This document shows positions 1 to 64,000 of a stretch of DNA of 64,000 nt, piece after piece. Numbering within the stretch: position 1 is the first letter of the stretch; each line of letters begins with the position of its first letter. Source of the stretch: Sphingomonas sp. 67-36 (GTDB taxonomy: Bacteria; Pseudomonadota; Alphaproteobacteria; Sphingomonadales; Sphingomonadaceae); assembly GCA_001897375.1 (NCBI GenBank), contig MKSU01000032.1:62001-126000 (forward strand), written 5' to 3'. A program made the translations under genes and the position numbers. Below the pieces are notes generated by a model. That model saw only the letters and a list, made by a program, of their open reading frames with translations. It did no database searches and was not told where the DNA came from.

Positions 1-618
1 CGGCGAGCCGATATAGGCGAAGTCCGCCCCCATCGCCTGCGCCGCCAGCACCGCGTCGCCGGTCGCGATCGAGCCGGACAGCGCCACCGGCCCGTCGAAC
101 CATTGGCGAATCTCGCCGACGATCGCGAAGGGGGAGAGGCGGCCGGCATGACCGCCGGCGCCGGCGGCGACCGGGATCAGCCCGTCCGCGCCCTTCTCGA
201 TCGCCTTGCGCGCGAAACGGTCGTCGATCACGTCGTGGAAGGTGATGCCGCCCCAATTGTGGACGGCCTGGTTCAATTCCTCGCGTGCGCCGAGCGAGGT
301 GATGGTGATCGGCACCTGCCATTTCTCGCACACCGCGAGATCGGCCTCTAGCCGGTCGTTCGACTTGTGGACGATCTGGTTGACCGCGAAGGGCGCCGCG
401 GGCCGGTCGGGATGCGCGCGATTATGCGCCGCCAGTTCCTCGGTGATGCGATGGAGCCATTCGTCGAGCAACCCCTGCGGCCGTGCGTTGAGCGCCGGGA
501 AGGAGCCGACGATCCCCGCCTTGCATTGCGCGATCACCAGATCCGGGCCGGAAATGATGAACAGGGGCGAGCCGATGATCGGCAGGCGCAGGCGGGAAAG
601 AATGGTCGGGACCGTCAT
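1..618 (-). CDS. Nitronate monooxygenase / 2-nitropropane dioxygenase family, 3' end beyond window
   Basis: FMN-dependent oxygenase that would oxidise alkyl nitronates or propionate-3-nitronate to carbonyl compounds and nitrite. The visible 206 codons start MTVPTILSRLRLPIIGSPLF, the usual N-terminus of this TIM-barrel family. The flavin/phosphate loop and catalytic histidine are in AAGAGGHAG (His157), and GSPLF near residues 16-20 is also typical. The C-terminus lies outside the window (the gene reads leftward past base 1), so length and end cannot be judged. The ATG at 618 leaves 45 bases to the carbonic anhydrase gene upstream on the same strand, so the two may be cotranscribed. Class I nitronate monooxygenase is the best call; an enoyl-ACP reductase II (FabK)-like role is less likely but not excluded. 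Confidence 0.85.
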   Translation of the reverse strand, partial: MTVPTILSRLRLPIIGSPLFIISGPDLVIAQCKAGIVGSFPALNARPQGLLDEWLHRITEELAAHNRAHPDRPAAPFAVNQIVHKSNDRLEADLAVCEKWQVPITITSLGAREELNQAVHNWGGITFHDVIDDRFARKAIEKGADGLIPVAAGAGGHAGRLSPFAIVGEIRQWFDGPVALSGSIATGDAVLAAQAMGADFAYIGSP

Positions 619-663
619 AACCGGCGTTATGTCAACGCCGTTACCATCTGTCCACCGGCTGCT

Positions 664-1194
664 TCACGCGGGATCGATGCGCTTGAGTTCCGTCATCGCC
701 TCACGCGATTTGCCGACGTAGCTTTGCGCGGAGAGCTTGAGGAAGGCGACGGTCTTCTCGTCCAGCTTGCGCACCGCCCGGGCCGGCGAACCGACGATCA
801 GGCTGCCCGGTTCGAAGGTCTTGCCCTCCGTCACCAGCGCGCCCGCGCCGACGATGCAATCCTCCGGGATCACCGCATGGTTGAGCACGATCGCGCCCAT
901 GCCGATCAGCGCGCGGTCCCCCACGGTGCAGCCGTGCAGGATCGCGTGATGGCCCACGGTGCAATCCTCTCCCACGGTGCAGGGCGCGCCGGGATCGGAA
1001 TGGAGCATCGCGCCGTCCTGGATGTTGCTGCGCGCGCCGACGGCGATCGTGGTGTTGTCCGCGCGAATCACCGCGCCGAACCAGACGCTCGCTTCCTCCG
1101 CCAGCACGACGTCGCCGATCAGGTCGGCGCTGGGCGCGGCCCAGGCGGTGGCGTGGCAAGTCGGCCGTTTTCCGTGGAATTCGTAGAGCGGCAT
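664..1194 (-). CDS. Gamma-carbonic anhydrase family protein (YrdA/PaaY-like)
   Basis: A left-handed beta-helix hexapeptide-repeat protein of 176 residues, the usual length of the cytosolic gamma-carbonic anhydrase-like family. The putative metal-binding histidines are His65, His82 and His87 (in GHHAILHG), with the five-residue spacing seen between the last two ligands in this family. Hexapeptide turns cover about residues 20-140, followed by a C-terminal helix (from about residue 145). It forms trimers in characterised relatives and may hydrate CO2 or act as an accessory thioesterase/acyl-CoA protein; the true activity of YrdA homologues is often unclear. It probably shares a transcript with the nitronate monooxygenase gene downstream. 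Confidence 0.88.
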   Translation of the reverse strand: MPLYEFHGKRPTCHATAWAAPSADLIGDVVLAEEASVWFGAVIRADNTTIAVGARSNIQDGAMLHSDPGAPCTVGEDCTVGHHAILHGCTVGDRALIGMGAIVLNHAVIPEDCIVGAGALVTEGKTFEPGSLIVGSPARAVRKLDEKTVAFLKLSAQSYVGKSREAMTELKRIDPA

Positions 1195-1285
1195 CTTCCC
1201 TCCTTCTGTGCCACGACAGGACAGTGCCCGCGTTAACGCTCTTTAGGCATGGCGGAAATCGTAAACGGAAGATTAACTCTCCGTC

Positions 1286-1450
1286 ATGAAACGACCGCTC
1301 GTCCTGACCAACGAGGCCGCAGGCCATCCGTTTCGCCGCTCGCTGCCGCCGCCACCTGCGGCTGGCAAGCGAGACGACGACCATGACCTGAAGCTGTTCG
1401 TGCTGAGCTTCACCGCCTTCTTCATCTGTTTCTGGACTTTTCTGCTATAG
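1286..1450 (+). CDS. Small membrane protein, 54 aa, function unknown
   Basis: A short reading frame (MKRPLVLTNEAAGHPF...) with a charged, proline-rich N-terminal half and a single hydrophobic C-terminal segment (about residues 35-54, FVLSFTAFFICFWTFLL), which looks like one transmembrane helix with the N-terminus in the cytoplasm. It stands alone between two genes and is followed 45 bases later by the DoxX gene on the same strand. I recognise no domain. Support comes from the well-formed hydrophobic tail and the absence of any competing frame; a chance ORF is still possible. Confidence 0.55.
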   Translation: MKRPLVLTNEAAGHPFRRSLPPPPAAGKRDDDHDLKLFVLSFTAFFICFWTFLL

Positions 1451-1495
1451 CGCGATGCCGCCGCTACAGGCCGGAACAGAAGGAGGAGGGGTTCG

Positions 1496-1894
1496 ATGGA
1501 GCAGATTCTTGCCGCCTGGCGGCCACGGATGTTGAGCATCCTCAGGATCATGGCGGCGCTGCTGTTCATGGAACACGGGCTGATGAAGCTGTTCGCCTTC
1601 CCGCTGCCGCAGCCGGGCGTGCCCAATCCGCTGCCGACGATCCTGCTGGTCGCGGCGGTGATCGAGGTGGTCGGCGGCACGCTGCTAGCGCTCGGCCTGT
1701 TCACCCGGCTCGCCGCCTTCATCTGCGCCGGGCAGATGGCGGTCGCCTATTTCACCGCGCATATGCCGCAGGGCTTCTGGCCCGGCGGGAACGGCGGGGA
1801 TGCGGCGATCCTGTTCTGCTTCATCTTCCTCTATCTCGTCTTCGCCGGGCCGGGGAGCTGGAGCATCGACGCGGCCCGCGGCCGCCGAAGCTAG
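1496..1894 (+). CDS. DoxX family membrane protein
   Basis: Four-helix membrane protein of 132 residues. The first helix carries the family-typical LLFMEHGLMKLF sequence, followed by a loop rich in Pro (PLPQPGVPNPLP) and helices around residues 43-65, 70-88 and 100-122. DoxX/DoxD-like proteins are quinone- or redox-linked membrane proteins, in some species tied to thiosulfate oxidation or to oxidative-stress complexes, but most homologues such as this have no proven role. A ribosome-binding site (ggagg, about 1482-1486) precedes the ATG. Its last codons overlap the end of the convergent DUF4403 gene by four bases. Confidence 0.85.
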   Translation: MEQILAAWRPRMLSILRIMAALLFMEHGLMKLFAFPLPQPGVPNPLPTILLVAAVIEVVGGTLLALGLFTRLAAFICAGQMAVAYFTAHMPQGFWPGGNGGDAAILFCFIFLYLVFAGPGSWSIDAARGRRS

Positions 1895-3399
1895 CGTTTC
1901 TTCGTTGCGCGCGGGCGATAGGCGATCGATGCCGTGCCATAGGCCTGCACCGGCATGAACAGGCCCTGGCCGGTCGGCACGACGCGGCCATGCGTCACCT
2001 CCCCGATATCCGCGCGCAGCACGAAATCGCCCTGCCGCCGCTCGGCGATCGCGGCGCGTGCGGAGCGCAGCACCTTGGCATAATCGTTGGCGAAATCCTG
2101 CGTCAGCGAGCGGCGGATCGCCTCCACCACATCCGGCGTCTGGAATAGCTGGATCAGCAGGTTCACCGTCTCGCGATTGGTATCGGCGGCGACGCGCAGG
2201 TCGCGGATCTCGACCAGTTCCGAATTGGCGTCGTTATAGGGCATGCCGGTCAGCCAGACGCGGCCGCGCGTGTGGTCGATCAGGCCCGATTTCAACTTCG
2301 CATCGACCGTGATGCCCACCGCGAGCCGTCCTCCGGTCGTGGCATAGATGGTGACGTCGCTGAACTTCGCATCGACCGGCCCGGCCTGTGGAATGGTGAT
2401 CCCGCGCGCGGCGAGCTTGGCGAGCGCGCGGGTCAGCACCGGCTCGAGCTGCGCGTAATCGGCCAGCACCGGGATCTGGAAGGCGAGCTTCGGCTGCTTC
2501 ACCTGCCGGGCGAGATCGGGAAGCGGCGCCGGCGTCGGATCGGTGGGGCGATCCCCGACGAAGGTCTGCGTCAACGCCTCCGCCGTAGCGGTAAGCTCCA
2601 GGTTGCGGCCCTGCACCCGATAGCCGGCGAAGCCGATGCGGGTCGGCACGATGCGCAGCCATACCGGGGGATTCTCGCGATTCAGCAGCAGCGTGGCGAA
2701 GCCCTGCCGCCATGCCTCGGCCGCCTCCTTGCGGGCATCGAGCGCGCGGAGTTGCTTCGGCAGGTCGCGCTCCAGCTTCCTCACTACATCCGCGAGCTTG
2801 CCGTCTGCCTTGTCGACGAAGGTGATGCGCTTGCCGAGCAGGGTGACGCCGGGGGGCGTCGTCCAGTCATAGTCGATCGAGACTTTCGCGGTGGGCGTCC
2901 AATCCGGCCTGATGTCCAGCCGGACATTCCCGTGGACGGTCGCGGCGCCGGTCGCCGTCTCGCGGCGGATCAGGCCGCCGATATCTTCCGCGCTGATCGT
3001 CGCGTTGACCGGCAGCGTCAGCCGCAGCGTCTTGCCGCTGCCCGCCAGCGAGACGCGCCCGCGCCGCACCGTGCCGACGATGCGGCAGCGCAGGTCCGGC
3101 GTGACCTTCACGCGCTTGCCGAACAGCTTGAGCCGCTGTGCCGGGACACAGCGATCCTCGACGCGATCGATCGACCACAAGGTGAGCGGCATCTCGCGAT
3201 TGATCGAACGCTCCAGATCGCTCAGCCGCGCGGTGATCGGCACGACGATCGAGGAAGTGGCTTCCGGCAGTTGCACCGGCGTTTCGAGGCGTGGCGGCGG
3301 CTGTTGCGGCGGCTTGCGGTGACAGCCGGCGAGCGCGACCGCGGCCAGCATCGCGAGGCACGGAATCAGCCTGTCGTGCGAAGCAGCGCGCGCCGTCAT
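1891..3399 (-). CDS. DUF4403 family lipoprotein
   Basis: A 502-residue protein with a lipoprotein signal peptide (lipobox LAGC, Cys26), so it should be anchored in the inner leaflet of the outer membrane or the periplasmic face of the inner membrane. The body matches the DUF4403 family: repeated alpha/beta segments resembling lipid-binding tubular folds, with LSDLERSINREMP near residue 60 and a C-terminal part near PTGQGLFMPVQAYG. Function is not established; the fold suggests lipid or hydrophobic-ligand binding. I chose the ATG at 3399 because it opens directly onto the signal peptide; an ATG at 3420 is also possible, and the frame stays open further upstream without signal-like sequence. 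Confidence 0.82.
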   Translation of the reverse strand: MTARAASHDRLIPCLAMLAAVALAGCHRKPPQQPPPRLETPVQLPEATSSIVVPITARLSDLERSINREMPLTLWSIDRVEDRCVPAQRLKLFGKRVKVTPDLRCRIVGTVRRGRVSLAGSGKTLRLTLPVNATISAEDIGGLIRRETATGAATVHGNVRLDIRPDWTPTAKVSIDYDWTTPPGVTLLGKRITFVDKADGKLADVVRKLERDLPKQLRALDARKEAAEAWRQGFATLLLNRENPPVWLRIVPTRIGFAGYRVQGRNLELTATAEALTQTFVGDRPTDPTPAPLPDLARQVKQPKLAFQIPVLADYAQLEPVLTRALAKLAARGITIPQAGPVDAKFSDVTIYATTGGRLAVGITVDAKLKSGLIDHTRGRVWLTGMPYNDANSELVEIRDLRVAADTNRETVNLLIQLFQTPDVVEAIRRSLTQDFANDYAKVLRSARAAIAERRQGDFVLRADIGEVTHGRVVPTGQGLFMPVQAYGTASIAYRPRATKKR

Positions 3400-3550
3400 A
3401 TGCCGCGCATCGTGCCGCATGGCGGGCGGCCAGTCGATAGCGGCGCGTGATTTTCCCCCATGATCGGCACGGAGGGGACAAACGGTGGCGTGGCGCGACG
3501 GTTCCCGCGCCCGGTTGCCGACCGGGGCGGCACCGCCTATCTCGGGAGGC

Positions 3551-3889
3551 ATGGCAAGCGTCCTTTCCGATATCGCGCTCACACCCGCCGCCGCCGCCCG
3601 CGTCGCGGCGATCGCGGCGAAACAGGGCAAGCCCGCGATCCTGCGGCTGGCGGTGGAGGGTGGCGGCTGCTCCGGCTTCCAGTATCGCTTCGGTTTCGCC
3701 GATGCCCCGGAGGCCGGGGACACGATCGCCGAGACCGACGGCGTGAAGCTGGTGGTCGATGACGTCAGCCTCGATCTCGTGCGCGGCGCGTCGGTCGATT
3801 ATGTCGAATCGCTCGGCGGGGCGGCGTTCAAGGTCGATAACCCCAATGCCGCGTCCGGCTGCGGCTGCGGCACCAGCTTCTCGGTCTGA
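3551..3889 (+). CDS. erpA: A-type iron-sulfur carrier (ErpA/IscA family)
   Basis: A 112-residue A-type carrier that accepts Fe-S clusters from the assembly scaffold and passes them to apo-proteins in the cytoplasm. All three conserved cysteines are present: Cys40 in GGGCSGFQY, and Cys104 and Cys106 in the C-terminal GCGCGTSF motif. The ATG at 3551 begins the conserved region directly; an open extension back to 3485 has no family similarity. The gene ends eight bases before the exonuclease III start. ErpA and IscA cannot be told apart with certainty from this sequence alone; the symbol is a best guess. Confidence 0.88.
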   Translation: MASVLSDIALTPAAAARVAAIAAKQGKPAILRLAVEGGGCSGFQYRFGFADAPEAGDTIAETDGVKLVVDDVSLDLVRGASVDYVESLGGAAFKVDNPNAASGCGCGTSFSV

Positions 3890-3897
3890 GCGCGCGC

Positions 3898-4668
3898 GTG
3901 AAGATCGTCAGCTATAATGTGAACGGCATCAAGGCGCGCCTGCCGCGCCTGATCGAATATCTCGCCGAGCAGCAGCCCGATATCGTCTGTCTTCAGGAAC
4001 TGAAGTCGAGCGACGACACCTTCCCGGAGGCCGATATCCGCGCCGCCGGTTATGGCGCGGTGTGGCACGGGCAGAAGGGGTTCAACGGCGTCGCCGTGCT
4101 GGCGCGCGGGGCCGATCCGGTCGAGCGCCAGCGCGGGCTGGAGGGCGACCCGGACGATGCGCACAGCCGCTATCTCGAATGCGAGGTGGACGGGCTGGTG
4201 ATCGCCTCGATCTATCTGCCCAACGGCAATCCGCAACCGGGGCCGAAGTTCGATTACAAGCTGCGCTGGATGGAGCGGCTGGCGGATCGCGCCCGCGCGC
4301 TGCTGGCGGAGGAAGTGCCGGCGGTGCTGGCGGGCGATTACAACGTCATCCCGAACGACGACGACACCTTCTCGGTCCGCGCGATGGCCGATGACGCGCT
4401 GATGCAGCCGGAGAGCCGCGCGGCTTATCGCGCCCTGGTCGCGCAGGGCTGGACCGATGCGCTGCGCACCCGCCATCCGCAGGGGCGGGTGTGGACCTTC
4501 TGGGATTATCAGGCGGGCGCGTGGCAGCGCGACGCGGGCTTCCGCATCGACCATCTGCTGCTCAGCCCCGCCGTCGCCGACCGGCTGGTGGAAGCGGGCG
4601 TCGATCGCGACTATCGCGGGCGCGAAAAGGCCAGCGATCACGCGCCGACCTGGGTGCAAATCAAATAG
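3898..4668 (+). CDS. xth: Exodeoxyribonuclease III
   Basis: A 256-residue AP endonuclease/3'-5' exonuclease of base-excision repair. It has the full set of family motifs: KIVSYNVNGIKARL at the N-terminus, the metal-binding glutamate in LQELKS (near residue 36), GDYNVIPNDDD (about residues 145-155), and SDHAPTWVQ at the C-terminus with the catalytic Asp-His. The start is GTG, eight bases after the ErpA stop codon, which suggests cotranscription. The end lies three bases from the stop of the convergent MFS gene. Confidence 0.93.
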   Translation: MKIVSYNVNGIKARLPRLIEYLAEQQPDIVCLQELKSSDDTFPEADIRAAGYGAVWHGQKGFNGVAVLARGADPVERQRGLEGDPDDAHSRYLECEVDGLVIASIYLPNGNPQPGPKFDYKLRWMERLADRARALLAEEVPAVLAGDYNVIPNDDDTFSVRAMADDALMQPESRAAYRALVAQGWTDALRTRHPQGRVWTFWDYQAGAWQRDAGFRIDHLLLSPAVADRLVEAGVDRDYRGREKASDHAPTWVQIK

Positions 4669-4671
4669 ATT

Positions 4672-5967
4672 TCAGTCGCAGGCGAGGTGCAGCTTCTGCG
4701 CCAGCCACGCGGAGACGAAGCACATCGCCACCACCGCCAGCAACAGGTCGTTGGGGGTGACGCCCCACCACGTCAGGCCCGCCACCAGCACCGATCCGAT
4801 CGTCATCGCCCCGGCGTTGACGACATTGTTGGCCGCCACCGTCCGCGCGGTCTGGTCCTTCGGCACGGTGGTGGTGAGGAAGGCATAGAGCGGCACCACG
4901 AACATGCCGCCGAACACCGCCACGCCGACCAGCGACAGCAGCACGAACGCCGCGCCGGGCACATGGATGAAATCCGCGATGCCGTAGAGCGTGCCGGCCG
5001 GCGCCGGGGTCCAGTGCCGCACCGCGAACCAGAAGGCGAGCACCGTCCCGGCCATCGCGATCACCGAGGCGGGGGAGAACCGGGCGGAGATATGCCCGCG
5101 CAGCATCAGGTTGATCACCACCGATCCGATCGCCACGCCGATCGAGAAGATCGCAAGCACGAGGCTCGCCACGCTGGCGTCGGCGGTCAGCACGTTCTTC
5201 ACCAGCGGGGGGAAGATCACCACCAGCACCGATCCGATCGTCCAGAAGAAGCTGATCGCGCAGATCGCGAGGAACAGGCGCGGGATGTGCATCGTGCCGT
5301 TGATGAGCCGCCACGAGGCGCGGAACGGGTTGAGATCAAGCGCCAGCGGCGGGCCGAGGCGCGGGGCGGGGGGCACCTGCCGCGCGGTGAGATAGCCGGC
5401 CAGCGCCACCGCGAAGGTGAGCAGCGCCACCAGCGCCACCGAGCGATAGATGAACCCGGCGAGGATCGTGCCCAGCAGGATCGAGAGATAGGTGCCCGCC
5501 TCGACCAGCCCGGTGCCGCCGAGCACGTCGTCCTCGTCCAGATGCTGCGGCAGGATGGCGTATTTGATCGGGCCGAAAAAGGTGGAGTGGACGCCCAGCC
5601 CGGTGACGGCGGCGAGCATCAGCACCACCGGGATGGTCGGCACGCCCGCGCGCGCGAGCAACAGCCCGCCGCTCCCCAACGCCATGATGCCGAACTCCGC
5701 GATCTTCACATAGCGGATGATCCGCGCCTTGTCGGTGGTGTCGGCGATCTGCCCGGCCAGCGCCGAGAGCAGGAAGAAGGGCAGGATGAACAGCCCCGCC
5801 GCCAGCGCGTTGAAGAAGCTCTCCTGACGCGGATCGGCGAAGATCTCGTAGGTGGCGAACAGCACCATCGCCGTCTTGAACAGATTGTCGTTGAACGCGC
5901 CCAGGAACTGCGTGGAGAAAAGCGGCAGGAAACGTCGACGCTTGAGAAGCCCGAGGGCGTTGATCAT
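4672..5967 (-). CDS. MFS transporter, LplT/Aas-type permease
   Basis: A 431-residue twelve-helix transporter. The opening segment, with FSTQFLGAFNDNLFKTA near residues 17-33, is the signature of the lysophospholipid-transporter group (LplT, and the permease half of acyl-ACP synthetase/2-acylglycerophosphoethanolamine acyltransferase fusions). Such proteins flip lysophospholipids across the inner membrane for re-acylation. Here no acyltransferase or synthetase domain is fused or adjacent. I prefer the ATG at 5967, which precedes the conserved region; a TTG at 6033 would add 22 residues. It is convergent with xth and divergent from pgsA. The substrate is inferred from the family. Confidence 0.82.
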   Translation of the reverse strand: MINALGLLKRRRFLPLFSTQFLGAFNDNLFKTAMVLFATYEIFADPRQESFFNALAAGLFILPFFLLSALAGQIADTTDKARIIRYVKIAEFGIMALGSGGLLLARAGVPTIPVVLMLAAVTGLGVHSTFFGPIKYAILPQHLDEDDVLGGTGLVEAGTYLSILLGTILAGFIYRSVALVALLTFAVALAGYLTARQVPPAPRLGPPLALDLNPFRASWRLINGTMHIPRLFLAICAISFFWTIGSVLVVIFPPLVKNVLTADASVASLVLAIFSIGVAIGSVVINLMLRGHISARFSPASVIAMAGTVLAFWFAVRHWTPAPAGTLYGIADFIHVPGAAFVLLSLVGVAVFGGMFVVPLYAFLTTTVPKDQTARTVAANNVVNAGAMTIGSVLVAGLTWWGVTPNDLLLAVVAMCFVSAWLAQKLHLACD

Positions 5968-6148
5968 GGTGGGAAGCAGCCCGGATATGGCGGATTGCGG
6001 CGAGGCATAGCGCAGCGCGGCGGCGGACGCCAACCGCTAAACGCGGCCGCCGATGGCCCACGCGTGCGTCCGACACAGGCGGGCGAAGCGGGCGGGCGAT
6101 GCAAGCCGGCGTTGTCCTGATCGCTTTTGCTCCCTAAGTCTCGTTGCG

Positions 6149-6700
6149 ATGCTGACCGTGCCGAACCTGCTTACCCTGTCGCGGATCGTCGCGGTGCCGT
6201 TGCTTGTCGCCTGTCTGTGGTGGCCGGCGTGGACGGCGGGTTACTGGTTCGCCTTCGCGCTTTACTGCCTGATGGGCATCACCGACTATTTCGACGGCTA
6301 CCTCGCCCGCGCGCAGGGCGCGGTTTCCAGGCTCGGCATCTTCCTCGATCCGATCGCGGACAAGATCATGGTCGCTGCGGTGATCGTGATGCTGGTCGCG
6401 ACGCGCGACATCGAGGGCGTCCACCTGATCGCCGCGATCATCATCCTGCTGCGCGAGATCGCGGTTTCCGGGTTGCGCGAGTTTCTCGCCCAGCTTCAGG
6501 TTTCCGTGCCCGTCTCGCGGCTGGCGAAGTGGAAGACGACGCTGCAACTCGTCGCGCTCGGTGCGTTGATCCTCGCCGGGGCGCTGCCGGGCGAGCCGTG
6601 GGTGAAGCTGGTCGGCCTCGTCTCGCTGTGGGGCGCGGCGGCGCTGACGGTCGTCACCGGCTGGGATTATCTGCGCGTCGGCCTGAAGCACATGGATTGA
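6149..6700 (+). CDS. pgsA: CDP-diacylglycerol--glycerol-3-phosphate 3-phosphatidyltransferase
   Basis: Membrane enzyme that makes phosphatidylglycerol phosphate from CDP-diacylglycerol and glycerol 3-phosphate, the committed step to phosphatidylglycerol and cardiolipin. The 183-residue product has the CDP-alcohol phosphotransferase motif DG-x2-AR-x8-G-x3-D-x3-D around residues 52-75 (YFDGYLAR then GIFLDPIADK) and several transmembrane helices. The N-terminus MLTVPNLLTLSRI is typical, so I use the ATG at 6149 although the frame is open upstream to 6053. Its stop codon overlaps the moaD start by one base. Confidence 0.93.
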   Translation: MLTVPNLLTLSRIVAVPLLVACLWWPAWTAGYWFAFALYCLMGITDYFDGYLARAQGAVSRLGIFLDPIADKIMVAAVIVMLVATRDIEGVHLIAAIIILLREIAVSGLREFLAQLQVSVPVSRLAKWKTTLQLVALGALILAGALPGEPWVKLVGLVSLWGAAALTVVTGWDYLRVGLKHMD

Positions 6701-6951
6701 TGCGCGTTCTGTATTTCGCCTGGGTCCGCGAACGCATCGGCACGGGCGAGGAGCAGGTCGATCCCCCCGCCGGCACCGCCACCGTCGCCGCGCTGGTCGA
6801 CTGGCTGGCCGGACGCGGCGAGGGCCATGCCGCCGCCTTCGCCGATCGCACGCGGTTGCGCGCGGCTGTGGACCAGGTGTTCGTGTCGCTCGACGCGCCG
6901 ATCGCCGGCGCGCGCGAGGTGGCCTTGTTCCCGCCGGTGACCGGCGGATGA
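6700..6951 (+). CDS. moaD: Molybdopterin synthase sulfur carrier subunit
   Basis: An 83-residue ubiquitin-like protein ending in Gly-Gly, the thiocarboxylate-bearing tail that donates sulfur to precursor Z in molybdenum cofactor synthesis. MRVLYFAWVRERIG at the N-terminus and FPPVTGG at the C-terminus match the family. It overlaps pgsA by one base at the start and moaE by four bases at the end, so the two synthase subunits are translationally coupled. No other molybdenum cofactor gene lies in the window. Confidence 0.93.
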   Translation: MRVLYFAWVRERIGTGEEQVDPPAGTATVAALVDWLAGRGEGHAAAFADRTRLRAAVDQVFVSLDAPIAGAREVALFPPVTGG

Positions 6952-7379
6952 TTCGCGTCCGCGTCTCGCCCGAGCCGATCGACCTTGCCGCCGAGCACGC
7001 GCGCGTCGAGCGGGGCGGGGCGGTCGCGACCTTCACCGGGCTGGTCCGCGCCGACGACGGGGTCGAGGAACTGACGCTCGAACATTATCCCGGCGCGACA
7101 GAGGCGGCGCTGGAGCGGCTGGCGGAGGAAGCGACCGCGCGCTGGTCGCTGGCGGCGGCGACGATCGTCCACCGTGTCGGCGCGATGCGGCCGGGTGAGC
7201 GGATCGTGTTCGTCGCCGCCTGCGCCCCGCATCGCGCGGCTGCGCTGGAGGCCTGCGCCTTCCTGATCGACCGGCTCAAGATCGATGCGCCTTTCTGGAA
7301 GCGCGAGCGGCGCGGGACGGAAGCGCGCTGGGTAGAGCAGCGCGACGGGGATCGCGGCGCGGCGGCACGGTGGGATTGA
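6948..7379 (+). CDS. moaE: Molybdopterin synthase catalytic subunit
   Basis: Large subunit of molybdopterin synthase, 143 residues. The substrate-pocket lysines are in LKIDAPFWKRE (about residues 106-116), and HRVGAMRPGE (about residues 75-84) matches the conserved central strand. FTGLVR near residue 27 is also typical. It forms a heterotetramer with MoaD, encoded immediately upstream with a four-base ATGA overlap. The C-terminal tail is slightly short compared with enterobacterial MoaE, but the catalytic elements are complete. Confidence 0.93.
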   Translation: MIRVRVSPEPIDLAAEHARVERGGAVATFTGLVRADDGVEELTLEHYPGATEAALERLAEEATARWSLAAATIVHRVGAMRPGERIVFVAACAPHRAAALEACAFLIDRLKIDAPFWKRERRGTEARWVEQRDGDRGAAARWD

Positions 7380-7392
7380 CTGCCGGCGGGAG

Positions 7393-8295
7393 CTATCCCG
7401 CCTCGGCCAGCACTTCCGCAAGCAGCAGGAAATCGCGCTCGCGCGGCGACGCGCGGCGCCATGCCAGTGCGATCGTGCGCAGCGGATGCTCGCCGGCGAG
7501 CGGACGGGCGCGGATCGCGGTGTGGTCGAGGATGCCCGCCTTCAGCGCCATCTCCGGCAGCATCGTCACGCCCAGCCCGTTGTCGACCATCTGCACGATC
7601 GTGTGCAGCGAGGTGCCGAGCATCTGCGCCTCGGCGCGCAACTCCGGGCGGTTGCATGCGGCGAGGGCGTGTTCCTTCAGGCAATGCCCGTCCTCGAGCA
7701 GCAGCAGCCGCGTCTCGTCGATCTCGTTGGCGGAGACCGGCGCGGTCCCTGCGCTCATCTCACCCTCCGGGAAAGCGACGAACAACCGGTCGTCGAACAA
7801 CGGCTGGGTCGCGACCTCGCCGCAAGCATAGGGCAGCGCGAGCAGCACGCAGTCGGCTCGCCCGTTGTGAAGCGAATCGCATGCCGCCGCGCTCGGCTCC
7901 TCGCGCAGGAACAGCTTGAGATCGGGATAGTCCGCGCGCAACCGGGGCAGGATGCGCGGCAGCAGGAAGGGTGCGATCGTCGGGATCACGCTCATCCGCA
8001 TCTCGCCGGACAGCGGCCGCCCGGCGGCGCGGGCCATATCGCCAAGCTCCTCCGCCTCGCGCAGCACCTTGCGCGCCTTGCCCGCGATCCGCTCGCCCAG
8101 CGGGGTGAAGCGCACCACGCGCCGCGTGCGCTCGACCAGCGTCACGCCGATCAGCATCTCCAGTTCGCGGATGCCCGCCGACAGGGTGGATTGGGTGACG
8201 TAGCAGCTTTCCGCCGCGCGACCGAAATGGCCATGGTCCTTGAGCGCGATCAAATACTGAAGCTGCTTCAACGTGGGAAGATAGGTTTGCGCCAC
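7393..8295 (-). CDS. oxyR: LysR-type peroxide-responsive regulator OxyR
   Basis: A 300-residue LysR-family activator. The N-terminal winged helix-turn-helix covers about residues 6-65 (LPTLKQLQYLIALKDHGHFG), and the rest is the regulatory domain. The redox-sensing pair is clear: Cys205 in GHCLKEHALAACNRP and Cys214, nine residues apart as in E. coli OxyR Cys199/Cys208. This and the divergent ahpC gene make OxyR, not a generic LysR protein, the call. The start is GTG at 8295, chosen because ggaga lies six bases upstream; the reading frame continues far upstream but is antisense to ahpC there. Hydrogen peroxide should drive disulfide formation and activation of ahpC. Confidence 0.92.
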   Translation of the reverse strand: MAQTYLPTLKQLQYLIALKDHGHFGRAAESCYVTQSTLSAGIRELEMLIGVTLVERTRRVVRFTPLGERIAGKARKVLREAEELGDMARAAGRPLSGEMRMSVIPTIAPFLLPRILPRLRADYPDLKLFLREEPSAAACDSLHNGRADCVLLALPYACGEVATQPLFDDRLFVAFPEGEMSAGTAPVSANEIDETRLLLLEDGHCLKEHALAACNRPELRAEAQMLGTSLHTIVQMVDNGLGVTMLPEMALKAGILDHTAIRARPLAGEHPLRTIALAWRRASPRERDFLLLAEVLAEAG

Positions 8296-8436
8296 TGATC
8301 GTCTCCGTCGATCTGTTAATATGGAATAGCCTGTTGGATCGATCAGGGGAACGCCTATATCGACGCCCTCGACAAGCCGAATCGCCATATCGGGCGAAAC
8401 GCGGCTGAGGATTTTCAACCAGGAGATCAGAATAAA
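8296..8436. promoter_or_regulatory. oxyR-ahpC divergent control region
   Basis: This 141-base gap separates the divergent oxyR and ahpC genes and must carry both promoters. It is the most AT-rich stretch nearby (gttaatatggaatagc, about 8325-8340) and includes a gatcgatc palindrome just after it. OxyR sites are expected here by analogy, but I cannot align a convincing full four-element OxyR motif, so no site is marked. The ahpC ribosome-binding site (aggag) lies about 8421-8425. Confidence 0.5.
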
Positions 8437-8982
8437 ATGCTGACCATCGGCGATACCTTCCCCGCCATCACCGTTCCCGTCCAGCAGGGCACCAATGCGC
8501 TGCCGGCGGGCGAGACGCTCGACCTCACCACCGCCTTTCCGGGCAAGTGGAAGGTGCTGTTCTACTGGCCGAAGGACTTCACCTTCGTCTGCCCGACCGA
8601 GATCGTCGGCTACAGCCAGCTCAACGGCGACTTCGCGGATCGCGACGCGGTGCTGATCGGCGCCTCGACCGACACCGCCCACGTCCACCTCGCCTGGCGC
8701 AAGTCCGACCCCGATCTCGCGGCGGCCGACTTCCCGTGGATCGCCGACAACGGCGCGAAGCTGGCCGAGGCGCTCGGCATCCTCGATAAGAACGAGCATG
8801 TCGCGTATCGCGCCACCTTCATCGTCGATCCGGACAATGTGATCCAGGCGGTGCAGGTCAACGGCCTGAACGTCGGCCGCAACCCGGCGGAGACGCTGCG
8901 CGTGCTCGACGCGCTCCAGACGGACGAGCTGTGCCCGTGCAACTGGAACAAGGGCGACGACGTCCTGCAGGTCGCGGCGTAA
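8437..8982 (+). CDS. ahpC: Peroxiredoxin AhpC, mycobacterial (AhpD-dependent) type
   Basis: A 181-residue 2-Cys peroxiredoxin that reduces hydrogen peroxide and alkyl hydroperoxides. The peroxidatic cysteine is Cys52 in FTFVCPTE. The C-terminus has DELCPCNW with Cys166 and Cys168, the CxC arrangement of Mycobacterium tuberculosis AhpC (Cys174/Cys176), rather than the single resolving cysteine of enterobacterial AhpC. This form is reduced by AhpD instead of AhpF, and ahpD follows on the same strand. It is divergent from oxyR, so OxyR activation is likely. A strong terminator-like hairpin stands between it and ahpD. Confidence 0.93.
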   Translation: MLTIGDTFPAITVPVQQGTNALPAGETLDLTTAFPGKWKVLFYWPKDFTFVCPTEIVGYSQLNGDFADRDAVLIGASTDTAHVHLAWRKSDPDLAAADFPWIADNGAKLAEALGILDKNEHVAYRATFIVDPDNVIQAVQVNGLNVGRNPAETLRVLDALQTDELCPCNWNKGDDVLQVAA

Positions 8983-9002
8983 GCCTCCCGATCCGCGAGG
9001 AA

Positions 9003-9039
9003 GGGGGCGCGGGACCGGCCGGTTTCGCGCCCCCTTTTT
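9003..9039 (+). terminator. Rho-independent terminator or attenuator between ahpC and ahpD
   Basis: Nine-base-pair stem (9003-9011 with 9026-9034, gggggcgcg/cgcgccccc) followed by five Ts (9035-9039). The loop contains a second perfect palindrome (accggccggt, 9014-9023) that can extend the structure. It lies 20 bases after the ahpC stop and 43 before the ahpD start, so it probably makes ahpC message more abundant than ahpCD message. Confidence 0.8.
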
Positions 9040-9081
9040 CATGCCCCCATTTTTCACGCCATCGCCAAGGAGACACTAGCC

Positions 9082-9603
9082 ATGTCGCTCAAGGATTTCG
9101 CGGGCACGCTGCCCGATTTCGCCAAGGACATCCGCCTCAACGTCGGCTCGCTGCTCAACGAGGCGGTGCTGAACGACCAGCGCAAATACGGCACGCTGCT
9201 CGCCTGCGCGCACGGCACCGGCCACAAGCCGCTGGTGGACGTGACCGAGGCGGAAGTGGCCGACAAGCTCTCGCCCGAGGCCGCCAATGCGGCGCGCGCC
9301 GCGGCGGCGGTGATGGCGATGAATAACGTCTATTATCGCTTCACGCACCTCGCGGGGAACGAGGAATATTCCAGGATGCCGGCCAAGCTGCGCATGAACG
9401 TGATCGGCGCGCCGGGGATCGACAAGGTCGATTTCGAGCTGTTCAGCCTCGCCGTCAGCGCGATGAATGGCTGTGGCCGCTGCATCGACGCGCATGAGCA
9501 GGTGTTGAAGAACGGCGGCGTCACCGCCGAGGTGATCCAGACCGCGGTGCGCATCGGCGCGGTGATGAAGGCGGTCGCCACCGTCCACGCCGCGACGGCG
9601 TGA
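9082..9603 (+). CDS. ahpD: Alkyl hydroperoxidase AhpD
   Basis: A 173-residue AhpD-family thiol protein. The CxxC pair is Cys131 and Cys134 in NGCGRCIDAH, with His138 and Glu119 in the positions of the proton-relay residues of M. tuberculosis AhpD (Glu118, Cys130, Cys133, His137). It recycles oxidised AhpC, drawing electrons through a lipoamide-linked route in Mycobacterium. A good ribosome-binding site (aaggaga) precedes the ATG. Both genes lie downstream of the OxyR-controlled region, though ahpD sits behind a terminator. Confidence 0.94.
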   Translation: MSLKDFAGTLPDFAKDIRLNVGSLLNEAVLNDQRKYGTLLACAHGTGHKPLVDVTEAEVADKLSPEAANAARAAAAVMAMNNVYYRFTHLAGNEEYSRMPAKLRMNVIGAPGIDKVDFELFSLAVSAMNGCGRCIDAHEQVLKNGGVTAEVIQTAVRIGAVMKAVATVHAATA

Positions 9604-9609
9604 TGCCCC

Positions 9610-9644
9610 GATCCGGCCGGTTTCCGCGCGAAGCCGGCCGGATC
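9610..9644. terminator. Hairpin between convergent ahpD and TSUP genes
   Basis: A 14-base-pair stem with one G-T pair (9610-9623 with 9631-9644, gatccggccggttt against aagccggccggatc) fills the 45-base gap between the two convergent stop codons. There is no T-tract on either side, so it may end transcripts only weakly or protect 3' ends. Confidence 0.55.
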
Positions 9645-9648
9645 GCCG

Positions 9649-10413
9649 CTATCGGATCGCGTGAAGGACGCCATAGGCGCTGGTGAGCGTCAGCACGATG
9701 CCGACCAGCACGAGCATCGCGCGCGTCGGGATGCGCTTCGCCATCACCGCGCCGAGCGGCGCGGCGGCGATCCCGCCGATCAGCAGGCCGATCGTCGCCG
9801 TCGCGAAATCGTGGAACCCCAGTTCGCTGATGAAGGTCGCGGAGACGGCGAGGGTCAGGAAGAACTCCACCGCATTGACGGTGCCGACCACGCGGCGCGG
9901 TTCGACGCCCTGCACGAGCAGGTTCGACGTCACTACCGGGCCCCATCCGCCTCCGCCGGCCGCATCGAGGAAACCGCCGACCAGCCCCAGCGGTTCGACC
10001 ACCTTCGGCCGCGCGGCGCGGTGCCGATGCGTCGCGGCGCGCGCCAGCAGATAGACGCCGACCAGCACGAGATAGCCGAGCACGAACGGCTTCACCACGC
10101 TCGCGTCGATGTTGCTCAGCAGCCAGGCTCCGGTCACTCCGCCGATCAGGCCGGGCACGAGCAGCCGGACGAACAGCCGCCGGTCGATATTGCCATGGAG
10201 CAGGTGGCTGATTCCCGAGACGGCGGTGGTGAAGGTCTCGACGATATGGATGTTGGCCGATGCGCGCGCCGGCGCCATGCCCATCACCGCCACCAGCAGG
10301 GTATTGCAGATGATGCCGAACGCCATGCCCAGCGCGCCGTCGACGATCTGCGCGGCGAAGCCGACGAGGATGAAGGGCAACAGCGCGTCGGCGCCGGCAA
10401 GCGCAAGGTCCAA
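9649..10413 (-). CDS. TSUP family permease (TauE/SafE), probable sulfite/sulfonate exporter
   Basis: A 254-residue membrane protein with about eight predicted helices and the two repeated TauE/SafE halves. The family glycine-rich motifs appear in the first helix (AAQIVDGALGMAFG) and in GGFLDAAGGGGWGPVV at mid-protein. Members move sulfite, sulfoacetate or related anions across the inner membrane; the substrate here is not evident. The start is TTG at 10413, supported by gggag eight bases upstream and by the lack of an in-frame ATG before the first helix. The serine acetyltransferase gene is divergent on the other side, which fits a sulfur theme but proves nothing. Confidence 0.85.
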   Translation of the reverse strand: MDLALAGADALLPFILVGFAAQIVDGALGMAFGIICNTLLVAVMGMAPARASANIHIVETFTTAVSGISHLLHGNIDRRLFVRLLVPGLIGGVTGAWLLSNIDASVVKPFVLGYLVLVGVYLLARAATHRHRAARPKVVEPLGLVGGFLDAAGGGGWGPVVTSNLLVQGVEPRRVVGTVNAVEFFLTLAVSATFISELGFHDFATATIGLLIGGIAAAPLGAVMAKRIPTRAMLVLVGIVLTLTSAYGVLHAIR

Positions 10414-10569
10414 ACGATGATCTCCCGTCCGGCCGCGATGATGTGAGGGCGGCCTGTCAAAGGCAAACCCCGCCGGTCGCCGCTTGGTTGCGAACGGCGA
10501 TGCGCGTCGCCTGCTGGAAATCGTGCTGGCGAACGCCTAAATGCGAGTGCTTCTAGGGGAAGACACGCC

Positions 10570-11259
10570 ATGGCCGGATTGACGGCATATCTCGATTCGA
10601 TCCGGGCGCGCGATCCGGCGCCCCATTCGCGGCTTGAAATCCTGCTCTATCCCGGTGTCTGGGCGCTGGCGTGGCACCGCGTCGCGCATCGGCTCTACAA
10701 GTCGCGGTTTTATTTCCTCGCGCGAGTGGTGAACCATCTCTCGCGTTTCCTGACCGCGATCGACATCCATCCCGGCGCGACGATCGGACGCAATTTCTTC
10801 ATCGACCACGGCTTCGTCGTGATCGGGGAGACGGCGGAGATCGGCGACAATGTGACGATCTACCAATGCGTCACCCTGGGCGGCACGAGCCCGGACAATG
10901 GCATCGCGGGCAAGCGCCATCCGACCTTGCTCGACGGCGCGATCATCGGATCGGGCGCGCAGGTGCTCGGCCCGATCACCGTGGGGCCGGGTGCGCGGGT
11001 CGGCGCGAACGCGGTGGTGACGCGGGATGTGCCAGCGGGCGCGGTGATGGTCGGCATCCCGGCGCGCGCCACGATGGTTGAGGGCGGGCAGGCGAACGAG
11101 CCGAAGTTCGTGCCCTATGGCACGCCGTGCAGCGAGATGTTCGACCCCGCGACGCAGAAGGTGGAATTGTTGCGCTGCGAGCTTGAGACGATGCGCCGCC
11201 GGCTCGACGCGCTGATGGAGGAACAGGCCGGCTCCGATCGCGCGGCGACCCGCGCCTGA
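10570..11259 (+). CDS. cysE: Serine O-acetyltransferase (short, EpsC/SrpH-like)
   Basis: A 229-residue left-handed beta-helix acetyltransferase that makes O-acetylserine from serine and acetyl-CoA for cysteine synthesis. Signature segments are [18 protein letters not shown] (about residues 63-80), [11 protein letters not shown] and [20 protein letters not shown]; the catalytic histidine is in DHGFVVIGE. It lacks the long N-terminal helical domain of enterobacterial CysE, as is normal for the EpsC subgroup. The stop codon overlaps the start of the DUF2794 gene by one base (TGATG), so the two are cotranscribed. Confidence 0.9.
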
Positions 11260-11609
11260 TGGGGGTCGTCACCCCGTTCCCGCTGGCGCCGGGGCAGGGG
11301 CGTCCCGGCCAGATCGGGTTCGACCGGCCGGAACTGATGCGCATCCTCGATCTCTATGGGCGAATGGTCGCCGCCGGGCATTGGCGCGATTATGCGATCG
11401 ATCTCGGGCGCGAGGCGGCGGTCTTCGCCGCCTTCCGCCGTGCGGCGGAGCGCCCGGAATACCGCATCGAGAAACGCCCGGCGCTGCGTAGCCGGCAGGG
11501 GATGTGGGCGCTCGTCAATGAAGCCGGCGCGGTGCTGAAGCGCGGGCATGAGCTTGGCCCGGTGCTCGCCCCGGTCGAGCGGCGATTGATGAAGCTGGTC
11601 GAGGGGTGA
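11259..11609 (+). CDS. DUF2794 family protein
   Basis: A 116-residue protein of the alphaproteobacterial DUF2794 family: the conserved core is FDRPELMRILDLYGRMVAAGHWRDY-type (quoted in part: residues 22-45) followed by DLGREAAVFAAFRR and a short C-terminal region after RRAAERPEYRIEKRP. Function is unknown; no membrane segment or signal peptide is visible, so it is probably cytoplasmic. It is translationally coupled to the serine acetyltransferase gene. Confidence 0.85.
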   Translation: MGVVTPFPLAPGQGRPGQIGFDRPELMRILDLYGRMVAAGHWRDYAIDLGREAAVFAAFRRAAERPEYRIEKRPALRSRQGMWALVNEAGAVLKRGHELGPVLAPVERRLMKLVEG

Positions 11610-11617
11610 GGAGCGAA

Positions 11618-11642
11618 GCCCCTCCCACACAAGGGGAGGGGC
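11618..11642. terminator. Hairpin between convergent DUF2794 and SDR genes
   Basis: Nine-base-pair perfect stem (11618-11626 with 11634-11642, gcccctccc/gggaggggc) in the 45-base gap between convergent stop codons. No T-tract follows on either strand. A weak bidirectional terminator is the simplest reading. Confidence 0.5.
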
Positions 11643-11654
11643 CTGCGGGCAGGA

Positions 11655-12554
11655 TCAGCCGCCGGTGAGCTTCTGGCCGATCAGCATCGACTGCGCCGCG
11701 CCGGAGTCGGGCACGATCTCGCCCTTGCGGTCGGTGATCTCAGCCCAGTGCTTCTGCACGCCTTCGGGCGACAGGTCGTCGCCGGTAAGCAACACGCCCT
11801 GCGTCAGCGTGACATAGCTCGCCTGCACCACGCCCGCGCCCGCGCCGAGGATCTGGTTGCTCGGCGCATCCTCGCTGACGAGGAACAGCGCGGCCGGCAC
11901 CACCTTGTCGGGGGAGAAGGCCTTGAACGCCTCGGCCGGGAACAGGTCCTCGGTCATGCGCGTGCCGGCGACCGGGGCGATCGTGTTGACCTTGATGTTG
12001 TTCTTCGCGCCCTCGAGATAGAGCGTCTTGGTAAGTCCGGCGAGGCCGAGCTTCGCCGCGCCGTAATTCGCCTGGCCGAAATTGCCGAACAGGCCGGTGG
12101 AGGAGGCGGTCATCAGCACGCGGCCGTAATTCTGCTCGCGGAACGTCTCCCAGCACGCCTTGGTGGCGTAGGCGGAGCCGATCAGGTGGACCTTGACGAC
12201 GAACTCGAAGTCGGCCGGCTCCATCTTGGCGAAGGTCTTGTCGCGCAGCACGCCGGCATTGTTGATGAGGACATGGACGCCGCCCCACTTCTCCTTGGCG
12301 CGGGCGACCATCTCGACCATCTGGTCATATTCGGTGACGCTGTGGCCGTTGGCCATCGCGGCGCCGCCGGCGGCCTCGATCTCCTCGACCACCTTCAGCG
12401 CGGCGTCCGACGCGCCGGTGCCGGTGCGGTCGCCGCCGAGATCGTTCACGACGACCTTCGCCCCACGGCGGGCAAGCTCCAGCGCATATTCGCGCCCCAG
12501 GCCGCCGCCGGCGCCGGTGACGATCGCTACCTTGTCGTCGAAACGGATGGACAT
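11655..12554 (-). CDS. Short-chain dehydrogenase, 3-hydroxyacyl-CoA dehydrogenase (MFE-2) type
   Basis: A 299-residue SDR oxidoreductase. The NAD(P) motif TGAGGGLGR is at residues 13-21, NNAG at 98-101, and the catalytic Ser151/152, Tyr164 and Lys168 (YGAAK) are in place. The long form with VVNDLGGDRTGTG after the second strand and the C-terminal stretch after residue 240 resemble the dehydrogenase domain of peroxisomal multifunctional enzyme 2 (HSD17B4), so a role in fatty-acid or sterol side-chain beta-oxidation is plausible. No hydratase or thiolase lies nearby. The specific substrate is inference. Confidence 0.85.
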   Translation of the reverse strand: MSIRFDDKVAIVTGAGGGLGREYALELARRGAKVVVNDLGGDRTGTGASDAALKVVEEIEAAGGAAMANGHSVTEYDQMVEMVARAKEKWGGVHVLINNAGVLRDKTFAKMEPADFEFVVKVHLIGSAYATKACWETFREQNYGRVLMTASSTGLFGNFGQANYGAAKLGLAGLTKTLYLEGAKNNIKVNTIAPVAGTRMTEDLFPAEAFKAFSPDKVVPAALFLVSEDAPSNQILGAGAGVVQASYVTLTQGVLLTGDDLSPEGVQKHWAEITDRKGEIVPDSGAAQSMLIGQKLTGG

Positions 12555-12558
12555 GGAA

Positions 12559-12590
12559 AAGGCGCTCCTTCGGTAGGAATGAAGCGCCTT
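12559..12590 (-). promoter_or_regulatory. Leader hairpin overlapping the Shine-Dalgarno of the SDR gene
   Basis: Eight-base-pair stem (12559-12566 with 12583-12590, aaggcgct/agcgcctt). On the minus strand its 3' arm begins inside the aaggag Shine-Dalgarno sequence (12570-12565) that lies ten bases before the ATG at 12554. The structure could lower translation or merely be a chance repeat. Confidence 0.4.
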
Positions 12591-12609
12591 CCCATACTCA
12601 TCATTCGAA

Positions 12610-12625
12610 CGGGCGCAACCGCCCG
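12610..12625 (-). terminator. Small hairpin after the poly-Thr protein gene
   Basis: Six-base-pair GC stem (12610-12615 with 12620-12625, cgggcg/cgcccg) 14 bases after the stop codon at 12640 on the minus strand, followed by gttcg with no long T-tract. It may be a weak terminator. Confidence 0.4.
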
Positions 12626-12639
12626 CGTCACGACGCCGT

Positions 12640-13023
12640 TTACTTCGGCGTGGTCGTGGTGGTGGTCGTCGTGGTCGTGGTCTTCTTCACCGCGGCCTTC
12701 CGCACATGCTTCTTCGCACGGTGCGCCGGGCCGGCTTTATTGACATGGCCGTCACCCGTGCCCGCCTGCACGCAGCCATCGAACTGGCCCTTCTTGCAGA
12801 CCGGATAGTCTTCCTTCGCGGCCGGCGGCGGGAAGGCGGTGTTCGGATCCGGCGCCTGTTTGAAGATCACCTTCGAGCCCGGCTCGGGCGTGCCCTGAAG
12901 CGCGGGCGCGCTGGGTTGCAGGCCACCGATCTGGGCGCTGCTGTCAGCCGGCTGCGGCGCGGTATCCTGCGCCATGGCGGGAGCGGCGAGCAACGCCGCA
13001 GCGGCCAGAAGAACGAATTTCAT
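12640..13023 (-). CDS. Secreted protein with C-terminal run of 11 threonines, function unknown
   Basis: A 127-residue protein with a clear Sec signal peptide (MKFVLLAAAALLAAPAMAQ, cleavage after AMA or AMAQ near residue 18). The mature part is Pro- and Ala-rich, has two cysteines (YPVCKKGQFDGC), then a basic stretch (AHRAKKHVRKAAVKK), eleven consecutive threonines encoded by mixed ACC/ACG codons, and a Pro-Lys end. The ATG at 13023 is preceded by aggaga; an upstream extension to 13083 lacks signal features. I recognise no domain. The two cysteines may form a disulfide in the periplasm. Confidence 0.75.
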   Translation of the reverse strand: MKFVLLAAAALLAAPAMAQDTAPQPADSSAQIGGLQPSAPALQGTPEPGSKVIFKQAPDPNTAFPPPAAKEDYPVCKKGQFDGCVQAGTGDGHVNKAGPAHRAKKHVRKAAVKKTTTTTTTTTTTPK

Positions 13024-13137
13024 GCCGAAATCTCCTGTCAGGAAACGCACTTCGCGTCGTGAATACGCCAGCCGCCAACGCACGAATGGACGGTTGGCTC
13101 CATCGTTTCGCTATCGATTCGACAAATGCGCGCTTTT

Positions 13138-13830
13138 TTAGCCTTCCGAATCGAGCGCATAGCCCGCCGAACGGACGGTGCGGATGATATCCGGCCGGTC
13201 GCCCTCGTTGATCGCCTTGCGCAGCCGGCGGATGTGGACGTCGACCGTGCGGCTCTCGATATCGCTGTCGTGCCCCCACACGCTGTCGAGCAATCGCTCG
13301 CGCGAGAAGACGTGGCCGGGATGCTCTAGGAAGTGCTTGAGCAGGCGGAACTCGGTCGGGCCGAGCGGGATCACCTCGCCGCCGCGCCGCACCTTGTGGC
13401 CGACGGTGTCCATCTCGAGATCGGCATAGCTCAGCACCTCGCCGGCGAGGCCGGGCCGCACGCGGCGCAGCACCGCGCCGACGCGCGCGACCAGCTCGCG
13501 TGGGGAGAAGGGCTTGGTGACGTAATCGTCCGCCCCGGTCTCCAGCCCGCGCACGCGATCCTCCTCCTCGCCGCGCGCGGTGAGCATGATGATCGGCACG
13601 TTCTGCGTGTCCGAGGCGCGGCGCAGGCGACGGCAGACCTCGATCCCGGAAATGCCCTCGACCATCCAGTCGAGCAGGACGATATCCGGCACCTTCTCCT
13701 TCGCCATCAGCAGCGCCTCCTCGCCGTCGATGGTGTGCGCGACGTCGAAATCCTCGCGCTTGAAGTGCCAGATGAGCAGTTCGGCGAGGCTGGCGTCGTC
13801 CTCGACCAGAAGCATATGGGCGCGGGCCAT
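13138..13830 (-). CDS. phoB: Phosphate regulon response regulator PhoB
   Basis: A 230-residue OmpR-family regulator. The receiver domain has the acidic pocket Glu10/Asp11/Asp12, the phosphoacceptor Asp54 (VLLDWM), Thr84 and Lys106 (TKPFSPRE). The winged-helix DNA-binding domain runs from about residue 130, with RTVDVHIRRLRKAI in the recognition region. WMVEGISG after the phosphoacceptor is PhoB-like. It is the last gene of the phoR-pst-phoU-phoB run, and its ATG overlaps the phoU stop by one base. Phosphorylated PhoB would bind the repeat before pstS. Confidence 0.94.
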   Translation of the reverse strand: MARAHMLLVEDDASLAELLIWHFKREDFDVAHTIDGEEALLMAKEKVPDIVLLDWMVEGISGIEVCRRLRRASDTQNVPIIMLTARGEEEDRVRGLETGADDYVTKPFSPRELVARVGAVLRRVRPGLAGEVLSYADLEMDTVGHKVRRGGEVIPLGPTEFRLLKHFLEHPGHVFSRERLLDSVWGHDSDIESRTVDVHIRRLRKAINEGDRPDIIRTVRSAGYALDSEG

Positions 13831-14516
13831 CAGTTGGTTACCTTCTCTCGATCGCCAAGCCGGGTTCCGGTGGCGGCAAAATAGACCATTTCGGCGACGT
13901 TGGTGGCGTGATCGCCGATCCTCTCCAGATTCTTGGCGACGAACAGCAGGTGCGCGACCTGGCTGATCGTGCGCGGATTCTCGACCATATAGGTGACGAG
14001 CGTGCGGAAGATGCTGTCGTAGAAATCGTCCAGCGCGTCGTCGCGGGCGCAAACCTCCCGCGCCGCATCGGCGTCGCGCGCGGCGAAGGCGTTGAGCACG
14101 TCATGCACCATGCCCGAGGCCATCCGCGCCATCGCGGCCAGGGTGGAGAGCGGCTCGATCCGGCTCCCGCTCTCGATCATCGGCACGCGCTTGGCGATGT
14201 TCTTGGCATAATCGCCGATCCGCTCGACCACGCCGGCGATCTTGAGCGCGGCGACCACCTCGCGCAGGTCGTTCGCCATCGGCGCGCGCAGCGCGATGAC
14301 GCGGACGGCGGTGCGCTCCACCTCCATCTCCAGCGCGTCGAGCGCCTTGTCGCCCTCGCGCACGCGGCGCGCGAGATCGAGGTCGCCGCGTTGCAGCGCC
14401 GTCATCGCGTCCGCGATCGCCTGTTCGGCAAGGCCGCCCATCTGGCCGATCAGCCCGCGAAGCTGGCCGATGTCCTGATCGAAGGCCTTGACGGTATGTT
14501 CCTGTCCGATTGCCAT
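13830..14516 (-). CDS. phoU: Phosphate signaling complex protein PhoU
   Basis: A 228-residue all-helical protein made of two PhoU repeats (about residues 18-105 and 120-210). The conserved motifs LREVVAALKIAGVVERIGDYA and VAKNLERIGDHATNVAE (residues near 84-104 and 193-209) carry the metal-contact Glu/Asp residues. PhoU couples the state of the Pst transporter to PhoR and keeps the regulon off when phosphate is plentiful. It lies 11 bases after pstB and overlaps phoB by one base. Confidence 0.94.
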   Translation of the reverse strand: MAIGQEHTVKAFDQDIGQLRGLIGQMGGLAEQAIADAMTALQRGDLDLARRVREGDKALDALEMEVERTAVRVIALRAPMANDLREVVAALKIAGVVERIGDYAKNIAKRVPMIESGSRIEPLSTLAAMARMASGMVHDVLNAFAARDADAAREVCARDDALDDFYDSIFRTLVTYMVENPRTISQVAHLLFVAKNLERIGDHATNVAEMVYFAATGTRLGDREKVTN

Positions 14517-14527
14517 CCGCGATCCCT

Positions 14528-15298
14528 TCAGCCGTAGCGGCCGGTGATATAGTCCCGCGTGCGCTCCTCGCGCGGGTTGGTGAAGATGTCGGACGTGTCG
14601 CCGTATTCGACGAGCTGGCCGAGGTGGAAGAAGGCGGTCCTCTGGCTGACGCGCGCCGCCTGCTGCATGTTGTGCGTGACGATCACGATCGCGTAGCGGC
14701 CGCGCAGCTCGTGGATCAGCTCCTCGATCCGCGCGGTGGCGACCGGATCGAGCGCGCTGCACGGCTCGTCCATCAGGATCACCTCGGGATCGACCGCGAT
14801 GGCGCGGGCGATGCACAGCCGTTGCTGCTGGCCGCCCGAGAGCGCAGTGCCGGAATCGGCGAGCCGGTCCTTCACCTCGCTCCACAGCCCGGCGCGGACG
14901 AGCGATTCCTCGACGATCCGGTCGAGATCGGCGCGACCCCTGGCGAGGCCATGGATGCGCGGGCCGTAGGCGACATTCTCGTAGATCGACTTGGGGAAGG
15001 GGTTCGGTTTCTGGAACACCATGCCGACGCGCGCGCGAAGCTGCACCACGTCCATCTCGCGGGCGTAGATATTCTCGCCGTCCAGCCGGATATCGCCGGT
15101 CACCCGCGCCGAGGTCACTGTATCGTTCATGCGGTTGAGCGTGCGCAGAAAGGTGGATTTGCCGCAGCCGGACGGGCCGATGAACGCCGTCACTTCCTCC
15201 TGCGGGATATGGATCGAGACGTCGCGGATCGCCTGATGATCGCCGTAGAAGACGTCGACGTGCTCGGCGGTCATCTTGGGCGGCTTGTTGTCGCGCAT
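14528..15298 (-). CDS. pstB: Phosphate ABC transporter ATP-binding protein
   Basis: A 256-residue ABC ATPase, the energy-coupling subunit of the high-affinity phosphate importer. Walker A is GPSGCGKST (residues 41-49), followed by the PstB-typical LRTLNRMND, the Q-loop [14 protein letters not shown], signature LSGGQQQRL and Walker [14 protein letters not shown]. The C-terminus [11 protein letters not shown] is typical. The ATG at 15298 overlaps the pstA stop by one base. Confidence 0.96.
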
Positions 15299-16557
15299 CA
15301 CCAGCGGGTCTCGAACCTGTTGCGGAGGTAGATGGCGATGCCGTTCATCGCCAGCAGCAGCACCAGCAGCACGACGATCGCGGCGGAGGTTTTCTCGACG
15401 AATCCGCGGTTCACCTCGTCGGACCACAGGAACACCTGCACCGGCAGCACGGTCGCCGGGTCGGTCAGCCGGTCCGGCGGGGCGGCGATGAAGGCGCGCA
15501 TCCCGATCAGCAGCAGCGGTGCCGTCTCGCCCAGTGCGCGGGCGACGCCGATGATCGTGCCGGTGAGGATGCCGGGCAAAGCGAGCGGCAGGACGTGGTG
15601 GAAGACCACCTGCACCGGCGACGCGCCGACCCCGAGCGCCGCATCGCGGATCGAGGGCGGCACCGCGCGGATCGCGTTGCGCCCGGCGATGACGATCACC
15701 GGCATGGTCATCAGCGCCAGCGTCAGCCCGCCGACGATCGCGGCCGAGCGCGGCAGGCCGAAGGTGCCGAGGAACACGGCGAGGCCGAGTAGCCCGAAGA
15801 TGATCGAGGGCACCGCCGCGAGATTGTTGATCGACACCTCGATCAGGTCGGTCCAGCGGTTGCGGGGAGCATATTCCTCCAGATAGAGCGCCGCCAGCAC
15901 GCCGACCGGGAAGGCGAGCGCGATGGTGACGAACATCGTCATCAGCGATCCTTTGAGCGCTCCCCAGATGCCGACGCGCGTCGGGTCGGTGGAGTCGGCG
16001 GCGGTGAGGAAATCGCGGTTGAACCCGCGCGACAACTGGTCGCCCAACGCCCTTACGATCGCTTCGGCCTCGGGCGTGCCGTCGCCCTTGCAGGCGATGT
16101 CGATCGCGCTCGCGACGGGCACCTCCACCGTCGCGCGGCGCACGAGGAGCGTCGGATCGGCCTCCACCGCGCCGCGCACCCTGAGCCATGCGCCGTCCGA
16201 GAGCAAAGCCGCGCCGCCCAGCGTCGGCCACGCGGCGTTGGCGGCGGCGTCCACCGCCTCCTCCAGCCCGGCGTCGGCGAGCGCGAGGTCTGCGCCGCGT
16301 CCCTTGAGGCGGGCGGGATCGACGGCGAGTTTCGCGGCCGCGAGGTCCAGCGGCAGCGCGATGCGCGTCTCGGTGAAGCCGCCGATGCCACGCGTCAGCA
16401 TCGATCCGAGCAGGACCAGCAGGAACGCCGCCGACAGCGCGATCGCCGCCAGCCCGAGCAGCCGGAAGCGGCGCTCCGCGCGATAGCGGCGCGCGATGCG
16501 GCGCTGCATCCGCTCGCCCGACCAGTCGGTCGGCGTCCGGGGCGGCGCGTCACTCAT
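15298..16557 (-). CDS. pstA: Phosphate ABC transporter permease PstA
   Basis: A 419-residue inner-membrane permease. After a basic N-terminus ([16 protein letters not shown]) comes one helix (about 34-55), then a periplasmic insertion of about 130 residues, and then the six-helix permease core with the EAA-type loop (near [20 protein letters not shown] and the [18 protein letters not shown] segment). It is about 120 residues longer than E. coli PstA because of this insertion, which corresponds to the DUF3333-type N-terminal region of alphaproteobacterial PstA. It overlaps pstC by eight bases and pstB by one. Confidence 0.93.
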
Positions 16558-17926
16558 AAGCCTCGCGATATCGTTTCACGATCATCAGCGCGACGATGTT
16601 GAACAGCAGGGTGACGACGAACAGGGTGAGGCCCAGCGCGAAGGCGGCGAGCGTCTTGGCGCTGTCGAACTCCGCCTCGCCGGTCAGCAGGTCGACGATC
16701 TGCTTGGTGACGGTGGTGGTGCTGGCAAAGGGGTTGAGCGTCAGCGTCGCGACCCCGGAGGCGGCCATCACCACGATCATCGTCTCGCCGATCGCGCGGC
16801 TGATCGCCAGCAGCACGCCGCCGACCACGCCCGGCAGCGCGGCGGGGAGCAGCACGCGGCGGATCGTCTCTGACGGCGTCGCCCCCAGCGCGAGGCTGCC
16901 GTCGCGCATCGCGGCGGGGACGGCAGCGAGCGAATCGTCGGCGAGCGAGGAGACGAACGGGATAATCATCACCCCCATCACCAGCCCCGCTGCCAGCGCG
17001 CTTTCCGACGAGGCGGAGGCGATGCCGAGCGACACGCCGAGATTGCGCACCGCCGGCGCGACGGTGAGCGCGGCGAAATAGCCATAGACGATCGTCGGCA
17101 CCCCGGCGAGGATCTCCAGCATCGGCTTCATCCAGCGCCGCGTCGCCGGCCGGGCATATTGCGTCAGGTAGATCGCGCTCATCAGGCCGAAGGGGACGGC
17201 GACGATCATCGCGATCACCGCGCCGATGAAGAAGGTGCCCCAGAACAGCGGCACCGCGCCGAGCGAGGCGCCCGGATCGCGCGGGTCGATCACCTGCGGC
17301 GACCAGTGCGTGCCGAGCAGGAAATCGGTGACCGGCACGATCCGGAAGAAGCGAGCGCTTTCGATCAGCAGGCTGGCGACGATCCCCATCGTCGTCAGGA
17401 TCGCGATCAGCGAGGCGGCGAGCAGCAACCCCATCACCAGCCGCTCCACCTGCGTCCGCGCCGAGAAGCGCGGAGTGACGCGCAGGAAGGCGAAGCTGCC
17501 GCCGCCGAGCGCGAGCAGCAGCGCGATCGCCGCCGCGATCAGGTCATGGCGTTTCTGCGCGGCGGCGTAGAAAGGCGCCAGCGTGGGGGAGAGGGCGTGG
17601 AACGCGCCATAAGCGTGTCCGTGCGCCAGGTTGCGCGCTTCTGAGAGGATGGCGGCGCGCTCGAAGCCGGGCGAGGGCAGGGCGCTCGCCGCAGGGGTGG
17701 CGAGCACCGCGTCGGTCACCAGCGCGGGAGAGACGAAGCGCCACGCCAGCACGAACAGCAGCGCCGGCGCTACCGTGCAGAGCGCGGCGAACGCCGCGTG
17801 ATGGCCGGGGAGCGAGCTGAACCGCCCCGGCGTCGCCAGCCGGAAGCGCACCGCGCGGGCGCGCGCGGTAAGCCAGCCGACCGTGCCCAGCGCGAAGATC
17901 AGGAACAGGAGCGTCAGTGGCGACAT
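16550..17926 (-). CDS. pstC: Phosphate ABC transporter permease PstC
   Basis: A 458-residue permease partnering PstA. It has an extra N-terminal membrane region (about residues 1-140, with helices near 3-20, 45-65 and 135-155) like the PstC N-terminal domain of alphaproteobacteria, then the six-helix core. Core motifs include TDFLLGTHWSPQ, PMLEILAGVPTIVYGYFA and LALGATPSETIRRVLLPAALPG. The start is four bases after the pstS stop codon, so the genes are tightly coupled. Confidence 0.93.
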   Translation of the reverse strand: MSPLTLLFLIFALGTVGWLTARARAVRFRLATPGRFSSLPGHHAAFAALCTVAPALLFVLAWRFVSPALVTDAVLATPAASALPSPGFERAAILSEARNLAHGHAYGAFHALSPTLAPFYAAAQKRHDLIAAAIALLLALGGGSFAFLRVTPRFSARTQVERLVMGLLLAASLIAILTTMGIVASLLIESARFFRIVPVTDFLLGTHWSPQVIDPRDPGASLGAVPLFWGTFFIGAVIAMIVAVPFGLMSAIYLTQYARPATRRWMKPMLEILAGVPTIVYGYFAALTVAPAVRNLGVSLGIASASSESALAAGLVMGVMIIPFVSSLADDSLAAVPAAMRDGSLALGATPSETIRRVLLPAALPGVVGGVLLAISRAIGETMIVVMAASGVATLTLNPFASTTTVTKQIVDLLTGEAEFDSAKTLAAFALGLTLFVVTLLFNIVALMIVKRYREAYE

Positions 17927-17930
17927 GGCG

Positions 17931-18980
17931 TCACCTCAGTTCTCGCGGATCGAGCAGCGTCTCGTCGTGGACGATCGCGGCCGAGCGCGCCTGCACGGCT
18001 GGCAGCGAGGGGACCAGCCCGCGCCGCGCCAGCGCGCCGCCGTCGCCCCACAGCTTCGCATATTGCGCGAGGAACCGGCGCAGCCCCGGCACCGCGCCGA
18101 GATGCGCCTGCTTCACATAGATGTAGAGCGGCCGCGCGCCCGGATAGCTGCCGTTCGCGATCGTCGCATGGCTCGGCGCGACGCCCGCTATCGGCAGGCC
18201 GACCACCGTGCCCGCGTTTTCCTCCAGATAGCTGAAGCCGAACACCCCGATCGCATCGGGATCGGTGGCGAGCTTCTGGACGATCAGATTGTCGTTCTCG
18301 CCCGCGTCGATATAGGCGCCGTCCTCGCGGATACGCTGGCAGCGTACCGCGAACGCGCCCGGATCGCGCGCGTGCAGCGCGGCGGCGGCCGGATCGACCT
18401 GCTCGCAGCCGCGCGCCAGGATCAGCTCGGCGAGCGCGTCACGCGTCCCGCTGGTCGCCGGCGGGCCATAGACGCGGATCGGCGTGGCGGGCAGCGCGGG
18501 ATTCACGTCGCGCCATGTCCGCGCGGCGTTCGGCCGCCCGCCCGGCGTCGCGGCGAGCGCGCGATAAAGATCAGCCGGGGTCAGCGCCATCCGCGCGCCG
18601 CGCCTCGATTCGGCGAAGGCGACGCCGTCGATGCCGATCTGGATTTCCAGCAGCCGCCCTGCGCCGTTGTGCGCGCAGGCGTCATATTCCACCCGCCGCA
18701 TGCGGCGCGAGGCGTCCTCGATATCGGGATGCGTCGCGCCGATCCCGGCGCAGAACAGCCTCATCCCCGCGCCGGTGCCGGTGGATTCGATCACCGGCGG
18801 CCTGGCGCCGGGCGTGTTGGCGAGGAATTGTTCCGCCGCGATGGCGGTGAAGGGATAGACGGTGGAGGAGCCGACCGCCCGGATTGGAGCGCGCGTGCCG
18901 CCGCCGCCACCCGCCGCTTGATCGTGGCAGGCGGCGAGCGACAGCGATACGGCGGCGAGCAGCGCGGCGCGGCGAATCAT
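17931..18980 (-). CDS. pstS: Phosphate-binding lipoprotein PstS
   Basis: A 349-residue periplasmic phosphate-binding protein anchored as a lipoprotein (lipobox LAAC, Cys18). The phosphate-contact motifs are IRAVGSSTVYPF (about residues 33-44) and STGTGAGMRLFCAG, with TSGTRDAL further on. It delivers phosphate to PstCA. I chose the ATG at 18980, which opens the signal peptide; the frame is open to 19037 without signal-like sequence. A PhoB-box-like repeat lies 47 bases upstream, inside the end of phoR, so phosphate starvation should induce pstSCAB-phoU-phoB from here. Confidence 0.92.
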   Translation of the reverse strand: MIRRAALLAAVSLSLAACHDQAAGGGGGTRAPIRAVGSSTVYPFTAIAAEQFLANTPGARPPVIESTGTGAGMRLFCAGIGATHPDIEDASRRMRRVEYDACAHNGAGRLLEIQIGIDGVAFAESRRGARMALTPADLYRALAATPGGRPNAARTWRDVNPALPATPIRVYGPPATSGTRDALAELILARGCEQVDPAAAALHARDPGAFAVRCQRIREDGAYIDAGENDNLIVQKLATDPDAIGVFGFSYLEENAGTVVGLPIAGVAPSHATIANGSYPGARPLYIYVKQAHLGAVPGLRRFLAQYAKLWGDGGALARRGLVPSLPAVQARSAAIVHDETLLDPRELR

Positions 18981-19026
18981 CAAAACCCCATGCGCCTCCG
19001 ACTGGTGGCGTTCGTTCCCGGTGCGC

Positions 19027-19059
19027 CTGTGTGACACTGAGGTTACGCTGATATGACAG
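19027..19059 (-). promoter_or_regulatory. Pho box-like triple 11-base repeat upstream of pstS
   Basis: Read on the minus strand, three consecutive 11-base units start at 19059, 19048 and 19037: CTGTCATATCA, GCGTAACCTCA and GTGTCACACAG. PhoB binds direct repeats of a CTGTCAT-like heptamer with 11-base periodicity; the first and third units match well and the middle one weakly. The element overlaps the phoR stop codon (19043) and ends 46 bases before the pstS ATG. Confidence 0.65.
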
Positions 19060-20302
19060 CGGCATCGGCCGCGCGCAGCATCACCGTGACGCGCGTGCCC
19101 TCGCCGACCGTGCTGGCGATGTCGAGCCTGCCGCGATGCCGCTCCACGATATGCTTGACGATCGCAAGGCCCAGGCCGGTGCCGCCGAGCGAGCGGCTGC
19201 GCCCGGCATCGACGCGATAGAAGCGCTCGGTGAGGCGCGGCAGGTGCTCGGGCGGGATGCCCTCGCCCCGATCGGCGACGACGAGGCGGACCATGTTCCC
19301 CGCCGCCGGCGCCGCCTCGACGCGGATCGGCGTGCCGGGGCGGCCGTATTTCATCGCGTTGCCGATCAGGTTGTGCAGGAGTTGGGAGAGCTGGACGGCA
19401 TCCCCCGTCACCACCGGCAGGCCCGGCGTGACGTGGAGCGAGATATCCTGCCCACGCCCGTCATGCGCGCCCGCCAGCGCGGTCGCCACGTCGTGGATCA
19501 GCCGCGCGAGATCGATCGAATCCGACGGCTGGCGGAACTTGTCCGCCTCGATCCGCGACAGGCTCATCAGGTCGCCGACCAGCCGATCCATCCGCTGCGC
19601 CTCGTCGAAAACGATGCGCAGGAAACGGGCGCGGATTTCCGCATCGTCGCCGGCTTCGTCCGCCAGCGTCTCGACATAGCCGAGGATCGAGGCGAGCGGC
19701 GTGCGCAGCTCGTGGCTGGCGTTGGCGACGAAATCGACACGCATCTTCTCTGCGGCATGGGCGTCGGTGCGGTCGAGCAGGTGGACCAGCCGGCGATTGC
19801 CGCCGATCGCGTTGGCGCGCATTTCCCATCGCTGGTTCAGTCCGCCCAGCCCGACCAGTTCGATCGGTGGCGGCTCGCCGTCGCGTGGCTGCGAAAGGTG
19901 CGTGGCGGCGGCCGGATGCCGGATCGCGGTGCGCACGTCCTCTCCCGCGACATGGTCGCCGAACAGCGTCCGCGCCGCGCGGTTGGCGAGCGCGACACGC
20001 GTGCCCTCGAGCAGCAGCACCGGTTCGAGAATCGCGTCGATCGCCACCTCGATCGCCGGGCCGGGGACGGCGGCGTCGCGGGCGCGGGCGGCGGCCTCCG
20101 CCTCGCGCTCCTCGCGCATCTGCGAGGCGGCGAGCAGCGCGACCAGCCCGCCGGCGAGCGCGACCAGCGGCACCTGCCAGTCGCCCGCCAGCGCCCAGGT
20201 GACGGCCGCCGTCACGGCGACGATGCCGGCCGCGAGCCAGCCGCGAGGGGTGATTCCGTCCAGCACGGCGCGCGCTTTAGCCGATTGCCGATGCACGCGC
20301 AT
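19043..20302 (-). CDS. phoR: Phosphate regulon sensor histidine kinase PhoR
   Basis: A sensor kinase of about 419 residues. Two hydrophobic helices lie near residues 22-39 and 44-60, then a PAS-like region (about 85-180), the HisKA domain with His197 in ANASHELRTPL, and the HATPase domain with NLIGNAMKYG, DRGEGIPPEHLPRLTERFYR and GGTGLGLAIVKHIVERH. It lacks a large periplasmic domain, as PhoR proteins do, because it senses through PstSCAB/PhoU. I use the ATG at 20302; a GTG at 20266 is also reasonable. It is the first gene of the phosphate run. Confidence 0.9.
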   Translation of the reverse strand: MRVHRQSAKARAVLDGITPRGWLAAGIVAVTAAVTWALAGDWQVPLVALAGGLVALLAASQMREEREAEAAARARDAAVPGPAIEVAIDAILEPVLLLEGTRVALANRAARTLFGDHVAGEDVRTAIRHPAAATHLSQPRDGEPPPIELVGLGGLNQRWEMRANAIGGNRRLVHLLDRTDAHAAEKMRVDFVANASHELRTPLASILGYVETLADEAGDDAEIRARFLRIVFDEAQRMDRLVGDLMSLSRIEADKFRQPSDSIDLARLIHDVATALAGAHDGRGQDISLHVTPGLPVVTGDAVQLSQLLHNLIGNAMKYGRPGTPIRVEAAPAAGNMVRLVVADRGEGIPPEHLPRLTERFYRVDAGRSRSLGGTGLGLAIVKHIVERHRGRLDIASTVGEGTRVTVMLRAADAAVISA

Positions 20303-20395
20303 CCGCGCGTAAACCGAAAGGTAAACGTCCCGGGGTGATACGTCCCGGCGGCGCTGCTTGTCTCGCGGGGCCGATTGTGGGACTGCATGGGCGAG

Positions 20396-20806
20396 ATGAG
20401 CGACGAAACCGACCATGACGGCGAACCGCGCGAGGCGCGCACGACGCGAAGGCGCGCGTTGATGCTGGGCGCGGCGGGGGCGGCGGCGGTCGTCTCGATC
20501 CGCCCGGCGCTGGCGCAGACGGCGGGATCGGTGCTTACCTGCGAGATACCGGTGCCCGATCCGGGCCGCGCGGGCGGCTATATCGATGCCAATGGCAATG
20601 TCGTGCCGGCGGGGACGAAGAACGCCTTCGCGCCGCCGCTCCGCCCGCTGAAGGGCGAGGACGTGCGCCGCGCAATGGCGACCGGGGGCAATCTGCCCGG
20701 CATGGATTACGAACGCAGCCGCGCCTATCTCAAATATGTCGGGCGGCTGCAGCGCGGGACGACCGGCTTCACCTGCTTCGCCTCGCTCCAGATGCTGCGG
20801 AAGTAA
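20396..20806 (+). CDS. Small Tat-signal protein linked to the HPr-rel-A-like cassette
   Basis: A 136-residue protein with a twin-arginine signal (TTRRRALMLGAAGAA, arginines 18-20) and a likely cleavage site after ALA at residue 40, so it should be exported folded. The mature part of 96 residues has two cysteines (Cys49 in LTCEIP and Cys127 in GFTCFAS), a Gly/Asn/Asp-rich stretch (GGYIDANGNVVPAG) and a basic C-terminus. I recognise no domain. Seven bases separate its stop from the PqqD-like start, so it is very likely in the same operon as the PqqD, kinase and nucleotidyltransferase genes. It may be the substrate of that system; this is inference. Start chosen at the ATG in 20396, with gtg/atg alternatives just upstream. 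Confidence 0.75.
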   Translation: MSDETDHDGEPREARTTRRRALMLGAAGAAAVVSIRPALAQTAGSVLTCEIPVPDPGRAGGYIDANGNVVPAGTKNAFAPPLRPLKGEDVRRAMATGGNLPGMDYERSRAYLKYVGRLQRGTTGFTCFASLQMLRK

Positions 20807-20813
20807 TCGCGCG

Positions 20814-21077
20814 ATGGCCGCGACGCGCTATCGCGCGCCGGCCCAGGGCGGGCTGCGCATCGCGGCGCTCGACGATCTCGTCGCCATCTATCATCGCGCG
20901 TCGGGCATCACCCATCTCGCCGTCGCGCCGGTGCCGGAGCTGATGGAGGCGATGGCGGGCGAATGGCGCACGCTGGACGCGCTGGCCGACGCTTTCGGCC
21001 TCGCGGCGGACGAGCGCGGCGCGCTGATCGAGCGGCTCGAGGAACTGGTCGCGACCGGGCTGGTCGAGGCGGCGTGA
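20814..21077 (+). CDS. PqqD-family peptide chaperone (HPr-rel-A system type)
   Basis: An 87-residue protein of the PqqD/RRE (RiPP recognition element) fold: an N-terminal beta segment (LRIAALDDLVAIYHRASGITH, about residues 14-34) followed by a winged-helix-like half with LDALADAFGL and LIERLEELVATGLV. PqqD-type proteins bind precursor peptides for modifying enzymes. Genes of this size next to an HprK-like kinase and a nucleotidyltransferase are the arrangement described as the HPr-rel-A system. It overlaps the kinase start by four bases (GTGA). What it binds here is unknown. Confidence 0.78.
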   Translation: MAATRYRAPAQGGLRIAALDDLVAIYHRASGITHLAVAPVPELMEAMAGEWRTLDALADAFGLAADERGALIERLEELVATGLVEAA

Positions 21078-21925
21078 GGCACGTCTTCTCCGTTCGCATC
21101 GGGCCGGCGTCATTCCGCGTCGGATCGGACTGGCGCGCGCCGGTCGATCAGCTCCGCGCGCTCTATGCCGGATATCCCGCGCCGGAGGGGGGCATCGCCG
21201 ATTATACCGTGCGGCTCTCCGCGACGCGGCCGTGGCGGCGCTTCGTCCGCCCGTCGGTGGCGATCGCGGGCGATTACATGCTGCCGGACGCCGCGCCGCT
21301 GCCGCTCGCGCACGGTCTGCTCGCCGCCGAGATGGCGATGAACCTGCAACTCGCGCTGGGCGAGCGGCGCTTCCTGTTGCTCCACGCCGCGACGGTGGAG
21401 CGCGACGGGCGGGCGATCGTGCTGACCGGCGAATCCGGCGCGGGGAAATCGACGCTGGCGGCGCTGCTCTCCGCGCGCGGCTGGCGGCTGATGGGGGATG
21501 AGTTCGCGCTGCTCGATCCCGAAACCGGGCTGCTCCACGCCTTCCCACGGCTGGTGAGCCTCAAGAACGCGGCGATCGACGTGGTGCGCGCGGCGCTGCC
21601 CGATGCGCGCTTCGGCCCGCTGATGGCGGGGACACCGAAGGGCGATATCCGTCATCTCGTGCCGGGCGAAGCGGCGCTGGCGGCGATGGATCAACTGGCG
21701 CGACCGGTGCGGCTGGTCTTCCCTCGCTATGGTTTCACGCCCGACGCCCGCCCGGTCGGCGCGGGCGAGGCGTTCGTGCGGCTGACGCAGGCCTCGACCA
21801 ATTATGTCGCGCTCGGCGAGCAGGGATTCGACGCGCTGACCCGCTTCGTGCGCGCGGTACCGGCGATCGCGATCGACTATCCCGACGCCGCAAGCGCGAT
21901 CGCCGCGATCGAGGCGGAAGCGTGA
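21074..21925 (+). CDS. HprK-related kinase (HPr-rel-A type)
   Basis: A 283-residue P-loop protein related to the C-terminal catalytic domain of HPr kinase/phosphatase. Walker A is TGESGAGKST (residues 118-127), preceded by LLLHAATVERDG and followed by GDEFALLD (141-148), the segment corresponding to the second acidic motif of HprK. There is no obvious HPr or phosphotransferase gene nearby, so the target is probably not HPr; similar kinases act on peptide substrates in some lasso-peptide clusters. The start is GTG at 21074, overlapping the PqqD-like gene by four bases, and it overlaps the nucleotidyltransferase gene by four bases at its end. Confidence 0.8.
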   Translation: MRHVFSVRIGPASFRVGSDWRAPVDQLRALYAGYPAPEGGIADYTVRLSATRPWRRFVRPSVAIAGDYMLPDAAPLPLAHGLLAAEMAMNLQLALGERRFLLLHAATVERDGRAIVLTGESGAGKSTLAALLSARGWRLMGDEFALLDPETGLLHAFPRLVSLKNAAIDVVRAALPDARFGPLMAGTPKGDIRHLVPGEAALAAMDQLARPVRLVFPRYGFTPDARPVGAGEAFVRLTQASTNYVALGEQGFDALTRFVRAVPAIAIDYPDAASAIAAIEAEA

Positions 21926-22953
21926 GCGACGCGGCGCATCTGCTTTGCCGACTGCTTGCCGTGCCCGAGACGGCGTTGACACTCGATACCGGGCGATGGG
22001 GCGAGGTGATAACGGTCGCGCGCGCCGAACTGCTGATCGGCTCGCTCGCCTACCGCCTGCGCGGCCTCCCACTGCCGGCACGGGTGGAGGCGATCCTCGC
22101 GGCGGCGGTTCGCTCGGCGGAAGAGGGGCGGCGGCAAGCCTTGTGGGAGGCGGAAATGGCACGCCGCGCGCTCGCGCCGCTCGGCTGCCCGGTGATCCTG
22201 CTAAAGGGCACCGCCTTCGTCGCGGCGGGGCTGGACGCGGGGCAGGGGCGACATATCGGTGACCTCGATATCCTAGTGCCACGCGTCGCGCTCGATGCGG
22301 CGGAGACGGCGTTGCTCGCGGCGGGATGGGAGTGGGTGAAGCCCGATCCCTATGACGACAGCTATTACCGGCGCTGGATGCACGAACTGCCGCCGCTGAT
22401 CCATCGCGAGCGTGACAGGATGATCGACGTCCACCACACGATCCTGCCGCCGACCGCTCGGCTCACGCCCGACACCGCGCAACTGTTCGCCGCCGCCGCG
22501 CCGCTCGGCAACGGCCTGTCGATCCTGTCGCCGGAGGATATGGTGATCCATGCCGCGATCCACCTGTTCGCGGACGGCGATCTGTCGGGCGGCCTGCGCA
22601 ACCTGTGGGATATCGACCGGCTGGTGCGCGAGTTCACCGGGCTCGATGCGGATTTTCTGGCCAGACTCGCTGCTCGTGCGGATCTGCATCAGGCGGCGCA
22701 AGTCGTATCGCGGGCGTTGCGGGCGGCGCATCTGCTGTTCGATACGCCGGTTGAGGAGGGCAGAGCCGAGCGCTTATTCGATACAGCCGCGCGCCGCCGC
22801 CTGCTCGCACGCGACGGCTGGGGGCGCGGCACGCGGCCGGCGACGCGCTTCGCCTTCTACGTCCGCTCGCACTGGCTCCGTATGCCGCCGGCCATGCTGG
22901 CGCGGCACCTGTGGATCAAGGCCAGGTCGCGTGGTCGCCGCGAAAGTGCCTGA
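21922..22953 (+). CDS. Nucleotidyltransferase family protein
   Basis: A 343-residue protein of the nucleotidyltransferase family often found in peptide-modification cassettes. The minimal nucleotidyltransferase motif is visible: LLKGTAF (about 93-99), then GRHIGDLDILVP (109-120) with Asp114 and Asp116 as the metal-binding pair. A third acidic residue may be in MIDVHHT. The N-terminal helical part and the C-terminal half have no further motif I recognise. Start GTG at 21922 overlaps the kinase by four bases. It probably transfers a nucleotide or acts on an AMP- or phospho-marked product of the cassette; the reaction is unknown. Confidence 0.78.
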   Translation: MSDAAHLLCRLLAVPETALTLDTGRWGEVITVARAELLIGSLAYRLRGLPLPARVEAILAAAVRSAEEGRRQALWEAEMARRALAPLGCPVILLKGTAFVAAGLDAGQGRHIGDLDILVPRVALDAAETALLAAGWEWVKPDPYDDSYYRRWMHELPPLIHRERDRMIDVHHTILPPTARLTPDTAQLFAAAAPLGNGLSILSPEDMVIHAAIHLFADGDLSGGLRNLWDIDRLVREFTGLDADFLARLAARADLHQAAQVVSRALRAAHLLFDTPVEEGRAERLFDTAARRRLLARDGWGRGTRPATRFAFYVRSHWLRMPPAMLARHLWIKARSRGRRESA

Positions 22954-23284
22954 ACAGCGCGACCAGCACGACCACCGCGAGGATCGCGCCGGTGTCGGCG
23001 AGCCAGTCCATGATGTCGCAATCGCGATGCAGCGCGGGGATCGATTGCGCGACTTCGATCAGCGCGCCGAGGAAGGATAGCCGTTCCGCGATCTGCAACA
23101 ACGGCGCCTTGGGATAGGCGAGCGTCGCCAGCACCGCCAGCGTGGCGAAGGCGGCCATGTGCTGCCATTTGTCCCCCACGTTGACCAGCTGCGGCGGATG
23201 CGGGAGCAGCGCCATCGTGATCGCGAAGGTCGCCGCGATGGCGAGCAGCAGTCTCCAGAAGGTCAGGTGTTCCTGATGGGTCAT
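22916..23284 (-). CDS. VanZ family membrane protein
   Basis: A 122-residue protein with about four hydrophobic segments (near residues 10-28, 42-60, 65-80 and 95-112) and the VanZ-like pattern HPPQLVNVGDKWQHMAAFATLAV followed by ALIEVAQSIPALHRDCDIMDWLADTGA (named in part). VanZ-like proteins are small membrane proteins of unknown general function; teicoplanin resistance applies only to true VanZ. Its 3' end overlaps the end of the nucleotidyltransferase gene by 38 bases in the opposite direction. It is downstream of gph on the minus strand, whose end it overlaps by four bases. Confidence 0.82.
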   Translation of the reverse strand: MTHQEHLTFWRLLLAIAATFAITMALLPHPPQLVNVGDKWQHMAAFATLAVLATLAYPKAPLLQIAERLSFLGALIEVAQSIPALHRDCDIMDWLADTGAILAVVVLVALFRHFRGDHATWP

Positions 23285-23931
23285 AATCTCTCGAGCACGG
23301 GAATCAGGTCGTCGAAATGCGCGATTACGGCGTCTGCGCCGAGCGATTCGACGGGCTGGTTGAGGAAACCGAACGCGCAGGCGACCGCCGGTATCCCGGC
23401 CCCATGCGCGGCGCCGACGTCATAGATCGAATCGCCGACGAACGCTGCGCGGCCGCCGCCGCAACGCGCGATCATAGCCTCGATCGGCACTGGCGACGGC
23501 TTGCCCGCGCCGCCGACGATCGTGGCGAAGCGGTCGGTGAGGCCAACCGCGTCGAGCAGCAGCCGTGCGAGGCTTTCCGCCTTGTTCGTCACCAGCGCGA
23601 TCGCCACGTCCAGCCCTGCGAGCGCATCCAGCATCGGCAGCGCGCCCGGAAAAGGCATGGTATGGACCGCGATGTTGGCCGCGTAGAAGTCGATCATCAC
23701 CGGATAGAGCCGGTCGAGCAACGCCTCGTTACCCCCGCCGGTTGCTGCCAGCGCCAGCGACAGCATGTGTCGTCCGCCGCCGCCGATCATCGCGCGCACC
23801 TCTCCGACCGGCAGCGGCGCGCGTCCCTCCGCCGCCAGCGCATGATTCACCGCCGCGGCAAGGTCCGCGCTGGTATCCAGCAGCGTGCCGTCGAGATCGA
23901 ACCCGACGATCGTGAACGGAAAAACATTCAT
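23281..23931 (-). CDS. gph: Phosphoglycolate phosphatase (HAD family)
   Basis: A 216-residue HAD hydrolase. The nucleophile motif FDLDGTLLD has Asp12 and Asp14; motif II is LVTNKAE (about 115-121), and motif IV is FVGDSIYD. The small helical cap after residue 18 fits the Gph/phosphonatase subgroup, which dephosphorylates 2-phosphoglycolate left from DNA repair. A generic sugar-phosphate phosphatase cannot be excluded. It overlaps the downstream VanZ-like gene by four bases and is divergent from glmU with 62 bases between. Confidence 0.87.
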   Translation of the reverse strand: MNVFPFTIVGFDLDGTLLDTSADLAAAVNHALAAEGRAPLPVGEVRAMIGGGGRHMLSLALAATGGGNEALLDRLYPVMIDFYAANIAVHTMPFPGALPMLDALAGLDVAIALVTNKAESLARLLLDAVGLTDRFATIVGGAGKPSPVPIEAMIARCGGGRAAFVGDSIYDVGAAHGAGIPAVACAFGFLNQPVESLGADAVIAHFDDLIPVLERL

Positions 23932-23993
23932 CGGTCATGCGCCAGACAGCAGGGCTATGGAAATGGCAAGCTTCCAATGCGAAAGCGCTCCGC

Positions 23994-25352
23994 ATGAACG
24001 ACAGACCGATTGCCGCCATCATCCTCGCCGCCGGCAATGGCACGCGGATGAAATCCGACCTGCACAAGGTGCTTCACCCGCTCGCGGGGCGGCCGATGCT
24101 GCTGCACCTGCTGTCGAGCGTCGCCGCGCTGGAGCCGGCGCGCACCGTGGTGGTGGTCGGCGCGCGGCGCGAGCAGGTGGAGGCGGCCGTCGCGCCGGTC
24201 GGCGCGGAGGTGGTGCATCAGGCGGAACAACTCGGCACCGGCCATGCCGTGCATCAGGCGGAAGGCGCGCTCGCCGGATTCGCGGGCGACGTGCTTATCC
24301 TCTACGGCGACGTGCCGCTCGTCACCACCGAGACGATGCGGCGGATGCTGGAGCGGCTCCACGCGGCGGATGCCCCGGCCACGGTGGTGCTCGGCTTTCG
24401 TCCCGTCGACCCCGCCGCTTACGGCCGGGTGATCGCGGACGGCGACGGGCATATCGTGAAGATGGTCGAATATAAGGACGCATTGCCTGAAGAACGTGCC
24501 ATAAATCTTTGTAACTCTGGCCTGATGGCGGTGCGTAGCGAAAATCTGTTCGGCCTGCTGGCGCGCGTCGGCAACGACAATGCGGCGGGCGAATTCTACC
24601 TGCCCGATATCGTGATGCTCGCCGCCGCCGATGGCCGTCCCTCGGCGGTGATCGAGACAAGCGAGGCGGAGGTCGCCGGAGTCAACAGCCGCGCCGAGCT
24701 GGCGACGGTGGAGCGCGCTTGGCAGGAGCGCCGCCGAACACAGGCGATGGCCGATGGCGCCACGCTGATCGCGCCGGAAACGGTGTGGTTCTCGCACGAC
24801 ACCTCGCTCGGCCGCGACGTGACGGTCGAGCCGAACGTGGTGTTCGGCCCCGGCGTCACCGTGGCGGACGGCGCGACGATCCACGCCTTCAGCCATCTGG
24901 AGGGGGCGAGCGTTGGCGCGGGTTGCTCCGTCGGTCCCTATGCGCGGTTGCGGCCCGGCGCGGTGATGCAGGCGAAATCGCGCGTCGGCAATTTCGTCGA
25001 GATGAAGAAGGCGGTGCTTGGCGAAGGCGCCAAGGCCAACCACCTGACCTACCTCGGCGACGCTGAGGTGGGGGCGGGCGCGAACATCGGTGCCGGAACG
25101 ATTACCTGCAATTACGACGGATTCTTCAAATATGTTACGAAGATCGGCGCGGGGGCGTTCATCGGCTCCAATTCCGCCCTGGTCGCGCCAGTGACGATCG
25201 GCGACGGCGCGATCGTCGGTGCGGGCGCGGTGGTGACGCGTGACGTGAGCGCCGACGCGCTGGCGCTCGTCCGGCCGGCGCAGGAGGAAAAACCCGGCTG
25301 GGCCGCCCGTTTCCGCGAGAAGATGACGGCGCGCAAGAAAGTCGCCAAATAA
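23994..25352 (+). CDS. glmU: Bifunctional UDP-GlcNAc pyrophosphorylase / glucosamine-1-phosphate acetyltransferase
   Basis: A 452-residue bifunctional enzyme that acetylates glucosamine 1-phosphate and uridylylates it to UDP-GlcNAc, precursor of peptidoglycan and lipopolysaccharide. The N-terminal domain has LAAGNGTRMKSDLHKVLH (residues 11-28) and LYGDVPL; the C-terminal left-handed beta-helix has FVEMKKAVLGEGAKANHLTY and GAGTITCNYDGF with the acetyl-CoA site. The ATG at 23994 begins the conserved region; the frame stays open 19 codons upstream. glmS follows 48 bases later on the same strand. Confidence 0.96.
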   Translation: MNDRPIAAIILAAGNGTRMKSDLHKVLHPLAGRPMLLHLLSSVAALEPARTVVVVGARREQVEAAVAPVGAEVVHQAEQLGTGHAVHQAEGALAGFAGDVLILYGDVPLVTTETMRRMLERLHAADAPATVVLGFRPVDPAAYGRVIADGDGHIVKMVEYKDALPEERAINLCNSGLMAVRSENLFGLLARVGNDNAAGEFYLPDIVMLAAADGRPSAVIETSEAEVAGVNSRAELATVERAWQERRRTQAMADGATLIAPETVWFSHDTSLGRDVTVEPNVVFGPGVTVADGATIHAFSHLEGASVGAGCSVGPYARLRPGAVMQAKSRVGNFVEMKKAVLGEGAKANHLTYLGDAEVGAGANIGAGTITCNYDGFFKYVTKIGAGAFIGSNSALVAPVTIGDGAIVGAGAVVTRDVSADALALVRPAQEEKPGWAARFREKMTARKKVAK

Positions 25353-25400
25353 CTATTTGAACCGAACCCCTTCCCGAACCTTTCGAAAGACAGAGGCAGT

Positions 25401-27224
25401 ATGTGCGGCATCGTAGGCATTCTTGGCACCGCGGACGTGGCCGACCGGCTGCTCGACGGGCTGAAGCGGCTCGAATATCGCGGCTATGACTCCGCCGGGG
25501 TCGCCACCGTCCATGACGGGATGATCGATCGGCGCCGCGCGTCGGGCAAGCTGGTCAACCTCGCGCGCGAACTGGCCGCCAATCCGCTGCCCGGCGATGT
25601 TGGCATCGCGCATACCCGCTGGGCGACGCACGGCGGCCCGACGACCAACAATGCCCACCCACACTCGACCGATCACGTCGCGGTGGTTCACAATGGAATC
25701 ATCGAGAATTTCAAACCCTTGCGCGAAGAACTTATCGCGCGTGGGCGGGTATTCACCAGCGAGACCGATACCGAGGTGGTCGCGCATCTTGTGAGCGAGC
25801 AGGTCGAGGCCGGCCTTGCCCCGGCGGAGGCGGTCAGCACGGTGCTGCCGCGTCTCCACGGCGCGTTCGCGCTGGCGATCCTGTTCCGCGATCATCCCGA
25901 GCTGCTGATCGGCGCGCGGCTCGGCTCGCCGCTGGTGGTGGGGCATGGCGACGGCGAGACCTATCTCGGCTCCGACGCGCTCGCGCTCGCGCCGCTCACC
26001 CAGCGCATCGCCTATCTGGAGGAGGGCGACTGGGTGGTCTGCACCCGCGAGGGCGCGCAGGTGTTCGATCGCGACAACAATCCGGTCGAGCGGCCGATCA
26101 CTATCTCCGGCGTCACCGGCGCACTGATCGACAAGGGCAACCATCGCCACTTCATGCAGAAGGAGATCTACGAGCAGCCGATCGTCGTCGCGCAGACGCT
26201 GCGCGCCTATCTCCAGCGCATGGAGGATCGCGTCACGTTGCCGATCCCCGATTATGATCTTTCGTCGATCAAGCGCGTCACGATCGTCGCCTGCGGCACC
26301 AGCTTCTACGCCGGGATGGTCGCGAAATACTGGTTCGAGCAGTTCGCGCGCGTGCCGGTGGATCTCGATGTCGCATCCGAGTTCCGTTACCGCGCGCCGG
26401 TGATGGAGCCGGGTGGCCTGATGATCGTCATCAGCCAGTCGGGTGAGACGGCGGACACGCTCGCCGCGCTGCGCCACGCGCGGAGCGAGGGGCAGACGAT
26501 CGCGGCGGTGGTCAACGTGCCGACCAGTTCGATGGCGCGCGAGGCGGACCTGCTGCTCCCGACGCACGCCGGGCCGGAGATCGGCGTCGCCTCCACCAAG
26601 GCGTTCACCTGCCAGCTCGCGGTGCTTGCCGCGCTCGCCGCCAATCTCGCGCGGGCGAAGGGCAGGCTGTCGCCCGCTGACGAGAAGGCGATCGTCAAGC
26701 ATCTGTCGGAAGCGCCCGCCGCGCTCAACGCCGCGCTCGCCTATGACGAGGCGATCGAGGCGATGGCAGGCGCGGTCGCCGGAGCGCGCGACGTGCTCTA
26801 CCTCGGGCGCGGGACGGATTATCCGCTGGCGCTGGAAGGCGCGCTTAAATTGAAGGAAATCAGCTATATCCACGCGGAAGGTTACGCGGCAGGCGAGATG
26901 AAGCATGGCCCGATCGCGCTGATCGACGAGAACGTGCCCGTGATCGTCATCGCGCCGAGCGGCCCGTTGTTCGACAAGACCGTCAGCAACATGCAGGAGG
27001 TGCAGGCGCGTGGCGGCAAGGTGGTGCTGATCAGCGACTATGATGGCGTGGAAGCGGCGGGTGAGGGGTGCCTTGCGACCATCACCATGCCCAAGGTCCA
27101 TCCGCTGATCGCGCCGCTGGTCTATGCGGTGCCGGTGCAATTGCTCGCCTATCACGTCGCGGTGGCGAAGGGCACGGACGTCGATCAGCCGCGCAATCTC
27201 GCGAAATCGGTGACGGTGGAGTGA
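25401..27224 (+). CDS. glmS: Glutamine--fructose-6-phosphate aminotransferase (isomerising)
   Basis: A 607-residue enzyme that makes glucosamine 6-phosphate from fructose 6-phosphate and glutamine, the first step of the GlmU pathway. Cys2 in MCGIVGILG is the glutaminase nucleophile, RGYDSAGVA follows, and two SIS isomerase domains occupy about residues 280-600 (CGTSFYAG, SQSGETADT, STKAFTCQ, LGRGTDYPLALEGALKLKE). The C-terminus DQPRNLAKSVTVE is the standard end. The 48-base gap after glmU holds no ribozyme-like sequence, only a ribosome-binding site (agagg). Confidence 0.97.
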   Translation: MCGIVGILGTADVADRLLDGLKRLEYRGYDSAGVATVHDGMIDRRRASGKLVNLARELAANPLPGDVGIAHTRWATHGGPTTNNAHPHSTDHVAVVHNGIIENFKPLREELIARGRVFTSETDTEVVAHLVSEQVEAGLAPAEAVSTVLPRLHGAFALAILFRDHPELLIGARLGSPLVVGHGDGETYLGSDALALAPLTQRIAYLEEGDWVVCTREGAQVFDRDNNPVERPITISGVTGALIDKGNHRHFMQKEIYEQPIVVAQTLRAYLQRMEDRVTLPIPDYDLSSIKRVTIVACGTSFYAGMVAKYWFEQFARVPVDLDVASEFRYRAPVMEPGGLMIVISQSGETADTLAALRHARSEGQTIAAVVNVPTSSMAREADLLLPTHAGPEIGVASTKAFTCQLAVLAALAANLARAKGRLSPADEKAIVKHLSEAPAALNAALAYDEAIEAMAGAVAGARDVLYLGRGTDYPLALEGALKLKEISYIHAEGYAAGEMKHGPIALIDENVPVIVIAPSGPLFDKTVSNMQEVQARGGKVVLISDYDGVEAAGEGCLATITMPKVHPLIAPLVYAVPVQLLAYHVAVAKGTDVDQPRNLAKSVTVE

Positions 27225-27235
27225 TCGTGCGGCCG

Positions 27236-27263
27236 GGGAGGTGATGCTCGCGCGTCGCCTCCC
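27236..27263. terminator. Hairpin after glmS
   Basis: A 12-base-pair stem with two G-T pairs and a TCGC loop (27236-27247 with 27252-27263), 11 bases after the glmS stop. No T-tract follows, so it may stabilise the 3' end rather than terminate by itself. Confidence 0.5.
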
Positions 27264-27311
27264 GACGCAATCCCCTTGCCCCGCGCTCCGGGCATTGCCA
27301 TCGGCTTGGCG

Positions 27312-28802
27312 ATGACTGCCAGGATCGACATGGGATTCGACGGATCGGGAGCGCCGGTCGAGCTTGACCTCGAGGAATTGCTGGCGACGCGTCTGCTCGT
27401 CCAGGGCAATTCCGGGTCGGGCAAGTCGCACCTGCTGCGCCGCCTGCTCGAGGGCAGCGCGGGGCTGGTCCAGCAGGTCATCATCGATCCGGAGGGCGAT
27501 TTCGTCTCGCTCGCCGATGCGTTCAGCCATATCGCGGTTGATGCGGCGCATTACAGCTTCGCGGAAATCGAACGGCTCGCCGCCCGCGCGCGGGAGCATC
27601 GCGCCTCGGTGGTGCTCAATCTGGAGGGGCTGGAGGTCGACGACCAGCTCCGCTGCGCCGCTGCCTTCCTCTCCACCTTGTTCGAGGCGCCGCGGGAGCA
27701 ATGGTATCCGATCCTCGTCGTGGTCGATGAGGCGCAACTTTTCGCGCCCGCCGCCGCCGGGGAAGTGGGCGAGGAAGCGCGCCGCGCGTCGCTGGCGGCG
27801 ATGACCAACCTGATGTGCCGTGGCCGCAAGCGCGGGCTGGCCGGGGTGATCGCGACGCAGCGCCTCGCCAAGCTCGCCAAGAACGTCGCGGCGGAGGCGT
27901 CCAATTTCCTGATGGGGCGTACCTTCCTCGACATCGATATGGCCCGCGCCGCCGATTTGCTCGGCATGGAGCGGCGGCAGGGTGACCAGATCCGCGATCT
28001 CGCACGCGGCGAGTTCCTCGCGCTCGGCCCGGCGATCACGCGCCGGCCGCTCAAGGTGCGGATCGGCAGCGTGATGACCTCGGCGCGCAACGTCGGCCCA
28101 AGGCTGACGCCGCTGCCCGAGGCAGACGCGGACGGCCTGCGCGAGCGGCTGTTCACTGCGGACGCGGAGGATGCCCCGCCGCCGATTCCCGTCCCGTCGC
28201 CGCCCAGCTTCTCCGAACTGATGCAAAGCGCCGCCACGCCGCCCGCGCCGGCGGCCGTTCCCGACATGCCCGTGCTGGACGAGGCCGAGCAGGCGGCGGT
28301 CCGCGCCGCCGTGCTGGCGGAGATGGCGGGAGAGGACGCGCGCGTGCCGCTCCCACAATCCTATCAGGATTACCAGGTGCGCTGCCGGATGCGCGGCGTC
28401 ACGGCGGACGAGCCGCTGGATCATTTCCGCCGCCATTTCGCGATGGCGCGGGCCGGCCTGAACCCGGACCAGGACTGGGGCGACGTGCTGGCGCTGGCGG
28501 AGGCGCTGCCGGAGGAGATGTTCGCGCCCTTCCTGGGGCTGGCGCGCGCGGCGCGGTTTGGCGAGGAATGCCCTGACAATGAGACGCTCGCCGCGCTCTA
28601 TCAGACTGCCTCGCCGAGCCGGGCGCGGCGGATGCTCGACTTCATCGAGGAGAGGGGGCTGATCGTGGTGCGCGTCGACATACTCGGCAAACGCACGGTC
28701 AGCCTGCCGCACCTCGGCTGGACGACGGAGCCGGCGATGCCCGAGCCGGCCCGCGTGCGCACGCCGCCGCGCCGCGCCGCCGGCGCACGACGGCGGGCCT
28801 GA
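27312..28802 (+). CDS. HerA/DUF87-like ATP-binding protein
   Basis: A 496-residue P-loop ATPase of the HerA/FtsK-like group. Walker A is QGNSGSGKSH (residues 31-40), IIDPEGDF follows (57-64), Walker B is ILVVVDEAQLF (residues 134-144) and an arginine-rich CRGRKRGLAGVIATQR segment comes next, as in HerA-type pumps. After about residue 290 a Pro/Ala linker leads to a C-terminal helical part and a winged-helix-like end (LIVVRVDILGKRTVSL). HerA works with a nuclease in end resection, but no nuclease gene is adjacent, so the process is open. The ATG at 27312 is preferred to a TTG at 27276. Confidence 0.78.
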   Translation: MTARIDMGFDGSGAPVELDLEELLATRLLVQGNSGSGKSHLLRRLLEGSAGLVQQVIIDPEGDFVSLADAFSHIAVDAAHYSFAEIERLAARAREHRASVVLNLEGLEVDDQLRCAAAFLSTLFEAPREQWYPILVVVDEAQLFAPAAAGEVGEEARRASLAAMTNLMCRGRKRGLAGVIATQRLAKLAKNVAAEASNFLMGRTFLDIDMARAADLLGMERRQGDQIRDLARGEFLALGPAITRRPLKVRIGSVMTSARNVGPRLTPLPEADADGLRERLFTADAEDAPPPIPVPSPPSFSELMQSAATPPAPAAVPDMPVLDEAEQAAVRAAVLAEMAGEDARVPLPQSYQDYQVRCRMRGVTADEPLDHFRRHFAMARAGLNPDQDWGDVLALAEALPEEMFAPFLGLARAARFGEECPDNETLAALYQTASPSRARRMLDFIEERGLIVVRVDILGKRTVSLPHLGWTTEPAMPEPARVRTPPRRAAGARRRA

Positions 28803-28878
28803 ACGAACGCTCCCCGATTGCGGCGGGCTGGAGAAAACTCCATAGCTGCCTCATCATAGCTCGAACGGGGAGACGGAC

Positions 28879-30279
28879 ATGAAGTCAGTGGTGTTGACGA
28901 CGGGCGCGCTGCTGCTGGCGCAGACCGCGATGGCGCAGACGCCGACGCTGAGGCCAGATCAGCAGGCCTTCCGCGCGATCTATCAGGAGCTGGTCGAAAC
29001 CGACACGAGCATCACCAGCGGAAGCTGCACCGATCTCGCGGCGAAGATCGGCGCGCGCTTCAAGGCGGCGGGTTTCAGCGACAGCCAGATCACCTATTTC
29101 TCCGTGCCCGAGCATCCCAAGGACGGCGGTGTCGTCATCGTCTATCCGGGCACGTCGCAGGCGGTGAAGCCGATGCTGCTGCTCGGCCATATCGACGTGG
29201 TGACGGCCAAGCGCGAGGACTGGACCCGCGACCCGTACAAGATGATCGAGGAGAACGGCTTCTTCTACGGTCGCGGCACCGCCGACATGAAGGCGATGGA
29301 CGCGATCTGGATCGACACGCTGCTGCGCTTCAAGGCGAGCAACTACAAGCCGAAGCGCACGGTGAAGCTGGCGCTGACCTGTGGCGAGGAGACGACCGGC
29401 GCGTTCGATGGCGCCGAATGGCTCGCCAAGAACAAGCCGGACCTGATCGCCGCGGAGTTCGCGCTGAACGAGGGCGGCGGTGGCCGCGCCGGGCCGGACG
29501 GCAAGCCGATCGTCATGTCGCTGCACGTCGGCGAGAAGATCGTCCAGAACTACCGGATCGAGGCGACCAATCCCGGCGGGCACAGTTCGATCCCGATCCG
29601 CGACAATGCGATCTACGAGCTGGCCGACGCGCTGGTGAAGATCCGCGATTACGAGTTCCGCACGCAGGTGAACGACACCACCCGCGCCTATTTCGCCAAG
29701 TCCGGCGCGGCGCGGAAGGACGAGATCGGCGCGGCGATGCTCGCGGTCTCGAAGAACCCGGCGGATACGGCGGCGGTGGCGATCCTCAACAAGGATCGCT
29801 CCTATCATTCGATGCTGCGCACCACCTGCGTCGCGACCCTGCTCGACGGCGGCCATGCCAATAACGCGCTGCCGCAGCGCGCGGGCGCCAACATCAACTG
29901 CCGCATCTTCCCCGGCAACGACGTGGAGGCGATCCGCGCCGAGCTGGAGAAGGTGATCGGCGATCCGAAGATGAAGGTGACGCTGACGCCGCCGATCCGC
30001 CCGGCCGCCGTGCCGCCGACGCTCGATCCCAGAATCGTCGGCCCGGCGGAAAAGCTGGTCGCCAAATATTATCCCGGCGTGCCGCTGGTGCCGACCATGT
30101 CGACCGGGGGCACCGACGGCATCTATCTGGAGACGATCGGCATCCCATCCTATGGCCCGCCCGGCCTCTACAACGATCCCGAGAGCGGGGCGCATGGCCT
30201 GAACGAGCGGATGCGGGTCGACGCGGTCTATAAGGGGCGCGACTTCCTCTTCGATCTCGTCAAGGATTATGCCGGCTGA
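28879..30279 (+). CDS. M20/M25/M40 family metallopeptidase, exported
   Basis: A 466-residue zinc peptidase with a signal peptide (cleavage after TAMA, near residue 19), so it works in the periplasm. Metal-site residues are His104 and Asp106 (GHIDVV), Asp136 (GRGTADMK) and the Glu-Glu pair in LTCGEETTGAFDG; the dimerisation insert is in the middle (NPGGHSSIPI) and the last His ligand lies in SGAHGLNERM. It is probably a carboxypeptidase or dipeptidase. It ends 26 bases before the MATE gene's first possible ATG and stands beside a strong hairpin. Confidence 0.88.
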   Translation: MKSVVLTTGALLLAQTAMAQTPTLRPDQQAFRAIYQELVETDTSITSGSCTDLAAKIGARFKAAGFSDSQITYFSVPEHPKDGGVVIVYPGTSQAVKPMLLLGHIDVVTAKREDWTRDPYKMIEENGFFYGRGTADMKAMDAIWIDTLLRFKASNYKPKRTVKLALTCGEETTGAFDGAEWLAKNKPDLIAAEFALNEGGGGRAGPDGKPIVMSLHVGEKIVQNYRIEATNPGGHSSIPIRDNAIYELADALVKIRDYEFRTQVNDTTRAYFAKSGAARKDEIGAAMLAVSKNPADTAAVAILNKDRSYHSMLRTTCVATLLDGGHANNALPQRAGANINCRIFPGNDVEAIRAELEKVIGDPKMKVTLTPPIRPAAVPPTLDPRIVGPAEKLVAKYYPGVPLVPTMSTGGTDGIYLETIGIPSYGPPGLYNDPESGAHGLNERMRVDAVYKGRDFLFDLVKDYAG

Positions 30280-30293
30280 TGTAAGCGCGTAGC

Positions 30294-30317
30294 CCCCGCC
30301 GGAAATGTCCGGCGGGG
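30294..30317 (+). repeat. Hairpin containing an in-frame ATG of the MATE gene
   Basis: Ten-base-pair stem (30294-30303 with 30308-30317, ccccgccgga/tccggcgggg) with a four-base loop aatg (30304-30307). The ATG at 30305 sits in the loop. It lies 14 bases after the peptidase stop codon, and no T-tract follows. It may be a 3' structure of the peptidase message or a translational block on the upstream ATG of the MATE frame. Confidence 0.55.
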
Positions 30318-30355
30318 AGTGGCGTCGCCCGGCCGTCCGTGGGATGGCGCGGGCG

Positions 30356-31666
30356 ATGACCATCCTGACTCGCCGCGTTATCTTCGCCCAGGCCTGGCCG
30401 ATCATTCTCGGTCAGGCGCTGGTGCCGCTGGTCGGGGTGGTCGATACCACGGTGATCGGGCGCACCGGAAACGCCGCGACGCTGGCGGGGGTCGCGCTGG
30501 GCGTGACCACCGTCAACCTGATCTTCTGGACCTTCGGCTTCCTGCGCATGGGCGTGACCGGCCTCACCGCGCAGACGCTCGGCGCGGGCGGCGGGGAGGA
30601 ATTGCGCGCCTTGCTGTTGCGGGCGCTGCTGCTCGGGCTGGGGCTGGGCATCGCGCTGCTGGCATTGTCGCCGGCGATCGTGCCGCTCGCGCTTTCGCTG
30701 ATGCAGGTGCCCGCGTCGGCGGCGGAGGCCGCGCACGCTTTCACCACCGCGCGTTTCGCCGGCGCGCCCGCCGCGCTGGGCTTCTACGTCATCAACGGCT
30801 GGTTGCTCGGGCTGGGCCGGACGCGGCTGGCGCTGGCGTGCCAGGTGGCGTTCAACGGCGTCAACATCGCGCTCGACGTGCTGCTGGTAGCCGGCTTCGG
30901 CCTTGGCGCATGGGGGGCGGGGATCGGCACGTCGATCGCCGAATGGGTTGCGCTGGCGAGCGGCCTGTGGGCGGCGCGGCAAGTGCTGGGGCCGGGCTGG
31001 TGGCGGATCGGGCGGCGCGCGACCTTCGCGCCGGGCGCGTTCCGCCGGCTGCTCTCGGTCAACGCCGATATCATGATCCGCACGGTGGCGTTGCTGTTGC
31101 TGTTCACCTGGTTCGCGCGCGCCGGGGCGCGGCTGGGCGCGGTGCCGCTCGCCGCCAATCATGTGCTGATGCAGTTCGTCAGCGTCAGCGCCTTCGTCCT
31201 CGACGGCTTCGCTTTCACGGCGGAGGCCCGCGTCGGGGCGGCGATCGGCGCGGGGTCGCGCGCGGCGTTGCTGCGGGCGGCGCGGCTGACGGGGGAATTC
31301 TCGCTGGCCGGAGGACTGGCCTTCGCCGCCGTCATCGCCGCCGCCGGCCCGTGGCTGATCGCGCTCGTCACGCACGATCCGGCGGTGCAGCGGCAGGCGC
31401 TGGCGATGCTGCCCTATTGCGCGCTGGTGCCGCTGCTCGGAATGCCAAGCTGGCTGCTCGACGGCATCTTCATCGGCGCGACGCGCGGGCGCATCCTGCG
31501 CAACGCGGCACTCGTTTCGCTGGCGCTCTATCTTGCGACGGACACGATGCTGCGCGGGTGGGGCGATATCGGCGTGTGGATCGCGTTGCTGGCGAGCTAC
31601 CTCTATCGCGCGGCCGCGCTGGGTGTGGCCTTGCCCCGGCTGGTCAGGAGTGTGGACGCGGCGTAG
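30356..31666 (+). CDS. MATE family efflux transporter (DinF-like)
   Basis: A membrane transporter of 436 residues (twelve helices) in the DinF branch of the MATE family; it exports drugs or metabolites in exchange for protons or sodium. The N-terminus TRRVIFAQAWPIILGQALVP is typical, and VDTTVIGRTGN is a hallmark of the second segment. I chose the ATG at 30356 because it opens onto the conserved sequence; ATGs at 30305 (inside a hairpin) and 30344 are in frame and would add 17 or 4 residues. It converges on the amidohydrolase gene with one base between the stop codons. Confidence 0.86.
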   Translation: MTILTRRVIFAQAWPIILGQALVPLVGVVDTTVIGRTGNAATLAGVALGVTTVNLIFWTFGFLRMGVTGLTAQTLGAGGGEELRALLLRALLLGLGLGIALLALSPAIVPLALSLMQVPASAAEAAHAFTTARFAGAPAALGFYVINGWLLGLGRTRLALACQVAFNGVNIALDVLLVAGFGLGAWGAGIGTSIAEWVALASGLWAARQVLGPGWWRIGRRATFAPGAFRRLLSVNADIMIRTVALLLLFTWFARAGARLGAVPLAANHVLMQFVSVSAFVLDGFAFTAEARVGAAIGAGSRAALLRAARLTGEFSLAGGLAFAAVIAAAGPWLIALVTHDPAVQRQALAMLPYCALVPLLGMPSWLLDGIFIGATRGRILRNAALVSLALYLATDTMLRGWGDIGVWIALLASYLYRAAALGVALPRLVRSVDAA

Positions 31667-31667
31667 C

Positions 31668-33206
31668 TCACTTCGCCTTCTGGTCCGGCAGCCGCGTCTT
31701 GCCCCAGAAACCCTCGGGCATCGCGGTATATTTCTCCAGCCCGGCACGGTGGATGGCGAGATCGGATTCGCGTTGCGCCGCGGTCAGCACCTTGTCCTCG
31801 TCCACCGTCAGCACCTTGCGATCGCGCATCAGCACCCGGCCGTCGACCAATACGGTCGAGACGTCCTCGCCATTGGCATAATAGACGATGCGATAGACCG
31901 GCATGTTCATCGGCACCAGGTGCGGCTTGAACCAGTCGACCAGGATGACGTCGGCCTTCTTGCCCGGTTCGAGCGAGCCGATCTCCTTCTCCATCCCCAG
32001 CGCCTTCGCCGCGTCGATGGTCGCCATTTCCAGCACCTTGCCGGCGGGCAGCACCTTCGGATCGTGGAAATAATAGCGGTGGTAGCGCGTCGCCTGGAAC
32101 ATGTGGCGGAACATGTCGAAGCTGCGATCCGGCGCGACGCCGTCGGAGCCGAGCATCACCACGGCGCCGGCATCGATCAACTCGGTCGCCGGGTTGCGCC
32201 CCATCATCGAGAATACCGCGCTGGGATTGTGCGAGATGCGCGTGCCGGTGGAGGCTATCAGCCTGATCTCCTCGTCGGTCAGGTTGGTGGCGTGCGAGAA
32301 GATCGCGTCCGGCCCGAGCAGGCCGAGCACGTCATTGGCATATTTCACCGTGCCGCGCGTATGGCCGTCCTGCAGGAACAGGACGTGGTAGCGTTTCGAC
32401 AGGTCGCGGGCGGCATGGGCCTCCCGTTTCACCTCGTCCAGCGCTGCGCCTTCCAGCTTCTGGTCCGGGCTGATTGTCGGGAACACCACCGCCATCTTCA
32501 CCCGGCCGTCCGCCGCGCCGTTCCACTTGCGGATCAGCGTTTCCGATACCGCGATCTGCTGGCCGAAGGGCACCGCGACGTCATGGTGCGCCGCGCCGTT
32601 CCATTCGGTGAAGATGCTGGGATACGGGCCGCGGCGCGGGCCGACGCCGAGGAACCAGCGGACGCCGATATCCTTGACGCCGTTCAGATAGGCGTCGCCG
32701 TATTTGGGATCGTCCACGCGATAGACGTCCGCGCCGCCGCCGAAGAAGTTGACCGAGGTGGTGACGCCGAACTTCAGCCGCTCCAGCCCGGCGAGCATCG
32801 CGTCGGCGCGCCAGAAATCCGGCGTGGAAGCGTGCGCGTACATGCGCTCGGCGATATCGTTCCAGTCGTCGCTGTCGGCGCCGAGCGACTTGAGCAGTTC
32901 GTGGCCAGCATGGCCGTGACCGTCGATCAGCCCCGGCATCACGATCTTGCGGCGCGCGTCGATCACCTCGCGCGGGTGGAAGCGCGCCTTCAACTCGGCG
33001 GTGGTGCCGACGGCGGCGATGCGATTGCCGACGATCGCCACCGCGCCGTCCTCGATCACCCGTCGCGCCGGGTCCATGGTGATGACGGTGCCATCCGCGA
33101 TCAGGATATCGGCCGGTTCGGGCGCGGCCGCGCCGGCCGGGACATGGAACGCGAGCAACGCGGCGGCGAGAGGAAATGCCCTGATCGAGCGGCGAACGTC
33201 GTCCAT
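31668..33206 (-). CDS. Amidohydrolase family protein, exported
   Basis: A metal-dependent hydrolase of about 512 residues with an N-terminal signal peptide (RAFPLAAALLAFHVPAGAAA). The barrel starts with the HxH metal motif GLIDGHGHAG (about residues 90-100), has SHATNLTDEE and LGSDGVAPDRSFDMF in the later part, and ends with a composite-domain stretch LEPGKKADVILVDWFKP. The family includes imidazolonepropionase-like and guanine deaminase-like enzymes; substrate not evident. I favour the ATG at 33206, with ggggag six to seven bases upstream; an ATG at 33221 is in frame. It is transcribed away from the btuD gene, with 115 bases between them. Confidence 0.82.
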   Translation of the reverse strand: MDDVRRSIRAFPLAAALLAFHVPAGAAAPEPADILIADGTVITMDPARRVIEDGAVAIVGNRIAAVGTTAELKARFHPREVIDARRKIVMPGLIDGHGHAGHELLKSLGADSDDWNDIAERMYAHASTPDFWRADAMLAGLERLKFGVTTSVNFFGGGADVYRVDDPKYGDAYLNGVKDIGVRWFLGVGPRRGPYPSIFTEWNGAAHHDVAVPFGQQIAVSETLIRKWNGAADGRVKMAVVFPTISPDQKLEGAALDEVKREAHAARDLSKRYHVLFLQDGHTRGTVKYANDVLGLLGPDAIFSHATNLTDEEIRLIASTGTRISHNPSAVFSMMGRNPATELIDAGAVVMLGSDGVAPDRSFDMFRHMFQATRYHRYYFHDPKVLPAGKVLEMATIDAAKALGMEKEIGSLEPGKKADVILVDWFKPHLVPMNMPVYRIVYYANGEDVSTVLVDGRVLMRDRKVLTVDEDKVLTAAQRESDLAIHRAGLEKYTAMPEGFWGKTRLPDQKAK

Positions 33207-33321
33207 TTCCATCTCCCCCATCGCTTTGCTCCGGTCGATAGGCCGCTATGCCATCATCCGAAAATTAAATGTCTGCATGGCTTTTATCGCGAACGGCGAT
33301 GGAAGGTCAGGGGCCGATCGC

Positions 33322-34092
33322 TCACCGGCTCCGGCCCAGCGCGGTGATCGTCGGCCAGTCGCCGCCAAGCTCCACGCGGGCGCGGATGCCATAGACGGCT
33401 TCGAGGTTGGCGGGCGTCAGCACCTCGCCCGGCGTGCCTTCGGCGACCAGCGTGCCGCGATCGATCAGGAGCAGCCGGTCGCAGTAGCGCGCCGCCATGG
33501 TGAGGTCGTGAAGCACCGCGATCACCGCCGCGCCGCCGCGCGCCTCGGCGCGGAGCAGTTCCATCACGTCGATCTGGTGGCCGGGATCGAGACTGGCGAG
33601 CGGCTCGTCGGCGATCAGCGCGGGCGCTTCCACCGCCAGCGCGCGCGCCAGCAGCACGCGCGCGCGCTCGCCGCCGGAGAGATTGGTGGCGAGGCGGTCG
33701 CGCAGCAGCAGCACGTCGGTGCGCGCCATCGCCCGCCCGATCGCGGCCGTATCGGCATCACGGATGCGCGACATCGGCCCGAGATGCGGCAGCCGGCCCA
33801 GCCCGACCAGCCGCTCCACCGACAGCGGCCAGTGCAGCGTCTGCCCCTGCGGCAGATAGGCGATGCGCCGTGCCAGCGCCGGGCGCGGGATCGCGGCGAT
33901 GTCCTCGCCGTCCAGCGTGATCCGGCCGCCATGCGGCACCAGCGCGAGCATCGCGCGGGCGAGCGTCGATTTGCCCGCGCCGTTGGGGCCGACGATGCCG
34001 GTCAGCTCGCCCGGCGCGAACGTGGTGCTGACCTCGCGCACCACCGCGCGGCGGCCGAGCGTGACCCCGACCTGTTCCAGACGGATGCTCAC
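33322..34092 (-). CDS. btuD: ABC transporter ATP-binding protein, probable cobalamin uptake (BtuD-like)
   Basis: A 256-residue ABC ATPase of the iron-siderophore/cobalamin group. Walker A is GPNGAGKST (residues 35-43), signature LSGGERARV, Walker B APALIADEPLASLDPGHQ and the H-loop VLHDL are present. The start is GTG at 34092, which overlaps the permease stop by four bases. The setting beside a riboswitch-controlled receptor gene makes cobalamin the likely substrate; the ATPase itself cannot show this. Confidence 0.87.
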   Translation of the reverse strand: MSIRLEQVGVTLGRRAVVREVSTTFAPGELTGIVGPNGAGKSTLARAMLALVPHGGRITLDGEDIAAIPRPALARRIAYLPQGQTLHWPLSVERLVGLGRLPHLGPMSRIRDADTAAIGRAMARTDVLLLRDRLATNLSGGERARVLLARALAVEAPALIADEPLASLDPGHQIDVMELLRAEARGGAAVIAVLHDLTMAARYCDRLLLIDRGTLVAEGTPGEVLTPANLEAVYGIRARVELGGDWPTITALGRSR

Positions 34093-35081
34093 CACAGCCG
34101 CCGCTCCCGCATGAGGTGGACGAGGAAGACGGGCACGCCGAGGAAGGCGGTGACGACGCCGAGCTTCAGCTCGTTGCTGGTGTCGATCAGCCGCACCGCG
34201 AGATCGGCGAAGGTGAGCAGCGCCGCGCCGCCGATCGCGGAGGGGACGAGGATCGCGGACGGGCTGCGATCGGTCAGCGGGCGCACGAGATGCGGCACGA
34301 TCAGCCCGATGAAGCCGATCGCGCCCGACACCGCCACCGCGCCGCCCACGCCGATCGCGGTGCCCGCGAGCAGGCGCAGCCGGGTGCGGCGCAGGTCCAC
34401 GCCCAGCGTCTGCGCGCCGTCCTCGCCCAGCGTCAGCGCGTCGAGCGCGCGGCCGTCCCACAGCAGCAGCGCCATGCCGGCCACGATGCACGGAAGCGCG
34501 ATCCACAGATGCTCGAACGAACGGTTCTCAAGGCTGCCGAGCAGCCACGTCATGATCTCCATCGCGGCGAAGGGATTGGGCGAAAGGTTGAGCGCGAGGC
34601 TGACTCCGGCGGTCGCCAGCGTGCCGATGGCGATGCCCGCGAGGATCAGGGTGAGCGGGCTTTCGGATCGCCCGGCAAGGATGAACAACGGCACCAGCGC
34701 GACCATCGCGCACGATACGGCGAGCAGCGGCAGCACTACCGGATGCAGACCGGCCAGCCCGAAATAGATCGCGGCGACCGCCCCAAGCGACGCCGCGTTC
34801 GACGTGCCGAGCACCGAAGGCTCGGCGAGCGGATTGCGTAGATAGCCTTGCAGCGCCGCGCCGGCGAGGCCGAGCATCGCGCCGACCGCGAGGCCCAGCA
34901 GGGTGCGCGGCATCCTGAGATCGAACAGGATCGTGGTGGCGACCGGATCGCCATGGCCGGCGAAGACCGCGATCATGCGGGGGAGCGACAGGCCGACCGT
35001 TCCCAGCAGCAGCGAACCGGTCGCCGCGAGCAGGGTGAGCGCGAGCAGGCCGGCGATCAGCAGCGGGCGGGACGGCGTCAT
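34089..35081 (-). CDS. btuC: FecCD-family permease, probable cobalamin uptake (BtuC-like)
   Basis: A 330-residue inner-membrane permease with about ten helices. FecCD signatures are GLAGAALQGYLRNPLAEPSVLGTSNAASLGA in the third quarter of the N-half (quoted in part), and GFIGLIVPHLVRPLTD near residues 250-268, followed by LVPSAIGGAALLTFADL. It pairs with BtuD, whose gene overlaps by four bases. The ATG at 35081 lies 41 bases from the divergent btuF start. Cobalamin specificity is inferred from btuB and btuF nearby. Confidence 0.88.
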   Translation of the reverse strand: MTPSRPLLIAGLLALTLLAATGSLLLGTVGLSLPRMIAVFAGHGDPVATTILFDLRMPRTLLGLAVGAMLGLAGAALQGYLRNPLAEPSVLGTSNAASLGAVAAIYFGLAGLHPVVLPLLAVSCAMVALVPLFILAGRSESPLTLILAGIAIGTLATAGVSLALNLSPNPFAAMEIMTWLLGSLENRSFEHLWIALPCIVAGMALLLWDGRALDALTLGEDGAQTLGVDLRRTRLRLLAGTAIGVGGAVAVSGAIGFIGLIVPHLVRPLTDRSPSAILVPSAIGGAALLTFADLAVRLIDTSNELKLGVVTAFLGVPVFLVHLMRERRLW

Positions 35082-35122
35082 GCGGCGCGCCCGTCGTGCT
35101 TGCCGGCGCCGGGGAGTCGGTT

Positions 35123-35977
35123 ATGGAAGCGCCCATGCTGCGATCCCGGCTCCTCGCGCTTGCCCTGCCGCTGGCCGCCTTGGGCGGCGCCGCGCTCCAT
35201 GCGGCGGCCGGCTCCGCACCGGTGGCAAGGCCGAAGCGGATCGTCTCGCTCAACCTGTGCGCGGACCAGCTCGTCCTCGCGCTCGCCGACCGCGATCAGA
35301 TCGCCGGGCTGACGCGCAGCGCCGTCGACCCGGCAATGTCGGGCGAGGCGGCGCGCGCGCGTGGCCTGCCGCTCCTCGCCAATTCGGCCGAGCAGATACT
35401 GGCGATCGACCCCGATCTGGTCATCGGCATGCCCGCGCGGGGCAGCGCCGCGATGGCGGCGCTCAAGGGGCATCATTACCATATGCTCGATCTGGAGATC
35501 GCCGATACGCTCGCTGGCGTCTATGCGTCGATCCGCCAGACCGCCGCCGCCGTGGGCCATCCCGAACGCGGCGAGGCGCTGATCGCGCGCATGGAGCGCG
35601 ACCTCGCGAGGATCGGGCGGCCGGGCAGGGGGAAGGTCGCGGCTTACTACCAGCGGCGCGGCTTCATGACGGGGACCGGCACGCTGATCGACGAACTGAT
35701 GCGCCGAGTCGGGCTGGTGAACCTCGCGACGAAGCTCCACAAGCCGGTGCTGGCGCAGGTGAGCCTGGAGGAGATGGTCGCCGCGCGGCCCGATTTCCTG
35801 ATCGTCGAAAGCGCCACCGACCGCGTCACCGATCAGGGCACGGAGATGCTGCATCATCCGGCGCTCGCCGGCATCGCGCGCATCAGCGTGCCGGAGGCGT
35901 GGACGGTCTGCGGCGCTCCGGCTTACGTCCTCGCGGCGAAGCGGATCGCGGAGCAGATCGAACGCCGCCAGGACTGA
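35123..35977 (+). CDS. btuF: Periplasmic cobalamin-binding protein (BtuF-like)
   Basis: A 284-residue substrate-binding protein of the class III (BtuF/FhuD) type, two lobes joined by a long helix. Family features are RPKRIVSLNLCADQLVLALADRDQIAGL (from about residue 36; named in part), TRSAVDP, and the SAEQILAIDPDLVIG segment. The signal peptide is Sec-type with no lipobox. I use the ATG at 35123, with ggggag seven bases upstream; a start at 35135 is possible. It is transcribed opposite to btuB and btuCD, an unusual arrangement. Confidence 0.87.
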   Translation: MEAPMLRSRLLALALPLAALGGAALHAAAGSAPVARPKRIVSLNLCADQLVLALADRDQIAGLTRSAVDPAMSGEAARARGLPLLANSAEQILAIDPDLVIGMPARGSAAMAALKGHHYHMLDLEIADTLAGVYASIRQTAAAVGHPERGEALIARMERDLARIGRPGRGKVAAYYQRRGFMTGTGTLIDELMRRVGLVNLATKLHKPVLAQVSLEEMVAARPDFLIVESATDRVTDQGTEMLHHPALAGIARISVPEAWTVCGAPAYVLAAKRIAEQIERRQD

Positions 35978-36128
35978 GCGATATCCGGTTCCGGCGGGCG
36001 GCGAATGGCGCTTTTGCGTATTTGCGGCGCCGCCGCCCGCGCCGCACCGACGTTCCGCTCGCCGAACCGGCGCTTCGCCGGCATCGGGATCGTCGTCGGT
36101 GCGGGGTTTCATTGGCGTCTCCTGCCGG

Positions 36129-38138
36129 TCAGAACTTCACGCGCACGCCGCCATAGGCCGCGCGGCCGGGCGCGTTATAGGTGAACACCTCCTGATATTT
36201 CTGGCCGAGCAGGTTCTCCACGCGGCCGAAGACCTGGACATGCGCGCCGATGTCATAGCTCGCGTTGAAATTGACGAGCGTATAGGCCTTCAGGTCCACC
36301 AGTAGGCGCGAATAGTCGGAATTGAAGGCGTAATCGCGCTGGCGGCCGGTGTAGCGCACCGTCAGCGTGGCGGTGAGCGGCACGGCTTTCGGCGCATAGG
36401 TGGCGTTGAACGAGGCGACGTCCTTCGGCCGGCGGATCGCCTGTCCGGTGATCGGCACGGGGAACTGGAAGCTGCCGTCGCCCGGCGCCGGCCCGGCCAG
36501 CGCGTCGATCGTCTGCGGCGCGTTCAGATAGGTGTAGCTCGCGTCCAGCCGGAAATCGGAAACCCGCGCGGAGGCATAGACTTCCACGCCCTCCTGCCGG
36601 GTCCGGCCACTTCGGTTGTAGCTCTGCTGGATATAGGTGCCGCTGCCGGAATCGTACACGTAGGTCGTATCGATCTGGTCGGTGAAGAGGTTATTGAAAT
36701 AGGTCGCGCCGATCGTCACCGACTTGTCCAGCAACGACTGCTCGACGCCTGCTTCCCAGCCCTTCGACTCTTCCGGCCGCAGCGCGAGATTGCCGATGTA
36801 CAGGCCGCTCGTATAGCCGAACAACTCGCCGGGCGTCGGCGCCTTGATCCCGGTGCCGTAGGCGGCATGAAAACGCGTGCCGCCGGGCAGCAGATAGCTG
36901 GCCGTCGCGCGATAGGTCGCGGCGTCGCGGAAGCGGTTGTAATCGTCGATCCGCGCGGAAGCGCCCAGCGCGAGGCGATCGTCCACCGTCACGTCATAGC
37001 TGGCGACATAGCCACGGGTTTCGAGGACGTGCGTGTCCCGATCGGCATAAGCGGTGGTGTTGCGGAATTCCTGCCGCTCGTAATCCATCGCCAGCGTGAA
37101 GCGGTTCTTCACATGGTCGCTGCCGAAACGCACCGTGCTGTCGAAGTTCGCGCGATAGCGGCGGCCGACGTCGCCGGACGGGCCATAGGGGCCGTCATAA
37201 TCGCGCTTGTTGTCGGTGATCGCGGCGGTGGCGGCGTTGGTCCAGGCGTCGTCGAACAGGTTCCACGTCGCGCCGACCAGCCCGTACCAGCCGCGATTGC
37301 GTGTCCTGTCGCCCGGCGTGTCGATCGCGGTGATGACCGGATAGCCCTGCACGATCGGTGAGGTGGGAGCGATCTGCTGGTCGTTGAGATCGGCGTGGGT
37401 GAGGCTGTAGCGGCCGACGGCGGTCAGCTTGAAATTGGTCGCCGGCGTCCAGTTCAGCTTCGCCGACGCGCCGAGGCTGTCGGAGCCGATATCGAGCTTC
37501 CCGCCGGGCGCCACGGGATAGCCGTCCGTCCGGTAATAACTGGTCGTGAGCGCATAATCGAACTGGTCGCCGACCACCCCGCCCGCCCGTGCGCCGCCCG
37601 AGAAGGTGGCCATCGAGCCACCCTCCGCGCGGAGCGAATAGCCCGGCTTCTCGCGGCCCGAGAGCGTGGTGTAGGTGACGACGCCACCGATCGCGTCCGA
37701 GCCGTAGAGCGAGCTTTGCTGGCCGCGCAGCACCTCGATCCGCGACGCCTCGTCGTTGATCAGCGTGCCGAAATCATATTGGCCACTATAGGGATCGTCC
37801 GCCTTGATGCCGTCGATGAACACCAGCGTCTGATTGGCCTCCGAGCCGCGAATGCGGATCTCGGTCAGCCCGCCGACCGCGCCGCTGCGGGTTATCGCCA
37901 CGCCGGGCACGTCGCGCAGCACGTCGGAGACGATGCGCGTCTGGCGATCCTGCATCTCCTGATCGTCGATCACCGTCACCGACGAGCCGATCAGGTCGAG
38001 CGGGATCGCATCGCCGGAACGGCTGGCGGTGACGACGACGACATCGTCGCCCGACACGGCATCCGCTGCCGCGATATCCTCGGCATGGGCCTGGCCGGCG
38101 ATGACGATCGCCAGCAACGAAATATAACCTGTCTTCAT
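36129..38138 (-). CDS. btuB: TonB-dependent cobalamin receptor BtuB
   Basis: A 669-residue outer-membrane receptor. After a signal peptide (cleavage after AHA, residue 21) comes the plug domain with a TonB-box-like DDVVVVTASRSG and SVTVIDDQEMQDRQ, IRGSEANQTLVFIDG and IEVLRGQQSSLYGSDAIGG; the rest forms the 22-strand barrel and ends in VRVKF with terminal Phe. Transport is powered by TonB. The ATG at 38138 follows a gaggga Shine-Dalgarno. A cobalamin riboswitch lies about 195 bases upstream, which sets cobalamin as the ligand. Confidence 0.93.
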   Translation of the reverse strand: MKTGYISLLAIVIAGQAHAEDIAAADAVSGDDVVVVTASRSGDAIPLDLIGSSVTVIDDQEMQDRQTRIVSDVLRDVPGVAITRSGAVGGLTEIRIRGSEANQTLVFIDGIKADDPYSGQYDFGTLINDEASRIEVLRGQQSSLYGSDAIGGVVTYTTLSGREKPGYSLRAEGGSMATFSGGARAGGVVGDQFDYALTTSYYRTDGYPVAPGGKLDIGSDSLGASAKLNWTPATNFKLTAVGRYSLTHADLNDQQIAPTSPIVQGYPVITAIDTPGDRTRNRGWYGLVGATWNLFDDAWTNAATAAITDNKRDYDGPYGPSGDVGRRYRANFDSTVRFGSDHVKNRFTLAMDYERQEFRNTTAYADRDTHVLETRGYVASYDVTVDDRLALGASARIDDYNRFRDAATYRATASYLLPGGTRFHAAYGTGIKAPTPGELFGYTSGLYIGNLALRPEESKGWEAGVEQSLLDKSVTIGATYFNNLFTDQIDTTYVYDSGSGTYIQQSYNRSGRTRQEGVEVYASARVSDFRLDASYTYLNAPQTIDALAGPAPGDGSFQFPVPITGQAIRRPKDVASFNATYAPKAVPLTATLTVRYTGRQRDYAFNSDYSRLLVDLKAYTLVNFNASYDIGAHVQVFGRVENLLGQKYQEVFTYNAPGRAAYGGVRVKF

Positions 38139-38144
38139 GGGTAT

Positions 38145-38179
38145 TCCCTCCGCGCGGCGTCGCGAGCCTGACGGAGGGA
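38145..38179 (-). promoter_or_regulatory. Stem covering the btuB Shine-Dalgarno
   Basis: Eight base pairs (38145-38152 with 38172-38179, tccctccg/cggaggga) form a hairpin whose minus-strand 3' arm contains the gaggga Shine-Dalgarno of btuB, six bases from the ATG. It is a plausible translational off-state for the upstream riboswitch. Confidence 0.5.
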
Positions 38180-38332
38180 GCAGCCGCCCGATGCGAGCGG
38201 TCGGCGTGCGATGGTGAGCGGACGCCATGCACCCACCCGCGCGCCGATGCGGCCCCCGCCGCATATTCGCCGCTCAGACGGATGGATACCGTGCCCCGGC
38301 CTCTCCCTGGACCAAAGCAAGAGCGACCAATA

Positions 38333-38520
38333 CGCCGGCAGGTCTCCTGGCTCGCGGGTCACGGCCCGATGCACGCCTTCCCAGGTTGCCCCAGTGGCCG
38401 CCCGGACGAATCCGGGCAGTGCATCGCGCTCGCCGCTTACAGTTGCAGGGACAGCCCCGGATTCGGCGCGCCTTTCGGGCGTGCCTCACCGCGTTCCCAT
38501 ATTAAGCCCTTTCGGGCACC
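38333..38520 (-). ncRNA. Cobalamin riboswitch upstream of btuB
   Basis: Read on the minus strand from 38520, the region has the conserved parts of the AdoCbl/cobalamin aptamer in order: GGTGCCCGAAAGGG, GGGAACGCGGTGAGGC, GGGGCTGTCCCTGCAACTGT with AAGCGG (about 38455-38430), the B12 box GCCACTG (38399-38393), GAAGGCGTGC, and GAGCCAGGAGACCTGCC (from about 38353). When cobalamin is bound, btuB expression should fall. About 155 bases separate the aptamer from the stem over the Shine-Dalgarno. Confidence 0.93.
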
Positions 38521-38615
38521 GGCGCGATCTTGCGAGGAATGACTTCCTCAAGCGCGCCAATAGCGGAATTGCTGCGCCGCGCAACGAGGAACATGCGGGA
38601 GCGGGCCGGAATATG

Positions 38616-38648
38616 AAAAGGCCCGCCGGATCGCTCCGGCGGGCCTTT
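38616..38648. terminator. Bidirectional terminator after rplI
   Basis: A long GC stem (about 13 base pairs, aaggcccgccgga with tccggcgggcctt, loop tcgc) flanked by A-rich and T-rich ends (aaaa at 38616-38619, ttt at 38646-38648). It lies 27 bases after the rplI stop on the minus strand and ends the rpsF-rpsR-rplI transcript before the riboswitch. Confidence 0.85.
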
Positions 38649-38674
38649 CCTGTCCGCGAAAAAGGAAAGCGGGC

Positions 38675-39271
38675 TTACGCCTGCTCCGCCTCCTCCGGCT
38701 GAGCCTCGGCGGTGGCGCCCGGCTCGGCATTGGGATCATAGTCCTCGGTGAAGCCGCCCTGATCGCGGCCTTCCTCGAACATCTGCGCCGTGACGTCGAC
38801 GCCCGACGCCTGAAGCTCGGCTTCTTCCGGCGAGCGGGCGACATTGACCTTCACCGACACCGCCACTTCGGGGTGCAGCGCGACCTTCACGTCGTACACG
38901 CCGATCGCCTTGATCGGGCGATCGAGCACGACCTGGCTCTTGGCGACCTTGTGCTTGTCGGCCACCAGCGCCTCGATGATGTCGCGCACCGCGACCGAGC
39001 CGTAGAGCTGGCCGGTGTTCGACGCCTGACGGATGATCGTCACGGAAACGTTGTTGAAGCCCTTCGCCTCCTTCTCGGCGTCGACGCGGCGGTTCGCGTT
39101 CTCGGCCTCGATGCGGGCGCGGTTGGCCTCGAACACCTTGCGGTTGGCGTCGTTGGCGCGCAGCGCCTTCTTGTTCGGCAGCAGGTAGTTGCGGGCGAAA
39201 CCGTCCTTCACCTTCACCACGTCGCCGATGGTGCCGAGCTTTTCGATGCGCTCAAGCAGAATCACGTCCAT
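38675..39271 (-). CDS. rplI: 50S ribosomal protein L9
   Basis: A 198-residue bL9 protein of the large ribosomal subunit. The N-terminal domain begins MDVILLERIEKLGTIGDVVKVKDGFARNYLLP (named in part), followed by the long connecting helix (about residues 41-75) and the C-terminal domain. The tail after about residue 165 is acidic and ends in EEAEQA, making the protein some 50 residues longer than E. coli L9; such tails are seen in alphaproteobacterial L9. It is the last gene of the S6 operon, 11 bases after rpsR. Confidence 0.96.
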   Translation of the reverse strand: MDVILLERIEKLGTIGDVVKVKDGFARNYLLPNKKALRANDANRKVFEANRARIEAENANRRVDAEKEAKGFNNVSVTIIRQASNTGQLYGSVAVRDIIEALVADKHKVAKSQVVLDRPIKAIGVYDVKVALHPEVAVSVKVNVARSPEEAELQASGVDVTAQMFEEGRDQGGFTEDYDPNAEPGATAEAQPEEAEQA

Positions 39272-39282
39272 TAGAGCGCTCC

Positions 39283-39507
39283 TTACTTCACGACGTAGGG
39301 CAGCAGGCCCAGATGACGCGCGCGCTTGATCGCCTGGGCGAGCTCGCGCTGCTTCTTCGCCGACACGCTGGTGATGCGCGACGGCACGATCTTGCCACGC
39401 TCAGAGACGAAGCCCTGGAGCAGCCGGACGTCCTTATAGTCGATCCGGGGCGCGTCCTTCGCGGAGAAGGGGCAGCTCTTGCGGCGGCGGAAGAATGGAC
39501 GGGCCAT
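39283..39507 (-). CDS. rpsR: 30S ribosomal protein S18
   Basis: A 74-residue bS18, the platform protein that pairs with S6. The motifs [19 protein letters not shown] and [19 protein letters not shown] are intact, and the C-terminus [10 protein letters not shown] is standard. Its ATG at 39507 overlaps the rpsF stop by one base (TGATG), so translation is coupled. Confidence 0.97.
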
Positions 39508-39908
39508 TATGCGAGCTCCTCTTCGCGATCACGACGCGGGCGCTCACCGCGCTCGCCACGCTCGGCGCGACGCTCACGGTCACGCTCCTGCTTGCGCATC
39601 ATAACCGACGGGCCGGCCTCATGGGCGTCGACCTTGATGGTCATGTAGCGGATGATGTCCTCGTTGATCTGGTTCTGGCGCTCCAGCTCGGCGACGGTGT
39701 CGCCGGGGGCGTCGATCTCGATCATCACGTAATGCGCCTTGCGGTTCTTCGCGATGCGATAGGCAAGGCTGCGCAGGCCCCAGGTCTCGGTCTTGATGAC
39801 CTTGCCCTCATGGGCCTCGACGATCTTGGTGGCGGCTTCCGCCAGCGCGTCCACTTGCGCCTGCGCCAAATCCTGGCGCGCAAGGAACACGTGCTCGTAA
39901 AGAGCCAT
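39507..39908 (-). CDS. rpsF: 30S ribosomal protein S6
   Basis: A 133-residue bS6. The N-terminus [14 protein letters not shown] and the central [23 protein letters not shown] (named in part) are typical; the C-terminal 25 residues are highly charged ([20 protein letters not shown]), a common extension in alphaproteobacteria. It is the first gene of the rpsF-rpsR-rplI operon, with a ribosome-binding site gaaggaaa upstream. Confidence 0.97.
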
Positions 39909-39936
39909 CTGCTTTCCTTCGTTGGCCGATCGCTGA

Positions 39937-39953
39937 CATGGCCCCGTGCCATG
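39937..39953 (-). promoter_or_regulatory. Hairpin in the rpsF leader
   Basis: Six base pairs (39937-39942 with 39948-39953, catggc/gccatg) and a five-base loop, 29 bases upstream of the rpsF start. S6-S18 complexes autoregulate through leader hairpins in several bacteria; I cannot confirm the bulged CCG element of that motif here, so it is a candidate only. Confidence 0.35.
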
Positions 39954-40106
39954 CCCCTCCGGCTGTCGTCATAACAAACACTCTCGCAGGCGAAGGATCG
40001 CTCCGCCGCCCGTGAAGGCGCGTCCCTTAGCGGAAAACGGCGGAAAGGCAAGCGCGGCGGCGGCCTTTAAACCAAATCTCCATCGCTGCGCAGCTAGGCG
40101 CGGCAC

Positions 40107-41537
40107 ATGACATTGGCTGGCTCGCGGATATCATGGCGCTGGTGCGCGCTGCTCGTCGTGATGGCGGCACTGGCGCTGTGGATCGGATGGGTCGGGTTCA
40201 TCGCCTCGGACGATTCGCTTTATTATGCCGGGGCGCGGGCGTGGCTCACGCATCCGCCGGCGGCGGGGACGGACCATTGGTCGACGCGCTTCCCGCTGAT
40301 CCTGCCCTTCGCCGGGGTGATCGCCGCGCTCGGGCCGGGCTTCGCCGCCTTCGGGGTGACGGCGGTGCTGTTCTATACCCTGCTGGTGACGCTGACCGGC
40401 CTGTTCGCGCGGAACGTCGGCGGGCAGCGCGCAGGGTGGATCGCGGCGCTGCTGATCGCGACGCTGCCGGTGGTGATCGTCTATGCCTCGACCGTCAGCG
40501 TCGATCTGGCCGAGGCCGCCGCGCTGGTCGGCGGCGCGCTGCTGCTCGGCGGCGCGGCGGACGATCGTGCCGGGCTGTGGCGCGGCCTTGGCGCGGGACT
40601 GTGCTTCGGCATCGCGATCCTGTGCCGCGAGACGAGCGTGCTGCCACTCGCCGCCTTCGTGCCGATGTTCCTGATCGGGCGGCCGGTGCCGCGCCGCGTG
40701 CTGGTCACGATGGTTGTCGGCGTCGCGCTGGTGCTGGGGACGGAGGCGCTGTTCCAATACGCCATGACCGGCGATCCGCTGCGCCGCTACGCCATCGCCT
40801 TCCATCATGACGAGCATATCGACCGCGCCGCCAATCTGGAGGGCAATTTCCTGTTGTGGCCGCCGATCGACCCGCTGCTGGTGCTGCTGGTCAACGACGA
40901 TTTCGGGCTGCTGTTCTGGCTCGCGGGGATCGCCCTTGCGCTCGGCGCGGCGCGCGGGCTGGCGCCGGGCGCGCGGCGACGGCTGATCGTGCTGTCGGGC
41001 ATGGCGGGGGCGAGTTTCCTGCTCGTCGCGGTGCTCTACACCAAGCTGGTGCTCAATCCGCGCTACTTCACGCTGGCGGCGGTCGCGGCGGCGGTGGTGC
41101 TGGCGCTGTGGCTCGACCGGCTCGCGGCGCGCTGGCGGGCGCTGCTGCTCGCGGCGATCTTAGGGAGCAACCTGCTGCTGCTGAGCGTCGGCAACCGCCA
41201 TCCGCATTGGGAGATGGAGGTGCTGGCCGATGCCGCGCGCAGCCATCCGCGCGAGATCGTCGCAGGGAATCCGCACGAGGTGCGCCGCGCGGAGATACCG
41301 ATGGCCTTCGCGCATCTCGCCAACCTCCGCTACGCGCCCGCCCGGCCCGGCGGGCTGGTCGTCGCGCCCGCCGCATCCGCGCCGCCCGGCGCGATCGTCG
41401 CGCATTATCCCGTCCCGCCGACACGGCTGGGGCAGATGCTGCGCGCGCTCGGGCTGGAGGGGATCGTTCCCGCACCTGTCGCGCGGCGCATGTTCGCGCC
41501 GGGCGCGGAAATGGTGCTGGTCCGCACGCGAGGTTGA
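40107..41537 (+). CDS. GT39-type membrane glycosyltransferase (ArnT/PMT-like)
   Basis: A 476-residue integral membrane protein with about ten to twelve helices. The first periplasmic loop has the acidic pair in FIASDDSLYYAGARAWL (Asp35, Asp36), the feature of GT-C-fold transferases that use polyprenyl-phosphate sugars. The C-terminal 90 residues form a soluble periplasmic part (EIVAGNPHEV...). The acceptor, protein or lipid, cannot be told. It is upstream of fabD by 50 bases on the same strand and may be cotranscribed with it. Confidence 0.78.
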   Translation: MTLAGSRISWRWCALLVVMAALALWIGWVGFIASDDSLYYAGARAWLTHPPAAGTDHWSTRFPLILPFAGVIAALGPGFAAFGVTAVLFYTLLVTLTGLFARNVGGQRAGWIAALLIATLPVVIVYASTVSVDLAEAAALVGGALLLGGAADDRAGLWRGLGAGLCFGIAILCRETSVLPLAAFVPMFLIGRPVPRRVLVTMVVGVALVLGTEALFQYAMTGDPLRRYAIAFHHDEHIDRAANLEGNFLLWPPIDPLLVLLVNDDFGLLFWLAGIALALGAARGLAPGARRRLIVLSGMAGASFLLVAVLYTKLVLNPRYFTLAAVAAAVVLALWLDRLAARWRALLLAAILGSNLLLLSVGNRHPHWEMEVLADAARSHPREIVAGNPHEVRRAEIPMAFAHLANLRYAPARPGGLVVAPAASAPPGAIVAHYPVPPTRLGQMLRALGLEGIVPAPVARRMFAPGAEMVLVRTRG

Positions 41538-41587
41538 CCCCGCGCCGTTCCCGCGCTTACGCCGCGCGCTTCGATCAAGGAGGCATC

Positions 41588-42526
41588 ATGCGCGCGTTCA
41601 TCTTTCCGGGGCAGGGGAGCCAGTCTGTCGGCATGGGCAAGGCGCTCGCCGACGCCAGCGGCCATGCCCGCGAGGTGTTCGAGGAGGTCGACGAGGCGCT
41701 CGGCCAGAAATTGTTCCGGCTGATGACCGAAGGCCCGGCGGACGAGCTGACGCTCACCGAGAACGCGCAACCTGCGATCATGGCCAACGCCATCGCCACG
41801 CTGCGCGTGCTGGAGCGCGAAGGCGGCGTATCGCTGGCCGACAAGGCCGATTTCGTCGCCGGCCACTCGCTCGGCGAATATAGCGCGCTGTGCGCCGCGG
41901 GGACGTTCGACCTCGCCACCACGGCGCGGCTGCTCAAGCTGCGTGGGCAGGCGATGCAGGCGGCGGTGCCGGTGGGCGAGGGCGCGATGGCCGCGCTGCT
42001 CGGCGCCGATCTCGACAAGGCGCAGGCGATCGCCGCCGCCGCCGCCGCCGAGGGGCAGGTCTGCACTGTCGCCAACGACAATGATCCGTCGCAGGTCGTC
42101 ATCAGCGGCGCGAAGGACGCGATCGACCGCGCGGTGGCGATCGCCAAGGATCATGGCGCGAAGCGCGCGCTGTTGCTCCCCGTTTCCGCGCCGTTCCACT
42201 GCCCGCTGATGCAGCCCGCCGCCGACGCGATGGAGAAGGCGCTGGCCGATGTGCGCATCGCCGCGCCGCTGGTGCCGCTCTATTGCAACGTCGATGCCAA
42301 GGCGGTGAGCGACGTCGATGCGATCCGCACCGGGCTGGTGCGGCAGGTGACGGGCATGGTGCGCTGGCGCGAATCGGTGCTGGCGATGCAGGAAGCCGGG
42401 GTGAGCGAGTTCGTCGAGTTCGGCGGCAAGGTGCTCGGTCCGATGGTCAAGCGCACCGCGCCCGACGCCAATGCGACCAGCGTGGTGTCGATGGATGACA
42501 TCGAAGCGCTTCTGAAGACGCTCTGA
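41588..42526 (+). CDS. fabD: Malonyl-CoA:ACP transacylase
   Basis: A 312-residue enzyme that loads malonyl groups onto acyl carrier protein for fatty-acid synthesis. FPGQGSQ is at residues 6-12, the nucleophile Ser94 is in GHSLGEYS (92-99), and the catalytic His is in SAPFHCPLM. A strong aaggagg Shine-Dalgarno precedes the ATG by four bases. fabG starts ten bases after the stop, as in many bacterial fab clusters. Confidence 0.96.
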   Translation: MRAFIFPGQGSQSVGMGKALADASGHAREVFEEVDEALGQKLFRLMTEGPADELTLTENAQPAIMANAIATLRVLEREGGVSLADKADFVAGHSLGEYSALCAAGTFDLATTARLLKLRGQAMQAAVPVGEGAMAALLGADLDKAQAIAAAAAAEGQVCTVANDNDPSQVVISGAKDAIDRAVAIAKDHGAKRALLLPVSAPFHCPLMQPAADAMEKALADVRIAAPLVPLYCNVDAKAVSDVDAIRTGLVRQVTGMVRWRESVLAMQEAGVSEFVEFGGKVLGPMVKRTAPDANATSVVSMDDIEALLKTL

Positions 42527-42536
42527 GGAGACCGTA

Positions 42537-43277
42537 ATGTTCGACCTGACAGGCATGACCGCGCTGGTGACCGGCGCTTCGGGCGGGATCGGCTCGGCGA
42601 TCGCGCGCGGGCTGGCGGCGCAGGGCGCGCGGCTGGCGGTCTCCGGCTCCAATGCGGAAAAGCTGGAGGCGTTTCGCGCCAGCCTCGGCGGCGATCATGT
42701 CGCGGTGGTGGCGGATCTTTCCGACCCGGCCTCGGTCGATGCGCTGGTGCCGGCGGCGGTGGAAGCGCTGGGCGGGCGGCTCGACATTCTCGTCAACAAT
42801 GCCGGCATCACACGCGACAACCTCGCGATGCGGATGAAGGACGAGGAATGGCAGCAGGTGATCTCGGTCAACCTCGAAGCCGCCTTCCGCCTGATTCGCG
42901 CCGCCGCCAAGCCGATGATGAAGCAGCGTTTCGGCCGCGTCATCTCGATCACTTCGGTCGTCGGGCAGACGGGCAATCCGGGGCAGGCGAACTATGCCGC
43001 GTCCAAGGCGGGGCTGGTCGGCATGTCCAAGGCACTGGCGCAGGAACTGGCGAGCCGCAACATCACGGTGAATTGCGTCGCGCCCGGCTTCATCCGCTCG
43101 GCGATGACCGACGTGCTGCCGGAAGCGCAGAAGACCGCGCTGCTCGGCAAGATTCCCGCAGGCGACCTTGGCACGGGCGAGGATATCGCCGCCGCCGTGG
43201 TCTATCTCGCGTCGAAGGAGGCGGGGTACGTCACCGGCCAGACGCTGCACGTCAACGGCGGAATGGCGATGGTGTGA
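42537..43277 (+). CDS. fabG: 3-oxoacyl-ACP reductase FabG
   Basis: A 246-residue SDR that reduces beta-ketoacyl-ACP with NADPH. TGASGGIGS is at residues 12-20, NNAG at 87-90, and the active residues are Ser140, Tyr153 and Lys157 (YAASK). The length and the C-terminus TLHVNGGMAMV are standard. Its last 26 bases overlap the end of a convergent GT87-like gene, which separates it from acpP, normally the next gene. Confidence 0.95.
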   Translation: MFDLTGMTALVTGASGGIGSAIARGLAAQGARLAVSGSNAEKLEAFRASLGGDHVAVVADLSDPASVDALVPAAVEALGGRLDILVNNAGITRDNLAMRMKDEEWQQVISVNLEAAFRLIRAAAKPMMKQRFGRVISITSVVGQTGNPGQANYAASKAGLVGMSKALAQELASRNITVNCVAPGFIRSAMTDVLPEAQKTALLGKIPAGDLGTGEDIAAAVVYLASKEAGYVTGQTLHVNGGMAMV

Positions 43278-44481
43278 TATTCGCGAAGGCGTGATCGAGC
43301 AGCGCCATTCGCCGCACCGCCACGGCGAACAGCGCGAGCAGGCTCATCACGCCGAGCGGGATCAAGGTGGCGTGGGCAATGCTCCGCGCGAACAGCGGCA
43401 TCGCCCAGGCGATCGCCAGCAGGCTCGCCTCCCAGCGCAGGAAGCCGCGCGCCCGTCCGTCCGCGACGAGGAAGGCGATCGCCATCCCCGCGAGCGTATA
43501 ATCGTAATCGAGCGCATAGGGCGTGGAGAGCAGCGCGGCGGTCAGCACCACCGCGTTGCGCACCGCCGGCGTGGCGCGCAGCGTCGCGATCAGTGACGCG
43601 AGCAGCGCGACGGCGGTGACGGCGCCTTGCACCGCATAGGCCAAGGGCACCGAGCCGCCGAGCGCACGTATCGCGCCGAACGCCGTCTGGATCTTCTCCC
43701 AGCCGGTATTGCCTGCCTCGATCACCACGCTGCGGGTGAGCGGCAGCGAATCGATGAACGCCTGCCACACCGGCCAGCCCCAGATCGCATAGGTCACGAG
43801 CACGAGCGTGCCGGCGGACAGGATCGCGCCGCCCACCGCGCGCCATTGACCGCTCGCCAGCAGGACCAGCGGCAGCAGCACAGCGAATTGCGGCTTGTAG
43901 ACGAGGCAGCCGATCAGCAGGCCGGCGGTGAATGGCCTGTCATCGAGCAGGAGCAAGCCGCCGCCGAGCAGGGCGGCGGTGAGGAAGCCGTTATGGCCGT
44001 GGCCGAGGCACACCATCACCACCGGCGCGGCGGCGGCGGCCAGCAGGGTCAGCCGGTCGGGCACGATGCGGGTGACGAGCCACAGGGCGGCGGCGAGCGT
44101 CACGGCCTGCCACACGACGAGCGCGGCGACATAGGGCAGCAGCGCGAGCAGCGCCGCGACGAGCATGAACGGCGGGGGATAATGCCAGCCGTAGAAGGGA
44201 ACCTGCGGATCGTGATGCACCGCGCGCTGCACCGCCGCCTGCGTCCCCCAGTCCCACGCTTCCGCCGCCTGGCCGTGCAGCGCCATCCATCCGGCCGACC
44301 AGACGTTCGAGAAATCGGTGCCGAGTGGCCGGCCGAGGAAATCGAGCGTGCCGTGCGCGGTGGCGAACAGCGCGACGAACATCAGCACGGTCGCGCCAAG
44401 CGATATTTGCGCGACCATCGCGATGCGACGCCGGTCGAGCCAGCTTCCGGTGGCGATCGCCTCAATCATCGGCATCTTCAT
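43252..44481 (-). CDS. GT87/DUF2029-family membrane glycosyltransferase
   Basis: A 409-residue integral membrane protein with about ten helices of the DUF2029 group, polyprenyl-phosphate mannosyltransferases of GT-C fold in actinobacteria. The acidic residue in the first loop is Asp56 (PLGTDFSNVWSAG), and GWHYPPPFML and VYKPQFAVLLPLVL are typical motifs. It is inserted in the fab cluster in opposite orientation, overlapping fabG by 26 bases. The sugar donor and acceptor are unknown. Confidence 0.8.
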   Translation of the reverse strand: MKMPMIEAIATGSWLDRRRIAMVAQISLGATVLMFVALFATAHGTLDFLGRPLGTDFSNVWSAGWMALHGQAAEAWDWGTQAAVQRAVHHDPQVPFYGWHYPPPFMLVAALLALLPYVAALVVWQAVTLAAALWLVTRIVPDRLTLLAAAAAPVVMVCLGHGHNGFLTAALLGGGLLLLDDRPFTAGLLIGCLVYKPQFAVLLPLVLLASGQWRAVGGAILSAGTLVLVTYAIWGWPVWQAFIDSLPLTRSVVIEAGNTGWEKIQTAFGAIRALGGSVPLAYAVQGAVTAVALLASLIATLRATPAVRNAVVLTAALLSTPYALDYDYTLAGMAIAFLVADGRARGFLRWEASLLAIAWAMPLFARSIAHATLIPLGVMSLLALFAVAVRRMALLDHAFANITPSPFRR

Positions 44482-44594
44482 GACGCCGACCCGTTAATGT
44501 TTCGCGGACGACTCCCATGCCTCCCCCTTGCCAGTGGTGGGGCCGCGCTCTACGTGCGTGGAGCAACAGCAAACCTCGCAAGAAGGAACAGGGT

Positions 44595-44831
44595 ATGAGC
44601 GAGACCGCCGACCGCGTGAAGAAGATCGTCGTCGAGCACCTCGGTGTCGAGGCCGACAAGGTGACCGAAGACGCGAGCTTTATCGACGATCTCGGTGCCG
44701 ACAGTCTCGATATCGTCGAGCTGGTGATGGCGTTCGAGGAAGAATTCGGTGTCGAGATTCCCGACGACGCCGCCGAGAAGATCACGACCGTCAAGGACGC
44801 GATCAGCTATATCGACGAGCACAAGGGCTGA
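44595..44831 (+). CDS. acpP: Acyl carrier protein
   Basis: A 78-residue carrier that holds growing acyl chains on a 4'-phosphopantetheine arm attached to Ser37 in GADSLD. The acidic helix II ([19 protein letters not shown]) is standard. The ATG at 44595 begins [10 protein letters not shown]; earlier in-frame codons are not part of the family. The 113 bases upstream must carry a promoter, as the GT87 gene is divergent. Confidence 0.97.
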
Positions 44832-44870
44832 TCCGGGGCTGACCTTTTCAGACCCGAGCTGTCCTCAAAT

Positions 44871-44947
44871 GCCCTGAGCTTGTCGAGGGGCTGCCGTTCG
44901 CCGGCCCAGGCGAGCCGGCAGGACAGGGCTTCGACAGGCTCAGCCCC
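44871..44947. repeat. REP-like inverted repeat between acpP and fabF
   Basis: Two imperfect inverted arms, gccctgagcttgtcgagggg (44871-44890) and agggcttcgacaggctcagc (44925-44944), can pair as an extragenic palindrome, with a GC-rich spacer in which ccggcccaggcgagccgg forms its own hairpin. The ctgagcttgtcga core is a repeat commonly met in proteobacterial intergenic DNA. I see no second copy in this window. Confidence 0.6.
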
Positions 44948-44988
44948 GCAACGGGCTGGGCCTGTTGTTATTTTTCGGAGAGTTGCGA

Positions 44989-46248
44989 ATGCGCCGTGTC
45001 GTCGTCACTGGTCTTGGCCTCGTCACCCCGCTGGGGGCTGACGTCGAAACGGCTTGGGCCAACCTCATCGCCGCCCGTTCGGGCGCCGGCCCGATCACCC
45101 GCTTCGATGCGTCTGACCAGAAGTGCCGCATCGCCTGCGAGGTGAAGCCGGCCGATCACGAATATGGCTTCGATCCTTCGAAGCGCGTCGATCACAAGAT
45201 CCAGCGACAGGTCGATCCGTTCATCATCTACGGCATCGACGCCGCCGGGCAGGCGCTGGAAGATGCCGGCCTCACCGAGATGAGCGAGGCGGAGCGGCTG
45301 CGCGCCGGCTGCTCGATCGGCGCGGGCATCGGCGGCCTGCCGGGCATCGCGAGCGAATCGATCGTATGCGAGACGAAGGGGCCGGGCCGCGTCTCGCCGC
45401 ATTTCGTGCATGGCCGGCTCATCAACCTGATCTCGGGCCAGGTCTCGATCAAATACGGGCTGATGGGGCCGAATCACGCAGTTGTCACCGCCTGCTCGAC
45501 CGGCGCGCATTCGATCGGCGACGCGGCGCGGATGATCGCGATGGACGATGCCGACGTGATGCTGGCGGGCGGCGCGGAGGGGGCGATCTGCCCGCTCGGC
45601 ATCGCCGGCTTCGCGCAGGCGCGCGCGCTCTCCACCGGCTTCAACGACACGCCGGAAAAGGCCAGCCGCCCCTATGACCGCGATCGCGACGGCTTCGTGA
45701 TGGGCGAGGGCGCGGGCGTCGTCGTGCTTGAGGAATATGAGCGGGCCAAGGCGCGCGGCGCGAAAATCTATGCCGAGGTGATCGGCTACGGCCTGTCGGG
45801 CGACGCTTATCACGTCACCGCGCCGCACCCGGAAGGCTCGGGCGCGTTCCGCTCGATGGAGATGGCGATGCGCAAGAGCGGCCTCGCGCTCTCCGACATC
45901 GACTATATCAACGCCCATGGCACCTCCACGCCGCTCGGCGACGAGCTGGAGCTGGGCGCGGTGCGCCGCCTGTTCGGCGATGCGCTCGGCGGGCTTTCGA
46001 TGTCCTCGACCAAGTCGGCGATCGGGCATCTGCTGGGCGGCGCCGGCGCGGTCGAATCGATCTTCTGCATCCTCGCGATGCGCGACCAGATCGTCCCGCC
46101 GACGCTCAACCTCGATAATCCCAGCGAGAATTGCGTCGGCGTCGATCTCGTCCCGCATGTCGCGAAGAAGCGGCAGGTGAAGGCAGTGCTGAACAATTCG
46201 TTCGGCTTCGGCGGCACCAATGCCTCGCTGGTGATGAAGGCGATCTGA
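44989..46248 (+). CDS. fabF: 3-oxoacyl-ACP synthase II
   Basis: A 419-residue condensing enzyme that elongates acyl-ACP. The nucleophile is Cys169 (TACSTGAHS), the two histidines are in NAHGTSTPLGD and SAIGHLLGGAG, and NNSFGFGGTN closes the fold. The ATG at 44989 has ggag upstream; the frame is open eight codons further back. It follows acpP by 157 bases with a palindromic repeat between, and mltG follows 28 bases after. Confidence 0.96.
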   Translation: MRRVVVTGLGLVTPLGADVETAWANLIAARSGAGPITRFDASDQKCRIACEVKPADHEYGFDPSKRVDHKIQRQVDPFIIYGIDAAGQALEDAGLTEMSEAERLRAGCSIGAGIGGLPGIASESIVCETKGPGRVSPHFVHGRLINLISGQVSIKYGLMGPNHAVVTACSTGAHSIGDAARMIAMDDADVMLAGGAEGAICPLGIAGFAQARALSTGFNDTPEKASRPYDRDRDGFVMGEGAGVVVLEEYERAKARGAKIYAEVIGYGLSGDAYHVTAPHPEGSGAFRSMEMAMRKSGLALSDIDYINAHGTSTPLGDELELGAVRRLFGDALGGLSMSSTKSAIGHLLGGAGAVESIFCILAMRDQIVPPTLNLDNPSENCVGVDLVPHVAKKRQVKAVLNNSFGFGGTNASLVMKAI

Positions 46249-46276
46249 CCGCGACACGCGCGGGCGTGGTGATGTC

Positions 46277-47245
46277 ATGAGAAGGCTCGGTTGCCTCGGA
46301 ACGCTGATCGTGCTGCTGGGCGTCGTCACGCTCGGCTGGCTGGCGCACGACTGGACCGGCGCGGGTCCGGCGGGCAAGCCGGTCGCGGTGATCGTGCCCG
46401 AAGGGGCAACCCTCGCCCGTGCGGCGACCGAGCTTCAGAAGGCGGGCGCGATCCGTTCCGCGACTCGCTTCCGCGGCTTCGCGCGGCTGTTCGGCAACGG
46501 GCAGGCGATCAAGGCCGGCGAATACGCCATTCCCGCGCGCGCCAGCGCCTCCGACGTGCTGGCCCTGTTGCAGGAAGGGAAGGTCCGCCAGCGGCTGATC
46601 CCGGTGCCGGAGGGCTATCCCTCGATCCTCGTCCACGAGGCGCTGATGAAGGCGGACGGGCTGGTCGGCGACGTGGCCGTCCCGGCGGAAGGATCGATCC
46701 TGCCCGACAGCTACGCCTATCAGAAGGGCGATACCCGCGCCTCCGTTGTGGCGCGGATGCAGAAGGCGATGCGCGACTATCTCGCCGCCGCGTGGAAGCG
46801 CCGCAAGCCCGGCATCGCGGTGACGACGCCGGAGCAGGCGATCATCCTCGCCTCGATCGTGGAGAAGGAAACCGGCAAGCCCAGCGAGCGGCGCGAGGTG
46901 GCGGCGGTCTATGCCAACCGGCTGAAGCGCGGGATGCCGCTCCAGGCGGACCCGACCGTCATCTATCCGATCACGAAGGGCAAGCCGCTCGGCCGCCGCA
47001 TCCTGCAATCGGAACTGCACGCGAAGAACGGCTACAACACCTACGCCCAGCCCGGCCTGCCGATCGGCCCGATCGCCAATCCGGGGCGCGCTTCGATCGA
47101 CGCGGTGCTCGATCCGGCGCAAACCGCCGCGCTTTATTTCGTCGCGGACGGCACCGGCGGCCATGTCTTCGCCAACACGCTCGACCAGCACAACGCCAAT
47201 GTGAAGAAATGGTACGCGATCCGCCGCGCGCGCGGGGAGATGTAG
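46277..47245 (+). CDS. mltG: Endolytic murein transglycosylase MltG
   Basis: A 322-residue inner-membrane enzyme that cleaves nascent glycan strands and may set their length. One N-terminal helix (about residues 6-24) anchors it, a LysM-like region follows, and the YceG catalytic domain has the proposed catalytic Glu196 in ASIVEKETGK. NPGRASIDAVLDPAQT near the C-terminus is typical. Its place after fabF is conserved in many alphaproteobacteria. Confidence 0.94.
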   Translation: MRRLGCLGTLIVLLGVVTLGWLAHDWTGAGPAGKPVAVIVPEGATLARAATELQKAGAIRSATRFRGFARLFGNGQAIKAGEYAIPARASASDVLALLQEGKVRQRLIPVPEGYPSILVHEALMKADGLVGDVAVPAEGSILPDSYAYQKGDTRASVVARMQKAMRDYLAAAWKRRKPGIAVTTPEQAIILASIVEKETGKPSERREVAAVYANRLKRGMPLQADPTVIYPITKGKPLGRRILQSELHAKNGYNTYAQPGLPIGPIANPGRASIDAVLDPAQTAALYFVADGTGGHVFANTLDQHNANVKKWYAIRRARGEM

Positions 47246-47252
47246 GCGCGGT

Positions 47253-47504
47253 TCACCCGTGGCCGCGGATCGCCTTCACCAGTTCCGCCTTCGACATGCC
47301 CGACCGGCCCGCGATGCCGATCTTCCTCGCCTCGCGATAGAGATCGTCCTTCGTCCGGTCCTGCAACTCCGTGCCGCGCGGGTGGAGCGTGCCGGCGGCA
47401 TGGGCGTTGGCGATGCGGGCGGACTTCTCCTTCGAATTGCCCTGTTTGCGCAGATCCTCGTAAAGCTTCTCGTCCTTGATCTGCGGCGCTTGCTTGCGTG
47501 GCAT
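47253..47504 (-). CDS. DUF7218 / Rho-termination-factor-N-like small protein
   Basis: An 83-residue basic protein. The first half (LYEDLRKQGNSKEKSARIANAHAAG) matches the DUF7218 type, and the second half has a SAP/Rho N-terminal-like helix-extended-loop-helix (RTKDDLYREARKIGIAGRSGMSKAELVKAIR, about residues 50-80; quoted as landmarks), a possible nucleic-acid-binding part. The ATG at 47504 has an excellent aaggagg Shine-Dalgarno six bases upstream. It converges on mltG with seven bases between. Function unknown; often associated with stress in other species, which is only family lore. Confidence 0.78.
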   Translation of the reverse strand: MPRKQAPQIKDEKLYEDLRKQGNSKEKSARIANAHAAGTLHPRGTELQDRTKDDLYREARKIGIAGRSGMSKAELVKAIRGHG

Positions 47505-47569
47505 GACGGCCTCCTTCGATCGCATGGAGAGGAAAACCGCCGGGCGGGGGAATTGGTCCGCAACCGACC

Positions 47570-47597
47570 GTGACAAATCGGCGACAGCCACTATATG
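47570..47597 (+). promoter_or_regulatory. Candidate sigma-70-type promoter of purF
   Basis: A -35-like gtgaca (47570-47575) and a -10-like tatatg (47592-47597) are 16 bases apart and 28 bases before the purF ATG. The match is moderate, and no purine-repressor site is evident. Confidence 0.35.
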
Positions 47598-47625
47598 CGG
47601 CCGGGCACGACGCGAGCCCCCGGGA

Positions 47626-49083
47626 ATGCTGACCACAAATCCTTTCGATGACGACCACCTGCACGAGGAGTGCGGGATCTTCGGCGTTTCCGGCGCGGAG
47701 AGCGCCGCGGCGCTCGTGGCGCTGGGGCTGCATGCGCTCCAGCATCGCGGGCAGGAGGCGGCCGGGATCACCTCGTTCGACGGCGCGCAATTCCACACGC
47801 ATCGCGCGATGGGCCATGTCGCGGGCAATTTCGATCGCGACGAGGTGATTCGCGCGCTGCCCGGCACCGTCGCCTGCGGCCATGTGCGCTATTCCACCAC
47901 CGGCGAGACGGCGTTGCGCAACGTCCAGCCGCTCTATGCCGATCTCGCCTCCGGCGGGTTCGCGGTGGCGCATAACGGCAACATCTCCAATGCGATGCGC
48001 CTGCGCCGCGAGCTGGTGCGGCGCGGATCGATCTTCCAGTCGACCAGCGACACCGAGACGATCATCCACCTCGTCGCTACTTCCAGCTACAGGTCGTTGC
48101 TCGATCGCTTCATCGACGCGCTAAAGCAGGTCGAGGGCGCCTATTCGCTGATCGTGATGACGCCGGAGGGCATGATCGCCTGCCGCGATCCGCTCGGCAT
48201 CCGCCCGCTGGTGATGGGCAGGCTGGGCGACGCGATCATCTTCGCTTCGGAAACGGTGGCGCTCGACGTGGTCGGCGCGGAGTTCGTCCGCTCGGTCGAG
48301 CCGGGCGAGCTTGTCATCGTGCAGGGCACGGAGATGCGCTCGATCCGCCCGTTCGCCGAGGCGGCGGCGCGGCCGTGCATCTTCGAATGGGTCTATTTCT
48401 CGCGGCCGGATTCGATCGTCGGCGATCACTCGGTCTATTCGGTGCGCAAGGCGATCGGCGCGCAGCTCGCGATCGAATCGCCGGTCGAGGCCGATCTGGT
48501 GATCCCGGTGCCGGATTCGGGCGTGCCGGCGGCGATCGGCTATGCGCAGGAATCGGGCATCCCGTTCGAGCTGGGCATCATCCGCTCGCATTATGTCGGC
48601 CGCACCTTCATCCAGCCGGGCGACAAGGTGCGCCATCTGGGCGTGAAGCTGAAGCACAACGCCAATCGCGCGCTGATCGCGGGCAAGCGCGTGGTGCTGA
48701 TCGACGATTCGATCGTGCGCGGCACGACCAGCGTGAAGATCGTGCAGATGATGCGCGATGCCGGGGCGGCGGAGGTGCACATGCGCATCGCCAGCCCGCC
48801 GACCAAGCATAGCTGCTTCTACGGCGTCGACACGCCGGAGCGCGCCAAGCTGCTCGCGGCCAAGCTCGATCTCGCCGCGATGACCGGCTACATCGGCGCG
48901 GATTCGCTCGGCTTCGTCTCGATCGACGGGCTCTACAAGGCGCTGGGCGAGCGGGGCCGCGCGGACGTCCGCCCGCAATATTGCGACGCCTGCTTCACCG
49001 GCGATTATCCCACCACGCTGACCGATCACGACGAGCTGGCCGAGGTCGACCAGTTCGCCCTGCTCGAAGAGCGCGTCGCCTGA
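47626..49083 (+). CDS. purF: Amidophosphoribosyltransferase
   Basis: A 485-residue enzyme that makes 5-phosphoribosylamine from PRPP and glutamine, the first committed step of purine synthesis. Cys16 in EECGIFGVSG is the glutaminase nucleophile, so the first 15 residues form a propeptide that is removed. HALQHRGQEAAGI follows, and the PRPP site is VVLIDDSIVRGTTS. The C-terminal cysteines in QYCDACFTG and SPPTKHSCFYG suit the Fe-S-containing type of PurF. The ATG at 47626 is chosen by the family's N-terminus. The SDR gene follows 14 bases later. Confidence 0.95.
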   Translation: MLTTNPFDDDHLHEECGIFGVSGAESAAALVALGLHALQHRGQEAAGITSFDGAQFHTHRAMGHVAGNFDRDEVIRALPGTVACGHVRYSTTGETALRNVQPLYADLASGGFAVAHNGNISNAMRLRRELVRRGSIFQSTSDTETIIHLVATSSYRSLLDRFIDALKQVEGAYSLIVMTPEGMIACRDPLGIRPLVMGRLGDAIIFASETVALDVVGAEFVRSVEPGELVIVQGTEMRSIRPFAEAAARPCIFEWVYFSRPDSIVGDHSVYSVRKAIGAQLAIESPVEADLVIPVPDSGVPAAIGYAQESGIPFELGIIRSHYVGRTFIQPGDKVRHLGVKLKHNANRALIAGKRVVLIDDSIVRGTTSVKIVQMMRDAGAAEVHMRIASPPTKHSCFYGVDTPERAKLLAAKLDLAAMTGYIGADSLGFVSIDGLYKALGERGRADVRPQYCDACFTGDYPTTLTDHDELAEVDQFALLEERVA

Positions 49084-49097
49084 ACCAGGGCATCGAG

Positions 49098-49814
49098 ATG
49101 ACCGAACAGAACAAGCCACTCGCGGGAAAGCTCGCGCTCGTGACGGGCGCCTCGCGCGGGATCGGCGCGGCGACCGCCATCGCGCTCGCCGAACGGGGCG
49201 CGCATGTCGTGCTCACCGCGCGCACCGCGAAGGAACTGGAGGGCGTCGAGGAAACCATCTTCGATGCCGGCGGCTCCGCGACGATCGCCCCGCTCGACCT
49301 GACCGAAACCGACGCGATCGCGCGGCTGGCGATGGCGGTGGGCGAGCGGTGGCAGGCGCTGGACGTGCTGGTGCTCAACGCGGCCATGCTCGGCTCGCTC
49401 GCGGCGGTGCCGGCGATCGATGCCAAGGAACTGGCGGCGGTGCTGACGCTCAATGTTTCGGCGCAGGTGGCGCTGATCCAGGCGTTCGATCCTTTGCTCC
49501 GGCGTGCCGAGGCGGGCAAGGTGATCGCGATCACCTCGTCGGTCGGCCGCAAGCCGCGTGCTTACTGGGGCGCTTACGGCGCGTCCAAGGCGGCGCTGGA
49601 GACGCTCGTCGCGGCCTATGGCGACGAGGTGGAGGAGATCAGCCGCATCCGCACCGCGATCGTCGATCCCGGCGCGACCCGCACCGCGATGCGCGCGCGC
49701 GCCTATCCGGGCGAAGACCCCGCCTCGGTGAAGGAACCGGGCGTGGTGGCGGAGCGGATCGCCGCGCTGGCGGTGGAGGGATTTGCGGCGAATCATTTCG
49801 AGCGCGTCGGCTGA
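49098..49814 (+). CDS. SDR family oxidoreductase
   Basis: A 238-residue short-chain dehydrogenase. TGASRGIGAATA is near residues 15-26, the Asn-containing LVLNAAML replaces the usual NNAG, and the active Tyr and Lys are in YGASKAALE. No feature points to a substrate. The ATG at 49098, right after purF, begins MTEQNKPLAG; the frame runs back into purF in another register. The product is probably cytoplasmic. Confidence 0.85.
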   Translation: MTEQNKPLAGKLALVTGASRGIGAATAIALAERGAHVVLTARTAKELEGVEETIFDAGGSATIAPLDLTETDAIARLAMAVGERWQALDVLVLNAAMLGSLAAVPAIDAKELAAVLTLNVSAQVALIQAFDPLLRRAEAGKVIAITSSVGRKPRAYWGAYGASKAALETLVAAYGDEVEEISRIRTAIVDPGATRTAMRARAYPGEDPASVKEPGVVAERIAALAVEGFAANHFERVG

Positions 49815-49859
49815 GAATCCGTTGTGCGGGGCGGGCGGCACGCGCTAACGCGGGCCGCG

Positions 49860-50960
49860 ATGCTGTTCCCGCCCGATGCCTGCCCCCGGATCGTCGTCAA
49901 GATCGGATCGGCGCTGCTCGTCGATGCCGAGGGTGGTGTGCGCCGCGCGTGGCTTGAGGGAATAGCGGCCGATATCGCTGAGCGCGCGCGCGCCGGGCAG
50001 CAGGTGGCAGTCGTCTCGTCGGGCGCGATCGCGCTGGGCGCGCGGCGGCTCGGGCTGGCCAAGGGCGGCCGCGCCAGCCTTGAGGACGCGCAGGCAGCGG
50101 CGGCGACCGGACAGATCGCGCTGGGCCACACCTGGGCCGAGGTGCTCGGCGGCGAGGGGCTGACGGCAGCGCAGATACTGGTGACGCTCGACGATCTGGA
50201 GGATCGCCGGCGCTACCTCAACGCGGCGGCGACGCTGGGGCGGCTGCTCCAGCTCGGCGTCGTGCCGATCATCAACGAGAACGACAGCGTCGCGACCGCC
50301 GAGATCCGCTTCGGCGACAATGACCGGCTCGCGGCGCGGGTGGCGCAGGCGGCGGGCGCGCAGGGCGTGGTGTTGCTCTCCGATATCGACGGCCTCTACG
50401 ACCGCAACCCGGCGCTGCCCGGCGCGCGGCATATCGCGCGCGTCGAGCGGATCGACGCGCGGATAGCGGGGATGGCCGACGACGGCTCCGCGTCAGGCAT
50501 GGGCTCGGGGGGAATGGTCTCGAAGATCCAGGCGGCGCGGATCGCCGGGCGGGCAGGGGTCGCGCTGGCGATCGCGTCGGGCCGGATCGAGCGGCCGCTG
50601 TCGGCTGAGGCGCGGCACACGATCTTCGTCCCGGAGCGGCGCGCGCGGGCACGCAAGGCGTGGCTGGCGGGGCGGTTGACCGCCAAGGGCGTCATCACCG
50701 TCGATGCCGGCGCGGCGCAGGCGCTGGCGGGCGGGCGCAGCCTGCTCGCGGCGGGCGCGACCGGCGTGACGGGGCGCTTCGCGCGCGGCGACGTGGTGAC
50801 GATCGAGGGGCCGGAGGGCGCGGTGGCGCGCGGGCTGGCCGAATATGACGCCGCCGACGTGACGCGGCTGCTCGGCCGCCGCAGCGACGAGCAGGAGGCG
50901 ATCCTCGGCTATGCTCCGCGCGCGGCGCTGGTCCATCGCAACCATATGGCGTTGCTGTGA
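49860..50960 (+). CDS. proB: Glutamate 5-kinase
   Basis: A 366-residue enzyme for the first step of proline synthesis, ATP-dependent phosphorylation of glutamate. The amino-acid-kinase domain has VVKIGSALLVD, VSSGAIALG and INENDSVA; the nucleotide site is LLSDIDGLYDRNP and the GMGSGGMVSKIQAARIAG loop follows. The C-terminal PUA domain covers about residues 270-366 (KGVITVDAGAAQAL...). The ATG at 49860 suits the family length. It overlaps the next gene by four bases. Confidence 0.95.
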   Translation: MLFPPDACPRIVVKIGSALLVDAEGGVRRAWLEGIAADIAERARAGQQVAVVSSGAIALGARRLGLAKGGRASLEDAQAAAATGQIALGHTWAEVLGGEGLTAAQILVTLDDLEDRRRYLNAAATLGRLLQLGVVPIINENDSVATAEIRFGDNDRLAARVAQAAGAQGVVLLSDIDGLYDRNPALPGARHIARVERIDARIAGMADDGSASGMGSGGMVSKIQAARIAGRAGVALAIASGRIERPLSAEARHTIFVPERRARARKAWLAGRLTAKGVITVDAGAAQALAGGRSLLAAGATGVTGRFARGDVVTIEGPEGAVARGLAEYDAADVTRLLGRRSDEQEAILGYAPRAALVHRNHMALL

Positions 50961-51853
50961 TCCTTGCGCTGACCGGGGGGACCGGTTTCGTCGGCGGCCA
51001 TGTCATTCGACGCGCGCTGGAGGCGGGGCACCAGGTGCGCGCGCTGGCGCGGCGGCCGCAACCGGCGCGTGCCGGGGTAAGCTGGATCGCGGGCGCGCTT
51101 GATGACCCGGCGGCGCTCGCCGAGCTGACGGCGGGCGCGGAGGTGGTGATCCATATCGCCGGGGTGGTGAACGCGCCCGATCGTGCCGGCTTCGCGGCGG
51201 GGAATATCGATGGCACGCGCGCGATCGTCGCCGCGACGGCGCCGGGGACGCGCTTCGTCCATGTCTCATCGCTCTCGGCGCGCGAGCCGCGGCTCTCGAT
51301 CTACGGCTGGTCGAAGCGCGAGGCGGAGGAGATCGTCGCGGCATCCGCGCTGGCATGGGATATGGTGCGCCCGCCGGGAATCTACGGGCCGGGCGATATG
51401 GAGATGCTCGACGTGTTCCGCCTTGCGCGGCGGGGCTTCTCGATCACGCCGCCGGCGGGACGGGCTTCGTGGATTCATGTCGACGATCTCGCCCGCCTGC
51501 TGGTGGTGCTCGCCGAAACGCCGGCCGAGCGCGCGATTTACGAAATGGACGACGGGCGCGAGGGCGGCTGGACGCATCATGCGTTCGCGCAAGCGGTCGG
51601 CGTGGCGCTTGGTCGTCCTATTCGTCCGCTGGCCCTGACGCCGGGGCTGCTGCGGCTCGGCGCGCGGATCGACCGGCTGATACGCGGGAAGCGCGCCAAG
51701 CTCACCGCCGACCGGGTGGCCTATTTCTGCCACCCCGACTGGACGGTCGATCCGGCGAAACGCCCTCCCGTGGCTTTGTGGACGCCGGGGATCGCCAGCG
51801 AGGCCGGGCTGCGCGAAACCGCCGAAAGCTATCGCGCCGCGGGATTGCTGTAG
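50957..51853 (+). CDS. NAD(P)-dependent epimerase/dehydratase family protein
   Basis: A 298-residue extended-SDR-type protein. The dinucleotide motif LTGGTGFVGGHVIRRALE is at the N-terminus, and the YGWSKREAEE segment carries the Tyr and Lys of the family. The C-terminal part is not typical of a sugar epimerase, so it may act on steroids or small carbonyls, or be a complex I-assembly/NmrA-like protein. The start is GTG at 50957, overlapping proB by four bases. Confidence 0.82.
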   Translation: MILALTGGTGFVGGHVIRRALEAGHQVRALARRPQPARAGVSWIAGALDDPAALAELTAGAEVVIHIAGVVNAPDRAGFAAGNIDGTRAIVAATAPGTRFVHVSSLSAREPRLSIYGWSKREAEEIVAASALAWDMVRPPGIYGPGDMEMLDVFRLARRGFSITPPAGRASWIHVDDLARLLVVLAETPAERAIYEMDDGREGGWTHHAFAQAVGVALGRPIRPLALTPGLLRLGARIDRLIRGKRAKLTADRVAYFCHPDWTVDPAKRPPVALWTPGIASEAGLRETAESYRAAGLL

Positions 51854-51863
51854 GCGCAAGAGC

Positions 51864-51896
51864 GACCGGCGGCGTCATCGGCCGCCGGTCGGGTTT
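51864..51896. terminator. Terminator between convergent epimerase-like and PEP-CTERM genes
   Basis: Ten base pairs (51864-51873 with 51881-51890, gaccggcggc/gccgccggtc), loop gtcatcg, then gggttt. It lies 10 bases after the epimerase-like gene's stop and about 20 bases from the end of the convergent PEP-CTERM gene. Confidence 0.7.
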
Positions 51897-51909
51897 CACG
51901 CGCGTGAGG

Positions 51910-52539
51910 TCAGGCGGTCGCGGCCCGGCGGAAACGAATGCGCAGCCCCGCGCCGACCATGCCGAAGCCCATGATCATCATCGCCCAGGTCGCCGGCTCC
52001 GGCACGCCGCCAGCGCCGGAAATCAGCGCGGTGAAACCGCCGGTGTTGTCGGCGTAATAGCCCGACGTGCCCTGGAAGCCATAGGCATCGGCAAAGCCGA
52101 GATACAGCGCCGTCGCGCCGGTGGGCACGGAGAAGGTGCCGCCCGAGCCGATCTTGAAGATCGTGTCCACTCCGGCGCCGCTGCCGGTGAATACGCCGAG
52201 CAATGCGAGAGACATCGGATCGGTGAAGTTGCCGATGGAGGAACCGGTGGCATTGGTGATGTTCGAGGTCAGCGAGAAACCGTCAGGCCCGTGCGCGCCA
52301 TAGCCGCCGCCGGGATCCGCCTGCCCCGAGGCGGTGATCGTCAGCGTCTGCCCGCCGGAAACCCCAAGCGAAGGCGGCAATATGCCGGCGCCTCCCCCGG
52401 CGGCAGGGATGGAGCCAAGCCCGGCCGCGAAGATATTGGCCTGCGCATCGACATAGATCGAGGTGGCGGCAAGTGCCGGGCTGGCCAGGGGCGCGGCGGC
52501 CAAGGCGGCGCCACACATCAATTTCGAGAGAGCACGCAT
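51910..52539 (-). CDS. PEPxxWA-CTERM sorting domain-containing protein
   Basis: A 209-residue secreted protein. It has a Sec signal (MRALSKLMCGAALAAAPLAS), a Gly/Ser/Thr-rich beta-type mature part and a C-terminal sorting signal at residues 179-209: VPEPATWAMMIMGFGMVGAG then a basic RIRFRR tail. This is the sphingomonad PEPxxWA form of the PEP-CTERM signal, normally handled by an exosortase. The start is the ATG at 52539; a TTG at 52563 is less likely. The body has no known domain; PEP-CTERM proteins often have a role in extracellular matrix. Confidence 0.88.
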   Translation of the reverse strand: MRALSKLMCGAALAAAPLASPALAATSIYVDAQANIFAAGLGSIPAAGGGAGILPPSLGVSGGQTLTITASGQADPGGGYGAHGPDGFSLTSNITNATGSSIGNFTDPMSLALLGVFTGSGAGVDTIFKIGSGGTFSVPTGATALYLGFADAYGFQGTSGYYADNTGGFTALISGAGGVPEPATWAMMIMGFGMVGAGLRIRFRRAATA

Positions 52540-52662
52540 CTGACTGATCCTTTGCAAAGCCAAGATCAGGCGACACGGCCCGTTTTTCTTTGAGTCGCCT
52601 CGGTATTCCTTACACGCGATTAACCATGATTCACAGAAGCATTCCGTGCCATAATGGGACGC

Positions 52663-53286
52663 TCAACCGCGCAACCTCGCTGCCGCGCGTGCCTTGGCTT
52701 CCACCTCCGCCATGCTTGCGCCGGCCGGCGTTACCCAGCTTCCGCCGACGCACAGCACGCGGTCGAACGCCAGCCAGTCGGGCGCGCTCGCTTCGGTGAT
52801 GCCACCCGTGGGGCAGAAACGGCATTGGTGGAAGGGGGCGGCGAGCGCCTTCAGCGCCTTCAGCCCGCCGGAGGTTTCGGCGGGGAAGAACTTGAAGTGT
52901 GTGAGGCCGAGGTCCAGCCCGCGCATGATGTCGCCGGCTGTCGCGACGCCGGGGAGGTAGGGGACGCCGCTGTCGATGATCGGCCGGGCCAGCCGCTCGG
53001 TGAGGCCGGGGGAGACGATGAATTCTGCGCCCGCGTCCATCACCTGCTCGAACTGGTCGGTCGAGACGACTGTGCCTGCGCCGACGATCGCGCCCGGCAC
53101 CTCCTTCATCGCGCGGATCGCGTCGAGCGCGGCGGGTGTGCGCAGCGTCACCTCCAGCACGCGCAGGCCGCCCGCGACCAGCGCCTCCGCCAGCGGCCGC
53201 GCCGCCGCCGCATCCTCGATGACCAGCACGGGGATGACCGCGCTCGCGCGCATGATCGTGTCGATCGCGGGAAGGGAGGCGGACAT
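52663..53286 (-). CDS. eda: KDPG aldolase (2-dehydro-3-deoxyphosphogluconate aldolase)
   Basis: A 207-residue TIM-barrel aldolase that splits KDPG into pyruvate and glyceraldehyde 3-phosphate, the last Entner-Doudoroff step. The Schiff-base Lys132 is in THFKFFPAE, Glu45 is in VLEVTLRT and PTGGI is at the phosphate site. The ATG overlaps the glk stop by one base, so the two are translationally coupled. It is the last gene of the zwf-pgl-edd-glk-eda run. Confidence 0.95.
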
Positions 53287-54251
53287 CAGACATGCTCCTG
53301 TGCGAAGGCGGCGGCGGCGCCGAACAGGCCGGGCTGGGAATGGGTGATGAGCTTCACCGGGATGGCGGCCATCATGGATTGGAACCGCCCCTTGGCAACG
53401 AAGCGATGCCCGAAGCCGGAGCGCAGCAGCCGGTCCTTGATCCTGAGGCCGAGGCCGCCAGCGATCACCACGCCCTTCGCGCCCTGCGCCAGCGCGAGAT
53501 CGCCCGCCACCGCGCCGAGCGCGAGGCAGAAGCGATCGAGCGCGGCGAGCGCGATCGGGTCGCTGCCCTCCAGCGCCTCCTGCCAGATCGTCTTGTCGTC
53601 CCGCGCCGGGACGGGTCGACCCTCCAGCGCGGCGAGCGTTTCGTAGATCGCGACGATGCCCGGCCCGGCGCAGACGCGCTCGGCGGAGACGCGCGTGAAG
53701 CTGCCGCGCAGCCGCTTCACCAGCGCGTCCTCGATCGCGTCGAGCGGGGCGTAATCGATATGGCCGCCCTCGGTGGGGAGGACGTGATAGCGGTGCGGAG
53801 TGCGCAGCACCTGCGCCACGCCCAGCCCGGTGCCGGGGCCGCAGACGGTGGTGACGCCCTCCGCCGCCAGTGGCTCATCGGGTCCGCAGAGGTGCTCGAA
53901 CTGGTCGGGCGGCAGTTGCGCCACGGCATGGCCGACCGCGCCGAAATCGTTGATGACCGTATAGGTCTCGACGCCGAGCCGCTCAGGGATCAGCGACGGG
54001 CGGATCACCCACGGATTGTTGGTCAGCCGGATCACGTCGCCGGTGATCGGCGAGGCGATCGAGAGCGCCGCCGCGCGCGGCAAGGGGCGATCGAGCGTCG
54101 CGGCGAACGCCTGCCACGCGGTTTGCAGCGAGGCGTGCTCGGCCGTCTTGAGCGTCACCGGCTCGGCGAGCCGCGTTACCTTGCCGCCCGCCACCTCGGC
54201 GATGGCGAAGCGGGCGTGGGTGCCGCCGATATCGACCGCTACGACCTCCAC
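53286..54251 (-). CDS. glk: Glucokinase
   Basis: A 321-residue glucokinase of the bacterial ROK-unrelated Glk family that phosphorylates glucose. [17 protein letters not shown] is at the N-terminus, [13 protein letters not shown] carries the catalytic Asp, and [13 protein letters not shown] and [13 protein letters not shown] are family motifs. The start is GTG at 54251, three bases from the edd stop. The gene joins free-glucose entry to the Entner-Doudoroff enzymes beside it. Confidence 0.94.
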
Positions 54252-54254
54252 CGC

Positions 54255-56066
54255 CTATAGCCCCGCGCCGGCGAGCATCGCGCTCGCGCCTTTTTCAGCT
54301 TCGTCGGCCAAGCCACGGAACATGCCGAACAATTCGCGGCCGAATCCTTCAGCCAGAGGCGGGGCCGGGGCCTGCGCGCGCGCCGCCCATTCCGCCGGAT
54401 CAACGAGGGCGTCGAGCGTCCCCGCCACCGCGTCCACCCGGATCAGGTCGCCGTCATGGATGCGGCCGATCGCGCCGCCGCCCAACGCCTCGGGCGAGAC
54501 GTGGATCGCGCACGGCACCTTGCCGCTCGCGCCGGACATGCGGCCATCGGTGACGAGCGCGACGCGGAAGCCCCGGTTCTGGAGCACGCCGAGCGGGGGC
54601 GTGAGCTTGTGCAGCTCCGGCATCCCGTTGGCGCGCGGCCCCTGATAGCGGACGACGACCACCACGTCGCGCTCCAGCTCGCCGCGCTTGAAGGCGTCGA
54701 GCACTTGCGACTGGTCTTGGAACACGCGCGCCGGGGCCTCGACAACCCATCGCTCGCGCTCGACGGCGGAGACCTTGATGCAGGCGCGGCCGATATTGCC
54801 GGCGAGGATGCGCATCCCGCCATCGGGTGAGAAGGGCGCGTCGGCGGGGCGCAGGATCGTCTCGTCCCCGCTCGCGCCGGGATCGCGCCATACCAGCGCC
54901 TCGCCGTCCAGCGCCGGCTTGCGCGCCGCATCGGCCAATGTCTCGCCGCCGGCGGTGAGGATATCGCCGTGGAGATGGCCGCTGGCGATCAGCTCGCGGA
55001 TCACGAACGGCATCCCGCCCGCCGCTTCGAAGGCGTTCACGTCGGCCGATCCGTTTGGATAGACGCGCGCGATCAGCGGCACGGCGGCGGAGAGCCGGTC
55101 GAAATCCTCCCAGTCGATCACGATCCCCGCCGCGCGCGCGATGGCGGGGACGTGGAGCAGGTGGTTGGTCGATCCGCCTGTCGCCAGCAGCCCCACCGCC
55201 GCGTTGACGATCGCGCGCTCGTCCACACACGCGCCCAGCGGACGGTAATCCGCGCCGCGCCAGCCCAGTCCGGCGATGCGGTGGACGGCGGCGCGCGTCA
55301 ACTCCTGCCGCAGCTTCGTGCCCGGATTGACGAAGGCCGCGCCGGGGACGTGCAGCCCCATCACCTCCATCATCATCTGGTTGGTGTTGGCCGTGCCGTA
55401 GAAGGTGCAGGTGCCGCGATCGTGATAGGCAGCGATCTCGGCGTCGAGCAGTTCCTCGCGCCCGCATTCGCCGGTGGCGAAACGCTCGCGCACCGCCGCC
55501 TTGTCCTTGTTGGCGAGGCCAGAGGGCATCGGCCCGCCGGGCACCAGCAGCATCGGCAGATGGCCGAAGCGCAGCGCGCCCATCAGCAGCCCCGGCACGA
55601 TCTTGTCGCAGATGCCGAGCAGCAGCGCGCCCTCGAACGTGCCGTGCGACAGCGCCACGGCGGTCGCCAGCGCGATGGTGTCGCGGCTGAACAGCGACAG
55701 CTCCATGCCCGGATAGCCCTGCGTCACGCCGTCGCACATCGCGGGCACGCCGCCCGCCACCTGCGCCGTCGCGCCCGCCTCGCGCGCCCAGAGCTTCATC
55801 AGCTCCGGGTAGCGGTAATAGACCGCATGGGCGGAGAGCATGTCGTTATAGGCGGTGACGATGCCGATGTTCATGCCGGCATCGGCCTTCATTGCCTCGC
55901 GGTCCTCCGGCGTGCCGGCATAAGCGTGGGCGAGGTTGGCGCAGCCCAGCGCGGGTCGGCCGATCCATATCTCCCGCTGGCGATCGAGCAGCGCGAGATA
56001 GCGGGCGCGGCTCTCCCGGCTGCGCTCGATGATGCGATCGGTGACGGCTGCGACGGTCGGATTCAT
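54255..56066 (-). CDS. edd: 6-Phosphogluconate dehydratase
   Basis: A 603-residue [4Fe-4S] dehydratase of the IlvD/Edd family that turns 6-phosphogluconate into KDPG. Cluster ligands are likely the cysteines in [19 protein letters not shown] and [24 protein letters not shown] and [20 protein letters not shown] are standard. Cluster assembly makes it oxygen-sensitive. It starts nine bases after pgl stops and leads into glk. Confidence 0.96.
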
Positions 56067-56075
56067 GTTACCGGC

Positions 56076-56783
56076 TTACGGCGCCCAGTGGATATCGACC
56101 GGCAGCTCCGCATCCGCCAGCACGCGCCCGATCGGATAAGGCGAGCCGGCGCCTTCCGCGATCGCGTCCTCGATCACCTTCTTCTTCGCGCCGCCGGTCA
56201 CCGCGATCATCAGCGCGCGGGCGGTGACGATGCCCTGACGCGAGAGGGTGACGCGGGGCACCGGCGCCTCGCTCGGCAGCGGATCCGGCATCACGCCCAG
56301 CGCGCGGCGCTCGCGCGGGCCGTTCAATGCCTCGTCATAATCCGGGCCGGGGAAGATCGAGGCGGTATGCCCGTCCGCGCCGACGCCGAGCAGGCACAGG
56401 TCGAGCGGCCAGTGCAGATCCTGCATCAGCGCGTCGGCCGAGCGCCCGGCGGCCTTGTAGTCGTCCACCGCCTTGGGGACGATCGGGATCACCCGCGCGC
56501 CCTTGGGGATGAAGGTCTTGCCGATCATCGTGACGTTCGACAGCGGATCGCCCAGCGGCACGATGCGCTCGTCGGTCGGCACGATCGTCACGCGCTTCCA
56601 GTCCAGCTTCGCGGCGGCGAGCTTCTCATAGACCGGCACCGGCGTCTTGCCGCCGGCCAGCGCGATCACCGCCGCGCCGCGCGCCTCGATCGCGCTTTCG
56701 ATGATGAAGCCGATATCCCCCGCGACGGCATCGGCCATCTCGGCCGCGTCGTCATATTCCCACCATTCGATCTCGTCGCTCAT
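56076..56783 (-). CDS. pgl: 6-Phosphogluconolactonase
   Basis: A 235-residue DevB-type lactonase that hydrolyses 6-phosphogluconolactone. Motifs are LAGGKTPVPVYEKLA, PTDERIVPLGDPLSN and LGVGADGHTASIFPG; the last includes the conserved His of this enzyme. I use the ATG at 56783, with ggaag upstream; an ATG at 56795 would add four residues. It sits between zwf and edd, completing the route from glucose 6-phosphate. Confidence 0.94.
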   Translation of the reverse strand: MSDEIEWWEYDDAAEMADAVAGDIGFIIESAIEARGAAVIALAGGKTPVPVYEKLAAAKLDWKRVTIVPTDERIVPLGDPLSNVTMIGKTFIPKGARVIPIVPKAVDDYKAAGRSADALMQDLHWPLDLCLLGVGADGHTASIFPGPDYDEALNGPRERRALGVMPDPLPSEAPVPRVTLSRQGIVTARALMIAVTGGAKKKVIEDAIAEGAGSPYPIGRVLADAELPVDIHWAP

Positions 56784-56819
56784 GTGACTTCCCATAGCGG
56801 CGGCATGTGCCGCAAAGTT

Positions 56820-58283
56820 TCAATCGTCCTGCCAGGTCACGCCGTCGCGCTCGGTCAGCGCGATCGCGGCGGAGGGCCCCCAGGTGCCAGCCGGATAATG
56901 TTTCGGCTTCATGTCGTTGGCGGCCCAGCCGGCGCGGATCGCGTCGATCCACGTCCATTGCGCCTCCACCTCGTCGCGGCGGACGAACAGGGTCTGGTCG
57001 CCCTCGATCAGATCGAGCAGCAGCCGTTCATAGGCGATGCGGCGGCGCGCGCCGGCGAACTCGGCGTCAAGGCTGAGGTTCAGCGGCACCTCGCGCAGGC
57101 GAATGCCGTCGCGGTCCAGCCCCGGCTCCTTGGCCATGACGAGCAGCTGGATATATTCCTCCGGCTGCAACCGGATGATGAGCATGTTCGGCTGGAGCAG
57201 CCCGCCGCGCCCGGCGAACATCGAATGCGGCACCGGCTTGAACTGGATCGCGATCTCCGAGCGGCGCACCGGCATCCTCTTGCCCGTGCGCAGGTAGAAG
57301 GGCACGCCCTGCCAGCGCCAGTTGTCGACATGCGCCTTGATCGCGACGAACGTCTCGGTGTTCGAATCGCGCCCCAGCTCCTCGTCGTAACCCTTTACGA
57401 TCTGGCCGTTCACCGCGCCGCCGAGATACTGGCCGATCACGGTGTTCTGCGGCACTTCCTCCGGCTTCATCTGGCGCAGCGAGCGGAACACCTTGGCCTT
57501 CTCGTCGCGGATCGCGCTGGTGTCGTAGCGCGCGGGCGGCTCCATCGCGATCAGCGCGACGAGCTGGAGCATATGGTTCGCCACCATGTCGCGCAGCGCG
57601 CCGGCGCCGTCATAATAGCTCGCGCGATCCTCCAGCCCGACCGTCTCGGAGATGGTGACCTGCACATTGTCGATCCCGCGCGCGTTCCACACCGGCTCGA
57701 AGAAGGAATTGCCGAAGCGCAGCGCGAGGATGTTCTGCACCGTCTCCTTGCCGAGATAATGGTCGATGCGGAAGATGCGCTCCTCGGGAAAGGCGCGCGC
57801 CACCGTGTCGTTGATCTCGCGGCTGGAGGCGAGATCGTAGCCGAGCGGCTTCTCCAGCCCGATCCGTACCGTCTCCCCGGCGAGGCCGACCGATTCGAGG
57901 CCCTTCACCGCCGGCTCGAACAGCGAGGGGGCGGTGGAGAGGAAGATCGCGAGGCCGCCCGACACGTCGCCGACCTTCCCGGCGAGCGGCTTGAACGTCT
58001 TCTCGTCGGAAAGGTCGGCCGGCTGATAGGACAGGCGAGCGAGGAAAGTCCCCAGCGCCTTCTCGTCCTTGCGATCGGCGGGGAGGAACTCGTCCAGCGC
58101 CTTTTTCGCGAACTGGCGGAAGCCCTTGTCGTCTAGGTCCGAACGCGCCGAGCCTATGACGGTTAGCCCTTGCGGCAGCAGCCCGTCGGCATGGAGGCCG
58201 TAGAGCGACGGCAGCAGCATCCGCTGCGCCAGATCGCCGGTGGCGCCGAACAGCAGGAGCTTGGAGACCGGGTTGCGCTGCAT
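56820..58283 (-). CDS. zwf: Glucose-6-phosphate dehydrogenase
   Basis: A 487-residue enzyme that oxidises glucose 6-phosphate with NADP. The nucleotide motif LLFGATGDLAQRMLLPSLYGL is at the N-terminus, the active-site RIDHYLGKETVQN is near residues 172-184, and EKPLGYDLAS is conserved. It starts 15 bases after the argC stop and 36 bases before the pgl gene, so it may be cotranscribed with both. Confidence 0.97.
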   Translation of the reverse strand: MQRNPVSKLLLFGATGDLAQRMLLPSLYGLHADGLLPQGLTVIGSARSDLDDKGFRQFAKKALDEFLPADRKDEKALGTFLARLSYQPADLSDEKTFKPLAGKVGDVSGGLAIFLSTAPSLFEPAVKGLESVGLAGETVRIGLEKPLGYDLASSREINDTVARAFPEERIFRIDHYLGKETVQNILALRFGNSFFEPVWNARGIDNVQVTISETVGLEDRASYYDGAGALRDMVANHMLQLVALIAMEPPARYDTSAIRDEKAKVFRSLRQMKPEEVPQNTVIGQYLGGAVNGQIVKGYDEELGRDSNTETFVAIKAHVDNWRWQGVPFYLRTGKRMPVRRSEIAIQFKPVPHSMFAGRGGLLQPNMLIIRLQPEEYIQLLVMAKEPGLDRDGIRLREVPLNLSLDAEFAGARRRIAYERLLLDLIEGDQTLFVRRDEVEAQWTWIDAIRAGWAANDMKPKHYPAGTWGPSAAIALTERDGVTWQDD

Positions 58284-58298
58284 CGTCTCTCCGCGTGT

Positions 58299-59216
58299 CT
58301 AGAGGTTGAGGCCGGCGAGCGGGTCCAGCCCGGCCATCAGGTTGAGGCTCTGCACCGCCGCGCCCGACGCGCCCTTGCCGAGATTGTCGAGGCAGGCGAC
58401 CAGCCGCGCCTGCGCGTCGTCCGGGCCGGCGAAGACATAGAGGTCGAGCCGGTCGGTGCCCGCCGCGCCCTGCCGCACCAGCAGTTCGTCGGGCTGGTCG
58501 CCATGCACGGTGACGATCGGGCTGCCCGCGAAGGCGGCGAAGAGCGCGTCGAGGATCGCCGCGCGCGTCGGCCGCGCGGGCAGCAGCGCGAGCGGCAGCG
58601 GCACCTCCACCACCATGCCGCGCAGCGCGTTGATCACCATCGGCGCGAAGATCGGCGCATGGGCGAGGCCGGCATGGCGCTGCATTTCCGGCAGATGCTT
58701 GTGCGCCAGCCCGAAGCCGTAATCGCGATAGGCCAGCGTCGGGTCGCCCTCGAACCGCTCGATCAGCGCCTTGCCGCCGCCCGAATAGCCCGAGACGGCG
58801 TTGACGCTGAGCGGCCAGTCGGCCGGCACCAGCCCGGCACGCACCAGCGGCGCGACCAGCGCGAGGAAGCCGGTGGGGTAGCAGCCGGGGTTCGAGACCA
58901 GCCGCGCATTGGCGACGTCGAAGCCAAGCTCCGGGAAACCGTAGGTCCAGCCGTCCGCGACGCGATGCGCGCTGGAGGCGTCGATCACGCGGGTGCGCGG
59001 GTTGTCGATCAGCGCCACCGCCTCGCGCGCGGCGTCGTCGGGCAGGCAGAGGATGACGAAATCGGCGTCGTTCAGCGCCTCGCGCCGCGCCTCGCGGTCC
59101 TTGCGCCGCGCCTCGTCGAGCAGGACGAGCGAAAGGCCGTCGCGCCCTTCCAGCCGCTCGCGGATCTCGAGGCCGGTGGTGCCGGCCGCGCCGTCGATGA
59201 AGACGTTTGCGCTCAT
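58299..59216 (-). CDS. argC: N-acetyl-gamma-glutamyl-phosphate reductase
   Basis: A 305-residue NADPH-dependent reductase of arginine synthesis, of the shorter type 2 subgroup. GAAGTTGLEI is at residues 9-18, the catalytic Cys112 is in SNPGCYPTG, and the His in GYSGGGKALIERFEG-adjacent GLAHKHLPEM is typical. The ATG at 59216 overlaps the SH3 gene stop by four bases. No other arg gene is in the window. Confidence 0.93.
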   Translation of the reverse strand: MSANVFIDGAAGTTGLEIRERLEGRDGLSLVLLDEARRKDREARREALNDADFVILCLPDDAAREAVALIDNPRTRVIDASSAHRVADGWTYGFPELGFDVANARLVSNPGCYPTGFLALVAPLVRAGLVPADWPLSVNAVSGYSGGGKALIERFEGDPTLAYRDYGFGLAHKHLPEMQRHAGLAHAPIFAPMVINALRGMVVEVPLPLALLPARPTRAAILDALFAAFAGSPIVTVHGDQPDELLVRQGAAGTDRLDLYVFAGPDDAQARLVACLDNLGKGASGAAVQSLNLMAGLDPLAGLNL

Positions 59217-59530
59217 TCCGGCTGGCCCAGCAGGGCGGCGTCGAGATAGCCGACCAGCCCGTGCCGCGTGGCGATGCCCCAGCCGTCGCCGCCGGTCACG
59301 TCGAGCAGCTCGAACGGCTCGCCGGCGGCGAGCGTCGCGAGCGTTTCGGAATCGGCCGCGCGCGTAGCGCGCAACCCGGTATCGGCCTTGAGGACGCGCT
59401 GCACGGCGGCGGCATAATGCGGGGCGAAGACATATTCGGCGAGCCGGACATCGGCGATATCCGGGCGTACCGCGTTAGTCCGCGGGTCGAGCGGACGCGA
59501 GCGCCCGGTCAAGGCGAAGGTCCTGGGCAC
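59213..59530 (-). CDS. SH3-domain-like protein, about 105 aa
   Basis: A small protein whose C-terminal half looks like a bacterial SH3 domain (residues near 45-100: VLKADTGLRATRAADSETLATL then GEPFELLDVTGGDGWGIATRHGLVGYLD, quoted in part). The N-terminal half has AEYVFAPHYAAAVQRV, a pattern seen before the SH3 domain in NlpC/P60 peptidases, but the peptidase itself is absent. The start is uncertain: a GTG at 59530 overlaps the end of the MarR gene by 56 bases; a TTG at 59512 is also possible. It overlaps argC by four bases. Confidence 0.6.
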   Translation of the reverse strand: MPRTFALTGRSRPLDPRTNAVRPDIADVRLAEYVFAPHYAAAVQRVLKADTGLRATRAADSETLATLAAGEPFELLDVTGGDGWGIATRHGLVGYLDAALLGQPE

Positions 59531-59924
59531 GCCCGCCCGTTCTGGCTGGCGATCGTTTTGCTTCGCCGATGAGTTGGCCGAACTCCTCAAGAAAATCTGC
59601 CCCTTCGGATGTCTGCGCGACAAAGATATTGCGCTTGTCGCTGTCGTCGCGCTGGCGGCGCAGATAGCCGAGCGCGCCCAGTCTGTTCAAGGCGCGCGTG
59701 ATGACGGGTTTCGAGACGTTCAGATTTTGCGCGAGTCCGCGGACGGTATGCGGCCCCGGAAGGAGATAGACGACCAGCAGGAGGGCCATCTGGCGGTTGG
59801 TCAGATCCGGCTCGCCCGAGCGGACATAATCGACCAGGGTGTTCATCCAGGAACTCAACGCACGCTTGGACAGACTCGGCACAGGGACATTCCGATACGA
59901 AGAAGTCGGGAACGGAGCTTCCAT
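59475..59924 (-). CDS. MarR family transcriptional regulator
   Basis: A 149-residue winged-helix regulator. The helix-turn-helix includes TVRGLAQNLNVSKPVITRALNRLGALGYL (about 59-87; named in part), and the wing has RRQRDDSDKRNIFV, the DxR pattern of MarR proteins. It probably forms a dimer that binds its own promoter; the ligand is unknown. The ATG at 59924 stands in a 125-base gap divergent from secG. It may start the transcript that continues through argC and the Entner-Doudoroff genes. Confidence 0.87.
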   Translation of the reverse strand: MEAPFPTSSYRNVPVPSLSKRALSSWMNTLVDYVRSGEPDLTNRQMALLLVVYLLPGPHTVRGLAQNLNVSKPVITRALNRLGALGYLRRQRDDSDKRNIFVAQTSEGADFLEEFGQLIGEAKRSPARTGGRAQDLRLDRALASARPAD

Positions 59925-60049
59925 GCGCCGTCAACGCCGGAGCGGGGCAGTGGTTTCAGGGGTGTCACGAATTACCCCCGGTTGATGTTGCGGGGCGGCT
60001 CGCCTATGTCCCCGCCGGTTCGCCAGACAGGCCATTTTCCGGAAGCTCG

Positions 60050-60409
60050 ATGTTCACCTTTCTCCTCGTCGTCCATGCCATCATCGCCGCCGCGCTGGTG
60101 ACGGTGATCCTGATGCAACGGTCGGAGGGCGGGGGGCTTACGTCCAGCGGCAGCCCGGCGGGGCTGATGTCGGCGCGCGGCGCGGCCGATTTCCTGACGC
60201 GCTCGACGGCGGTGCTCGCCACGCTGTTCGTGCTGATGTCGATCGTGCTGGCGGTGATCTCGGCGACGCGCAGCTCCACCTCGGTCGATACCTCGCTGCA
60301 ACGCGCGCCGGTTACCGCCCCGGCGGCGGCGCCCCAGCCGCGGCAGCCGGTCGACACCGCGCCGGCCGCTCCGCCGCCGGCCGACAACGGCGTGCCGCTG
60401 GCGCGCTGA
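60050..60409 (+). CDS. secG: Preprotein translocase subunit SecG
   Basis: A 119-residue SecYEG component. It has two membrane helices, about residues 1-20 (MFTFLLVVHAIIAAALVTVI) and 55-75, joined by the conserved loop LMQRSEGGGLTSSG. The C-terminal 35 residues are Pro/Ala-rich and variable. The ATG lies in a good context (ggaagctcg upstream). It precedes pyrG by 88 bases; the pairing of secG and pyrG is common in alphaproteobacteria. Confidence 0.94.
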   Translation: MFTFLLVVHAIIAAALVTVILMQRSEGGGLTSSGSPAGLMSARGAADFLTRSTAVLATLFVLMSIVLAVISATRSSTSVDTSLQRAPVTAPAAAPQPRQPVDTAPAAPPPADNGVPLAR

Positions 60410-60436
60410 TTTTTTCACGGTTCGCCGGATTTTGTC

Positions 60437-60468
60437 GCGCCCGCGTGGTTGCGGGCGCTTGTCGTTTT
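60437..60468 (+). terminator. Terminator between secG and pyrG
   Basis: An eight-base-pair stem (60437-60444 with 60451-60458, gcgcccgc/gcgggcgc), loop gtggtt, followed by ttgtcgtttt. It lies 27 bases after the secG stop and 30 bases before the pyrG start. Confidence 0.7.
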
Positions 60469-60497
60469 CATTGTTTCGAGGCTAAGCGTTATCTCCC

Positions 60498-62132
60498 ATG
60501 GCGCGGTTCATTTTCATCACCGGCGGCGTGGTCTCCTCGCTCGGCAAGGGTCTCATGGCGGCATCGCTCGCGGCGCTGCTCCAGGCGCGCGGCTATCGCG
60601 TGCGCATCCGCAAGTTCGATCCCTATCTCAACGTCGATCCGGGGACGATGAGCCCCTATCAGCACGGTGAGGTCTATGTGACCGACGACGGGGCGGAGAC
60701 CGACCTCGATCTCGGCCATTACGAACGTTTCACCGGGGTCGCCGCGCGGCAGAGCGACAACATCACCTCCGGCCGAATCTATCAGCAGATCATTCAGCGC
60801 GAGCGGCGCGGCGACTATCTCGGCGCGACCGTTCAGGTGATCCCGCATGTCACCGACGCGATCAAGGAATTCGCGCGGGCCGAGACCGACGACCTCGATT
60901 TCGTGCTGTGCGAGATCGGCGGCACGGTGGGCGATATCGAATCGCTGCCGTTCATCGAATCGATTCGCCAGCTCAAGAACGAGGTGGGGCGCGGCAACGC
61001 CATCTCGATCCACGTCACCTTGGTGCCGTATATCGCGGCGGCGGGCGAGCTGAAGACCAAGCCGACGCAGCATTCGGTGCGCGAGCTGGCCGCGCTGGGC
61101 GTGCAGCCCGACGTGCTGGTCTGCCGCTGCGAGCAGCCGCTGCCGGCGGGCGAGCGCGCCAAGATCGCGCTGTTCTGCAACGTGCCCGAATCGGCCGTCA
61201 TCCCGGCGCTGGACGCCAAGAGCATCTATGCCGTGCCGCTCCAATATCACGCCGAGGGGCTGGATTCGGAAGTGCTGCGCGCCTTCGGCATCACGCCGTC
61301 CTCGCCGCCCGACCTTTCGCGCTGGGAGGAGATCGTCGATCGCCTGACCAACCCGGAAGGCGAGGTGACGATCGGCGTGGTCGGCAAATACGTCGGGCTG
61401 CAGGACGCCTACAAGTCGCTCAACGAGGCGCTGGTGCATGGCGGGATCGCGAATCGCGTGAAGGTCAACATCCGCTGGATCGACGCCGAGCTGTTCGAGG
61501 GCGAGGACGCGGAGATCGCCGCGCATCTCGAGCCGTGCCACGCGATCCTCGTCCCCGGCGCGTTCGGGGAGCGCGGCGCGGAGGGCAAGATCGCCAGCGT
61601 GCGCTTCGCCCGCGAGCGCGAGATTCCCTATTTCGGCATCTGCTTCGGGATGCAGATGGCCTGCATCGAGGGCGCTCGCGATCTCGGCGGGATCGCCGGC
61701 GCATCCTCCACCGAGTTCGGCCCGACCGACGAGCCGGTGGTCGGCCTCATCACCGAATGGATGGGCCGCGACGGGCTGGAGAAGCGCGAGGCGAGCGGCG
61801 ACATGGGCGGCACGATGCGGCTCGGCGCCTATGAAGCGAGTCTTGGCGGCAACAGCCGCGTCGCCTCGATCTACGGCTCGAACACGATCAGCGAGCGGCA
61901 TCGCCATCGTTATGAGGTGAACACCGGCTATCGCGACGTGCTGGAGCAGGGCGGGCTGGTCTTTTCCGGCATGTCGCCGGACGGCACGCTGCCGGAGATC
62001 GTCGAGCGGCCGGACCATCCGTGGTTCATCGGCGTCCAGTTCCATCCGGAGCTGAAATCCAAGCCGTTCGACCCGCACCCGCTGTTCGCCAGCTTCATCG
62101 AGGCCGCCGTCAAGCAGAGCCGGCTGGTCTGA
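60498..62132 (+). CDS. pyrG: CTP synthase
   Basis: A 544-residue enzyme that converts UTP to CTP with glutamine and ATP. The synthase domain opens [20 protein letters not shown], has [19 protein letters not shown] and [12 protein letters not shown]; the C-terminal glutamine amidotransferase has the nucleophile in [11 protein letters not shown] and the His/Glu pair in [14 protein letters not shown]. Length and motifs are standard. An intact pyrG agrees with ordinary housekeeping. Confidence 0.97.
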
Positions 62133-62161
62133 CCGGCCGGTAGCGCGCTATCGTCGCCGCG

Positions 62162-62839
62162 ATGGCCCGCATCCTGGTGATCGAGGACGACGACAGCACC
62201 GCGCGCGAGATCGCGGCGGAACTGTCCGCGCACGGCCATGACGTGCTGATCGCGGCGGATGGCGCGGCGGGGCTGGAGCGCGCCACCCGCGAGGCGTTCG
62301 ACGCGATCACGCTGGACCGGATGCTGCCGGGGCTGGAGGGGCTGGAAGTGGTCGCCAGCCTGCGCCAACGACGCGTAGACGTGCCGGTGCTGATGATCAG
62401 CGCGCTGAGCGACGTGGACGAGCGGATCGCGGGCCTGCGCGCAGGCGGCGACGATTATCTCGTGAAGCCCTTCGCCCCCAACGAGATGGCGATGCGCGTC
62501 GAGGTGCTAATCCGCCGCCACCGCGAGCGCGCCGACGTGATGGTGCTGCGCGCCGGCGATATCGAGCTGGACCTCGCCCGGCGCACCGCCACCGTCGGCG
62601 GCGAGCCGGTGCGGCTGCTGCACATGGAGTTCCGCCTGCTCGAATTCCTGATGCGCAACCAGGGCGAGACGGTGAGCCGCCGCATCATCTTCGAGCAGGT
62701 CTGGGGATATTATTTCGATCCCGGCGCGAACCTCATCAATGTCCATATCGCGCGGCTGCGCAAGAAGCTCGACCGGCCCGGCGCGCCATCGGCGATCGCG
62801 ACCGTGAAGGGCGAGGGCTATCGCCTCGATGCTCGCTGA
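62162..62839 (+). CDS. Two-component response regulator, OmpR/PhoB family
   Basis: A 225-residue regulator. The receiver has Asp9/Asp10, the phosphoacceptor Asp52 (ITLDRMLPG), a Ser at the usual Thr position (LMISAL) and Lys in LVKPFAPNE; the C-terminal winged helix has NLINVHIARLRKKLDRP. The stimulus is not evident, though QseB/CzcR-like regulators are close in type. The kinase gene overlaps its end by 11 bases. Confidence 0.9.
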   Translation: MARILVIEDDDSTAREIAAELSAHGHDVLIAADGAAGLERATREAFDAITLDRMLPGLEGLEVVASLRQRRVDVPVLMISALSDVDERIAGLRAGGDDYLVKPFAPNEMAMRVEVLIRRHRERADVMVLRAGDIELDLARRTATVGGEPVRLLHMEFRLLEFLMRNQGETVSRRIIFEQVWGYYFDPGANLINVHIARLRKKLDRPGAPSAIATVKGEGYRLDAR

Positions 62840-64000
62840 CCGGCTGCGCTTCGCGGATATCCGGCGCACCAGCGCCTTCCGCCTGACGGCGATGCTGGGC
62901 GTGACCTTCGCCGCCGGCATCGTGCTGCTGCTCGGCGCGATCTACCTGCTGACCGCGCGGGAGCTGACCAGCCGCAGCGACCGCATCCTCGCGGACCTCG
63001 CCGCGCAGGTGCTGGCGACGCCGGCGCAGGCGCTGCCCGCCCGCATCCGGCAGGAGAATGCGCGCAACGAGCCGGGGCTGAACTTCTTCGGCCTGATCAG
63101 CGGCGACGGGGAAGCGATCGCGGGCAGGCTCTCGACGATGCCGGCCAGAGGCTATGACCGCCCGGTCGACGTGGAGGACGCGGGCGGCGGGATCGGGCCG
63201 ATCCGCCTGCTCGCGCGCCGCACGCCGAACGGCGAGACGCTGCTGGTCGGGCGCGACATCAGCCAGATACGCGACCTGCGGCTCAGGATGCTGGAGATAC
63301 TGGTGTGGAGCGGCCTCGCCATCGTGCTCGGCGTCGGCCTCACCGCGATCGGCCTCAGCATCGGGCCGCTGCGCCGGGTGCGCGACCTTCAGGCCGCGAG
63401 CCGGGCGATCGCGGCGGGTGATCTCGCGCTGCGGATGCCGATCGCCGGACGGCACGACGAGCTGGACCTGTTCGCCGATACGGTGAACGCGATGGTCGAG
63501 GACGTCGCGCGGACCATCGCGCAGGTGAAGGGCGTGACCGACGCGATCGCGCATGACCTGCGCACCCCGCTGACCCGCGTCCGCGCCGGCCTGCACCGCA
63601 TCGCGCAGGACGATGCCCTGCCGCCCGGCCAGCGGGAGCGGCTCGTGGCGGCGGTGGGCGATCTCGATACCGTGCTGGAGCGGTTCGCCGCGCTGCTGCG
63701 CATCTCGGAACTGGAAGCGGGGCAGCGCCGCGCCGGCTTCGCGCCGGTCGACCTCGGTGCGATCGCGGCGCGGGTGGGGGAATTGTACGAACCGCTCGCG
63801 GAGGACGGCGGCATCGCGCTCGTCATGGATTGCGCGCCGCTATCGGTCCATGGCGACGAGAAGCTGCTGTTCGAGGCGGTCAGCAACCTTGTCGACAATG
63901 CGATCAAGTTCGGCCGCGAGGGCGGACGGGTCTCTGTCGTCACCGGCGACGAGGGCGAGGGATGGCTGCTCGACGTGCGCGACGACGGGCCGGGCATCGC
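62829..64000 (+). CDS. Sensor histidine kinase, 3' end beyond window
   Basis: Cognate kinase of the preceding response regulator; 390 codons are visible. It has two transmembrane helices (about residues 22-45 and 155-180) around a periplasmic sensor of some 110 residues, a HAMP segment with GPLRRVRDLQAASRAIAAGD, the HisKA motif with His242 (IAHDLRTPLTRVR), and the HATPase N-box NLVDNAIKFG and DDGPGI at the edge. The end is outside the window. The ATG at 62829 overlaps the regulator stop by 11 bases. Heavy-metal or envelope-stress sensing is possible but not shown. Confidence 0.9.
   Translation, partial: MLADRLRFADIRRTSAFRLTAMLGVTFAAGIVLLLGAIYLLTARELTSRSDRILADLAAQVLATPAQALPARIRQENARNEPGLNFFGLISGDGEAIAGRLSTMPARGYDRPVDVEDAGGGIGPIRLLARRTPNGETLLVGRDISQIRDLRLRMLEILVWSGLAIVLGVGLTAIGLSIGPLRRVRDLQAASRAIAAGDLALRMPIAGRHDELDLFADTVNAMVEDVARTIAQVKGVTDAIAHDLRTPLTRVRAGLHRIAQDDALPPGQRERLVAAVGDLDTVLERFAALLRISELEAGQRRAGFAPVDLGAIAARVGELYEPLAEDGGIALVMDCAPLSVHGDEKLLFEAVSNLVDNAIKFGREGGRVSVVTGDEGEGWLLDVRDDGPGI

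Follow-up and report, generated by a model that had tools for sequence, protein, structure and literature searches.

A Tat-signal protein as the likely missing substrate of the HPr-rel-A system in Sphingomonas

Four tightly packed genes in Sphingomonas sp. 67-36 raise the question of what an HprK-type kinase, encoded together with a PqqD-like protein and a nucleotidyltransferase, acts upon. The window, as we call the whole stretch of 64,000 nucleotides that was analysed, carries these genes on the plus strand at positions 20396-22953, with a gap of 7 bases after the first gene and two successive overlaps of 4 bases (Table 1). The preliminary description was accurate in this spacing, in the TGESGAGKST motif of the kinase and the GDLD motif of the nucleotidyltransferase, and in its family names, as TIGR04352, PF14907 and, narrowly, TIGR04353 (35.6 bits, cut-off 35) are all matched over cut-off. 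By sequence, both the kinase and the PqqD-like protein belong to the HPr-rel-A system named by NCBI (HprK_rel_A and PqqD_rel_X), to which a PF14907 transferase, also present in the window cassette, is the usual neighbour. We found no substrate model for this system in NCBIfam and no paper on it in the open-licence literature, where no title among the matches listed concerns it. While the naming is already known, the first gene is new here: its Tat-signal product lies outside every NCBIfam and Pfam family and appears, from its distribution, to be the one-to-one partner of the kinase and likely the missing substrate of the system. The preliminary description named no particular target of the enzymes. 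We propose, with a probability of roughly 0.6, that the four genes encode a dedicated system for protein modification which acts on its own first gene product, through RRE binding, serine phosphorylation, a transferase step and Tat export.

Table 1. Features of the cassette, in window coordinates.
Feature	Position	Strand	Basis
Tat-signal protein, 136 aa, proposed substrate	20396..20806	+	outside all known families
Twin-arginine N-terminal part, proposed PqqD-bound leader	20396..20515	+	RR..L..G pattern; hhalign match to distant-group leader
Ser45 codon, first candidate phosphate acceptor	20528..20530	+	kept in 89/89 relatives reaching that far
Cys127-x-x-Ser130 codons near C-terminus, second candidate acceptor	20774..20785	+	91/91 relatives
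PqqD-like (RRE-type) protein, 87 aa	20814..21077	+	TIGR04353
HprK-related kinase A, 283 aa	21074..21925	+	TIGR04352
Kinase H104, P-loop K125, D142, E143	21383..21502	+	1jb1 alignment; 52/52 aligned kinases
Nucleotidyltransferase, 343 aa	21922..22953	+	PF14907
Transferase D114, D116 (GDLD), D169	22261..22428	+	38/38 aligned transferases

Because its neighbours recur across 98 sphingomonad kinase loci (L001 and L003-L099, with L082 and L094 truncated by contig ends), the four-gene arrangement is not a product of chance: the transferase gene adjoins the kinase gene at all 98, the PqqD gene does so at 96, and the Tat gene lies inside the available stretch at 91. The co-occurrence survey put forward in the preliminary description was run across 199 genomes of the family: 61 have both the kinase (over cut-off) and the Tat protein, and the other 138 have neither, counts which include related genomes and are not independent. 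No genome holds one partner without the other (0/199), and six genera (g22, g36, g44, g51, g54 and g69) are mixed for the two together. In a Sphingobium clade, a glycosyltransferase-like gene is inserted within the cassette (read in L064). When 62 regions lying upstream of the Tat gene were inspected for a repeat element, the tested patterns matched L049 alone; a TTTACGATTGCGAAA-like stretch recurs in many of the regions, as judged by eye.

Outside the family, 50 genomes have the kinase; 45 of these were examined, and each carries a Tat-signal protein, whose gene adjoins that of the kinase in 41, in one of them divergently. At 34 of 38 outside loci inspected, a Tat-signal ORF lies beside the kinase gene, the rest being divergent or on another contig, and at 17 of 22 loci a strict Tat pattern occurs directly upstream of the kinase, where chance would give 0.07 per slot. 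The Tat protein was likewise found in seven of seven further outside genomes with the kinase, versus a single weak match among 33 kinase-negative genomes. A PF14907 protein is encoded in each of the 38 inspected genomes (adjoining the kinase gene at 25 of the 38 loci, and elsewhere otherwise), and a PqqD gene was recognised at 32 of the 38 loci.

The alternative that survives best, which we nonetheless consider unlikely, holds that the Tat protein is an exported anchor, receptor or effector, and that the three enzymes modify a sugar, lipid or polysaccharide intermediate. Consistent with this, eight neighbour proteins from eight outside loci, picked by eye, all exceed the cut-offs of XrtA/PEP-CTERM exopolysaccharide models, and the Sphingobium insertion places a glycosyltransferase-like gene among the cassette genes. 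However, the presence of an RRE-type protein implies that the ligand is a peptide, as has been established for PqqD, lasso B1 and LppB. The Tat gene is separated from the kinase gene, or divergent to it, at eight loci; at five of these a PqqD gene adjoins the Tat gene, and none was found beside it at the split loci of G042, G122 and G278. Further, the precursor is what the kinases PadeK, ThcoK and SyanK (PMC9266682 and PMC8498205, in excerpt) and LppK (PMC13381572, in excerpt) modify, though for PsmK and PsmN the stage of action is not known. Dependence of the cassette on an exosortase was also considered and rejected: of 398 genomes of the phylum, 79 have PF09721, and so do 32 among the 62 with the kinase, an association and not a requirement, and the exosortases of the source genome lie on other contigs than the cassette.

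It is highly improbable that the co-occurrence reflects mere inherited linkage of four genes at one ancestral locus, devoid of a functional tie. The locus does hold a stable place in sphingomonads, with a phoR-like gene at 58 and glmU at 52 of 80 loci, but the kinase and Tat partners persist when unlinked, whether far apart on one contig (G042, G122) or on different contigs of draft genomes (G040, G220, G266, G278, G321), three of which, G040, G042 and G122, belong to the family. Moreover, the same gene order is found in other classes despite mature proteins that cannot be aligned, and one-partner genomes are lacking in the family, as given above.

The proposed substrate carries the RR..L..G pattern in 89 of 91 relatives, the other two being cut at the N-terminus; a search of the window protein with the generic Tat model TIGR01409 (E up to 1) gave no match. 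Thirteen Tat proteins searched against NCBIfam fell into no family, with just weak partial matches under cut-off, and nine of them, searched against Pfam, also fell into none. The S. parapaucimobilis copy is annotated 'hypothetical protein', as is a Tat-signal protein at the equivalent place on a Vibrio alfacsensis plasmid. Conservation nominates two serines as competing candidate phosphate acceptors, namely Ser45, which is the fifth residue past the likely AxA cleavage site and is invariant in all relatives that reach it, and Ser130, which lies in a C-terminal [ST]CxxS[LIVF] pattern common to all relatives and is followed by 5-8 residues. In an AlphaFold2 model of the window protein (mean pLDDT 71.5, pTM 0.56), residues 1-41 score under 50, whereas residues 61-130 reach block means of 83-93, and the mature domain is probably folded; a Foldseek search of the model against the PDB returned no match at E up to 0.001. 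The corresponding model of a class-1 Tat protein is poor (mean pLDDT 57.6).

Between two groups of Tat proteins the leaders align (hhalign, probability 96.6, E 5.5e-10), whereas the mature parts do not. Many Tat proteins have in common a leader block, a serine just past the signal-peptidase region and a C-terminal [ST]CxxS, all of which are lacking in a second group. As the C-terminal motif is absent from 10 of 34 outside Tat proteins, and those of the ten that were read are mostly devoid of the cleavage-site serine too, a single universal acceptor site is not supported. Leaders were compared with a control set of 12 Tat-signal matches from the source genome of the window, only five of which pass the cut-off of the Tat model. 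The best control reached 5.1 bits, a score exceeded by 15 of 21 class-1 leaders; the other six, and nine of 12 other Tat proteins, scored no better than the control matches. The 21 rows of the class-1 alignment (A3) were picked by eye, partly for a C-terminal CWxS, the invariance of which is thus partly by choice; five further Tat proteins, found with the A3 profile and read, all carry this motif.

The kinase scores 242.7 bits against TIGR04352 (cut-off 200) and only 22.1 against the HPr kinase/phosphorylase model TIGR00679, below its cut-off of 240. In an ungapped alignment with HPr kinase 1jb1, H104, K125, D142 and E143 put the HprK-type catalytic residues in register, the last being Glu and not Asp, and all four are invariant among the aligned kinases (alignment numbering 37 higher). 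The transferase scores 176.1 bits against PF14907 (cut-off 31.2); its invariant D114 and D116 we take to be the two metal-binding aspartates, and D169 the third aspartate, of the nucleotidyltransferase fold. Searched against Pfam with E values up to 1, the PqqD-like protein matched nothing. A fold family and active-site residues shared with HprK would also suit a regulatory HPr kinase acting on phosphotransferase-system HPr and lying beside Pho genes by chance; we hold this to be very doubtful, since the source genome encodes a further HprK-like protein, a short one that scores 76.4 bits with TIGR00679, below the cut-off of 240, and since the presence of the kinase tracks that of the Tat protein one to one.

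The nearest characterised systems are the Bacillota LPPs and the lasso peptides paeninodin and pseudomycoidin. As described in excerpts of the LPP study (PMC13381572), LPP clusters, like the window cassette with its PF14907 protein, combine a discrete RRE, an HprK-like kinase and an NTP transferase; their precursors, like the Tat proteins, have a conserved leader and a variable rest; and LppK acts on a precursor serine. The phosphorylated Ser3 of LPP cores comes soon after a signal-peptidase-type site, a register similar to that of Ser45, and the spacing from the leader proline to the serine is 15 residues, as in most class-1 Tat proteins. LPP loci lie in polysaccharide clusters, a further likeness to HPr-rel-A loci. 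In contrast, the LPP clusters of these excerpts carry an SpI-like peptidase and an MsbA-like exporter, neither of which is among the ten window flank genes scanned, and relative to the LPP leader motif YxxPxVLxHQxIxFETxxS, the window leader has Ala for Pro, lacks HQ and FET, and agrees in spacing and Ser only. The window system also differs in being Tat-signalled and proteobacterial, with a product that is larger and, from its model, probably folded.

Among lasso clusters, where a PqqD-like B1 (PMC7533575, in part) parallels the PqqD-like protein of the cassette, PadeK, ThcoK and SyanK phosphorylate a C-terminal serine, and PsmN, an annotated nucleotidyltransferase, is required for hexoses on the serine phosphate (PMC9266682 and PMC8498205, in excerpt); paeninodin-type kinases have His-Lys-Asp-Asp residues, the last of which is Glu in the window kinase. 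The least probable reading of all is a conventional lasso-peptide cluster, or one for another classical small peptide. The link to lasso-type tailoring enzymes drawn in the preliminary description is apt, as the three tailoring families are shared with paeninodin and pseudomycoidin clusters, but the ten flanking window genes scanned (phoU left out, the tenth matching nothing) include no cyclase, B2 protease or exporter, and the precursor is a 136-residue Tat-signal protein with a mature domain for which the prediction is fairly confident. A long precursor with an export signal replacing the usual leader is also known from bufferins and other MNIO RiPPs (PMC12452194, in part), but they use other enzymes and a Sec signal.

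For the proposed dedicated modification system, what has been computed comprises gene order, co-occurrence, catalytic residues, a leader block in two groups and two invariant sphingomonad serines. The PqqD-like protein would bind the Tat signal or leader, hold the substrate in the cytoplasm and present it to the enzymes; the kinase would then phosphorylate an invariant serine, perhaps repeatedly, most likely Ser45 and otherwise Ser130; the PF14907 transferase may add a nucleotidyl or sugar group onto the serine phosphate; and the finished protein, to judge from its signal, would be exported via Tat and cut by the general signal peptidase. Of these steps, that of the transferase is the weakest, because the LPP study, as excerpted (PMC13381572), detected no effect of LppN. 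More tentatively, and as a possibility we would sooner doubt than adopt, the cassette may define a widespread Gram-negative class of RRE-guided, Ser-phosphorylated and phospho-glycosylated or nucleotidylated Tat-exported proteins, with the PqqD-type protein also serving as a proofreading chaperone, which would keep the Tat signal covered until modification; in many non-sphingomonad genomes the product might belong to exosortase-type exopolysaccharide systems, maybe as a glycan carrier or primer via its phosphate.

Of this system, the kinase and the PqqD-like component have names at NCBI, but we found no substrate; a one-to-one partner outside all family models now renders the substrate question directly testable, on one protein with two candidate serines. 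If the proposal is correct, HprK-type kinases, RREs and PF14907 transferases would constitute a tailoring module whose targets include exported proteins besides small peptides, and RRE-guided products would have in Tat an export route of which we found no earlier description in the open-licence literature.

The four tightly packed genes of the preliminary description (spacing of -4 to +7 bases) were confirmed at window 20396-22953, with 7 bases between one pair and 4-base overlaps at the other two junctions, and the identities proposed for the PqqD-like protein, HprK-like kinase and nucleotidyltransferase hold. Both the kinase and the PqqD-like protein pass the NCBIfam HPr-rel-A cut-offs (TIGR04352 and TIGR04353), the latter by 0.6 bits, and the transferase belongs to PF14907. 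Matches of the Tat-signal protein to NCBIfam and Pfam were at chance level only. The kinase and PqqD families have been named before and the chemistry has precedents; as far as our literature and database searches go, the Tat protein as constant partner, its invariant serines and its Tat leader are new.

Genes of the cassette and its flanks
Product or gene	Location	Strand	Remark
Tat-signal protein	first of four genes, window 20396-22953	+	136 aa
PqqD-like protein	second gene, window 20396-22953	+	87 aa; 7-base gap in cassette
HprK-related kinase A	third gene, window 20396-22953	+	283 aa
PF14907 nucleotidyltransferase	fourth gene, window 20396-22953	+	343 aa
phoB, pstB, pstA, pstC	one flank of cassette		profile scan
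PstS-family and PhoR-like proteins	same flank as phoB and pst genes		both under their model's cut-off
Phosphoglycolate-phosphatase-like protein	other flank		under cut-off
glmU, glmS and one gene without match	other flank, with phosphoglycolate-phosphatase-like gene		profile scan
VanZ match, weak	adjoins cassette		profile scan

Co-occurrence of the kinase and the Tat protein was checked in 199 Sphingomonadaceae genomes. TIGR04352 is over its cut-off in 61; a match of any kind (E <= 0.001) occurs in 189, the best below the cut-off scoring 76.7 bits. A profile of the sphingomonad Tat protein (A2; 39 rows, E <= 1e-4) matches the identical 61 genomes, with weaker or partial matches in G007, G085 and G040 (E 9e-11 to 7e-16). 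As these genomes are related, 1/C(199,61) does not measure how probable the hypothesis is. Stronger evidence for the partnership is provided by six genera (g22, g36, g44, g51, g54, g69) in which some members have both genes and others neither, and by genomes in which the two genes are unlinked, lying about 163 kb (G042) or 279 kb (G122) apart on one contig, or on separate contigs (G040). In G007 (L177), each of the two genes is split over two frames, through decay or assembly error.

Outside the family, the kinase was found in 50 genomes, among 62 of 398 across the phylum (E <= 1e-25; 61 over cut-off). Upstream DNA was read for 38 of these 50, and a Tat-signal ORF, in one case short, lies beside the PqqD and kinase genes in 34. 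A profile of distant, class-1 Tat proteins (A3), run against 44 chosen genomes, locates the protein in the other four, on another contig in G278, G266 and G220, and divergent, adjoining the kinase, in G331. It also matches all seven further kinase genomes, six with the Tat gene adjoining the kinase and one (G321) with it on another contig, and 1 of 33 kinase-negative genomes (G261, E 4e-4), where the likeness is, as read, confined to the signal. The Tat protein is thus present in 45/45 kinase genomes (the 50 minus G237, G366, G382, G528 and G561), adjoining the kinase in 41, divergent G331 included. Just 5' of the kinase, 17 of 22 loci have a strict Tat pattern in the slot; the remainder of the same DNA predicts 0.07 per slot.

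At the 38 loci, a PqqD gene was recognised in 32 (not in L130, L131, L137, L157, L158 or L159) and the transferase gene in 25. A PF14907 protein is encoded somewhere in the genome for all 13 other loci and in G220, in several cases some 2 kb away from the kinase gene. Next to a separated or divergent Tat gene, a PqqD gene is present in L174, L184, L189, L190 and L191; none was found there in L175, L176 and L187.

Of 80 GTDB loci retrieved via the kinase (68 from sphingomonads), 58 include a phoR-like gene and 52 include glmU, so the sphingomonad locus is stable. Many sphingomonads (L033-L099), inspected by eye, have a sequence resembling TTTACGATTGCGAAA a few tens of bases 5' of the Tat gene, between it and divergent phoR; the window has GTAAAC-N6-GTAAAC in its place (20303-20395). 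In a Sphingobium clade (L064, L065, L070, L073, L074, L078, L083), about 1.4 kb separates the Tat and PqqD genes, and L064:6476-7657, in this interval, is glycosyltransferase-like (TIGR03088, 65 bits; PglJ, 59 bits; both under cut-off). Further afield, a Planctomycetota MAG encodes a short protein with a Tat signal and a tail rich in cysteine (L103:3273-3542), 319 bases 5' of a diverged HprK-rel-A relative. A Vibrio alfacsensis plasmid (L179, NZ_CP140104.1; the one read of three that match) carries kinase, transferase and a 270-aa Tat-signal protein, with an unlisted 84-aa ORF in the PqqD place and 2-aminoethylphosphonate uptake genes adjoining. More distant HprK-like proteins (L107-L111, E 2e-10 to 2e-14) occur in Alphaproteobacteria, Chloroflexi and others, some of their genes adjoining a weak transferase match.

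C49, G124, C127, S130 and the C-terminal pattern [ST]CxxS[LIVF] are found in 91/91 sphingomonad Tat sequences, and S45 in all 89 extending that far. In A3, built from 21 distant sequences picked by eye, R39, R40, P51, T55, C71, C90, C171, W172 and S174 are invariant and position 66 is Ser in 20. Over 45 columns, profile comparison aligns the leaders of both groups, their first Ser and first Cys included (probability 96.6, E 5.5e-10), and yields no alignment of the mature parts. From the signal's hydroxyl residue (S34 in A2, T55 in A3) to the invariant Ser is 11 residues in 34/39 A2 and 19/21 A3 rows. On reading, the C-terminal motif is present in 24 of the 34 kinase-adjoining ORFs outside the family; a pattern script flagged 26 of 38 loci, namely those 24, L128 through its divergent gene, and L154, in which reading found the motif in no Tat ORF. 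Several of the ten ORFs lacking it carry a C..SPG[WYF]W-like motif in its place. An [ST]PG[WYFN][WF]-like motif in the mature part, with no C-terminal CxxS, was seen in L100, L101, L144, L145, L157, L158 and L160, perhaps a second substrate class.

H104 to E143 of the window kinase align ungapped with HPr kinase 1jb1 (His-Lys-Asp-Glu versus His-Lys-Asp-Asp), and all four residues are kept in 52/52 kinases; for lasso kinases, sections of PMC9266682 describe a His-Lys-Asp-Asp motif essential by mutation. Transferase residues K95, G96, R110, D114, D116, D169, H171 and H210 are found in 38/38, these being the loci among 52 with a long enough frame.

The acceptor may be sought by analogy with the linear polyphosphorylated peptides (LPP) of Bacillota. 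In the portions of PMC13381572 consulted, the kinase LppK adds up to four phosphates to Ser3 of a core that begins AQS after cleavage, and the leader consensus YxxPxVLxHQxIxFETxxS puts the Ser 15 positions downstream of the Pro. The spacing from P51 to S66 in most class-1 Tat proteins is likewise 15, and the Ser of the L121 Tat protein is the third residue after ALA; the window protein has Ala 15 before S45, and Pro stands there in 6/39 A2 rows. Because of this LPP-like register we favour S45, which the kinase would phosphorylate rather than S130. Paeninodin-type kinases target a C-terminal Ser, and hexoses on its phosphate required PsmN, annotated as a nucleotidyltransferase (PMC9266682, PMC8498205, in part); the LPP transferase LppN had, in the sections consulted, no effect in its host (PMC13381572). 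The Tat signal itself would be the ligand of the PqqD-like, RRE-type protein; for bufferins, whose export signals are of the Sec type, preliminary support that the signal is recognised is mentioned by the authors (PMC12452194, in part).

Picked by eye, eight neighbour proteins in eight loci outside sphingomonads all score above the cut-off of an XrtA/PEP-CTERM exopolysaccharide model: four match TIGR03088, and one each matches TIGR03087, TIGR03013, PrsT and an export-protein model. LPP and paeninodin loci likewise lie within polysaccharide clusters (for LPP, PMC13381572, in part), and a cell-surface role for the Tat-protein system is plausible.
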